Origin: Anaerolineae bacterium
GTDB taxonomy: Bacteria; Chloroflexota; Anaerolineae; Aggregatilineales; Phototrophicaceae
Assembly (NCBI GenBank): GCA_013360465.1
Contig: JABWBO010000031.1
Coordinates: 1 to 39,588, forward strand
Reading direction: 5' to 3'
DNA length: 39,588 bases
Every line of letters begins with the position of its first letter. Positions within the stretch are counted from its first letter, which is position 1. The notes under the pieces were generated by a model, which saw only the letters and a list, made by a program, of their open reading frames with translations, was not told where the DNA came from and did not search any database. Of this stretch, positions 1 through 39,588 are shown piece after piece. Position numbers and translations under genes: made by a program.

Positions 1-38
1 TTCGGGTTTAGCTCCTTGAGTGAGCTTGTCGGTTGCTA

Positions 39-61
39 GCCGAGGCGCTTTAGCCCTCGGC
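39..61. repeat. REP-like hairpin
   Basis: Perfect 7-bp inverted repeat GCCGAGG/CCTCGGC (39-45 with 55-61) around a 9-nt loop, in the gene-free stretch 1-175. A longer palindrome follows at 92-113. Together they resemble the mosaic palindromic intergenic repeats common in Chloroflexota and cyanobacteria. No coding frame with sensible composition covers 1-175. Confidence 0.5.
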
Positions 62-91
62 GGTCCCCGCAGCCCTTAACTTGCTGCCTAT

Positions 92-113
92 GGGACGCGA
101 TTAATCGCGTCCC
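92..113. repeat. 22-bp perfect palindrome (REP-like)
   Basis: Both 11-base halves are exactly complementary: GGGACGCGATT followed by its reverse complement. The GGACGCG core recurs in the hairpin at 24755-24774, so this looks like a dispersed repeat family rather than a private terminator. It lies just past the 3' end of the cytochrome c gene, where it might also slow transcription. Confidence 0.6.
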
Positions 114-175
114 TACATCCCGCCAGGTCTAAACCTATTCTCCATCAGTCCTTATCTTTCATTCCTCATCTCTCG

Positions 176-628
176 CTACAGCGTCATCAGGTAGGTGATC
201 AGGTCGGCGAGGTTCTGTTCAGACAGATGCTCACCGTACTGCGGAAACATGATGTTGCGAAAACCCGGCACGAGGTAGGCGCTGGGGTCGGTGATGCTTT
301 GCTCCAGATAGGCTTCAGCAGATAAGCCCTCAACGCGCTGAGCCGCGCGCGCGCCAACGCCTTCCATCACCGGCGCAAGGCTCCAGGTGGTTTGTGTCAG
401 CGCATGACAGCCAACACAACCGGGCGCATCGCCGACGCCCTCCCGGAAGAGCGCCGCGCCGCGCGCCGCATCACCCGCAACCGCCGCTTCTTCTTCAGCT
501 TCGGCGAACACCGGCTGAGGCTGCATCGTCCGCAGCGCCTGCCATGCCTCATGGCAGCCGCTCAGCGCCAGCAGCAGCAGCACACCGCCCACGAACCCCC
601 TCACCCATCTGATCATCGCCGTCGTCAT
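176..628 (-). CDS. c-type cytochrome lipoprotein, single haem
   Basis: Probably a membrane-anchored electron carrier outside the cytoplasmic membrane. The 150-aa product has a charged N-terminus, a hydrophobic stretch and a lipobox LALSGC with Cys about 25. One haem-binding CVGCH sits at about 71-75, and the Met in NIMFPQY (about 127) is the likely distal haem ligand, as in class I cytochromes. The ending resembles the C-terminal helix of cytochrome c oxidase subunit II or small c553-like proteins (LADLITYL). I chose ATG 628 over an in-frame start at 703 because the lipoprotein signal begins there and AGAGGGG/GGGGA lies upstream. It is downstream of the propeller gene with a hairpin between, so the two may be co-transcribed. 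The redox partner is unknown. Confidence 0.85.
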   Translation of the reverse strand: MTTAMIRWVRGFVGGVLLLLALSGCHEAWQALRTMQPQPVFAEAEEEAAVAGDAARGAALFREGVGDAPGCVGCHALTQTTWSLAPVMEGVGARAAQRVEGLSAEAYLEQSITDPSAYLVPGFRNIMFPQYGEHLSEQNLADLITYLMTL

Positions 629-662
629 CGTCGTAAAGTCCCCGCCCCTCTGAAGCCAACGC

Positions 663-696
663 ACCGCCCCCGTCGGCGAGTGCTGACGGGGGCGGT
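663..696 (-). terminator. 12-bp hairpin between propeller and cytochrome genes
   Basis: Perfect 12-bp stem (663-674 with 685-696), very GC-rich, 10-nt loop, between the stop of the upstream propeller gene (714) and the start of the cytochrome gene (628). No T-run follows on the minus strand. It is therefore better read as a partial terminator, processing site or mRNA stabiliser than as a textbook intrinsic terminator. Confidence 0.5.
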
Positions 697-713
697 GGAT
701 CACGATCTCTCGA

Positions 714-1757
714 TTACATGTCCGCCAGTTTGACCACGCCGCCCGTCATGCCAGGGGCGAAGGCAATCGTGCCGTAGCTGACGTAAAGCGCGCCATCCGG
801 TCCCTTTGCCAGGGCGAACGGGGTGATCAAGCCGCCGGCGACGACCGTATTGCCGTCGGCGCTGACCATCAGCACGTCGCCGGGTCCAGGTCCCTGTTCG
901 CCGAACAGGAACAGCTCAACCGCGTAGAGCGTATCGCCGTCCAGCAGGATGTCGGTCACGCCGGTCATGCCGCCAAACGTCTCCGCCAGCGCGCCGTTCG
1001 ACCAGCGCTCGACCTTGCCCGCGCCGGGGGCGACGCCCGCGCCCAGGAAGCCGACGTAGATATCGCCGTTTTCAGCGACTTCCACCGAGGTGGGCACGTC
1101 ATTGCTGGGCCAGGCGACGACGGTTTGCAACCCGTCCGCTTCCGTCCAGGACAGCAGGGCGTTCGCGCCGGCGTCGGCGATCAGCATCGTGCCGTCCGCC
1201 GTCCAGGCGATGTCGGCGACATTGCTGTCGATCTCGTTGCCGTCCGGGTTGTTCGCCGCTTCATACGGATACAGGCTGATGACGCGCCGGGTCATGCCCG
1301 CCGCATCCAGTTCGACCACAGACGATCCCCAGTAGGCGCCGGGACCTGCCGACGAGACCACCAGCCACAGCGAGTCGCCCTGGCGGTAGGCGCGGTACAG
1401 ACCGACCGTCTCGCCGGGGGTGGCATAGCTGGGATAGCCGCCGACCACCGGGGCGGGCACGCCGTCGGCGCCGATGGACAGCACCGCGCCGGACAAGCCC
1501 ATGTTGACGGTCATCATCGCCGCCGGATCATCGATTGCCGGCAGTTCGACCTGCATCTCGCCGCCGTTGCCGGTGACGGTCACCAGCAGGTTGCCGTCGG
1601 CGTCAAAGCTGATGCCGCGCGGCGTCTGAAGATCGCCGATCACCAGTTCACCGGGAAGCGGCGGCATGTCCTGCGCCAGCGTCACGCCGGACAGCAGGGT
1701 GATGAAGATCGCCACAGCGGCGACCACGAGGGCACGGACAATAGCGCGATTCTTCAC
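714..1757 (-). CDS. Secreted ScyD/ScyE-type beta-propeller protein
   Basis: A 347-aa exported protein. The N-terminus from GTG 1757 is a signal peptide: VKNR, a long hydrophobic run, then a likely cleavage near TLAQD. The body carries repeated propeller-like blades such as LQTPRGISFDADGNLLVT, ADIAWTADGTMLIADAGAN, PTSVEVAENGDIYVGFLG and PFALAKGPDGALYVSYG, typical of NHL/SMP-30-like folds and of proteins annotated ScyD/ScyE family. The GTG start is supported by AGGAGA six bases upstream; the longer frame back to 1970 runs into the divergent regulator gene and is rejected. The biochemical role is not known; the family name comes from scytonemin clusters and does not imply that pathway here. It is divergent from the BTAD regulator, which could control it. 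Confidence 0.75.
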   Translation of the reverse strand: MKNRAIVRALVVAAVAIFITLLSGVTLAQDMPPLPGELVIGDLQTPRGISFDADGNLLVTVTGNGGEMQVELPAIDDPAAMMTVNMGLSGAVLSIGADGVPAPVVGGYPSYATPGETVGLYRAYRQGDSLWLVVSSAGPGAYWGSSVVELDAAGMTRRVISLYPYEAANNPDGNEIDSNVADIAWTADGTMLIADAGANALLSWTEADGLQTVVAWPSNDVPTSVEVAENGDIYVGFLGAGVAPGAGKVERWSNGALAETFGGMTGVTDILLDGDTLYAVELFLFGEQGPGPGDVLMVSADGNTVVAGGLITPFALAKGPDGALYVSYGTIAFAPGMTGGVVKLADM

Positions 1758-1799
1758 AATAGTTCTCCTGTTCAACTCATATCCCCCCGCCTGTTGGAT

Positions 1800-1815
1800 C
1801 GCTAAATCGATAGCG
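1800..1815. promoter_or_regulatory. Inverted repeat in divergent intergenic region
   Basis: CGCTA and TAGCG separated by 6 nt, inside the 136-bp space between the divergent propeller gene and BTAD regulator. It could be an operator for either gene. A similar CGCTAT/ATAGCG pair occurs at 31218-31234. Five-base arms are short, so chance is quite possible. Confidence 0.25.
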
Positions 1816-1893
1816 TACAGGCTCAGTCTTAGAGTAAAATGACAGCGTAAAGAGATCGTAAATTGCTCTGTTGCCGACCCAGGGATGAGGGCG

Positions 1894-4644
1894 ATGCTGC
1901 ACATTGAGCTGTTGGGGGGCATGCACATCACCCAGGACGAAGAACCGGTCACGGGCTTTATCAGCAGCAAAGCCCAGGCGCTCTTGTGCTACCTGGTGAT
2001 GAATCCTCAGCAGCATCTTCTGCGATCCAGCCTGGCAGCGATGTTCTGGGGCGACATGCCCGACGAAGATGCTGCCACCAACCTGCGCCAGGTGATCGCC
2101 AACCTCAAGCGGCTGTTCGAACCCTATCTCGACATCTCGCGCCAGAGCATCGCCTTCATGCCGACCGCCCCCTACTGGCTGGATGTCGCCGAATTCGAGG
2201 CACGGCGCGACATCCGCCTCTATCGTGGCGACCTGCTGGCGGGTTTCATCATCTCCGACGCGCCGGCGTTCGAAGATTGGCTGATGGTGCAGCAGGCGCG
2301 CATCCACGACATGGCGGTGACTGCGCTGCGTCAGGTCGCTGACGCCTGCGCCGCCGATGCCGACGACCAGGGTTCGGTGGCAGCGCTGCGCCGTCTGATC
2401 ACGCTCGATCCCCTTCAGGAAGATGCGCACCGCGCGCTCATGCTAGCGCTGGCGCTGAGCGGTCAGCGCGCGGCGGCGCTGTTACAGTATGAACAGTGCC
2501 GCGAGGTACTCGACCGCGAGCTGGGCGTCGAGCCGGAACCGGAGACGGCGTTCCTCTACCGGCGCATCAAGCACATCGAGCGCATCCTGGTTGCGCCGAG
2601 CGAGACGACGCCGTTTGTGGGGCGTGAACACGAATTGGCGGAGCTGATGCGGCGGCTGCGCGAACCCACCTGCCGGCTGATCACCATCGTCGGCTTGGGC
2701 GGCGTCGGCAAGACGCGCCTGGTCACCCGCTTCACCCATCTGGCGAGTCCCCGGATGCTGCACGGCGCTGCGATGATCGATCTGACCGCCGTCAGCACCC
2801 CGGACGGCATGCTCAAGGCGCTGGCGGAGGGGCTGAAACTGCCCCTCACCCGCGAATCCACCCCCCGCCAGCAGGTCCTCGGCTTCCTGCGCGACCGGCA
2901 TATGCTGCTGGCGCTGGATAACTTCGAGCAGTTGGTCCGGGTCGGCATTGACCTGATCGGCGACATCATCGCGCGCGCGCCGGAGGTCAAGATCGTCATC
3001 ACCAGCCGCGAGCGCCTGAACCTGCGCGACGAATGGGTGCTGGCGCTGCACGGGCTGCGGATCGGCGCGGTGGATGAGTCAACGCCTGCCCCGGCTCAGG
3101 CGCTCTTCTGGGAGACGGTGCGGCGCATCCGGGGCGACGACAAGATCGAAGGGCGATCGGTCGCCGTCGGGCGCATCTGCGAGATGGTCGAGGGTATGCC
3201 GCTCGCTATCGAGCTGGCGGCGTCATGGACGCGGCTGCTGACTGCCGAGGAGATCGCCGAGGAGATCGCCAGCAATCTGATCCTGCTGGAATCCAGCGAC
3301 CGCGACGACGACTCCCGTCATCAAAGCCTGCGCGCCGTCTTCGAACATTCCTGGGGGCTGTTCTCGACCGACGAGCAGAAAGCGCTGCTGGCGCTGTCGT
3401 CGTTCAGCGCCGGCTTCACGCGGGCGGCGGCGGAACAGGTCGCCGGAGCGGCGCTGCCGCTCCTGCTGAGCTTGAGCGACAAGATGCTGCTGCATCGCGA
3501 CGGCAGCGGGCGCTACTGGCTGCACGAGGTGACGCGGCAGTATCTTGCGGAACGCTTCGCGCTTTCCAGCAGCATGGCGCAGGTGCAGCAGAAGTTCATC
3601 TACTATTTCGCCATCTTCCTGCAAACACGGGAAGCCGCGCTGAAGGCGCGCGACCAGGGCGAGGCGGTCCATGAGATCGGCGTCGAACTGGAGAACATCC
3701 ACCGGGCGTGGCGCTATGCGGCGGCGTCTGAAAACGTGGAATCGCTCAGCCTGATGATGCCCGCGCTGTCGCTGTACTATGACATGACCGCCGCCTGGCA
3801 TCCGGGCGAAGCGCTGTTCCAGGCGGCGAGCGCGCTCGTCCACCGGGCGGACCCGGCGGTCTACGGCGCATGGTGTTCCCATGTGGCGCTGCTCTGCTCG
3901 CGCCAGGACCACCTGGAAGAAGCCGGTCAGTACGCACGCCGGGCGCTGGAAGTCCTTTCCGAGGACGAACCAGCTCACTTCGACGCCCTTGCCCGCGCCT
4001 TCATGGTGCTGGGCAACCTGCTGGATATGCGCGGGACTCACGTCGAATCGCCGCAGTACTTCCTGCGAGCGCTCGACCTGCGCTTGAGCATCGGCGACGA
4101 CTGGGGCTGCGCCAACTGCTATCTCAGCCTGGCGGGCGCTTATGGGCGCGCCGGCGACGACGAAAGCGCCCAGCGCTACGCCGAAGTGGGACTGGGGATC
4201 AGCGAACAGATCGGCGATCTGTGGCTGACCACTCGCCTGCAAACGATCCTGGCGGTTGTCGCCGCCAACCAGGGCGACATCGACCGTGCCGAGGCGATGC
4301 ACCATTCGAACCTGGAAATTTTCGAGCAGATGGGCAGCGAAGAAGGGCGGGCGCTGGCGCTGAGCGGCTTGGGTGCGGCGGCGGCATTCCGGGGCGCTGC
4401 CGGTGAGGCACGCGACTACTTTCTGAAAGCGGTGGATATCTTCCGACACGTCGGATCAGAGCAGTACGAGAGCAATACCTGGTTCAACCTGGGCGAGATC
4501 AGCATGGAGGAGGGCGATCCAGCGCTGGCACTGGAATATTTCGAACAGAGCCTCGCCGGCTATCGCCGATTAGGGTATGAGTATGGGATCGCGGAAGCCG
4601 AAGCGCGTATTCGGGCAATTCAGGCAGGGCTTGCCGACGAGTGA
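1894..4644 (+). CDS. SARP/AfsR-like regulator: wHTH-BTAD-NB-ARC-TPR
   Basis: Predicted ATP-dependent transcriptional activator of 916 aa. Residues 1-95 match an OmpR-type winged helix (MLHIELLGG, NLRQVIANLKRLF). About 95-240 is the bacterial transcriptional activation domain (LYRGDLLAGF, QARIHDMAVTALRQVADAC, RALMLALALSGQRAAALLQY). NB-ARC follows from TPFVGREHEL with Walker A GLGGVGKT near 266-274, Walker B LLALDNFEQL and sensor-like ITSRERL. About 550-916 is helical with TPR-like repeats (ARRALEVL, YLSLAGAYGRAG, WFNLGEISMEEGDPALALEYFEQSL). I prefer ATG 1894 to ATG 1885: GAGGG is well spaced for it and the family begins with the MLHI strand. In this family the ATPase/TPR part is thought to act as a switch relieving autoinhibition. 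The likely target is its own divergent region. Confidence 0.9.
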   Translation: MLHIELLGGMHITQDEEPVTGFISSKAQALLCYLVMNPQQHLLRSSLAAMFWGDMPDEDAATNLRQVIANLKRLFEPYLDISRQSIAFMPTAPYWLDVAEFEARRDIRLYRGDLLAGFIISDAPAFEDWLMVQQARIHDMAVTALRQVADACAADADDQGSVAALRRLITLDPLQEDAHRALMLALALSGQRAAALLQYEQCREVLDRELGVEPEPETAFLYRRIKHIERILVAPSETTPFVGREHELAELMRRLREPTCRLITIVGLGGVGKTRLVTRFTHLASPRMLHGAAMIDLTAVSTPDGMLKALAEGLKLPLTRESTPRQQVLGFLRDRHMLLALDNFEQLVRVGIDLIGDIIARAPEVKIVITSRERLNLRDEWVLALHGLRIGAVDESTPAPAQALFWETVRRIRGDDKIEGRSVAVGRICEMVEGMPLAIELAASWTRLLTAEEIAEEIASNLILLESSDRDDDSRHQSLRAVFEHSWGLFSTDEQKALLALSSFSAGFTRAAAEQVAGAALPLLLSLSDKMLLHRDGSGRYWLHEVTRQYLAERFALSSSMAQVQQKFIYYFAIFLQTREAALKARDQGEAVHEIGVELENIHRAWRYAAASENVESLSLMMPALSLYYDMTAAWHPGEALFQAASALVHRADPAVYGAWCSHVALLCSRQDHLEEAGQYARRALEVLSEDEPAHFDALARAFMVLGNLLDMRGTHVESPQYFLRALDLRLSIGDDWGCANCYLSLAGAYGRAGDDESAQRYAEVGLGISEQIGDLWLTTRLQTILAVVAANQGDIDRAEAMHHSNLEIFEQMGSEEGRALALSGLGAAAAFRGAAGEARDYFLKAVDIFRHVGSEQYESNTWFNLGEISMEEGDPALALEYFEQSLAGYRRLGYEYGIAEAEARIRAIQAGLADE

Positions 4645-4647
4645 GCG

Positions 4648-4671
4648 CCGCCGCACCGCGCATTGCGGCGG
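4648..4671 (+). terminator. Hairpin after the BTAD regulator
   Basis: Perfect 8-bp stem CCGCCGCA/TGCGGCGG (4648-4655 with 4664-4671), 8-nt loop, directly after the stop at 4644. There is no T-tract, so termination is uncertain. It overlaps the -35 region of the promoter proposed for the next gene. Confidence 0.4.
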
Positions 4672-4691
4672 GGAACGGCGAAGCCTATACT
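4663..4691 (+). promoter_or_regulatory. Predicted sigma-70 promoter for the 4732 gene
   Basis: TTGCGG (4663-4668), 17-nt spacer, TATACT (4686-4691). The -10 matches consensus at five of six positions; the -35 matches mainly in TTG. The predicted start of transcription leaves a leader of about 35 nt to the GTG at 4732. Confidence 0.4.
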
Positions 4692-4731
4692 TCCTAACAG
4701 ATTGAAAACACTGCCACGCGGGAGGAAGATC

Positions 4732-5343
4732 GTGTCGGAAACGCTTTACTCCGCCGAGCGCGACCTGAAGGAAGCCAGAGCGATGGTCGAGGGACTGGCG
4801 GATTACGTTCAGGAAGAACCGCTGTACGGACGCACGCGCGGCGGCATGTTCGGCAGCGGCAGTATGCCGGCGCTGACCATCGGCGCGCTGCAAATGCGGC
4901 TGCGGCGGCTGCGCGCGCTCGACCTGGGGCTGTCGCCCGCCCAGCGCGATCAGCTCAGCCAGATCGAACGGCAGCACGATGCGACGCGCAGCGAATGGCG
5001 CAGCCACTACCTGGAGAAGATGCACCGCGAAGGCGAATCGCGCCTGAAGGCGATGAACACTTTCTTCGAGGAATGCCTCGACGACCCGCGCCAGTGCCCG
5101 AACATCTATCTGCCCGAAGCGCTGCGCCGCACCATCGTTCAGGAGATCGCCCTGGCGTTCAGCGATATGGGCGAAGCGCATGACGAGCTGATCAAGGCGA
5201 TGCGCCGCGTGGACGGCAAGCTGCGCGGCGTCGTTCAGCCCTGCGAGTTCGTTTGGGCGGCGGCGCTGGAGACGGTCTACCCCGCCGCAGAGTTCTGGTG
5301 GCTGTACGCCAAGCCGCCGCGCGTCGACCGCGATCCTCGCTGA
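4732..5343 (+). CDS. Hypothetical protein
   Basis: I do not recognise this 203-aa protein. It is soluble and largely helical, with charged amphipathic segments (LYSAERDLKEARAMVEGL; MRLRRLRALDLGLSPAQRD; EALRRTIVQEIALAFSDMG) and no signal peptide or membrane span. A Gly-rich turn GRTRGGMFGSGSM sits near 43-55, and the C-terminus is aromatic (FVWAAALETVYPAAEFWWLY). GTG 4732 is chosen because GGGAGGAAG lies at the right distance; an ATG at 4663 would be inside the upstream hairpin. It is first of a same-strand run ending at 10295, 77 bases before the ankyrin gene, so the two are probably co-expressed. Confidence 0.6.
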   Translation: MSETLYSAERDLKEARAMVEGLADYVQEEPLYGRTRGGMFGSGSMPALTIGALQMRLRRLRALDLGLSPAQRDQLSQIERQHDATRSEWRSHYLEKMHREGESRLKAMNTFFEECLDDPRQCPNIYLPEALRRTIVQEIALAFSDMGEAHDELIKAMRRVDGKLRGVVQPCEFVWAAALETVYPAAEFWWLYAKPPRVDRDPR

Positions 5344-5420
5344 GGCGCGTCAGATCGGAAGAGGCGCGGGGAAGTGGATGTTCTAGTGCGCATCCTTGCG
5401 CAAAGGAAAGGAATGGCATC

Positions 5421-6008
5421 ATGACGACCCCACTGAGTCAGGAAACGATCAACGAATTCGTCGTCGCTTCACATTTCGACCTGCCGAAAGTCAAGGAACT
5501 GCTCGCTCACCATCCCGACCTGCTCAACGAGAACGCCGAATGGATCGAAACGCCGGTCCAGGCGGCGGCGCACGTCAACAACCGCGAGATCGTCGAGTAT
5601 CTGCTCGAACAGGGCGCACCGCTGGATATCTGCACGGCAGCCATGCTGGGACGGCTGGACGATGTGCGCGCCCTGCTGGCGGAAAACTCCGACCTGAAAG
5701 ATGCGCACGGGTCGCATAACCTGAACGTGCTGTTCTACGCCGCGCTGGGCGACAGCATCCCTGTCGCCGAAGCGCTGCTGGAAGCAGGCGCACAGATCAA
5801 CGCCGACAGCAGCCAGGCGCCGCTGATCGGCGCGATCCTGGGCGGCAGCCCGGCGATGGTGCGCTGGCTGCTCGACCGCGATGCCGACCCCTACGCGACC
5901 GATTTCAATGGGCGCACCGCGCTGGAAGTCGCCGAGGATGAACACCAGGAGGAGATCGCCGCGCTGCTGCGCCCATTCTACGTCGATGAGGATGAACACG
6001 AGCGATGA
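5421..6008 (+). CDS. Ankyrin-repeat protein
   Basis: A 195-aa protein made almost wholly of ankyrin repeats, so probably a binding scaffold with no catalytic role. Repeat units are visible as DLPKVKELLAHHPDLLN, TPVQAAAHVNNREIVEYLLE, TAAMLGRLDDVRALLAEN, LNVLFYAALGDSIPVAEALL, APLIGAILGGSPAMVRWLLD and TALEVAEDEHQEEIAALLR, each with the helix-turn-helix spacing of about 30 residues. No signal peptide is present, so it is cytoplasmic. AGGAA precedes ATG 5421. Its last codons overlap the start of the next gene (ATGA at 6005-6008), which indicates translational coupling. The partner cannot be told from sequence. Confidence 0.85.
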   Translation: MTTPLSQETINEFVVASHFDLPKVKELLAHHPDLLNENAEWIETPVQAAAHVNNREIVEYLLEQGAPLDICTAAMLGRLDDVRALLAENSDLKDAHGSHNLNVLFYAALGDSIPVAEALLEAGAQINADSSQAPLIGAILGGSPAMVRWLLDRDADPYATDFNGRTALEVAEDEHQEEIAALLRPFYVDEDEHER

Positions 6009-6598
6009 GCCGGGCTGAAGATGTCGTCATGCGTCTGTACGAAGACTCCGCCCTGCGCGGCGGCTTGACTGATGCGCCGGCGGCGCGTCTGCTGAAGTGG
6101 GCGGAAGATCGGCTGATCGCCCTGGATGACGCCGGGGTGGATGATGCCGCCTTCGCCGCAGCAGCAGCGGCGGTGCTGGCGGCGGTCCGGCAGATCAACA
6201 CAGCTGTAGACAAGACTCTCGCCGCCGGCGGGATCGTCCCGCCGGACGCCGCGCAGGCGTTCGCGGCGCAGGCGGCGATCAGCGCCGATCAAGTGACGGC
6301 GGGCGTGTCAGGCGATGCGCCCGCCGATGAGATGGCGCTGGTCGAACGGCTGATCGGACTGGTCTCCGCTGAGGCTGGTCCCCAGACTGCCCCTCCGGCA
6401 GCACTCCCAGAAGTGGCGGCTGTGCCGGTCGCAGCGCCGGCAGATACAGCGCAGGTGGTGGAAAAAGGCAAAGCTGAAGATAATTTCCTCGCCGGGTGGG
6501 CGAATCGACTGCTGGAGCAGGATGCGCCCGTCGCATCTATCGACAGCAAGCCAGACGAACCCGAAGGCGAGGATGATGACATCAGTGTTGATATCTAA
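6005..6598 (+). CDS. Ala-rich acidic hypothetical protein
   Basis: Unrecognised 197-aa protein. The first 85 residues are helical and Ala-rich (RLLKWAEDRLIALDD, AAFAAAAAAVLAAVRQINTAVD). A low-complexity Ala/Pro/Val linker covers roughly 125-150, then DNFLAGWANRLLEQD. The tail is strongly acidic (DEPEGEDDDISVDI). It overlaps the ankyrin gene by four bases and its 3' end overlaps the 5' end of the phospholipase-D-like gene, so the three are probably made together. A partner or adaptor of the ankyrin protein is possible, but this is inference from coupling only. Confidence 0.6.
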   Translation: MSRAEDVVMRLYEDSALRGGLTDAPAARLLKWAEDRLIALDDAGVDDAAFAAAAAAVLAAVRQINTAVDKTLAAGGIVPPDAAQAFAAQAAISADQVTAGVSGDAPADEMALVERLIGLVSAEAGPQTAPPAALPEVAAVPVAAPADTAQVVEKGKAEDNFLAGWANRLLEQDAPVASIDSKPDEPEGEDDDISVDI

Positions 6599-7973
6599 GA
6601 GGGCAAAACGGTTCGTCGGGGCGCGTCGCGATACACCGGCGAGCGGTTCACGTGCGGGCGGTTCGCAAACCGCCCCTCCTGCGCTGCGCTTGTGGCTTCT
6701 GGCGCTGCTGCTGCTGATCGCTGCCTGTTCTGACACTGGCGGCGAGACGACGATCACCGAACCGCCGCCGACCGTCGCGTCGCAGATCACCAGCACGCCG
6801 CGCCCGGCGACGCTGACTCCGCGCCCACCGACCGTGATGCCGCGCGCGACCAACACGCCGCTCTCGCCCGCCGCCACGACCGCCGCACCGGCACAGACGG
6901 CGATTCCCACCCTCGCCTCCACGCTGCTCGCCGACGGTTCCGCCCGCCACATCCTGCCGCTCGGCTCCGGCGCTTCGCAGGGCTTCTGGCAGGTCTTCTT
7001 CACCGCGCCGAACGGCAGCCGCGACTCCGCGACCTACGTCGGCGGCATCGACATCCCGCTGGCGCAGGCGCTCGCGGGGGTCGCGCGGACGCTGGATATC
7101 GCCGCCTTCGAGTTCAACAACCCGGTCATCACCGCCGCCGTGCTGGACGCCGCCCGACGCGGCGTCGCCGTGCGCATCGTCACCGACAGCGAACATGGCT
7201 ACGAAGACGCCGACTCCACCCTGAAACAGATCGAAGCGGTGGGCGTGCGCATTGTGCAGGACAACCGGGCGGCGTTCATGCACGACAAGTTCATGATCCT
7301 CGATGGGCTGACGGTGGTCACCGGTTCGTGGAATTTCACCGTCAACGACACCTACCGCAACAACAACAACGCCGTCTTCCTGCGCTCGCCGCGCGCCGCC
7401 GCCGTCTATCAGGCGGAATTCAACGAGATGTACCTGCTCGGTCGCTTCGGACCGAGCGCATCGCTGCCGACTTCCGACAACCGCCTGAACATCGACGGCG
7501 TGCCGCTGGAGATCTACTTCTCGCCCGACGACGCCGTGCTGACGCGGGTCAATGAGGCGATCAGCAGCGCCCGCCGTTCGATTCGCTTCATGGCGTTCTC
7601 CTTCACCGAGGACAGCATCGGCGACGCCCTGATCAACAAGCTGGAGGCGACCAGCGCCGTCACCGTCAGAGGCATCTTTGAATCCACCGGCAGCGAAACC
7701 CGCTTCAGCGAGATGACGCGCCTGCACTGCGCCGGACTGCCCGATCTGGAAGTGCGGCAGGACGGCGGACCGTTCGTGCTGCATCACAAAGTCTTCATCA
7801 TCGACGCGCGCATCGTGGTGACCGGTTCGTTCAACTTTTCCGCCAACGCCACCGATTCCAACGACGAAAACCTGATCGTCATCGAAGACCCGATCCTCGC
7901 CGCGCAGTACGTCGAAGAATTCGACCGCCGCTGGGCGGAAGCGCGCGCGCCGGGCGTCGCCTGCCCCTCATGA
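6576..7973 (+). CDS. Phospholipase D-like lipoprotein with two HKD motifs
   Basis: Exported protein of the phospholipase D/nuclease superfamily. After a basic N-terminus comes a hydrophobic segment ending in lipobox LIAACS, then a long Pro/Thr linker (about 60-115), then two PLD domains. Motif 1 is HDKFMILD (His236, Lys238, Asp243) followed by GSWNF; motif 2 is HHKVFIID (His403, Lys405, Asp410) followed by GSFNFSANA. Both are intact, so one composite active site using a covalent phosphohistidine is expected. Substrate (lipid or nucleic acid) is not decided by sequence; similarity of the GSxNF sections to Nuc/EDTA-resistant nuclease-type proteins favours a nuclease. The start is uncertain among ATG 6573, ATG 6576 and GTG 6585, all overlapping the previous gene. 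The stop overlaps the next start (ATGA). Confidence 0.85.
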   Translation: MTSVLISKRAKRFVGARRDTPASGSRAGGSQTAPPALRLWLLALLLLIAACSDTGGETTITEPPPTVASQITSTPRPATLTPRPPTVMPRATNTPLSPAATTAAPAQTAIPTLASTLLADGSARHILPLGSGASQGFWQVFFTAPNGSRDSATYVGGIDIPLAQALAGVARTLDIAAFEFNNPVITAAVLDAARRGVAVRIVTDSEHGYEDADSTLKQIEAVGVRIVQDNRAAFMHDKFMILDGLTVVTGSWNFTVNDTYRNNNNAVFLRSPRAAAVYQAEFNEMYLLGRFGPSASLPTSDNRLNIDGVPLEIYFSPDDAVLTRVNEAISSARRSIRFMAFSFTEDSIGDALINKLEATSAVTVRGIFESTGSETRFSEMTRLHCAGLPDLEVRQDGGPFVLHHKVFIIDARIVVTGSFNFSANATDSNDENLIVIEDPILAAQYVEEFDRRWAEARAPGVACPS

Positions 7974-8524
7974 ACGGCGTGAACGCGACACCTTCACTGA
8001 TCACGCCGCGGCTGCGGCTGCGGCGCTTCACCGACGCCGACCTGGAGGTCTACCACCGCGTCATCTATGGCGACGCCGAGGTGATGAAGATGCTGCCCGG
8101 CGGCGTCCCACGCCCGCTGGAATCGGTCGAATGGATGCTCGGCTGGCATGAACGGCACTGGGTGGAACATGGAGTCGGGTTCTTCGCCCTGGAACTGCGC
8201 GACAGCGGCGCGTTCATCGGTCACTGCGGCGTCTTCATCTGGGGGCTGCCGTCGTATGAACTAGGCTACGCCATCGGGCGGGCGCACTGGGGGAAAGGCT
8301 ACGCGGCGGAAGCCGGGCGCGCCTGTCTGGGTCACGCCTTCGAGGCGCTGCCGGTCGATCAGATCGACGCGGTGACGCTGCCCGGCAACATCGCCTCGCA
8401 GAGGGTGCTGCTCAGGCTTGGATTTCAGCCGGTCGGGGAACGCGAGGCGTACAACAGCCTGGTGCCCGCCTTCACGCAGACGCGGACGGCGTTTTTCAGC
8501 GACAGCGCAGCGGGCGAAGGCTGA
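7970..8524 (+). CDS. GNAT N-acetyltransferase, RimJ/RimL-like
   Basis: A 184-aa acetyl-CoA-dependent N-acetyltransferase. It shows the RimJ/RimL start LITPRLRLRRFTDAD, the GHCGVFIW strand, YELGYAIGRAHWGKGYAAEA (motif A pyrophosphate loop, here G-K-G-Y) and a C-terminal LPGNIASQRVLLRLGFQPVG. Substrate may be a protein N-terminus, an amine or a small molecule; nothing here decides it. It overlaps the phospholipase-D-like gene by four bases, so it is translationally coupled. A second GNAT lies at 22564-23127. Confidence 0.85.
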   Translation: MNGVNATPSLITPRLRLRRFTDADLEVYHRVIYGDAEVMKMLPGGVPRPLESVEWMLGWHERHWVEHGVGFFALELRDSGAFIGHCGVFIWGLPSYELGYAIGRAHWGKGYAAEAGRACLGHAFEALPVDQIDAVTLPGNIASQRVLLRLGFQPVGEREAYNSLVPAFTQTRTAFFSDSAAGEG

Positions 8525-8591
8525 CGCCGCGCCCGAACGGAACGACGGGTCGGCGCCGCAGCCCCCGCTGAGTATCGATGGGACCGGGTAA

Positions 8592-10295
8592 ATGATGACT
8601 CCTTTCAACCTTTCGACTCTCCTCCACAGGATGGCGGCAGGCGCGCCGCGCGAATTCGCCCTGCAAAACCTGCTGCCAGAGGACCCGCTCTACGGCGCGT
8701 TTATCAGCCCGGAACACTGGCTGGACGAATCGGGACATGCCGGCACGACCCGGCTGATCGTCCGCTGGGGGCTGATCGCCCTGGCGCAGGCGCAGGCGCT
8801 CCCCGGCGCGCCGGTCGCGCCTGATCAGGCAGTCCTGCTGAAGCGGATGAACCTGGCGGCGGATTACCTGCTGCGCGTCCAGCGCCGGTCGGGGTTGATC
8901 GACCTGCGCAACACCAATTACGAGTCTGGACCGGACACGGCGTTCGCTTTGCAGCTGATCTGCGCCTTCATCGAGACCGCCGGCGAGACTCCGGCGCTGG
9001 CGGGCGTCGTGGACAAGCTGGCGCGCTTCGCCCGCCGCGCGGTGGGCGGCGTGCTGGAAAGCGGCTTCCACACCCCGAATCATCGCTGGGTAATCGTCGG
9101 GGCGCTGGCGCTGGCGCGCGCCGTCCTGACCGACATCCCCGATCCTGCACCGGTCATCGATGCCTATCTGGCGGAAGGGCTGGACATCGACGACGAAGGC
9201 GCGTATCTGGAGCGCAGCATCGGCGTCTACGACGCAGTGACCGCCCGGTCGCTGCTGTTCTACGCCGAACATACCGCTGATCCGGCGGCGCGGGCGCACA
9301 TCCTGGCGGCGGTGGCGCGCAACCTGGAATTTGATCTACATCTACTGCACCCGGATGGCACTGCCGAAACCGGGCTTTCGACGCGCCAGGATCACGGTCA
9401 GCGCAGCATCCCGACGCCGCTGATCGCCAACTATCTGAACGCCGGGCTGCTGCTGGGGCGGCAGGATTTCCTCGACGCGGCAGCGTTCCTGCTGGAACGG
9501 GCAGAAACCTCGATGTGGGACCTGGAATGGCTGTGCATGGCGCTGCGCAAGCGGGGTGATGCCGCCGTCAGCGCCGGAGCGACGCCTGCCATCCCGTCCA
9601 CCTACACTCGCGCCTTTCCGGCAAACCGCCTGTGGCGCTTCCGCCAGGACGAAACGAGCGCCAGCGCCTTCGGCGGGCGCACCCGGCTGTTCCATCTGGT
9701 CTACCGCTCCGCCGAACTGGTCTCGCTCAAGATCGCTCAGGCGTATTTCGGCGTCGGGCTGTTCATCGCCGACACGATGGAGATGGAAGACGGCGAGGTG
9801 CTGCTGCGCTCGTCGGGTCAGCAGAAGCCAAACCTGCCCGCCTATCACCTGCCGCTGGGGCGTCCGGTCGCCCCGGCGGCGTTCGAGGCGTCGAAAGCCG
9901 AGCGCGACCACAAACGCATCCCGCCGGCGGACAGCATCCTGAAGATCACGCCGGTCGAGGGCGGTTTCGATCTGCATTACCGCACGCTCGACGGGCTGGA
10001 CGACGTGATCACCCAGATCGCCTTCGACTTCCCCGCCGGCGGGTTGTGGGAGACCGGGGACGCGGTGGTCTCGTGCGCGCCGGGTTCGACGATCTTCCTC
10101 AAGCAGGGCTGGGGGCGTATGCGCTACGGCGCGGATGTCATCGAGATCGCGCCCGGCACATGCGCACATCTGGCGCAGGCGATGCGTCACAGCGAACCGC
10201 CCGGCGGCGATCAGATACGGGTCCTGCTCACCTTCAGGACGCCGGTCGATCACCGTTTCACCCTTCGCACCATCCGACTGCTGGAGCCGCGCTGA
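8592..10295 (+). CDS. Uncharacterised protein, possible alpha/alpha-barrel lyase-like fold
   Basis: A 567-aa cytoplasmic protein (no signal peptide). The first about 330 residues are alpha-helical with conserved-looking aromatic/charged patches: TNYESGPDTAFALQ, SGFHTPNHRWV, EGLDIDDEGAYLERSIGVYD. This organisation recalls the alpha/alpha-toroid part of heparinase II/III-like polysaccharide lyases. The C-terminal about 200 residues look beta-rich (VEGGFDLHYRTLDGLDDV, MRYGADVIEIAPG, IRVLLTFRTPVDHRFTL), again like the beta-sandwich of such enzymes. The fold assignment is my inference, and a lyase activity is not shown. ATG 8592 follows GGACCGGG. It is the last gene of the accessory run, 67 bases after the acetyltransferase. 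Confidence 0.5.
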   Translation: MMTPFNLSTLLHRMAAGAPREFALQNLLPEDPLYGAFISPEHWLDESGHAGTTRLIVRWGLIALAQAQALPGAPVAPDQAVLLKRMNLAADYLLRVQRRSGLIDLRNTNYESGPDTAFALQLICAFIETAGETPALAGVVDKLARFARRAVGGVLESGFHTPNHRWVIVGALALARAVLTDIPDPAPVIDAYLAEGLDIDDEGAYLERSIGVYDAVTARSLLFYAEHTADPAARAHILAAVARNLEFDLHLLHPDGTAETGLSTRQDHGQRSIPTPLIANYLNAGLLLGRQDFLDAAAFLLERAETSMWDLEWLCMALRKRGDAAVSAGATPAIPSTYTRAFPANRLWRFRQDETSASAFGGRTRLFHLVYRSAELVSLKIAQAYFGVGLFIADTMEMEDGEVLLRSSGQQKPNLPAYHLPLGRPVAPAAFEASKAERDHKRIPPADSILKITPVEGGFDLHYRTLDGLDDVITQIAFDFPAGGLWETGDAVVSCAPGSTIFLKQGWGRMRYGADVIEIAPGTCAHLAQAMRHSEPPGGDQIRVLLTFRTPVDHRFTLRTIRLLEPR

Positions 10296-10366
10296 CCCGC
10301 GCGCCAGAGGGTCACATTGCGGGGATGGGCGATTGACGGTTCGGCGGGCGTCACGACGATTGCCAC

Positions 10367-10395
10367 TTCTCAAAACCGCCTCCGCTTGCTATCAT
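10367..10395 (+). promoter_or_regulatory. Predicted rpsB promoter
   Basis: TTCTCA (10367-10372), 17-nt spacer, TATCAT (10390-10395) with a TGC extension just upstream of the -10. The -10 fits at five of six positions and the extended -10 compensates for a weak -35. Transcription would begin near 10402, giving a leader of about 130 nt before rpsB. Confidence 0.5.
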
Positions 10396-10399
10396 CTCC

Positions 10400-10482
10400 C
10401 CTCGGTTCGGCGTGCGTCGGACCAAATTTCACACGCCTGGACTCGGCGGCGTGTTGCGCTTCGCCAGCGTGAACTGCCGAGG
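10400..10482 (+). promoter_or_regulatory. Foldable 5' leader of rpsB
   Basis: CCTCGG (10400-10405) pairs with CCGAGG (10477-10482). Inside lie a 7-bp hairpin ACACGCC/GGCGTGT (10431-10437 with 10448-10454) and a small hairpin GCGCT/AGCGT (10456-10460 with 10466-10470). Such a multi-branched leader upstream of a ribosomal protein gene is a candidate S2 autoregulatory element. rpsB autoregulation by S2 is known in other bacteria; its presence here is inference. Confidence 0.35.
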
Positions 10483-10530
10483 ATGAAGGGCGTGAACGTC
10501 CAAACACATCACACCTAAAGGAGTCCCACC

Positions 10531-11385
10531 ATGCCCAGCGCTGTTACGATGAAACAGCTTCTGGAAACGGGCGTCCATTTCGGTCATCGCACGACCAAGT
10601 GGAACCCGAAGATGAAGCCCTTCATTTTCACCGAACGCAACGGCATCCACATCATCGACTTGCAGCAGACTATCGTCAACCTGCATCAGTATTACGACAT
10701 GATCCGTGATCTGGTGGCGGGCGGCGGCACGCTGCTGTTCGTCGGAACCAAGCGTCAGGCGCAGGAAGCAGTGGCGAGCGAAGCGGCGCGCTGCGACATG
10801 CCCTACGTCAACACCCGCTGGCTCGGCGGTACGCTGACCAACTGGCGCACCATCCGCGACCGCATCGAGACCCTCAAAAAGCTGGAAAAGCGCCGCGAAG
10901 CCGGCGAATTTGCCCTGCTGTCCAAGAAAGAGGGCTTGATCCTCAGCCGCAAGATCGAGAAGCTTCAGGAGCGGCTCGGCGGCATCCGCAACATGCGCCG
11001 CCTGCCCGAAGTAATGATCGTCGTGGACACCAAGCGTGAATCGACGGCGGTCAAGGAAGCCAACACGCTGCATATCCCGGTCATGGCGCTGGCGGATACC
11101 AACAGCGACCCGGATACCATCGATTACATCATCCCGGCGAATGACGACGCGGTGCGCGCCGTCAAGCTGCTGCTGGCAGCCCTGGCGGATGCGGTTATCG
11201 AAGGACAGCAGATGCGCAAGGCGTCCACGGAAGAAGGCGAACATATGGACGCGGAAGAAGCCGAATACTTCTCCGCCTATGCCGACGACGAAGAAGACGA
11301 CGAGACCCTGCTCGGAGCATCAACGCTGGCGAAGCTGCGCAGCAGCCGCCTGTTAGAAGAAACTGACGAAAGCGAAGGGAAATAA
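10531..11385 (+). CDS. rpsB: 30S ribosomal protein S2
   Basis: Ribosomal protein S2, which binds the head-body hinge of the small subunit and is needed for S1 association. Family signatures are all present: [108 protein letters not shown]. At 284 aa it is longer than the roughly 240-aa bacterial norm, because of an acidic tail from about residue 228 ([24 protein letters not shown]). AAAGGAG lies nine bases before ATG 10531. Only seven bases separate it from tsf, the usual operon. Confidence 0.98.
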
Positions 11386-11392
11386 ACCCCAC

Positions 11393-13651
<2,259 letters not shown>

Positions 13652-13659
13652 GCGCGGGA

Positions 13660-13705
13660 TTATCCCTCGTTATCCCAATCCAGCCAGTTGTTATCCCGCA
13701 TTATA
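13660..13705. promoter_or_regulatory. Divergent promoter region with phased TTATCCC repeats
   Basis: TTATCCC occurs at 13660, 13670 and 13691, i.e. 10 and 21 bases apart, close to one and two helical turns, so all three face the same side of the DNA. A perfect minus-strand -10 TATAAT lies at 13700-13705 for the lipoprotein gene, and TATAAG at 13702-13707 could serve the plus strand. The repeats sit in the leader of the lipoprotein gene and upstream of pncC, as a bound regulator would require. The regulator is unknown. Confidence 0.4.
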
Positions 13706-13784
13706 AGGCGAACTGGTGAATAATGCACGGAACGCGCGCCAGCATTTGGACAGGTCCGAAAAAGAGAGAGCGGTGGTGCAAGCC

Positions 13785-14360
13785 ATGACCGAAACAACGA
13801 CGGAGTCGACCGACGGAATGATGGATGCAGGAGGAGAGGACGCGCTTTCTAATGCACAAACGCTGCCAGAAGCGCGTCTGGGCGCGCTGCTGCTGGCGCT
13901 GGGCTGGACGGTCTGCACGGCGGAATCCTGCACCGGCGGGCTGGTCGCCCACCGGCTGACCAACATCGCCGGCAGTTCGGCGTATGTCCTGGGCGGCGTC
14001 GTGACCTACTCCAACGCGGCGAAGGAGAAGCTGATCGGCGTTCGCCGCGAGACGCTGATCGCCTATGGCGCAGTCAGCGAGCAGACAGCGTGTGAAATGG
14101 CGGACGGCGCGCGGGCGCTGTTCGACGCCGATCTGGCGGTGAGCATCACCGGCATCGCCGGACCGGGCGGGGGTACGCCGGAAAAGCCGATCGGGCTGAC
14201 CTATATCGGGCTGGCGCGGCGCGGCGCAGCGGCACAGGCGCGCCGGCACGTCTGGGAGTTCGACCGCGTGGGCAACAAAAATGCCAGCGCAGAGGCGGCG
14301 CTGGCGTGGCTTCTGGAGCAGGCGAATCAAGCGTCTTCGGCGCGCGACAGCGGCAGATAA
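13785..14360 (+). CDS. pncC: Nicotinamide-nucleotide amidohydrolase (CinA C-terminal domain)
   Basis: Deamidates nicotinamide mononucleotide to nicotinate mononucleotide in NAD salvage. It consists only of the CinA C-terminal domain: VCTAESCTGGLVAHRLT with the conserved Ser, VTYSNAAKEKLIGV with the family's conserved Tyr and Lys, AVSEQTACEMADGARALF, and ITGIAGPGGGTPEKPIGLTY. The N-terminal MoCF-like pyrophosphatase domain of full CinA is absent, so this is the stand-alone PncC form. ATG 13785 leaves a Thr/Glu-rich 28-residue lead; a GTG at 13716 is possible but sits almost on the predicted transcription start. The 3' end overlaps the convergent kinase gene by 34 bases. Confidence 0.9.
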   Translation: MTETTTESTDGMMDAGGEDALSNAQTLPEARLGALLLALGWTVCTAESCTGGLVAHRLTNIAGSSAYVLGGVVTYSNAAKEKLIGVRRETLIAYGAVSEQTACEMADGARALFDADLAVSITGIAGPGGGTPEKPIGLTYIGLARRGAAAQARRHVWEFDRVGNKNASAEAALAWLLEQANQASSARDSGR

Positions 14361-15052
14361 AGGCGAAACGTGCTGCCTTCGGCGCTCGTCGTTTCGAGCA
14401 TCAGCCGCCCGCCCATCGCCTCGCAGAGCGCACGCGCCAGCGGCAGCCCCAGACCCGCGCTGGCGGTGGGAATCTGCGGGCGTTCCTCGCCGCGCCAGAA
14501 CGGCTCGAAGAGATGGGGACGTTCATCTTCGGTGATGCCCCGCCCGGTATCGCGGATGGCGACCGTCCATGCGGCGTCGGCGGTCCACTCTGCCAGCAGC
14601 GCGACTTCCCCGGCAGCAGTGTAGGCGACGGCGTTCCACAGCAGCGCCAGCAGCGCGCGGGTGATCGCTTTTTCGTCGCCCAGCAGCCTGGCGGGAACAG
14701 CCGCGCCGGTCGAAGCGCGCAGCGTCAGCCCCTTATCCGCCGCGAAGGGGCGCACTTTTTCCGCCGCCGCCTCGACCAGGGCGCGCGGGTCAAACCGCTC
14801 CGGCTTCAGCGTCAGGTCGCCGGCGTTCGCCTTGATGGTGGTGAGGAAGTCGTCCAGCATGGCGAGCAGGCGCTGACTGTTGCGCTGAAGGCGGTCTACG
14901 GCTTTTTTCTGCCGGGGGGTCAGGGGATCGTACATCCCCTCGTGCAGCATATCGGCGGTGGACAGGATGGTGTTGAGGGGCACGCGCATGTCGTGCCCCA
15001 TCTGACGCAGCATTCCGACCAGGGCGGTGTGGGGATCATCCTGAAGCGACAT
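14327..15052 (-). CDS. Sensor-less histidine kinase
   Basis: A 241-aa cytoplasmic kinase with only the catalytic core. The H-box is QMGHDMRVPLNTI (phospho-acceptor His 20); HisKA helices follow to about 80. HATPase_c has N-box LLWNAVAYT, G1 DTGRGI, F-box-like PHLFEPFWRG and G2 AGLGLPLARAL. There is no input domain at all, so its signal must come through a partner or through phosphotransfer. It is last of a five-gene minus-strand cassette (kinase, three receivers, this kinase), 15 bases after the preceding receiver. It could be a phosphatase or second kinase acting on those receivers. Confidence 0.88.
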   Translation of the reverse strand: MSLQDDPHTALVGMLRQMGHDMRVPLNTILSTADMLHEGMYDPLTPRQKKAVDRLQRNSQRLLAMLDDFLTTIKANAGDLTLKPERFDPRALVEAAAEKVRPFAADKGLTLRASTGAAVPARLLGDEKAITRALLALLWNAVAYTAAGEVALLAEWTADAAWTVAIRDTGRGITEDERPHLFEPFWRGEERPQIPTASAGLGLPLARALCEAMGGRLMLETTSAEGSTFRLYLPLSRAEDA

Positions 15053-15067
15053 GCCAGACAGCGCCTT

Positions 15068-15457
15068 TCAGCCTCGATGCGCCGCCGACGCGGGCTGCAT
15101 CTTGATCATCCTGTCCACGAAAGACAGCAGATCCGGGTTATGGACCGGTTTGACCAGGACGAGATCGACGGCGTCGAGCAGCCCGGCGCTGGACATCATC
15201 TCCGGATGTCCGCTGACGATGATGATCGATGCGCCGCTGATCCGCTTGGCGGTCTGCACGAATTCGGCAAGCAGCGCAGCGCGCGCCCCAGGAAGCTGCA
15301 AATCGAGCATGATGATCTGCGGCGAAACTTCTTCCAGCACTTCGAATGCTTCTTCGAGCCGGATGGCGCTGTGGACCTCGTGATCATGCATCGTGAGCAG
15401 ATCGGTATAGGTCTCGATCAGGTCCAGGTCGTCTTCTACGATCAGTATACGAGTCAT
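15068..15457 (-). CDS. Stand-alone response regulator receiver
   Basis: Single REC domain of 129 aa with no output domain. Acidic pocket VEDD (Glu8-Asp10), phospho-acceptor Asp52 in IIMLDLQLPG, Ser in IIIVSGHP and the conserved Lys in LVLVKPV are all present, so it should be phosphorylatable. It could pass phosphate on or act by protein-protein contact. It lies between another receiver gene and the sensor-less kinase gene. Confidence 0.9.
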   Translation of the reverse strand: MTRILIVEDDLDLIETYTDLLTMHDHEVHSAIRLEEAFEVLEEVSPQIIMLDLQLPGARAALLAEFVQTAKRISGASIIIVSGHPEMMSSAGLLDAVDLVLVKPVHNPDLLSFVDRMIKMQPASAAHRG

Positions 15458-15474
15458 CTCACAATCTTTCGGTG

Positions 15475-15849
15475 CTACCCGCTGACGATTCGCTCCAGCT
15501 CACGCACGAACGTGGTCGAGTCAATCGGCTTGGGGAAGTAGGCGTCAAACCCCGCCTCAATGACCTGGTGCGCCAGCTCCGGGGAGTGAAACGCCGTGAT
15601 GGCGACGCGCGGAACCCGCGCGAGCGTCTGGTTGGACTTCAGAAAGTCCAGCACGCCCCAGCCGTCAATGCCGGGCAGAGCGAGATCGACGACGATCAGA
15701 TCAGGCGCAGCGCCGCGCTTCAGCATCTCGATGGCGTCTTCGCCGCTTGATGCGCTGATCGTTTCGATCTGGTGATATTCCAGAATGCCGCACACCAGTT
15801 CCATGCTGTCGTCTTCGTCTTCGACGACCAGGACTTTCCAGGGGTTCAT
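15475..15849 (-). CDS. Stand-alone response regulator receiver
   Basis: Single REC domain of 124 aa. Acidic residues VEDED near 9-13, phospho-acceptor Asp55 in LIVVDLALPGIDGW, Thr in VAITAFH and Lys in AYFPKPID. Its ATG overlaps the stop of the upstream receiver (ATGA at 15846-15849), so the two are translated together. There is no DNA-binding or enzymatic output domain. Confidence 0.9.
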   Translation of the reverse strand: MNPWKVLVVEDEDDSMELVCGILEYHQIETISASSGEDAIEMLKRGAAPDLIVVDLALPGIDGWGVLDFLKSNQTLARVPRVAITAFHSPELAHQVIEAGFDAYFPKPIDSTTFVRELERIVSG

Positions 15850-16265
15850 GATGGCTGCGCCTGCGCTTTCTGAATGATGTCGGTGGCGGCGGTGCGAATG
15901 CTGTCAGCGAGATTGGCGATGTCGACCGGCTTGGTGATGTAGCCGTCGAACCCCGCCTTCAGGGCGCGTTCGATGTCGCCGTCCATTGCGTGCGCCGAAA
16001 GCGCGATGATCGTCGTCTGTTCGAAGCGGGGATCGGACTTGATCTGAAGCCGCGTCTTCCAGCCGTCCATGCGCGGCATCGACAGGTCCAGCAGGATGAT
16101 ATTCGGCTGGAAATGTTTCAGCAGATCGAGCGCCTGCACCCCGTCGTCGGCGGTCTTCACTGCCGCGTGGTGAAATTCCAGCGTCTCGGCGACGACTTCC
16201 AGATTGTCCGGCTCGTCGTCAACCACCAGGACAACCCAGGTTGAGATATCGTTCCAGTTGATCAT
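15846..16265 (-). CDS. Stand-alone response regulator receiver
   Basis: Single REC domain of 139 aa. Acidic pair Asp16-Asp17 in VVDDEPDNLE, phospho-acceptor Asp60 in IILLDLSMPRMDGW, Ser in IALSAHAMDGD and Lys in GYITKPVDI. The A-M-D-G-D element after the Ser is typical of receivers partnered with hybrid-type kinases. It starts nine bases after the PAS kinase gene, which is its most likely phosphodonor. Confidence 0.92.
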   Translation of the reverse strand: MINWNDISTWVVLVVDDEPDNLEVVAETLEFHHAAVKTADDGVQALDLLKHFQPNIILLDLSMPRMDGWKTRLQIKSDPRFEQTTIIALSAHAMDGDIERALKAGFDGYITKPVDIANLADSIRTAATDIIQKAQAQPS

Positions 16266-16274
16266 GTTCGCCTC

Positions 16275-17900
16275 CTAGCCTCGCACCGATTCCAGGACGC
16301 GCTGCGTCTCTGCCACCGGGACAGTGATCGGGAGGGTCACTGTGAAGGTGCTGCCGACGCCGACCGCGCTCTTCAGCGTGATCTTGCCATCCATCATGCG
16401 CACCAGATCGCGGGCGATGGACAGACCCAGACCGCTGCCCTGATAGGCGCGCGAGAAGCTGCCATCGACCTGCCGGAAGGCTTCAAAGATGAGATTCTGC
16501 GCGTGGGGCGGGATGCCGATGCCGGTATCGCTCACCACCAGCGCCCAGTGCGTCTCGTTCGCATCCAGCGTCAGCGAGACCGATCCTTTTTCGGTGAATT
16601 TGAAGGCATTCGACAGCAGGTTGAGGAGGACCTGCTCGATGCGCTTTTCGTCGCCGATCAGCAGCGGCGGCATGTCAGGACTCACCTGTGTGGTGAATTC
16701 GAGCTTGGATTCGTGCGCCAGGCTTTCGATCTGAGCGGCGAGCCGTTCCACCAGCGTCTTCGGCGAGAACGCCTTCTGGACGATTTCCACACGACCCGCT
16801 TCGATGCGCGTCAGGTCGAGCAGATCGTTGATCAGCGCCAGCAGACGGCGGCTGTTCTCCTTGAGGCGCTCCATCTTATGCACCTGTTTTTCGTTCAGCG
16901 GACCGCTCATCCCCAGCAGCAGCATATCGCTGAAGCCGATGATGGCGTTGAGCGGCGTGCGCAGTTCGTGCGACATGGTGGCGAGAAATTCGGACTTGGC
17001 GCGCGAGCTTTCGCGGGCGATGCGATTGGCGATCTGAAGCTCTTCGATCAGGCGTTCCCGCTCGGCAGCTGCCCGCCTGCGCTCGGTCACGTCGCGCGTG
17101 ATGGTGATGACGGTGTCCGCTCCGGCGCGGGCGATGCGCGTCTCGAGGTGTATCTCCCCGATCTCGTTAGGAGTCGGCATCGAATACTCGAGGCTTTGGG
17201 TGATCCCGGTCTCCAATGCCAGACCGATCTTGTCAAGCACGATGGCGGCGGTTTCCGGGGGGACCAGATCGATGATCTTCTGCCCGACAGCCATCTGTGC
17301 GGGGTAAGAAAACGAGCCGCCACTTCGTGAATGGAATTCAAGGACGAAGCCCTCGCGGTTGACAAGAGACACCAGATCGGGAAGCGCCTCGATCAGCGCC
17401 TGCGCCTTTGCTTGGCTTTCGATCAGCGCCTGCTGGTCGCGCTTACGCGGGGTGATGTCGGAATAGGTGCCCATGACGCCGATGGTCTCGCCGGCGGCGC
17501 TGCGCAGAGGGACCTTGCTCGTCTCCAGCCAGATGCGCCCGCCGTCGGGCGTCGTCTGCGGTTCTTCGAAGTTGATCTTGGCGACGCCGCTGTCGATCAC
17601 CGCGCGGTCGTCGGCGCGATACAGGTCGGCTTGCTCGCGCCAGCTCAGCTCATAATCGGACTTGCCGAGCATCTCTTCCGGCGAGGTCAAGCCCGCATCT
17701 TCCGCGAACTTACGATTTGCGCCGAGGTAGGTGAGGTTGACATCCTTCCAGAACACACGCGCCGGAATGGCGTCAACCATAATGCGAAACAGGGTTTGGG
17801 TCTCGTTGGCTTCCGCCAGGGCGCGTTCAAGTTCGGCGATTCGCGCCTGGGCTTCTGCTAACTGCTGCGCTGGAACGGTTTCAGAGATGTCTGCGGTCAT
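16275..17900 (-). CDS. PAS-PAS histidine kinase
   Basis: Soluble 541-aa sensor kinase. An N-terminal coiled coil (AEAQARIAELERALAEAN) leads into PAS 1 (about 37-155: VDAIPARVFWKDVNLTYLG, ending in the PAC-like MGTYSDITPRKRDQQ) and PAS 2 (about 165-285, ending VITITRDVTERRRAA). HisKA has H-box LATMSHELRTPLNAIIGFSD; HATPase_c has N-box LLSNAFKFTEKG, G1 DTGIGIP, F-box FEAFRQVDGS and G2 GSGLGLSIARDL. No membrane span is present, so it senses an internal cue such as redox state or a ligand. It heads the cassette of three receivers and a sensor-less kinase. A 10-bp palindrome CCTATATAGG lies at 17914-17923, just upstream of its start. Confidence 0.95.
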   Translation of the reverse strand: MTADISETVPAQQLAEAQARIAELERALAEANETQTLFRIMVDAIPARVFWKDVNLTYLGANRKFAEDAGLTSPEEMLGKSDYELSWREQADLYRADDRAVIDSGVAKINFEEPQTTPDGGRIWLETSKVPLRSAAGETIGVMGTYSDITPRKRDQQALIESQAKAQALIEALPDLVSLVNREGFVLEFHSRSGGSFSYPAQMAVGQKIIDLVPPETAAIVLDKIGLALETGITQSLEYSMPTPNEIGEIHLETRIARAGADTVITITRDVTERRRAAAERERLIEELQIANRIARESSRAKSEFLATMSHELRTPLNAIIGFSDMLLLGMSGPLNEKQVHKMERLKENSRRLLALINDLLDLTRIEAGRVEIVQKAFSPKTLVERLAAQIESLAHESKLEFTTQVSPDMPPLLIGDEKRIEQVLLNLLSNAFKFTEKGSVSLTLDANETHWALVVSDTGIGIPPHAQNLIFEAFRQVDGSFSRAYQGSGLGLSIARDLVRMMDGKITLKSAVGVGSTFTVTLPITVPVAETQRVLESVRG

Positions 17901-18039
17901 GGTTCACGAATACCCTATATAGGTACGGTCTTCATACTTCAGTTAAGCAGCACAATGGCGCAATTATAGACGCTGGCGGTGCAATTGCTCTCCGCATTCC
18001 CCAATAATTTGTGAATTCTGCTGGGCTGCTGCGGCGCTT

Positions 18040-18333
18040 TCAGCGGCAGGACCGACAGCCGCATGCCGGTGGGGAAATCTCTGGCGAGGAACCGCCGCTG
18101 ACCAGCTCGTAGGTGCGCGGCAGCGCGACCATAAACGGACAGCCCGCCGCGCTGCCGCAGGAGGCGCAGGCAGCCGCGCCCGATTCGCGCAGCCTGCCCT
18201 TGCGCACCCAGTAATCGATCATGTTTTGCAGCGTGGCGCGCTCGACGCCGAGCGTCCGCGCCATCTGGGGCAGCGACACCGCCCCCTGATGCGACTCGAA
18301 GTATTCCAGGACCTGCCGCAGCGTCGTACTCAT
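18040..18333 (-). CDS. feoC: FeoC-like regulator of ferrous iron uptake
   Basis: Small winged-helix protein of 97 aa of the FeoC type. The N-terminal 50 residues form the helix-turn-helix (LRQVLEYFESHQGAVSLPQM, ARTLGVERATLQNMIDYWV, RKGRL). Cys56, Cys59 and Cys65 (CASCGSAAGC) match the Cys-rich wing proposed to hold an oxygen-sensitive Fe-S cluster in known FeoC. A second group, Cys91, Cys93 and Cys96 (CGCRSC), lies at the very C-terminus. It follows feoB by six bases, the classical feoABC order. In enterobacteria FeoC binds FeoB and shields it from proteolysis; the same role is likely. Confidence 0.8.
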   Translation of the reverse strand: MSTTLRQVLEYFESHQGAVSLPQMARTLGVERATLQNMIDYWVRKGRLRESGAAACASCGSAAGCPFMVALPRTYELVSGGSSPEISPPACGCRSCR

Positions 18334-18339
18334 GAGCGC

Positions 18340-20580
18340 TCAGCCGCCCCATCCCAACAGCAGACCGCCCTGATAGATCAGCGCCGCCGCCCCCCAGGCA
18401 GCCAGCGCAGCGTAGATCATCTGCGCCAGCGTCCAGCGCCCGCCGAATTCGTGGCGCATTGCCGCTGTCGCCGTCATGCAGGGGGTGTAGAGCAGCACGA
18501 AGACCATGAACGCCAGCGCCGAAAGCGGGGTGAACGCCCCGCTGAGCGCTAATCCCAGCGCCGCCGTGTCCTCTTCTTCAGGGGCGGCTCCCAGGAAGTT
18601 CGCTTCTGGCATCGCCGCGCCGGGGATCAGGTTGACGGTGCGCGGGACGATGTTGACCAGCTCCTGAGCGGTCAGCGCCAGCGCTGCGCCAAACGATCTG
18701 GCGATCTCGCCGGCATCTTCCAGCAGCGACGGCGGCGCTGCTTCAGCCTCTTCTGCGGTCGCGTCGGCGGTGTAGATTTGGCTCATGGTGCTGACGACAA
18801 CCTCTTTCGCCACGAAGCCGGTGATCAGCGATCCCGCCGCCTGCCAGTTTCCGAACCCGGCGGGGGCGAAGACGGGGGCAATCGCCCCGCTGATCGAGCC
18901 GAAGAGGCTCTCCTGCGGCTCGACGACATCGAAGCGGCTCAGGTCCAGGTTGGCGGGCAGCGCGCCGAGCAGCCAGACGACGACCGAGCTGACCAGGATG
19001 ATGGTGGTGGCATTGCGGATGAACCCCCGCGTGCGCTCGCGCGTCTGCGCCAGGATGGTCCTCAGATTGGGCAAGCGGTACGGCGGCAGTTCCATCACAA
19101 AGGCGCGGGGTTCCTGGCTGGGATAGACGAAGCGCTTGAAGACCAGCCCGGTCGCGATCGCCGTCGCGATCCCCAGCAGGTAGAGGGCGAAGATCACGCT
19201 GCCCGACTGCGCGCCGAAGAAGACCCCGGCGAACAGCACATAGACCGGCAGGCGCGCGCCGCAGCTCATGAAGGTGGAGATGAACCCGGTCAGCTTGCGG
19301 TCGCGCTCGTTTTCCAGCGTGCGCGTCGCGTAGATCGCCGGCACTGTGCAGCCAAAGCCGATCAGCAGGGGCAGGAAGCTCTTACCGTGCAGCCCGACCA
19401 GGCGCATCACGCGATCCATGATGAAGGCGGCGCGCGCCATGTAGCCGGTGTCTTCCAGCAGCCCGAGGGTGATGTAGAGCAGCACGAGCAGCGGCACGAA
19501 GACCAGCACGCCGCCGACCCCGGCGATCACGCCGTCGATCAGCAGCGATTCCACCCAGCCACCCCCCAGCCCGGCGGCGGACAGCAGCGCTTCCGCCCAG
19601 CGGGTGACGGGACCGGCGATCACGCCGTCCACCCAATCGATCAGCGGTGCGCTGACGTTGGCGGTGATCTGGAAGACCAGCCACATCAGCAGCAGGAAGA
19701 TCGGCAGCCCCCACAGGCGGTGGGTGATGATGTGGTCGGCACGGTCGGAGGCGGTCTCCGCGCTGCCCGCCGAGCGGTCGAGCGCCCGGCTGACCACCCC
19801 CCCGATGAAACCGTAGCGGCGGTCGGTCAGGATGATCTCCGGGTCGTCGCCGAACGCCTCGGTCAGCCGGGCGACGGCTTCGTCCGCTGCCCGCCGAAGT
19901 GCGGGGCGGCTGTCAAGCTGCTCGGCGAGGTGCGGATCGTTTTCCAGGAGCTTGATCGCCAGCCAGCGCGGCGGGATCGTTCGGGCGAGTTCAGCGTCAT
20001 CCTCGATGAGGCGCTGCAGCGCGGCGATCTCCGCTTCGACCGGCGGATCGTAGGTCAGGCGCAGCGGCGGCGGGGTCGAATCGCGGCGCAGGATCGCCGC
20101 GCGCAGCGCCTCCAGCCCGACGCCGCGCGTGCCGATCACCTCGACGACGGGGATGCCGCCGAGCGCTTCCGAAAGCGCCGGCACGTCGATCTTCAGCCCT
20201 CGCCCGCGCGCCATGTCGCTCATGTTCAGCGCCAGGATCAGCGGCGCGCCCAGCTCAATGAGCTGGCAGACGAGATAGAGGTTGCGTTCCAGGTTCGCCG
20301 CGTCGGCGACGGCGACGACCGCGCTGGGGCGGCTGCGCAGCAGATAGTCGCGCGCGACGATCTCTTCGACCGAATAGGCGGCGAGGCTGTATGCGCCGGG
20401 CAGATCGACGATCAGCACGTCCTGCCCGTCGAACGTCGCCCAGCCTTCTTTCTTCTCGACGGTCTTGCCGGGCCAGTTGCCGACGTGCTGACGCCCGCCG
20501 GTCAGGGCGTTGAACAGGGTACTCTTGCCGACGTTGGGGTTGCCCGCCAGCGCGATCACCCTCGGTTGTGCGGTGGACAT
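18340..20580 (-). CDS. feoB: Ferrous iron transporter FeoB
   Basis: Main Fe(II) import permease, 746 aa. The N-terminal G domain has G1 GNPNVGKST (13-21), G2 region [10 protein letters not shown]3 DLPGAYSL and G4 LNMSDMA. A helical GDI-like spacer follows to about 270. The membrane part has the Gate motifs, e.g. [18 protein letters not shown] and [14 protein letters not shown], each with the Cys expected in FeoB. The C-terminal region ([35 protein letters not shown]) is also standard. It begins three bases after feoA and is followed by feoC, so the operon is complete. Confidence 0.98.
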
Positions 20581-20583
20581 GGA

Positions 20584-20844
20584 TCAGCCTACCAAACGAA
20601 CCAGCAGTCGGTGGGCGGTGCTGCGGTTGAGCGCCAGCCGCCCATCGTGACGCACGGCGACGATCAGCCCGTGTATGGGGTCGCTCTTGACGACGCGCAG
20701 TGATGAACCGGGGAGCATCCCCAGTTCGTGCAGGCGGCGTCTTTCCTGCCCGACGAGCCGGATCTCGACCAGTTCGACGGTTTGCCCGGCGGCTGCCATC
20801 GTCAGCGGAAGCATGGGGCGCGGGTGGGCGGCGTGCGTCATCAT
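20584..20844 (-). CDS. feoA: Ferrous iron transport protein FeoA
   Basis: Small SH3-like cytoplasmic partner of FeoB, 86 aa. The family pattern is clear: GQTVELVEIRLVGQERRRLHELGMLPG, then SSLRVVKSDPIHGLIVAVRHDGRLALNRSTA. I use ATG 20844, with AGG eight bases upstream; TTG 20847 and ATG 20841 are close alternatives. First gene of feoABC; control elements lie in the 230-bp region upstream. Confidence 0.95.
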   Translation of the reverse strand: MMTHAAHPRPMLPLTMAAAGQTVELVEIRLVGQERRRLHELGMLPGSSLRVVKSDPIHGLIVAVRHDGRLALNRSTAHRLLVRLVG

Positions 20845-20898
20845 CAAGTCAACCTGTTTTCAGTGGATCATTGGCGAGCGTGAAGTGCAGTTAGCCTC

Positions 20899-20927
20899 AG
20901 TGTAGGGCGATGCCGGTAAGCTGATAA
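20899..20927 (-). promoter_or_regulatory. Predicted feoABC promoter with possible metal-regulator site
   Basis: On the minus strand TTATCA (20922-20927), 17-nt spacer, TACACT (20899-20904), both four of six to consensus. Directly after the -10 comes TGAGGCTAAC, which matches the core of DtxR/IdeR/MntR operators (TTAGGCTAACC-like). An iron-dependent repressor there would block transcription under iron sufficiency. The half-site match is partial, so this is tentative. Confidence 0.3.
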
Positions 20928-20972
20928 GTGACATTTTGGCAGACGGAGCCGGCTGAAAGTCACTTTACCGGC
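20912..20972. repeat. Bulged 14-bp inverted repeat upstream of feoA
   Basis: GCCGGTA (20912-20918), a 7-nt bulge, and AAGTGAC (20926-20932) pair exactly with GTCACTT (20959-20965) and TACCGGC (20966-20972) across a 26-nt loop. The loop holds the 8-bp palindrome AGCCGGCT (20947-20954). The element covers the proposed -35, so it could be an operator or a cruciform-prone site rather than part of the transcript. Confidence 0.5.
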
Positions 20973-21004
20973 AGAGGGAAAACGCTTCACGGCGGGTGAT
21001 CTCC

Positions 21005-21021
21005 CGGTTAACTTCGGTTAA
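21005..21021. repeat. CGGTTAA direct repeat upstream of feoA
   Basis: CGGTTAA occurs at 21005-21011 and 21015-21021 with a 3-nt gap, a 10-bp period that places both copies on one face of the helix. They lie about 80-120 bp upstream of the predicted feo promoter, a position suited to an activator. The binding protein is unknown. Confidence 0.3.
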
Positions 21022-21077
21022 ATGCCGGCTTCCGGGCGGTCAATCCTGACGCGCGTGCAGCGTATTCGCGCCCTGTT

Positions 21078-22328
21078 TCACCCGCTGCGCAGGCGGCGTC
21101 CGTGCATGAGCGCGTTGACCAGCACGCCGACGATCAAGCCCCAGAACGGCGCGCCGATCCCCAGCAGCGTGAAGTCCCCCGCCGTACATAAGAAGGCGAT
21201 CACCGCCGCGTCACGGTGATCCAGGTCGTGCAGCGCGCCACCGAGCGACGAGGCGATCACCCCGCTGAGCGACAGCCCGGCGATGGTCGAGACGAACACC
21301 GGCGGGAAGACATCGAAGAAATCGACCACCGCCGCGCCGAACATGCCGACGACAACGTGCCACAGCCCGCTGATCACGGCGGTCCCATAACGCTTGTCCG
21401 GGTCAGGCTGGGCGTCCGGTCCGACGACGATGGCGGCGGTCAGCGCCCCCAGCACGCTGCTGTGCCCGCCGAAGAACGCCAGCGCGCTGGACAGCAGCCC
21501 AGAGCCGATCAGGATGCCGTTGACCGGCGGTTCGTAGCCGTTGCCGCGCAGCACCGCCATGCCCGGCGCGTACTGCGAGCTGAGCGCCAGGATGACCAGC
21601 GGCAGCGCGATTCCCAGGGCGGCGTTGAGGGTGAAGACCGGCGCGGTGAAGACCGGCGTCGTCGGGGCGAGCTTCAACGAGATCGGCGCGATCTGCCCCA
21701 GCGCCGCCGCGACGAGGATGCCGACTGCCAGCGCGCCCAGGCTCGGCGCGCGAAAGTGACGCCGCCTCAGCAGGAAGAAGACGCCGACCATCGCGGCGAT
21801 CATCAGCGGGTTGTTCGGGGCGTCGTCTATCGCGTTGAACACCCCCATGCCGAAGCGCAGCAGCACCCCCGCCAGCACCGCCAGCGCCACCGTCTGCGGC
21901 ACGACGCGCATGAGTCGCCCGAACAAGCCGCTGACGCCCAGCAGCGCCACCGCCAGCCCGGCGACGATATACGCGCCGACGGCTTCCGGCAGGCTGAACT
22001 GCGTCAGGCTGGTGATCAGCAGCGCCGCCCCCGCCGTCGAGTACGGCAGGTTGATCGGCTGGCGGTAAAGCAGCGACAGGAGGATCGTGCCGAAGCCGCC
22101 GCCCACCACCACCGCCATCACCCAGGAGGAAGTCTGCTCCGGCGACAACCCTCCCGCCCGCGCCGCCTCCAGCAGGATGAGGATCGGTCCCGTGTAGCTG
22201 ATCAGCATAACGATGAAGCCGGCGGTCACGCTGCCGACGCTGATCGTCGAGGGGAGATCGCGCAGGTTGCGCAGAAAACCCGCCAGGCTGGGGCGCGCGG
22301 CGGGCAGCAGAGTGGGATGTGCAGCCAT
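21078..22328 (-). CDS. BenE-family (benzoate/H+ symporter-like) transporter
   Basis: Integral membrane transporter of 416 aa with about 11-12 hydrophobic helices. Family features include VGSVTAGFIVMLISYTGPIL near the N-terminus, PINLPYSTAGAALL, the Gly-rich VAVLAGVLLRFGMGVF-type helix, LAVGILVAAALGQIAPISL, and FFGGHSSVLGALTAAIVVG. BenE members carry aromatic acids with protons in Acinetobacter, but the family is broad and no benzoate catabolic genes are nearby, so the substrate is open. ATG 22328 with TAGGAAC upstream is preferred; the frame extends to 22496 but that part is not protein-like. Confidence 0.85.
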   Translation of the reverse strand: MAAHPTLLPAARPSLAGFLRNLRDLPSTISVGSVTAGFIVMLISYTGPILILLEAARAGGLSPEQTSSWVMAVVVGGGFGTILLSLLYRQPINLPYSTAGAALLITSLTQFSLPEAVGAYIVAGLAVALLGVSGLFGRLMRVVPQTVALAVLAGVLLRFGMGVFNAIDDAPNNPLMIAAMVGVFFLLRRRHFRAPSLGALAVGILVAAALGQIAPISLKLAPTTPVFTAPVFTLNAALGIALPLVILALSSQYAPGMAVLRGNGYEPPVNGILIGSGLLSSALAFFGGHSSVLGALTAAIVVGPDAQPDPDKRYGTAVISGLWHVVVGMFGAAVVDFFDVFPPVFVSTIAGLSLSGVIASSLGGALHDLDHRDAAVIAFLCTAGDFTLLGIGAPFWGLIVGVLVNALMHGRRLRSG

Positions 22329-22563
22329 GATGTTCCTATCGAAGTCGGCGGTGAAACAGCAGTCCCTCCATGATACTCCGCCGAGGGCAGACCATTTGAC
22401 GCCATTGCAATCATCCGATTGCCGCATATCATAGCCGCAAGTCGAAAGAGAAGAGGCATGAGAAAAACGCGCGCATCGAGTGTGTTCTCTCATCATTCGC
22501 CCCTCGACCCTGTCGGCTCCTGGCTTCGAAAGATGGTTCTGCGCTCACCCAGCCGCCGAGATC

Positions 22564-23127
22564 ATGTTCGCATTCGAGACCTTCCCCATCCTTGAGACGC
22601 CCCGCCTGATCCTGCGCGAGATCGGCTTCGGCGACGCCCGTCACCTGCTCGCCATTCGCGGCGACTACCGGGTGACGCGCTGGAACACCGTGCCGCTGCT
22701 GCGCAACATGGACGACGCCATCGACCTGATCGACCGGACGCAGCTCGCCTATGCCGATCATCGTCGCATCGACTGGGGGGTGGTGATCAAGGACAATCTG
22801 GCAGCCGGCATGGTCGCGCGGATCGGCTTCAACTACTGGCTGCGCGACGAACAGCGCGCCTCTTTCGGCTACGATGTGGCGGTCGCCTTCTGGCGGCGGG
22901 GAATCGCCACCGAGGCGGCGCGGGCGGTGGCGGGTTTCGGCTTCGCGCAGATGGGGCTGGATCGCATCGAAGCCGACGCCTACCGCGAAAACGTCGCCTC
23001 GCAGCGCGTGCTGCAAAAGGTCGGCTTTCGCAAGGTCGGCGTCGATCAGGATTGGGAGTACGGCACGCTGCGTCAGATGTTCCTGTACACGCTCACCTAT
23101 CATGACTGGATGAAACAGACCCTATGA
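22564..23127 (+). CDS. GNAT N-acetyltransferase, RimJ/RimL-like
   Basis: A 187-aa acetyl-CoA-dependent acetyltransferase. LETPRLILREIGFGDARHLL opens the fold; FGYDVAVAFWRRGIATEAARA carries the CoA-binding loop (R-R-G-I-A); AYRENVASQRVLQKVGFRKVG is the typical closing motif. The longer frame to 22480 adds an unlikely N-terminus, so ATG 22564 is used. Its stop overlaps the start of the DUF554 gene (ATGA at 23124), implying coupled translation. Substrate unknown. Confidence 0.88.
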   Translation: MFAFETFPILETPRLILREIGFGDARHLLAIRGDYRVTRWNTVPLLRNMDDAIDLIDRTQLAYADHRRIDWGVVIKDNLAAGMVARIGFNYWLRDEQRASFGYDVAVAFWRRGIATEAARAVAGFGFAQMGLDRIEADAYRENVASQRVLQKVGFRKVGVDQDWEYGTLRQMFLYTLTYHDWMKQTL

Positions 23128-23885
23128 CCGGTACGATCCTTAATGCCATCACCGTCGCCATCGGCAGCGCCCTGGGGCTGACGATCGGCAGCCGCATCTC
23201 CGCCAAGATTCAGGAGTCCGTCATCACCGGTCTGGGGCTGGTCACGGCGTTCGTCGGCTTCAGCAACGCCGGGCGCAGCGGCAACATCATCATCCCGCTG
23301 ATCAGCCTGGTCAGCGGCGCGATCCTGGGCGAACTGCTCGACCTCGACGGGGCGCTGGGGCGGCTGGGCGGCTGGCTTCAGCGGCGCTTCGCAGCCGGCG
23401 GCGCGGCGCAGCCGCACCCAGAAGGCGAGCGCGGGGGCGACCACGAGTCGCGCGTTCGCTTCGTCAACGGCTTCGTGACCGCCAGCCTGGTCTTCTGCAT
23501 CGGTCCGCTGACCTTCGTCGGCTCGATTCAGGATGGTATGGGGCTGGCGATAGGCTTCCAGCAGCTGGCGATCAAGAGCGTACTCGACGGCTTCGCCTCG
23601 ATGGCGTTCGCCGCCAGCATGGGCGCCGGAGTCGCCTTCAGCATCCTGACGATCCTGATTCTGCAAGGCGGGCTGGCGCTGGCGGGCAGCCTGCTCGGCG
23701 GCTTCATGAGCGACCCGATGATCAACGAGATGACGGCGGTCGGCGGGCTGATGCTGATGGGCATGTCGCTCATCCTGCTCGATCTTAAGCGCCCGCGCAT
23801 GGCAAACTTCCTGCCCGCGTTGGTGATCGCCCCGGTCATCGTGGCGGCGGCGGCGGCGCTCGGCATAAATCTGTACCCGCTGTGA
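23124..23885 (+). CDS. DUF554 family membrane protein
   Basis: Membrane protein of 253 aa with about seven hydrophobic segments. It has the family layout: TILNAITVAIGSALGLTIG at the N-terminus, VSGAILGELLDLDG, a polar loop at about 87-115, then FVTASLVFCIGPLTFVGSIQDG and GLMLMGMSLILLDLKRPRMA. DUF554 (YdfK-like) proteins are thought to be transporters or channels but have no settled function. It is translationally coupled to the acetyltransferase. Confidence 0.9.
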   Translation: MTGTILNAITVAIGSALGLTIGSRISAKIQESVITGLGLVTAFVGFSNAGRSGNIIIPLISLVSGAILGELLDLDGALGRLGGWLQRRFAAGGAAQPHPEGERGGDHESRVRFVNGFVTASLVFCIGPLTFVGSIQDGMGLAIGFQQLAIKSVLDGFASMAFAASMGAGVAFSILTILILQGGLALAGSLLGGFMSDPMINEMTAVGGLMLMGMSLILLDLKRPRMANFLPALVIAPVIVAAAAALGINLYPL

Positions 23886-24021
23886 GCCGAAAAGCGCGAG
23901 CGCTCCAGGCTGTTGGTGAAGCCTATGCGCTTTATGGCGCGCTTTGGGTTATAGTCTTAAGTAAATAAGATACAGCATTGGCGTTTTTACCCTGTCACCA
24001 CGCAGCGAGTCGTTGATCCCT

Positions 24022-24657
24022 ATGGAGACCAGAACAATCACCGTCTTATTGATCGACGATCACAGCGCGATCCACCATCTCGTGGCGGCGCTGCTGGAAA
24101 CTGCATCCGATATTCGTCTGGTCGCCCAGGGCAGCAGTGGGCTGGACGTCATGCCGCTGTATGCGCAGCATCAGCCCGACGTCGTCCTGATGGATGTGAT
24201 CATGCCGGGGATGGACGGCATCACGGCGACTCAGAAGCTGCTCGCCGCCCACCCGGAGGCGCGCATCCTCGTGCTTTCCGGCTTCCAGGATGATGACAGC
24301 GTGCGCGCCATGCTGGCAGCCGGCGCGGTCGGCTACGTCCTCAAAGTCACGCTCTCCAACGATCTGATCAACGGCATCCGCGCCGCCGCCAGCGGTTCCA
24401 CGCTGCTCTCGGCGCAGGTCGCCCAGTCGGTGCTGCATCCCGCGCGCCCCGAAGCCGCCAATCCGCACAACCTCACCGAACGCGAAGTAGAAGTGCTGCG
24501 GTTGATCTCCAAGGGCAAGAGCAATAAGGAGATCGCCCAGGCGCTAACCATCAGCGTGTCCACCGTCAAGTATCACCTCACCAACGTGATGGAAAAGATG
24601 CAGGTGGAGACTCGTTCGGAAGCCGTCGCCCAGGCGTTCCGCGACGGGCTGCTCTGA
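24022..24657 (+). CDS. NarL/FixJ-family response regulator
   Basis: Two-domain DNA-binding response regulator, 211 aa. REC (about 7-122) has Asp12-Asp13, phospho-acceptor Asp58 in VVLMDVIMPGMDG, Ser in ILVLSGFQDD and Lys in GYVLKVT. The LuxR-type helix-turn-helix (about 150-205) has LTEREVEVLRLISKGKSNKE, IAQALTISVSTVKYHLTNVM, EKM. ATG 24022 is used rather than TTG 24013. No kinase is adjacent on the same transcript; the nearest downstream is the GAF kinase at 25594. Confidence 0.95.
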   Translation: METRTITVLLIDDHSAIHHLVAALLETASDIRLVAQGSSGLDVMPLYAQHQPDVVLMDVIMPGMDGITATQKLLAAHPEARILVLSGFQDDDSVRAMLAAGAVGYVLKVTLSNDLINGIRAAASGSTLLSAQVAQSVLHPARPEAANPHNLTEREVEVLRLISKGKSNKEIAQALTISVSTVKYHLTNVMEKMQVETRSEAVAQAFRDGLL

Positions 24658-24726
24658 ACGGTGCGCCCGCAGGGCAAACGCATCAAATTTCCAATCAGGT
24701 TATGATGGGTTAACGCAGTCCTGTAG

Positions 24727-24746
24727 GGGCAGCCTTCTGGCTGCCC
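24727..24746. repeat. REP-like hairpin
   Basis: Perfect 8-bp stem GGGCAGCC/GGCTGCCC with TTCT loop, eight bases before a second hairpin of the same build. The preceding TGTAGG and the tandem layout recall dispersed REP-like elements. It lies about 70 bases after the NarL-type gene and may also reduce read-through. Confidence 0.6.
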
Positions 24747-24754
24747 GCCGTATC

Positions 24755-24774
24755 GGACGCGCAGAAGCGCGTCC
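24755..24774. repeat. REP-like hairpin
   Basis: Perfect 8-bp stem GGACGCGC/GCGCGTCC with AGAA loop. It shares the GGACGCG arm with the palindrome at 92-113, which supports a dispersed repeat family. Confidence 0.6.
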
Positions 24775-24805
24775 CAACGATACCTTGTAACCTTTTCTGA
24801 CCCAT

Positions 24806-25138
24806 TCATCGGTTTTGATGCGGTTGCCCTGCGTCTCCATTACTGCCGTTATATGCGGCTAGTGAAATCAGATCGTACTCCTGGCAGGAGGAGAAGCGTT
24901 GGGTGTCGTAGAGTCCACGTTCCACAAGTGAACTCAGGGGCAGGTTGACGACCTGCTTGGAGACGAGGTTGTAAAGCGTGATGCCTTCCCCGCTGGGACC
25001 AGGATAGGTCGAGACGACAATCCAATCGGAGCCGCTGATGCGCTGCACATCGAAGAAGCGGCTGTTGAACGGCAGGGAGATGGTGTCCGACGCAGAGCCG
25101 CTGAGCCAGCGAATCTGCAGCGAGTCCTCTAGACGCAC
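24806..25138 (-). pseudogene. Decayed C-terminal fragment, propeller-like protein
   Basis: The frame from GTG 25138 to the stop at 24806 encodes 110 aa with protein-like segments (WIVVSTYPGPSGEG, ITLYNLVSKQVVNLPLSS, YDLISLAAYNG) resembling the last blades of a WD40/TolB-like propeller. The same frame continues upstream without a start codon to a stop near 25291, and that part (e.g. PCPWRRTEELHV) is not propeller-like. I read this as the 3' remnant of a lost gene. A short real gene starting at GTG 25138 cannot be excluded. Confidence 0.4.
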
Positions 25139-25381
25139 GGCATAGGCGTAATCCTTGTTGAACAGCGCCTTCTCCGGGGGATCCCACGCTGAAGGGTGAC
25201 GGACATGAAGCTCTTCAGTCCTGCGCCAGGGACAGGGCGTCCTCGCTTGCTGAAAGCAGAATGAACGGTCATTCCTTTCAACAGCTTAACGCCGAGGCGG
25301 AGTGAGGGAAAACGACGAATGTTAGGCGTTCGCCCGCCGTTGATCATGCGGATGGCGCGGGAGCAGCACCCGTATGATCTT

Positions 25382-25436
25382 CTCTCCACATGGGAGTATC
25401 CGTATGGAGAGTGCAGCCCTGTCCATCTGGATAGGG
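25382..25436 (+). other. Two tandem hairpins in gene-free region
   Basis: First hairpin: CTCTCCA (25382-25388) with TGGAGAG (25405-25411), extendable inward. Second: CCCTGTCCA with TGGATAGGG (25417-25436, one G-T pair). They lie only five bases apart in the stretch 25140-25593, which has no convincing gene. This could be a small structured RNA, or debris of an element; no clear promoter or T-tract was found. Confidence 0.3.
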
Positions 25437-25593
25437 CGTTGCGCGCGAAAACCCTCCGACGAGACAGTCGTTCAAGCCAGGCGAATCCGCTATGCTGTGA
25501 AGTAGTGAGCGAGCTTGACGATCTGGCTGGCGCACCCGCAACTTTCATTCCCGGACAGCCAGAACGCAGCGCATTTTTCCAGGATCAATACCG

Positions 25594-27009
25594 ATGCTGC
25601 ACAGCCAACGTCGTTCGCCAATTTTCTTAGCGGGCAGTTTCTTCGCCGCCATCCTTGAACGGCTGACTGCCAGGTTGAGCAAATTCACCGCCCTGCGCCG
25701 CTGGACGGGCGAAAACCCAGCGGCGCGGCTGGAGCAGCAGATCGCCGAGCGCACCCGCGACCTGGAGGCGGCACAGCGGCGTCTGACGCAGCTTGACCGG
25801 CTCAGCGCGGTGATGAACCGCGCCGCCGACTATGCTGAAGTGCTGAAGGGGGTTGCCGATGAGGTCACTGCGCCCGCCGTTGGTGTCTGGCTCCTCCTGG
25901 TGGATGCCGAACCGTACGCTGCGAAGACCGCCCTGCTGGCGGCGGCGCGCTCACCGGGACAGGATGTGATGCCCGCTAACCGGCAGATTCCCGCCTTCGT
26001 TTTTCCGCTGCCGGACGAACCACTGCGGGTCATCACGGATGTGGAACGGCAGCCGGACACGCCGCTGACGGCATTCTGCCGTGAAGCCGGTTTGCGAGCG
26101 GTCGCCAGCGCCGGACTCTTCGCCGGCAGCCGGACGCTCGGCGCGCTCGTCTTCACAGGCGAAACGCCGCTGGAGTTCAGCGCTTCCGACCTGGAAACGC
26201 TGCGCATCGGCGCACAGGTCGCCGTCGTCGCCATCGAGCGTCTGCAGGCGGTGGAATCGGTCAGAAGCCGGATTCTCGCCGGCGTCAGTCACGACCTGCG
26301 CGCGCCGCTCAACATCATGCTCAATTACACCGAGTTCGTCGCGCAGGGCATGATGGGCGAGGTCAACGACAGCCAGCGCGAGGCGCTGAACAAGGCTTTA
26401 GAGGGGGGGCAGCGCCTGTTGGACATGATCAACGACGTGGTGGATGCCGCCCGCATCGAATCGGGGATGCTGCGTCTGGTCATCGAAGACGACATCGACC
26501 TGTACGCCGAAATGGCGGAAGTCAAACGCATGGCGCTGGCGCTGCTGCACGGGAAGCCGGTGCGCTATTTCGAAGACATCGACCCGCATCTGCCCCGGAT
26601 CGTCGGCGACCGCCGGCGCATCCGTCAGATTCTTCACGCCCTGGTCGCCAATGCCGCCAGGCTCACCGAAAGCGGGTCGGTGACGGTCAGCATCAAACTG
26701 CGTGCCGCCGAACTGCTGTTCGCGGTGATCGATACCGGTCCAGGGATTCCTGTTGAAGATCAGGACCGCCTCTTCGCACTGTTTGTTCCGACGGACGCGT
26801 CGGAAGCGCGAGTCGGACGCAGAGCCGGGCAGGCAATGAGGCTGCCGATTGCCCATCATCTGGTGCGGGCGCACGGCGGGCAGCTTTGGCTGCACAGCGA
26901 ACCACATCGTGAACCGGAACACGGCGCGGCGTTCTTCTTCACGCTGCCCGTGCGGTCGCCGGCGCTGCTCCGGCAGATGCAGGAGACGCCGGTCCGTCAG
27001 GCTTTTTAA
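25594..27009 (+). CDS. GAF-like histidine kinase with altered ATP lid
   Basis: A 471-aa soluble kinase. A short hydrophobic/basic N-terminus (about 10-25) may touch the membrane; then a coiled coil (RLEQQIAERTRDLEAAQRRL), a GAF-like domain (about 75-215) and HisKA with H-box GVSHDLRAPLNIM. HATPase_c has ALVANAARLT as N-box and G1 DTGPGIP, but the G2 loop, normally GxGLGL, reads RRAGQAMRLPIAHHLV. Loss of the glycines in the ATP lid suggests weak or no kinase activity, or a phosphatase/sensor role. AGGAT precedes ATG 25594. It is followed by a receiver, a HEAT protein and another receiver on the same strand. Confidence 0.88.
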   Translation: MLHSQRRSPIFLAGSFFAAILERLTARLSKFTALRRWTGENPAARLEQQIAERTRDLEAAQRRLTQLDRLSAVMNRAADYAEVLKGVADEVTAPAVGVWLLLVDAEPYAAKTALLAAARSPGQDVMPANRQIPAFVFPLPDEPLRVITDVERQPDTPLTAFCREAGLRAVASAGLFAGSRTLGALVFTGETPLEFSASDLETLRIGAQVAVVAIERLQAVESVRSRILAGVSHDLRAPLNIMLNYTEFVAQGMMGEVNDSQREALNKALEGGQRLLDMINDVVDAARIESGMLRLVIEDDIDLYAEMAEVKRMALALLHGKPVRYFEDIDPHLPRIVGDRRRIRQILHALVANAARLTESGSVTVSIKLRAAELLFAVIDTGPGIPVEDQDRLFALFVPTDASEARVGRRAGQAMRLPIAHHLVRAHGGQLWLHSEPHREPEHGAAFFFTLPVRSPALLRQMQETPVRQAF

Positions 27010-27042
27010 GTCAGGTCGCCTTACGCGGTGAAAGAAATATCC

Positions 27043-27450
27043 ATGTTCAATCGTCACTGCTACCTCTATGTCGATGACGACGCATTGAGCCGGGAAATCC
27101 TCCACATGATCATGCAGGTGGTAATGGGTGTGGAGTGCTTGCAGATGTTTGAAAACAGCGCGGCTTTTGCTGAGCGCCTGCAGGCACTGCCAAGCCCGCC
27201 CGATGTCATCCTGATGGACCTTCACATACAGCCTTTGAACGGCTTCGCCATGCTGGAAGTCATTCGGAGTTTGCCGCAGTTTGCGTCGGCGCGGGTCATT
27301 GCCCTGCCCGTCTTCATCACTAACGAGGAAGCCGCTCAGCTTCGCGCCGGCGGTTTCGATGGCGTCATCGCAAAGCCCTTGAGCGTCACCACGTTCCCTA
27401 CGCTGATTCAACGGGTCTTGCAAGGTGAAAGTGTATGGCACGTCGCCTAA
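27043..27450 (+). CDS. Stand-alone response regulator receiver
   Basis: Single REC domain of 135 aa. Acidic triad Asp11-Asp13 in LYVDDDALSRE, phospho-acceptor Asp59 in VILMDLHIQPLNG, and Lys in GVIAKPLSV. The usual Thr/Ser position after strand 4 reads IALPVF, so the switch Ser/Thr appears to be lost, which may alter signalling. ATG 27043 is used; GTG 27028 would add five residues. It sits between the GAF kinase and the HEAT-repeat protein. Confidence 0.85.
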   Translation: MFNRHCYLYVDDDALSREILHMIMQVVMGVECLQMFENSAAFAERLQALPSPPDVILMDLHIQPLNGFAMLEVIRSLPQFASARVIALPVFITNEEAAQLRAGGFDGVIAKPLSVTTFPTLIQRVLQGESVWHVA

Positions 27451-27470
27451 TCTACCTGAGCGAGAGAACG

Positions 27471-28085
27471 ATGAACGGAAGTCAGCAGGTCGATCCTTCC
27501 ATTGACAGCCTGGTCGAGGCGCTGGACAGCCCGGACTGGGACGAGCGGACCGCCGCCTCTGAACGGCTGATCGCAATGGGCAGCATGGCTTACCCGCTGC
27601 TGATCGATCAGATTCGCGTCGGGTCGATGCGCCGCGCCGTCAGCGCCGCGCGCGTCCTTGCGGCACAGGATCATTCCGTCGTCTACGACACGATGACCGG
27701 GCTGATCGCTTCCGAAAACCCGCTCCTGGGGCAGATCGCCGTTGAATATGTGGCGCGGCAGCCACATGCCACCGACGTGCTGCTCGACAACCTGCATATC
27801 AGCACCTACCTGGTGCAGATCTCCATCGTCCAGGCGCTCGGTATGCTCGGTTCGGCAAAGGCGCTGGAGGCGCTGCTGCACATCCTGAGCGCGCCGAATA
27901 CCGGCAGCTCCCTGCGTCTGACCGTCGTCAGCGCGCTGGGCATGCTGGGCGACCCGCGCGCCATCCCGCATTTGCAGGCACTCCTGGACAGCGCCGACGA
28001 ACACATGGTCAAGCGCGTCAAACGGGCGCTGGAAAATTTCGCGCATTATCTGGATTCGGACGAAGGGCAAGCGAAGAGTTCATGA
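27471..28085 (+). CDS. HEAT-repeat protein in a two-component cluster
   Basis: About 204 aa, nearly all helical HEAT-like repeats: SLVEALDSPDWDERTAASER, MRRAVSAARVLAAQDHSVVY, LLGQIAVEYVARQPHATDVL, LVQISIVQALGMLGSAKALE, SLRLTVVSALGMLGDPRAIP, HMVKRVKRALENFAHYL. Such solenoids bind proteins. Placement between two receivers, with an ATGA overlap into the second (28082-28085), suggests it binds a receiver or the kinase. The start is uncertain: ATG 27435 has AAGGTG upstream and overlaps the previous gene; ATG 27471 has a weaker GAGAG. I keep the shorter form. Confidence 0.8.
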   Translation: MNGSQQVDPSIDSLVEALDSPDWDERTAASERLIAMGSMAYPLLIDQIRVGSMRRAVSAARVLAAQDHSVVYDTMTGLIASENPLLGQIAVEYVARQPHATDVLLDNLHISTYLVQISIVQALGMLGSAKALEALLHILSAPNTGSSLRLTVVSALGMLGDPRAIPHLQALLDSADEHMVKRVKRALENFAHYLDSDEGQAKSS

Positions 28086-28486
28086 AACTCCTGCAAGGGA
28101 AAAGGGTCTTTTACGTGGAGGACGATGTCAGAAACCGGTTCATCGTCAAGACCATCCTGGAACGCGCCGGCGCGATCCTCGATTTTCATTACTGGGGCGG
28201 CGGCGATCTGATCGTTCGCATGGAGGCGTTCGCGCCGCTGGATATGATCCTGCTGGACCTGTCGCTGCCCGGCGGCTTGAGCGGCTACGCTGTCTATGCC
28301 TCGATCCGCTCGCGGGTGCAGTTCGCCGGCGTGCCGGTTGTCGCGGTGTCGGCGCGCGACTCCTCTCTCGAAATTCCACAGGCGGTTGCCAGGGGCTTCG
28401 ACGGCTACATCAGCAAGCCTATCGATATGGCGCGCTTCCCAGAGCAGATCGCCGCGGTGCTGTCCGGCGTCGGCGTCTGGGAGTAA
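28082..28486 (+). CDS. Stand-alone response regulator receiver
   Basis: Single REC domain of 134 aa. Acidic residues Glu13-Asp15 in YVEDDVRN, phospho-acceptor Asp59 in MILLDLSLPGGLSG, Ser in VAVSARD and Lys in GYISKPIDM. Translationally coupled to the HEAT-repeat gene. It has no output domain, so it probably works through binding, perhaps to the HEAT solenoid. Confidence 0.9.
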   Translation: MKLLQGKRVFYVEDDVRNRFIVKTILERAGAILDFHYWGGGDLIVRMEAFAPLDMILLDLSLPGGLSGYAVYASIRSRVQFAGVPVVAVSARDSSLEIPQAVARGFDGYISKPIDMARFPEQIAAVLSGVGVWE

Positions 28487-28510
28487 GACGAGAAGAAAGG
28501 CTTGGATGAA

Positions 28511-28546
28511 CGCCGCGCCTCACGGGCGTATGATGCGAGCGCGGCG
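28511..28546. terminator. Hairpin at the convergent gene boundary
   Basis: CGCCGCGC (28511-28518) pairs with GCGCGGCG (28539-28546), 20-nt loop, between the converging receiver gene and the 28520-29812 gene. On the minus strand a pyrimidine-rich stretch follows. It might act as a weak two-way terminator, though part of it lies inside the last codons of the minus-strand gene. Confidence 0.3.
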
Positions 28547-29812
28547 CAGATCGTCCTCTCCCATCTGAAGCAGACGGTCGAGCATGTCGAAGATCTCCTG
28601 TGCGCTGGTCTCCACCAGACGAACGCGTCCGCGATACGCTTCGCGCAGATTCTCCAGCATCCCCCAGGGATCATCCCCTGGTCCGGTCACCAGATGGTTG
28701 ACCACCACGCCGCCCAGCACCAGCGGGAGATAGGCGTAGACCAGATCGGGCGGGAGCTGTCCGGCGAGCCAGCGCACTACCTTGTTGGCATAGGCGATGC
28801 GTTCGGCGCGGTCGCCCAGGTTGGTGCGCACACGCGGGCGGATCAACGTGAAGCCCAGCAGGATGGCATCGTAGATCACGCTTTCGTACAGGAACCGCCC
28901 GACGATCTCGCCGCCCGTCCAGCGGGCGACTTTCTCGTCGTGGGCGAGCGTCTGCGCGAGGACCTGGAACCAGCGCTGATCCTCGTAGCGGAACGACGGA
29001 TCGCTGTCCGAGCGGTTCGAAAGGGCGAAGGTCAGCAGTTTGGCGATAGCGGCTGCCTCGCCGGGATGCAGCGGCATGCCGTGCAGCCCAAAAACCTCAT
29101 CGGTGGAACGCAGCAGCGGCTCGAACACCTCCGCTCGTATGAACGAGGTCGCCACCAGGCGCGCCGCGTCGAGGTGTTCGCCGATGTGCGTCTTCTCCTC
29201 GTGCATCTGCTGCTGCGCCCACAGGGTCTCGTAGCTCGTCTTGGGCATGACCTTGGGCGGGGGCAGCTGCTTCGACGCCAGATCGAAGGTGAGCAGGATT
29301 CTTTCACCGCGCATGTCTTCCAGCGGGTCGGCGAACTCGATATCGCGCAGCGCCTGCACCTTGAACGGCGAGACCGCCAGCGCCGACGGCGGCGCGCCCC
29401 CGGCGGGCGAACGCACCGGCGTGCCGCCCCGGCTGCGCATCTTGATGCTGACCTGAATGGGCAGCGCCGGATTAGGCTGGGTGGGCAGCATGGGCAGGAT
29501 CGGCAGGCGCAGCACCCCCACTTCGCCGCCGCTCAGGGTGTGGGCGGCGGCGCCGCGCGGCGCGGCGATCTTGACCGGCGCGCCGCGTTCATCCTTGCTG
29601 GGCGCCTGAAGCTCCACGCGCACCTCGACCTGGCGGTCGATCATGTTTTGCAGCAGCACGACGATCTCGACCGGCTGGTTATAGTAGGCGCTTCGTGGGA
29701 ACAGACCGACCGCCGCCTGCACGTCGCCAAGATCGATACGCAGCCCGCCGGCAATCGCGCCGAGGACATCGGGATAGAGAGGGTCAAACCCCAGAGCGTC
29801 GGGACTCGTCAT
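28520..29812 (-). CDS. Unknown two-part protein, paralogue A
   Basis: A 430-aa protein I cannot assign to a named family. The N-terminal about 165 residues look like an Ig/arrestin-type beta sandwich (VEIVVLLQNMIDRQVEVRVEL, GGEVGVLRLPILPM). The C-terminal about 230 residues are helical: PLHPGEAAAIAKLLTFALSN, GGEIVGRFLYESVIYDAILL, LVYAYLPLVLGGVVVNHL. The next gene upstream encodes a diverged paralogue with the same order of motifs. No signal peptide or continuous membrane span, so cytoplasmic. AAAGGA precedes ATG 29812. It is last of a four-gene minus-strand block with two GAF-PAS-cyclases, so it may be an effector, regulator or scaffold for them; this is inference from position. Confidence 0.6.
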   Translation of the reverse strand: MTSPDALGFDPLYPDVLGAIAGGLRIDLGDVQAAVGLFPRSAYYNQPVEIVVLLQNMIDRQVEVRVELQAPSKDERGAPVKIAAPRGAAAHTLSGGEVGVLRLPILPMLPTQPNPALPIQVSIKMRSRGGTPVRSPAGGAPPSALAVSPFKVQALRDIEFADPLEDMRGERILLTFDLASKQLPPPKVMPKTSYETLWAQQQMHEEKTHIGEHLDAARLVATSFIRAEVFEPLLRSTDEVFGLHGMPLHPGEAAAIAKLLTFALSNRSDSDPSFRYEDQRWFQVLAQTLAHDEKVARWTGGEIVGRFLYESVIYDAILLGFTLIRPRVRTNLGDRAERIAYANKVVRWLAGQLPPDLVYAYLPLVLGGVVVNHLVTGPGDDPWGMLENLREAYRGRVRLVETSAQEIFDMLDRLLQMGEDDLRRARIIRP

Positions 29813-29845
29813 CGCGCCGCATCCTTTCGTGCATTACGCCATGCC

Positions 29846-31186
29846 TTACAGATGTGTCGGGGTGAAGCCGTGTCTTTGACCGATACGCGCCAGAATCTCG
29901 TTCGCCAGTTCGAAGATTGGGCGCTCGTCGTCGCGGCTGTTGAACACCCGCTCCTCCAGACATTTGCCGATCTGGCGCACGACATCCGAGGGATGTTCTC
30001 CCTCCAGCGGAATTTGATCGCTGCGGATCGCGCCGCCGATGATCAGGGGCAGATAGGTCAGGCTGAAATCCATCCCCTGGCGGCTGCGCAGCGCCGTCAC
30101 GATACGCTCGCGATAGGCGACCATCTCCTCTGGCGTGCCCAGTTCCTCGCCCGACGCTTCTTCGACCAGCGCGAAGGCGTAGTCGAACGCATCGGCGATC
30201 AGCTCCTCATACAGGTAGCCCAGGATGACCGGCGCGGGTCTGCCGAAGACGCGCTCGTCCTTTTCGGCATAGCGGATGAACTGGCGGAACCAGTGGGGCA
30301 GTCGGGGACGCTCGATATCGAGCGGGTCGCGCTCGACCATCGCGGCGATATTGTATTCGCGCGCGGCAATGTGTCCGTGCTGGTTCTGCTTGGGCGTCGC
30401 ATACTCCAGGATCAGCGTCAGCAGCTTGGCGATCACCACCGCCTCCGCTTCGCGCAGCGGAAAACCGGAGTCTTCGAAGCGTTCCAGCGTCACCTTCAGG
30501 AGCGGCTCGTAGAGATTCGTCCGCTTCAGCTGCGGCAGCGTCTCGATCTGAATGCGCTCGGCAACCTCGTGCAGCAGCGGGCGCGGGTCGTCGTAATCGG
30601 ACAGGCGGCACAGGCTGATCCAGCCCGGCGAAAAGTCGGTGTACTTCGCCACGCCGCCGGTCAGCAGGTTCAGCGGCGCTTCCAGCGCGGCGTTCAGGCG
30701 CTTACGCGATGTGACCCAGCTCAGGTCCTTCAGTCCTTCGAGCAGTTCCTGGTTTTCCGGCGGCAGGTCCTGAGGGCGGAACCTGCCGCCCCCTTCCGTC
30801 AGGCGAATGCGCTTGGGCTTTGCTCCCAGCGTCTTGACGGCGAATTCGACGGTGATGACATATTCGCCCGGCGCGGTATCGGGCAGGGTCGAGGCGGGCA
30901 GGACGATATAGCCGACTTCGGCGGGTTTAATGCCGACGAGCAGGCGGTTTGATTTGGTGACGAAGCGTTCGCGCTGCTTCTTCAGATCGACCAGCGGCAG
31001 CTGAAGCGTCATGGTGACATCGACATCGACATTCGTCGCGTTCTGCACCAGCATGATCACTTCGAAGGGACGCCCGATGCGCACGACGCGCGGGCGCGTG
31101 GCGACTGCCAGCTGCACGGCGTCGGCATTGCAGCGTTCGCCGCCGGTGAGAAAGCCCAACAGATCAGGATAATTAGCGATAGGCAT
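29846..31186 (-). CDS. Unknown two-part protein, paralogue B
   Basis: A 446-aa paralogue of the 28520-29812 product. Matching landmarks: FEVIMLVQNATNVDVDVTM versus VEIVVLLQNMIDRQVEVRV; REAEAVVIAKLLTLILEY versus GEAAAIAKLLTFALSN; VILGYLYEELIADAFDYAF versus IVGRFLYESVIYDAILLGF; SLTYLPLIIGGAI versus VYAYLPLVLGGVV. The beta-rich part covers about 25-125 and the helical part about 200-440. The two have clearly diverged, and B has extra sequence in the middle helices, so they may form a heteromer. B has its own predicted -10 in an inverted repeat at 31218-31234, 93 bases after the cyclase genes. Function unknown. Confidence 0.6.
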   Translation of the reverse strand: MPIANYPDLLGFLTGGERCNADAVQLAVATRPRVVRIGRPFEVIMLVQNATNVDVDVTMTLQLPLVDLKKQRERFVTKSNRLLVGIKPAEVGYIVLPASTLPDTAPGEYVITVEFAVKTLGAKPKRIRLTEGGGRFRPQDLPPENQELLEGLKDLSWVTSRKRLNAALEAPLNLLTGGVAKYTDFSPGWISLCRLSDYDDPRPLLHEVAERIQIETLPQLKRTNLYEPLLKVTLERFEDSGFPLREAEAVVIAKLLTLILEYATPKQNQHGHIAAREYNIAAMVERDPLDIERPRLPHWFRQFIRYAEKDERVFGRPAPVILGYLYEELIADAFDYAFALVEEASGEELGTPEEMVAYRERIVTALRSRQGMDFSLTYLPLIIGGAIRSDQIPLEGEHPSDVVRQIGKCLEERVFNSRDDERPIFELANEILARIGQRHGFTPTHL

Positions 31187-31217
31187 AGTCCGCCGCCAGC
31201 GAATAACGATAAACTAA

Positions 31218-31234
31218 CGCTATCTAGTATAGCG
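31218..31234 (-). promoter_or_regulatory. Promoter -10 within an inverted repeat
   Basis: On the minus strand CGCTAT-ACTAG-ATAGCG, six-base arms, encloses the -10 candidate TATACT (31226-31231). Transcription would start about 35-40 bases before ATG 31186. A protein bound to the repeat would cover the -10, as a repressor does. No good -35 is seen at 16-18 bases, so an activator may be needed. Confidence 0.4.
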
Positions 31235-31279
31235 CGGTTCAAGCGCGATTGGGCGAAAGGGGTCTGGCGGGAGCGTCTC

Positions 31280-33031
31280 TCACCGCTTCATACCGACCAC
31301 GCGGTACATGACGGTGAAGTCCGGGCGGTTCTTGGTCTTGCGCGGAGCCAGCGCCTCACAGTCGAAGTGATCTTTGACCGCCTCGTAGGTCTCGGGGCTG
31401 AGGAGTACGTCGCCCTTCCCGGCGTTTTCTTGCAGCAGCTTGGCGAATTCTACAGCGTCGCCGATGGCGGTGAATTCGCGCCGCTCGGCGCTGCCGACAT
31501 TGCCCAGGACCGCCGTCCCGGTGTGTACGCCGATGCCAAAATAGAGCTGCTCGTCGCCGGCGAGGACTTCGTGCAGCGCCTCGACATCCATAATCGTGGA
31601 GAGCGCAGCGCGCACCGCCCGCAGCGCATGATCGCCCTGGGGGTTGAGCTGCGTGTTGAACAGCCCGGTCACGGCGTCGCCGACATATTTATCGACCATG
31701 CCCTCGAAGAGGTTGATCGAGTCGCTGGCGACGCTCAGGTAGCGGTTGATGATCTCCATCAGCTTTTCCGGCTCAAGCTGTTCGCTGAACTGGGTGAAGC
31801 CGCGCACATCGGCGAACATGACCGTGATTTCGCGCGTCTGCCCGCCCAGATTGGCGAGATCTTCGCTGCGCAGGTTTTCCACCAGCGCCAGGGGCACGTA
31901 GCGGCGCGCCTCGGTGAGCTGGGACTCGCGCTCGTGCTGTTCGGTCAGATCATCCAGCACCAGCACCACGCTGCCGCCGCTGCCGCTCAACGGGCTGATG
32001 CTGGCATCCCAGATGCGCCGCCCCTGTTCCGGCGGCGTCACCTCGAATTCCAGCCGCACCTGGGTTTCGCCGGCGCGCACCGCCGCCATGCGCTGGGCGA
32101 GCGGCTGGCGCAGATAGGGCAGGACGGTGAACAGCGGCATGCCGATCACCTGATGCGCCGAAAGATGGGTGATCGTCTCGGCGGCATGGTTGAACGCCGT
32201 GATCTCGTCGCGCCCGTTCAGGGTGATCAAACCGCTGATCACCGAGGTGAAAATGCTGTCCACCAGGTCGCGCATGGCGGTGATCTCGGCAAGCTGCGCC
32301 CGCACCGCTTCGAACAGCCGGGCATTTTCGATGGCGACCGCCGCCTGATTGGCGAAGGCGGTCAGCAGGTTCAGTTCGCTGTCCTTGAAGACGGCGGTCA
32401 GCGCCCGATTGTCGCAGTAGACCACGCCGATCACTTCCCCGCGCACGATCAGCGGCACGGCGAGGATGCTGCGCAGTTGATAGCCAACGATGCTTTCCAT
32501 GCTCTGGTAGCGCGGGTCGGCGCGGGCGTTGTCGGTCAGCACGGGCTGAGCGGTGCTGTACACCTCGTTGATGATGGTGTTGCTGACGATGAACTCGTCG
32601 CGGCTGAGCTGTTCGCGGTCCACTCCGCGTGCCACGCGGAATTCCAGCGCACCGGTCGCCTTGTTCGTCAGCATGATATAGCCGCGCTCCGCCCCGGTCA
32701 GCTGTACGACGGTATCCATCACCTGGTTCAGCACGCTGTTGGTGTCGAGCGTGGAGTTGATCAGCGCCGTCGTCTCGGCGAGCGCACGCAGCTGACGCAG
32801 CTCGATCTGCCGGGAGATCAGCGAAATGCTCAGCGCATCCAGCCGGCTGTGCAGCTGGCGCAGACGCTCCAGCGTCCCGCTCGGCAGGCTCATGGCGCGG
32901 CGGCGCAGCACCACCCGTTCTGAACGGAAGACCTCTTCCAGCGTATCGACATCGGACATGATCTGCCGAAGCTGTTCCTGTGCCGACCCGCCGCTTGTCC
33001 GCCTGCTCATGCGCGAGGTTTGGTCGTTCAT
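31280..33031 (-). CDS. GAF-PAS-class III cyclase, metal-binding (C1-like) half
   Basis: A 583-aa soluble protein: N-terminal coiled coil (1-85), GAF (about 85-240, AERGYIMLTNKATGALEFRV, FANQAAVAIENARLF), PAS (about 255-370), class III nucleotidyl cyclase domain (about 395-583). The cyclase part keeps both metal-binding Asp (Asp408 in MFADVRGFT; Asp452 in DKYVGDAV) and Lys448. The catalytic helix normally reading G-D-T-V-N-L-A-A-R is here GDAVEFAKL: the transition-state Asn is Glu528 and the Arg is Leu532. A homodimer should therefore be inactive or nearly so. The neighbour encoded just upstream supplies exactly what is missing. Four bases separate the two genes. Product cAMP or cGMP is not decided; Thr521 at the purine position is common in bacterial adenylate cyclases. 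Confidence 0.92.
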   Translation of the reverse strand: MNDQTSRMSRRTSGGSAQEQLRQIMSDVDTLEEVFRSERVVLRRRAMSLPSGTLERLRQLHSRLDALSISLISRQIELRQLRALAETTALINSTLDTNSVLNQVMDTVVQLTGAERGYIMLTNKATGALEFRVARGVDREQLSRDEFIVSNTIINEVYSTAQPVLTDNARADPRYQSMESIVGYQLRSILAVPLIVRGEVIGVVYCDNRALTAVFKDSELNLLTAFANQAAVAIENARLFEAVRAQLAEITAMRDLVDSIFTSVISGLITLNGRDEITAFNHAAETITHLSAHQVIGMPLFTVLPYLRQPLAQRMAAVRAGETQVRLEFEVTPPEQGRRIWDASISPLSGSGGSVVLVLDDLTEQHERESQLTEARRYVPLALVENLRSEDLANLGGQTREITVMFADVRGFTQFSEQLEPEKLMEIINRYLSVASDSINLFEGMVDKYVGDAVTGLFNTQLNPQGDHALRAVRAALSTIMDVEALHEVLAGDEQLYFGIGVHTGTAVLGNVGSAERREFTAIGDAVEFAKLLQENAGKGDVLLSPETYEAVKDHFDCEALAPRKTKNRPDFTVMYRVVGMKR

Positions 33032-33035
33032 GCTT

Positions 33036-34781
33036 TCAGCCGCCCTGCCTGAACACTTCGTAAATACGGGTCATCTGCCGCCGTCCCTTGACCTGAAGGG
33101 AGTCGCGCTCGTCGAAGCGGATACCCGTCAGCTGCTGGCGCGAGGAGCGGCGCAGGACATGGTTAAGCGTATCCTCGCTGATGATGATCTGCCCCGGCTT
33201 GGCGTTCTCCTGCAGACGCTTTGACAGGTTGATGGCGTCGCCGATGGCGGTGAAGCTGCGCCGGTTGACGCTGCCGACGTTGCCCAATGTCGCCACGCCG
33301 GTGTGAATGCCGATGCGGTACTGGTGATTGTCCCGCCCGATACCGAGCCGGTCGTACAGGTCCACAAAGGCGTCGCGCAAATCCAGCGCCATGTTGACGG
33401 CGCGCAGGGCATGGTCATCCGCCGGGTTAAGCTGACTGTTGACCAGCACCATGACCTCATTGCCCATGTACTTGTCGATGATGCCCCGCCCGTTGTGGAC
33501 CACCTGCGTCGTCACATCGAGGTACTGGTTGAGTACCGCCATCAGCGCTTCCGGGTGGTCGGTCTCGTCCATCTCGTAGGGGCAGGCGAAGATGAACATC
33601 GAGGTGATCTCGCGGCGTTCGCCGCCCAGATCGAGCCTGGAGATCTGTTCGATATTTTCGATCATGCCAGGCGGCAGATAGCGCCGCAGCATCTCCAGCG
33701 TCTTCTCGCGCTCGCGCTCGTCGGTCAGATCGTCCATGACCATCGCCACGCCCTGAATCGACTGGGCGGCGCTGCGCAGCGGGCTGATCTTCAGGCTGAG
33801 CGTGACATCGCCGCGCTGTGGGATGGCGGTCTGCGTCTCCAGCTTGATGGGTTGGTTTCCTGTGAGGACGCCGCGAAACTGCTGCGACAGATCGCCGATG
33901 TAGGGGTAAAGCTGCTGCACCGGCTTGCCGACGGCGCTCTCCGGCGTCGTCGCCAGGATTTCGGCGGCGGCGCGGTTGAAGGTGGTGACGGTGGCTTCGG
34001 CGCTGGTGGTGATCACCCCGCTGATGATCGAGGCGAAGATGTTCTCCAACAGCTCCTTGGTGGCGGTGATCTCGGTTAGCGTTGCCTGCACGTCGGCGAA
34101 GAGACGGGCGTTCTCGATGGCGACGGCGGTCTGGTTGGCGAACGCCTGCATCAGGTTCATCTCTTTTTCAGTGAAGACGCCTTCCTTGAGGCGGTTATCG
34201 ACGTAGATCGCGCCGATCAGCGTCTCTTTGGTGATCAGCGGCACGCAGATGATCGAACGCAGGGTGAATTTGGCGATGGTCTCGCTGCCCAACATGCGCG
34301 GATCGCTGGAAGCGTTGTCGGTGACCATCGGTTTGCCGCTCGAAAGGACGTGATCGATCACGGTGGTGCTGATGTCGTCGCCGACGCTGCGGGTGGACTC
34401 GCGGGCGATGCGCACCTCGACTCTGCCGGTCACCAGATCGCGCAGCAGGATATAGCCGCGCTCTGCCCCGGTCAGATGGACGATGACCTCCATCGCCTGG
34501 GTGAGAATGTCGTCGAGGTCGAAGGAGGTGTTGATCAGCGCCGAGGTCTCGATCAGCACGCGGAGCTGCGCCAGTTCGGTATAGTCGCTCTGCAAGAGGC
34601 GTTCCAGCGCCCCCATCTGGTCTTCGACCTGATCCAGCAAGCGCATGCCCTCCACAGGCAGCGACAGATCGCGCTGGTGCAGCAGCAAGTCCTGCCCACG
34701 CAGCCCGGTAATCGTCTGCTGGTGCAGCGCGCGAAGCTGGCGCAGTTCCCCTACGATGTCGGTGTCGGCGGCAATCTGCAT
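33036..34781 (-). CDS. GAF-PAS-class III cyclase, transition-state (C2-like) half
   Basis: A 581-aa paralogue of the next gene: coiled coil (1-75), GAF (about 75-230), PAS (about 245-355), cyclase domain (about 385-581). Both metal sites are lost: the FADVRGFT segment has become MFIFACPYEMDETD (Phe398 at the first Asp) and GD has become GN (DKYMGNEV, Asn441). The other half of the active site is intact: Lys437, Thr511, and Asn518 and Arg522 in GDAINLSKR. Alone it cannot bind catalytic metals. I use ATG 34781, with AGGGA eight bases upstream; the ATG at 34826 would sit almost on the transcription start implied by TATAAT at 34843-34848. First gene of the four-gene block. Confidence 0.92.
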   Translation of the reverse strand: MQIAADTDIVGELRQLRALHQQTITGLRGQDLLLHQRDLSLPVEGMRLLDQVEDQMGALERLLQSDYTELAQLRVLIETSALINTSFDLDDILTQAMEVIVHLTGAERGYILLRDLVTGRVEVRIARESTRSVGDDISTTVIDHVLSSGKPMVTDNASSDPRMLGSETIAKFTLRSIICVPLITKETLIGAIYVDNRLKEGVFTEKEMNLMQAFANQTAVAIENARLFADVQATLTEITATKELLENIFASIISGVITTSAEATVTTFNRAAAEILATTPESAVGKPVQQLYPYIGDLSQQFRGVLTGNQPIKLETQTAIPQRGDVTLSLKISPLRSAAQSIQGVAMVMDDLTDEREREKTLEMLRRYLPPGMIENIEQISRLDLGGERREITSMFIFACPYEMDETDHPEALMAVLNQYLDVTTQVVHNGRGIIDKYMGNEVMVLVNSQLNPADDHALRAVNMALDLRDAFVDLYDRLGIGRDNHQYRIGIHTGVATLGNVGSVNRRSFTAIGDAINLSKRLQENAKPGQIIISEDTLNHVLRRSSRQQLTGIRFDERDSLQVKGRRQMTRIYEVFRQGG

Positions 34782-34842
34782 GGTACTGGTCCCTGGGTGC
34801 ATGTCCTGGCGCGCAAACCGGCGCATGATGAGTCACGCTTTC

Positions 34843-34848
34843 ATTATA
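34843..34848 (-). promoter_or_regulatory. Consensus -10 for the cyclase block
   Basis: Perfect TATAAT on the minus strand, implying transcription from about 34836 and a leader of about 55 nt to ATG 34781. No convincing -35 lies 16-18 bases upstream. The divergent DUF2330-like gene starts 230 bp away, so the region 34850-35073 may hold control sites for both; I see no clear operator there. Confidence 0.45.
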
Positions 34849-35073
34849 CCGCGCTGACGTAGGCGCGCATCTTTCGCGGAGTCGGCGTAGGGTATCCGAA
34901 GGCGAGAAGGTCGCGCCGGAGCGGTTTCAGTCCGCGCGGTTCGGGCGCGACCAGCGCCGTCATGGCACAACAGGGGCGTGTTGAAGGGATTGACGAGACC
35001 CCTGATCCGGCGGCATGTGTTACGATGACGGCAGGTGCGCCGGATCAGGTCCGGCGGGGAGAGCGTCGGGAGC

Positions 35074-37110
35074 ATGACCTTGCGCGTTTGGTTCGTCCTC
35101 ATCTGCGCGGCGCTGGGGTTCATCCCGTTCACGGCGGGGCGCGCCCAGGAGATGCCGCCCTTCGTGCAGGCAGGCTTGAACGCCGTCTTCGTGGTCGAAG
35201 GCGAGCGCGTCACCGCCCTGTACAGCTTCAGCTATGTCGAGCCAGCCGACGAGGTTCGCTGGGTATTGCCCCTGCCGCCAGACGCCCGCGCGATCCACCA
35301 GGAGGCGGCGCTGCTGCCCGCCCTGGCGCAGGCGTGGACCGACCCGGAGATCGAGCCGCCCTATCAGCGCGCCGGGCTGGACTGCGGCTTATCGGTGCAG
35401 TGGGTGTTCGGTGAGGGCGTCGTGCCCGGTCCCAACTCTCTGCTGCCCGATGCGGCGGATCTGCAGGTGTTCGAAGCAGCCCAGCGGGCGGAAGTGTTCC
35501 TCTCGGCGGGCGGGTGGAACTTGAGCCAGGAGCAGCGCCAGGTCCTGGCGCGCTATGCCGGGCAGGGCTATCGATTCGCCGCGCTGACCCTGCGCCCGGA
35601 CGCCGACGCGCCAGAAGCCGACGCGTTCTGGACCAGCATCAACGTGCATCTGTCGCCGACGGTGATCGTGGAATATGAAGGCGCGGACCCGATCCTGCCG
35701 CTCGCTTTCCGTACCGAATCGGTCGCTGCGCATCTCGACAACTACGACCGCGCGGGCGCGCTGCCGGTGACCGCCACCATCTTCGCCGATTCGCCGTATG
35801 CGCCTGCCGGGACGAACCGCTTTCAGCCGGACTTGAGCCGCATCGGCGGCGCGCGCAGCCAGCTCGCCAACACCATGCGCCTGGTAGAGGGCGACCCGAT
35901 CTTCTTCAATGCGCTGGACCCCGCCTACTATGCGCTGCTGCTGCAAGGCATGGCTGCCGGCGACGGGCGCACCTTCACCGTCGAGATGATCGGCAAGCCC
36001 GCCGCGATTCACTGGGACGGGCAGACCCCGGAGGCGATGCAGGGGATCGCCGCCTTCAACCGGCTCGCCGCCGATCATGCGGTCCTGTCGCGCTGGCGTA
36101 CCTTCCTGACCGGTGAAGCGGCGGCGGTGGAGGCGGTGACGTTCAACCCCGATCCTTCGCTCGCGCCGTTCCGTATGGCGCTGGCGGAGGTGGTCGATCC
36201 CGCCTGGTTCTTCGGCTGCACCAGCCGCAAACTGGTCGATCCGGCGCTGGAGGAGCGCCTGCCGGCGGGGCGGGCGCATCTCGACGATCTGCGGCTGTCG
36301 CTGGCGCATCCCATCGACTGGTCGCTGAGCCGCCTCGATGCAGCGGATCGGCGCGTCTACGCGCTCTCGCCCGCTCCGGTGACCTGGGAGACGCTGGCGG
36401 CGCTGCGCGAAGACCACGCCGGTCCTCCCGTGCTGGTGATCGAAGGCGTCGAGCAGGATTTCAGCCAGACGGGCGTTGCGGAGCAGTATCGAAGCGGTAT
36501 GCTGCCGCCCCCGGAAGACCCGGCGGCGTGCGCCGGGCGGGCGTTCTACCAGCCGTCGCCCCATGCCGTGCCGGTCGGCGACATGCTGCCCACCGCACCG
36601 CTGAAGAGCGTCCGCCTGACTCTGCTGACCTCTCCCGAAGACTGCGCCACCAGCGCCGCGCTGTACGACGACATGCTGCATTATGCCGCATCGTATCAGT
36701 ACTTCCTGTCCGCCGAACTGCGGCACACGCTGTTCATCGGCGAGCTGTACCAACTGATCGGCATCGCCTACCCGGACGGCTGGATCGAGACGCTCGACGC
36801 CGAGCGGAATCGGCTCATCCTGCCGGAGGGTGGCGTTTATGCTTTCACGCCAGCGGTGCGGGTGCTGCCCGAGGATGATCCGGATGCGGCGGCACGGGTG
36901 GCAGCGGCGGGGTTTTCCGATGCGTCGGAACTTCCGACGAACGCGGTGGCAGCGTTCACGGCGAACGGGCGGCAGGGATATATCAGGAGGACAAACAACA
37001 GGCGCGCCGCGCTGATCGAGTTCTCCGCGCCGGCGGCGCAGTTCGCCGAGACGTCCGATCTGCTGCGCCGCATGGCAGAGGCGGTGTGGGTTGCAGAGCC
37101 GCCTGGGTGA
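35074..37110 (+). CDS. Secreted DUF2330-like protein
   Basis: A 678-aa exported protein. The signal peptide runs from MTLRVWFVLICAALGF to about GRAQ. The following 90 residues (NAVFVVEGERVTALYSFSYV, EVRWVLPLPPDA) match the opening of DUF2330 proteins, and further segments (TSINVHLSPTVIVEYEGADP, LPLAFRTESVAAHLDNYDR) are consistent with it. The rest is mixed alpha/beta with several Cys (CGLSVQWVFG, FGCTSRKLVD, ACAGRAFYQ), perhaps paired outside the cell. No C-terminal anchor is evident. ATG 35074 follows GGGAG and begins the signal peptide; GTG 35035 would add an unlikely charged lead. DUF2330 has no known function. The stop is six bases from that of the convergent methylase gene. Confidence 0.65.
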   Translation: MTLRVWFVLICAALGFIPFTAGRAQEMPPFVQAGLNAVFVVEGERVTALYSFSYVEPADEVRWVLPLPPDARAIHQEAALLPALAQAWTDPEIEPPYQRAGLDCGLSVQWVFGEGVVPGPNSLLPDAADLQVFEAAQRAEVFLSAGGWNLSQEQRQVLARYAGQGYRFAALTLRPDADAPEADAFWTSINVHLSPTVIVEYEGADPILPLAFRTESVAAHLDNYDRAGALPVTATIFADSPYAPAGTNRFQPDLSRIGGARSQLANTMRLVEGDPIFFNALDPAYYALLLQGMAAGDGRTFTVEMIGKPAAIHWDGQTPEAMQGIAAFNRLAADHAVLSRWRTFLTGEAAAVEAVTFNPDPSLAPFRMALAEVVDPAWFFGCTSRKLVDPALEERLPAGRAHLDDLRLSLAHPIDWSLSRLDAADRRVYALSPAPVTWETLAALREDHAGPPVLVIEGVEQDFSQTGVAEQYRSGMLPPPEDPAACAGRAFYQPSPHAVPVGDMLPTAPLKSVRLTLLTSPEDCATSAALYDDMLHYAASYQYFLSAELRHTLFIGELYQLIGIAYPDGWIETLDAERNRLILPEGGVYAFTPAVRVLPEDDPDAAARVAAAGFSDASELPTNAVAAFTANGRQGYIRRTNNRRAALIEFSAPAAQFAETSDLLRRMAEAVWVAEPPG

Positions 37111-37116
37111 AAATGC

Positions 37117-37866
37117 TCAGCGCGGCTTCGCCGCCTCGAAGAGCAGCACACCCGCCGCGACCGCCGCATTGAGCGACTCCGCGCCGGAATGCATGGGGAC
37201 GAACACCCGCCGCGCGGCGAGGGCTTCCGCTTCGGTGGATGCGCCCTCTGCTTCGCTGCCGATGATCAGCGACCAGGGCGCGCCCCAGTCGGCGGCGTCA
37301 TAGGCGATATCGCCGGTCATGTCGGCGAGGTAGACGGTCGTTTCGCGGCAGAAGCCGGCGATCTGCGTCCAGCTCCAGTCGCGCAGCGGCAGGCGGAAAT
37401 GCGCGCCCATCGCCCCGCGCAGCACCTTGTCATTGCCAATATCGACGCAGCCGGGGGCGAACAACACCACCTCGACGCCGGCGGCGGCGGCGGTGCGCAG
37501 CGTTGTGCCGACGTTGCCAGGGTCGCGCAGCCCGTCCAGGATCAGGACGCGGCGCGGTCGCTCCGGCAGGGGCAGCATAGGCGTCGGGAAGACGCCGACC
37601 ACGCCCTGGGGGTGTTCCGTCCCGCTGATGTGGTGGATGACCTGGGCGCCGACCTGGATCAGCGCGTCGGGCGCGCCGTGCAGGGCGTTCGGGTTGATCT
37701 GTTCAGGGTTGTAGAAGATGAATTCAGGCTGCGCGCCGGAATCCAGCGCGTCATTAATCAACCGGACGCCTTCGAGGGCGATCATGCCGGCTTTGCGGCG
37801 CGTCCGGGCTTCTGAGAGGAGCGCCCGCGCCAGTTTGACTCGTTCGTTAGCGGTGCTGGTGATCAT
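37117..37866 (-). CDS. SpoU/TrmH-family RNA 2'-O-methyltransferase
   Basis: SPOUT-class methyltransferase of about 249 aa, likely methylating 23S rRNA (RlmB-like) or tRNA. The N-terminal substrate-binding part has ITSTANERVKLARALLSEA and RRKAGMIALEGVRLINDAL. The knotted catalytic part has motif 1 LDGLRDPGNVGTTLRTAAAA (Asn and Arg conserved), IGNDKVLRGAMGAHFRLPL, motif 2 SLIIGSEAEGAS and motif 3 VFVPMHSGAESLNAAVAAGV. ATG 37866 (MITST) is typical of the family; ATG 37878 adds four residues and neither has a clear ribosome site. It lies 130 bases after rplT, a frequent neighbour of infC-rpmI-rplT. Confidence 0.92.
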   Translation of the reverse strand: MITSTANERVKLARALLSEARTRRKAGMIALEGVRLINDALDSGAQPEFIFYNPEQINPNALHGAPDALIQVGAQVIHHISGTEHPQGVVGVFPTPMLPLPERPRRVLILDGLRDPGNVGTTLRTAAAAGVEVVLFAPGCVDIGNDKVLRGAMGAHFRLPLRDWSWTQIAGFCRETTVYLADMTGDIAYDAADWGAPWSLIIGSEAEGASTEAEALAARRVFVPMHSGAESLNAAVAAGVLLFEAAKPR

Positions 37867-38008
37867 GGGCTGAGGCATAAGGAATGAGAAATGAGAAAAG
37901 ACAGGGATGAGCGTGCGACTCGTTCGTGGGTAGGGCTGGTGGTCATGTGGGGATCGCGCAGGGCGCAGCGGGATGCGCCGTGCCCTGCCGGTTTCCGCGC
38001 GGGGCGGA

Positions 38009-38362
38009 CTACTGATTCATCGTGCTGATCGCGACGATCTTGCTAAAGGTGACGGCGTCGCGCACGGCGATGTCGGAAAGAATCTTGCGGTCGATCTCGA
38101 CGCCCGCCTTCTTCAGCCCATACATGAAGCGGCTGTAGCTCAGCCCATTCAGGCGCGCTGCCGCGTTGATGCGAATGATCCACAACCGGCGCAGGTCCCG
38201 ACGACGCGCGCGGCGGTCACGATAGGCGTAAAACAGGCTCTTGAGCATCGCCTCGTTAGAGCGGCGGAACAGACGCCCGCGTGTGCCCCATTGACCGCGT
38301 GTGAGCTTCAGGACTTTCTTGTGACGACGACGGCGTGTATAACCCGTCTTGACTCGTGCCAT
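38009..38362 (-). CDS. rplT: 50S ribosomal protein L20
   Basis: Early-assembly large-subunit protein of 117 aa. The sequence is unmistakable: [91 protein letters not shown]. The usual GFxGRR of the N-terminal part is slightly altered ([15 protein letters not shown]). AGGAG is eleven bases before ATG 38362. A stable hairpin stands in the 87-base gap after rpmI. L20 represses its own operon in E. coli and Bacillus, so that hairpin deserves note. Confidence 0.98.
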
Positions 38363-38387
38363 CTTGCTCTGACTCCTGGCAGAAAAT

Positions 38388-38413
38388 TCCCCGCTGCGTG
38401 GTCGCGGCGGGGA
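38388..38413 (-). promoter_or_regulatory. Hairpin in the rpmI-rplT gap
   Basis: Perfect 7-bp stem TCCCCGC/GCGGGGA (38388-38394 with 38407-38413), 12-nt loop, ending just upstream of the rplT ribosome binding site. No T-run follows. It could be a translational control element or an L20 contact site; this rests on position and known L20 autoregulation elsewhere, not on a matched binding motif. Confidence 0.35.
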
Positions 38414-38449
38414 GCGAAACCCGTGTGTTGTGAAGCGCCCGGCGCGAAA

Positions 38450-38686
38450 TTACGCGGGCGGGTGCGCCTTGTACTGACTCATGTAGGGCGCAAGGCGCTT
38501 GATGCGCTTGATGAAGCTGATGTTGGTCACGACCAGCATCTTGTCGAGCGCCTGCTTCGCGCGCTGCGAGCGGCGGCGGCGGAAGTGAGTCTTGCCGCCT
38601 TTGGTGCGCAGCACTTTACCGCCGGCGGACATGCGAAAACGCTTGGCGGTCGATTTATGCGACTTCAGCTTGTACTTCTTCGCCAC
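38450..38686 (-). CDS. rpmI: 50S ribosomal protein L35
   Basis: Large-subunit protein of 78 aa, rich in Lys and Arg: AKKYKLKSHKSTAKRFRMSA, GGKVLRTKGGKTHFRRRRSQ, KRIKRLAPY. GTG 38686 is the start: it fits the family N-terminus (MxKxKxHKxxAKRF) and has CGGAG nine bases upstream. An ATG at 38734 would add 16 unrelated residues. The C-terminus is longer than the about 65-aa norm by a helix and the tail SQYKAHPPA. Second gene of infC-rpmI-rplT. Confidence 0.96.
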   Translation of the reverse strand: MAKKYKLKSHKSTAKRFRMSAGGKVLRTKGGKTHFRRRRSQRAKQALDKMLVVTNISFIKRIKRLAPYMSQYKAHPPA

Positions 38687-38743
38687 GATACTGAACTCCG
38701 ACGACAGGGACTTTATGACCCCATGATCGCGCATTATTCCCGC

Positions 38744-38773
38744 AAAATAAAGGCTGAATTCTTAAGGAGTCAA
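38744..38773 (-). promoter_or_regulatory. Possible internal promoter for rpmI-rplT
   Basis: On the minus strand TTGACT (38768-38773), 18-nt spacer, TATTTT (38744-38749). Five of six and four of six to consensus. It lies after a hairpin and would add rpmI-rplT transcripts independent of infC. Confidence 0.35.
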
Positions 38774-38785
38774 AACAACATCGCG

Positions 38786-38806
38786 GCGGGGTGGGGTTCA
38801 CCCCGC
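38786..38806 (-). terminator. Hairpin downstream of infC
   Basis: Perfect 7-bp stem GCGGGGT/ACCCCGC (38786-38792 with 38800-38806), 7-nt loop, 17 bases after the infC stop. On the minus strand a partly T-rich stretch (TTGTTTTG) begins several bases later. It is likely a weak terminator or pause that lets part of transcription reach rpmI-rplT. Confidence 0.4.
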
Positions 38807-38822
38807 GCGCGTCATCGCCCGC

Positions 38823-39359
38823 TTAAGCTTTCTTTTCCGCCGGTTTGCCGCCAGGCGCCAGGACCATGAGCATCGTCGTGCCCTCCATATTGGGCGACTG
38901 CTCGATGACGGCGACATCGTTCAGCTCGGCGGCGATCTTCTGCAGCCGGTCGAAGCCGATGTTGGCATGGGTGATCTCACGTCCACGAAAGCGGATGCGT
39001 ACCCGCACCTTCATACCGTCCATGATCCATTTACGGGCGTCGCGCACCTTGAAGGACAGGTGATGATCATCGGTCTTCGGACTAAGGCGAATCTCCTTGA
39101 CCTCGATGACCTTCTGCTGCTTCTTGGCTTTGCGTTCCTTGCGCGACTGTTCGTACTGGAACTTGCCGAAATCCATGACACGGCAAACCGGCGGATCCGC
39201 TTCCGGTGAGACCTCGACGAGGTCCAGCCCTCTGGATTCCGCCAGTTCCAGCGCCCGCCCGATAGACATCACACCCATGTTTTCCTTGGTGTCGCTGATG
39301 ACCCGGACCTCGCGAGCGCGAATCTGATTGTTTATGCGGTAAGCATCTTGTGAACTAAT
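38823..39359 (-). CDS. infC: Translation initiation factor IF-3, predicted ATT start
   Basis: IF-3 checks the start codon in the 30S initiation complex and keeps subunits apart. From ATT 39359 the product is 178 aa, the normal length: N-domain SSQDAYRINNQIRAREVRVI and MGVMSIGRALELAESRGLDL, linker FQYEQSRKERKAKKQQKV, C-domain VKEIRLSPKTDDHHLSFKV, RVRIRFRGREITH. The conserved INNQIR part lies upstream of the first ATG (39278), and no ATG, GTG or TTG occurs in frame back to the stop near 39389. ATT 39359 has AGAGGA eight bases upstream. E. coli infC also starts at AUU, letting IF-3 repress its own translation. It heads infC-rpmI-rplT. Confidence 0.93.
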   Translation of the reverse strand: MSSQDAYRINNQIRAREVRVISDTKENMGVMSIGRALELAESRGLDLVEVSPEADPPVCRVMDFGKFQYEQSRKERKAKKQQKVIEVKEIRLSPKTDDHHLSFKVRDARKWIMDGMKVRVRIRFRGREITHANIGFDRLQKIAAELNDVAVIEQSPNMEGTTMLMVLAPGGKPAEKKA

Positions 39360-39397
39360 TGCCTGATTCCTCTCACAACCTGCGCGGATGATTCAAG

Positions 39398-39427
39398 ATT
39401 TTAACATACGCTTGCGCTTCGGTGCAA
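39398..39427 (-). promoter_or_regulatory. Predicted infC operon promoter
   Basis: Minus strand: TTGCAC (39422-39427), 18-nt spacer, TAAAAT (39398-39403) preceded by TGT, an extended -10. Transcription would begin near 39391, leaving about 32 nt before the ATT start. That is too short for a large L20-binding leader upstream of infC. Confidence 0.5.
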
Positions 39428-39554
39428 GGCATGTCGTCCCGCGTGGGTGCATTTTAGATTATTGGGGATACGGGCGGACAACGCGGGCATTGTCCCATAT
39501 GTAGCAAGTTAGCGACCGATCGATGCAACCCGGACATCATTTGTCGCGTGATCC

Positions 39555-39576
39555 GCCGGGTGTTTAAACACCCGGC
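39555..39576. repeat. 22-bp perfect palindrome
   Basis: GCCGGGTGTTT followed by its exact reverse complement, near the window edge. The stretch 39428-39588 upstream of infC holds no gene I can support. The palindrome differs in sequence from that at 92-113 but has the same length and intergenic setting, so it is probably another dispersed repeat of the REP-like kind. Confidence 0.55.
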
Positions 39577-39588
39577 TACCCGAAAAGA

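Follow-up and report, generated by a model that had tools for sequence, protein, structure and literature searches.

Bacterial class III nucleotide cyclases are, in the textbook view, homodimers. Passages of PMC4174876 describe the bacterial homodimeric enzymes as carrying all catalytic residues in each chain and forming two sites, and the C1 and C2 domains of mammalian transmembrane adenylyl cyclase as forming one site and one pseudo-site. In animal soluble guanylyl cyclase (sGC), according to passages of PMC3591389, separately encoded homologous alpha and beta subunits each combine a sensor, a coiled coil and a cyclase domain; the metal-binding Asp residues come from alpha, the Arg and Lys come from beta, and the inactive homodimers of the catalytic domains give way to activity when the two are mixed. 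The rhodopsin guanylyl cyclases NeoR/RGC of a chytrid fungus are likewise obligate heterodimers of unlike subunits, for which passages of PMC8815786 state that RGC1 and RGC2 keep every cyclisation-relevant residue, so that heterodimerisation has another cause.

The window analyzed here, positions 1 to 39,588 of contig JABWBO010000031.1 of an Anaerolineae bacterium (Chloroflexota; assembly GCA_013360465.1), carries two adjacent genes, A and B. Judged from their sequences and those of their relatives, they very probably encode the partners of an obligately heterodimeric class III adenylyl cyclase, in which one pocket is live and the other dead. A first-pass annotation had described two adjacent cyclase genes separated by 4 bases; this spacing was confirmed, and both frames are intact on the minus strand. 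The features of the locus are:

33036-34826, minus strand: gene B, GAF-PAS-cyclase protein of 596 aa, the upstream member, with the Lys/Thr/Asn/Arg half of the active site
34781, minus strand: alternative ATG start of gene B, giving 581 aa
34116-34520, minus strand: GAF domain of B, residues 103-237
33711-34034, minus strand: PAS domain of B, residues 265-372
33039-33629, minus strand: cyclase domain of B, residues 400-596
33588-33590, minus strand: B Phe413, first metal Asp gone
33471-33473, minus strand: B Lys452, base-specifying Lys retained
33459-33461, minus strand: B Asn456, second metal Asp gone
33249-33251, minus strand: B Thr526, base-specifying Thr retained
33228-33230, minus strand: B Asn533, transition-state Asn retained
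33216-33218, minus strand: B Arg537, transition-state Arg retained
33032-33035, minus strand: 4-base gap between the B stop and the A start
31280-33031, minus strand: gene A, GAF-PAS-cyclase protein of 583 aa, carrying the active-site half with the metal-binding Asp
32330-32743, minus strand: GAF domain of A, residues 97-234
31931-32248, minus strand: PAS domain of A, residues 262-367
31283-31846, minus strand: cyclase domain of A, residues 396-583
31808-31810, minus strand: A Asp408, first metal Asp retained
31676-31678, minus strand: A Asp452, second metal Asp retained
31448-31450, minus strand: A Glu528, replacing the transition-state Asn
31436-31438, minus strand: A Leu532, replacing the transition-state Arg

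The two proteins are 42% identical across 547 residues, and in both the GAF, PAS and PF00211 matches exceed the curated Pfam cut-offs (PF00211: 63.8 bits for A and 56.1 bits for B, cut-off 21.9). Each has one PF00211 stretch, unlike mammalian transmembrane adenylyl cyclase, whose single chain has two cyclase domains, and Pfam matches with E up to 0.001 comprised GAF, PAS and cyclase only, with no H-NOX haem domain in either protein. The predicted model of each chain (mean pLDDT 83.2 for B and 79.2 for A, from alignments of 40 sequences per chain) has the class III cyclase fold; with pTM values of 0.46 and 0.39, the models are read for fold and not for domain arrangement. The best match of both is 3r5g_A (A: Z 26.6, 187 aligned, rmsd 1.7; B: Z 26.5, 186 aligned, rmsd 2.1). 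Asked whether A lies nearer C1 and B nearer C2 in fold, the predicted models gave tied or almost tied Z-scores.

The catalytic columns hold Asp408, Lys448, Asp452, Thr521, Glu528 and Leu532 in A, and Phe398, Lys437, Asn441, Thr511, Asn518 and Arg522 in B when numbered from the ATG at 34781 (413, 452, 456, 526, 533 and 537 in the 596-aa numbering from 34826). All twelve lie where the first-pass annotation had placed them. The columns came out identical when A and B were aligned by HMMER to cyclases of solved structure and by MAFFT together with three such cyclases. Neither kind of alignment placed an intact Asp or Asn/Arg elsewhere in A or B, a displacement which that annotation had named as a possible counter-finding. 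CyaC (1wc0), CyaB (3r5g), Cya2 (2w01) and Rv1625c have family and fold in common with A and B; in CyaC and CyaB the catalytic columns show no losses, unlike those of our pair. A canonical bacterial homodimer carries the full catalytic set on a single chain; here A is without Asn and Arg and B is without both Asp. A Lys together with Thr or Asp at the base-specifying positions marks an adenylyl rather than a guanylyl cyclase. The B proteins have this adenylyl type (Lys in 49/49; Thr in 47 and Ser in 2 of 49), and the aligned guanylyl cyclase Cya2 has Glu in the Lys column. From the Lys and Thr of B, we predict ATP as the substrate and cAMP as the product.

A complete adjacent pair was present in 47 of 61 related genomes searched, spanning six families of one order, with gene B upstream in all and an A start possible no more than 8 nt from the B stop in 43 of the 47. 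Neither member was found in 4 of the 61 genomes, which counts against the pairing reading. The reciprocal pattern, which the first-pass annotation had proposed looking for in other genomes, recurred in all 46 readable pairs, a count that leaves out G009, where A is truncated at a contig end. In each, A has both Asp and no Arg, and B has Asn and Arg and no second Asp, so that only one of the two subunits can supply the metal-binding Asp pair and only the other the Asn together with the Arg. Such repetition argues against chance. Residue variation lacking reciprocity, a further counter-finding named by the first-pass annotation, was seen in none of these pairs. Among A proteins, both Asp positions are kept in 48/48, Arg is gone in 47/47 and Asn is gone in 41/47, the six that still have Asn being without Arg. 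Lys is found in 46/48 A proteins, which is unexpected for a dead half. That both proteins keep Thr, as first annotated, is correct for this genome and does not extend to A proteins generally, where Thr is present in only 24/47 and missing from the other 23. Among B proteins, Asn and Arg, like Lys, are each kept in 49/49, and the second Asp is gone in 49/49; the first Asp is gone in 30/48 and still there in 18/48. These 18 B proteins and the six A proteins with Asn mean that the division is incomplete at some positions. The triphosphate column holds K or R in 47/47 B proteins and 35/45 A proteins.

The direct relatives of A and B are single-copy Chloroflexota GAF-PAS cyclases, found in family f2 of that order as well as in other groups, with BLASTP identities of 35-46% to A and 32-42% to B. 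Both of those examined with Pfam have the GAF-PAS-cyclase layout of the pair. They differ from it in having both Asp, Asn and Arg in one gene (both Asp and Asn in 45/45, Arg in 44/44 readable). Lys is missing in 11/45, so Lys alone says little. Of the 94 columns that these relatives conserve, A or B has lost 30, of which 23 belong to the cyclase domain and 7 precede residue 390. Outside the order, 68 genomes matched and flanks were taken for 40, in a search that scored three candidates per genome and could miss a weaker second gene elsewhere.

With the catalytic columns omitted and their numbering checked, the A, B and A+B clades were each supported at 100/99, and the quick and careful trees gave the same groups, so the grouping is not an artefact of those columns. 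The careful tree holds 70 of 118 rows, and the A and B proteins of G047 and the B protein of G058 were left out as too short. The fewest changes on the tree within the A clade were 0 for each Asp, 19 for Asn, 15 for Arg and 16 for Thr, and within the B clade 0 for Lys, Asn and Arg across a tree length of 22.5, 2 for Thr, 13 for the first Asp and 16 for the second. These counts were used for the A and B clades, and the row for group S, which spans the whole tree through rooting, was dropped. The tree indicates a single tandem duplication followed by reciprocal decay, and the ancestor would have been a homodimeric GAF-PAS cyclase inside one Chloroflexota order.

The residue alignments and the 46 concordant pairs support the heterodimer that the first-pass annotation had proposed. 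Related bacteria have retained precisely these complementary halves, so the enzyme is very likely to function solely when the two different subunits pair, as in animals. The neighbouring genes would probably be co-translated, and we infer that their chains pair physically, along the helical linkers, the GAF and PAS domains (which presumably respond to sensor ligands) and the cyclase wreath. In the live interface pocket, A would supply the metal-binding Asp408 and Asp452. B would contribute Lys and Thr for base specification, the transition-state Asn and Arg, and a basic triphosphate-binding residue. The second pocket, with no Asp from the B side and no Asn/Arg from the A side, would be a dead and perhaps regulatory site. 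Homodimers of either chain would be inactive, although the word obligate is slightly less certain for A than for B, because six of 47 A proteins retain Asn (none with Arg).

On our best reading of these sequences, the pair would work like sGC alpha/beta or mammalian C1/C2 and would have arisen independently. As in sGC, two separate genes encode homologous sensor-cyclase subunits with complementary residues, and the predicted models of A and B also match sGC chains. Unlike sGC, which makes cGMP and has H-NOX, A and B have GAF, have Lys/Thr instead of the guanylyl pattern, and are nested among Chloroflexota relatives. The one live and one dead pocket proposed here resemble C1/C2, whereas C1/C2 is a single membrane chain and A/B are two genes with GAF and PAS. 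The pair also differs from NeoR/RGC, in that A and B are each without part of the catalytic set. Since isolated sGC catalytic domains are mostly (inactive) homodimers (in passages of PMC3591389), the residues do not prove that the unlike chains prefer each other. A rather doubtful extension is that the division of labour seen in C1/C2 or sGC alpha/beta re-evolved in this two-gene cyclase inside Chloroflexota, where intact single-gene sisters survive, and that its dead pocket is now a site for a regulatory ligand, comparable to the forskolin site of mammalian cyclases. In that pocket, the lost second Asp of B is followed by Glu in 39/49 and Asp in 6/49, and the Asn position of A is occupied by Asp or Glu in 24/47.

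There are other possible explanations for the pattern. A alone could be the active enzyme in the form of a weak homodimer, regulated through pairing with B, a pseudo-enzyme. A does retain both Asp and Lys, and sometimes Asn, but the universal absence of Arg and frequent loss of Thr make this quite unlikely, and a mere regulator would not need the Lys, Asn and Arg that B has kept unchanged across the tree. Somewhat less probable again is that neither protein is catalytic and that both serve solely to sense nucleotides or ligands. Each does indeed lack some catalytic residues, yet every readable pair retains the full set jointly, and in each clade the retained half is frozen while the discarded half drifts. 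Contigs C76 and C122 of this genome hold more class III domains, and A or B might instead partner another cyclase such as the intact one on C76. We regard this as very improbable, because A and B lie side by side, nearly overlap and have a common layout, whereas the protein on C76 carries a receiver domain, lacks PAS and, having all six residues, needs no partner. That the pattern is an artefact of alignment, frame or assembly, or reflects recent decay, is scarcely credible despite the draft genomes and the frame shifts that break the G047 pair, since HMMER and MAFFT columns agree, the readable pairs are concordant, and dN/dS against the nearest relative (Nei-Gojobori, one comparison) is 0.055 for A and 0.107 for B.

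If the heterodimer reading is true, the pair is a clade-wide exception to the homodimer rule for bacterial class III cyclases. Guo et al. reportedly described complementing Rv1625c mutants in 2001. Searches of the open-licence PMC literature brought up no paper that, judged by its title and the opening of its abstract, describes a class III heterodimer encoded by two genes and occurring naturally in bacteria. The change from a two-site homodimer to an asymmetric heterodimer with an active and a regulatory pocket is relevant to animal sGC and mammalian adenylyl cyclases, where it took place long ago. In this one bacterial order, the split pair coexists with unduplicated, intact relatives, and natural intermediates exist in the B proteins with the first Asp and the A proteins with Asn. 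Soluble proteins thereby make it possible to test in which order residues were lost, where the point of no return lies and what became of the dead pocket. A survey of actinobacterial cyclases (PMC2447327) may have raised the idea that degenerate cyclases form heterodimers.

Conserved operon partners were considered and rejected. Within flanks of mostly about 5-6 kb, shorter near contig ends, the genes after A (29846-31186 and 28520-29812) and six other neighbours are found together beside no other pair than that of the nearest relative (G006), and the flanks of other genomes gave merely weak histidine-kinase and SpoU-type matches.

The two cyclase genes of the window lie next to each other on the minus strand, and their coordinates bear out the 4-base gap that the first-pass annotation had reported between them:

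33036-34826, minus strand: gene B, upstream, 596 aa (581 aa if an inner ATG at 34781 is used)
31280-33031, minus strand: gene A, after B, 583 aa

Each protein carries GAF, PAS and class III cyclase domains (Pfam, above cut-offs), and the two are 42% identical across 547 residues. The catalytic columns were identical by HMMER and MAFFT against the solved cyclases CyaC (1wc0), CyaB (3r5g) and Cya2 (2w01 and 6fht). In the order first metal Asp (Asp1), Lys, second metal Asp (Asp2), Thr, Asn and Arg, they read D K D T E L in A and F K N T N R in B. Every residue position quoted earlier for the two proteins was exact, and neither chain has the full catalytic set that defines a canonical homodimeric cyclase of bacteria. 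Predicted models (mean pLDDT 83.2 for B and 79.2 for A) match bacterial cyclases best (3r5g, Z of 26.5 for B and 26.6 for A) and also match chains of animal soluble guanylyl cyclase (sGC) and of mammalian adenylyl cyclase; with pTM of 0.46 (B) and 0.39 (A), the domain arrangement in the models is not reliable.

B was used to search 61 genomes, of which 60 are relatives and one contains the window itself, and the loci were fetched. A complete adjacent pair is present in 47, window included, spanning six families, with 30 of the 47 from the window's own family. Pieces cut by contig ends were found in four genomes (G005, G031, G033, G040), a B-like fragment only in one (G034), and one intact single gene in the five genomes of f2, a family of the same order; a pair member is absent from four of the genomes searched (G015, G025, G032, G057). 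Within the 47, the pair lacks the end of A in G009 and the start of B in G058, and in G047 (locus L076, contig C23) both genes are split by frame shifts, through sequencing error or decay. In a phylum scan with three candidates scored per genome, 70 of 400 genomes gave a match at E <= 1e-70: the window's genome, G029 from its family, 67 with one match and G366 with two on different contigs. Flanks were read for 40 of the last 68 genomes (the 67 and G366), and each held one member with catalytic coverage. A further scan, of named genomes, yielded seven loci: two pairs (JAEURA010000148.1 and JAFGJA010000518.1), four singles in which none of the six catalytic residues is missing, and one distant Lewinella cyclase. 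The first of these pairs, from an Anaerolineae bacterium MAG, is the closest named record, with B 96% identical.

The first-pass annotation had proposed looking for the reciprocal residue pattern in adjacent pairs of other genomes, and all 46 pairs readable at every needed column follow its core: A keeps both Asp and lacks Arg, and B keeps Asn and Arg and lacks Asp2. The proteins compared were 48 A (47 pairs and G031), 49 B (47 pairs, G033 and G040) and 45 singles (5 from f2 and 40 others).

Catalytic residues kept in A, B and single proteins
Residue: A; B; singles
Asp1: 48/48; 18/48; 45/45
Lys: 46/48; 49/49; 34/45
Asp2: 48/48; 0/49; 45/45
Thr: 24/47; 47 (Ser 2); 43 (Ser 2)
Asn: 6/47; 49/49; 45/45
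Arg: 0/47; 49/49; 44/44 readable

When 190 cyclase-domain columns are ranked from least variable (1st), the Asn and Arg columns stand 171st and 158th in A and are invariant in B, while the two Asp columns stand 130th and 118th in B and are invariant in A. The triphosphate Lys column is basic in 47/47 B versus 35/45 A. Most of the genomes are drafts, and because 15 of the 61 belong to one genus these counts are not independent; changes counted on a tree therefore weigh more.

A careful tree (70 rows, six catalytic columns left out, other singles as outgroup) supports the A, B and A+B clades at 100/99 each, with the f2 singles as sister of A+B at 94/79, slightly below the programme's starred level; a quick tree of 118 rows is concordant. 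The simplest history is one duplication after the split from f2. In the quick tree, no change is seen at the positions that were kept (both Asp in A; Lys, Asn and Arg in B), against 19 (Asn), 15 (Arg) and 16 (Thr) changes at positions discarded by A and 13 (Asp1) and 16 (Asp2) at those discarded by B; the domain median is 7 changes per column in A and 11 in B, with 20 unchanged columns per clade. Zero changes at kept versus 13-19 at discarded positions argues that selection continues to act on the complementary halves, and that they are not one frozen accident. Asp2 is gone in every B and Asp1 in some only, which suggests that Asp2 was lost first. Of the 94 columns that singles conserve over the whole length, 30 have been lost from A or B: the cyclase domain accounts for 23, and the 7 that precede residue 390 show mostly mild changes. 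Most of the sensor part was retained, and the catalytic work was divided between A and B. In 43/47 pairs a candidate start codon for A is found no more than 8 bases from the B stop, overlapping it by 4 bases in 20/47. Beyond the closest relative, no neighbour genes accompany the pair, except weak histidine-kinase and SpoU-type matches. Two proteins after A on the same strand (29846-31186 and 28520-29812, minus) lack a Pfam match, are 26% identical mutually and adjoin the pair only in that relative. Convergent with the pair-strand genes, 25594-28486 (plus) encodes in a row a histidine kinase, two receiver-domain proteins (35% identical mutually) and a HEAT-repeat protein.

Passages of PMC4174876 and PMC3591389 describe class III active sites as arising at the dimer interface; in sGC and in C1/C2, the two cyclase domains of mammalian transmembrane adenylyl cyclase, the metal Asp come from one subunit, the residues for the base and the transition state from its partner, and sGC catalytic-domain homodimers are inactive, with activity on mixing. 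An A:B dimer would likewise have one complete and one dead pocket, a proposed working mode like that of sGC and C1/C2. The pair belongs to neither, since A and B lack the H-NOX of sGC, each chain lacks the second cyclase domain of C1/C2, and the pair's origin, judged from the tree, is within Chloroflexota. According to PMC4174876, bacterial enzymes carry every residue within a single domain and assemble as homodimers. Searches of an open-licence library of papers found no natural bacterial two-gene example; PMC2447327 may refer to degenerate cyclases that form heterodimers.

The predicted dead pocket has conserved features of its own and is perhaps a regulatory site. On its B side (33456-33461), Glu (39/49) or Asp (6/49) directly follows the lost Asp2, and on its A side (31448-31450) Asp or Glu replaces Asn in 24/47. 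Lys and Thr at the base-specifying positions are the rule for ATP and point to ATP as the predicted substrate; the guanylyl cyclase Cya2 carries Glu in the Lys column instead. Ten places in the genome have a cNMP-binding domain above cut-off and could be candidate cAMP readers. The same genome encodes, at L095:306-3698 (plus, contig C122), a frame of 1131 aa that combines two PF00211 stretches with an AAA-type ATPase region, as in soluble adenylyl cyclase AC10. Read by eye, its first half keeps both Asp without Asn/Arg, and in its second half the Asp are replaced by other residues and Thr, Asn and Arg are present, the split of A and B inside one chain. L094:4876-6444 (minus, contig C76) encodes a single cyclase, also equipped with receiver and GAF domains, in which all six catalytic residues are present.
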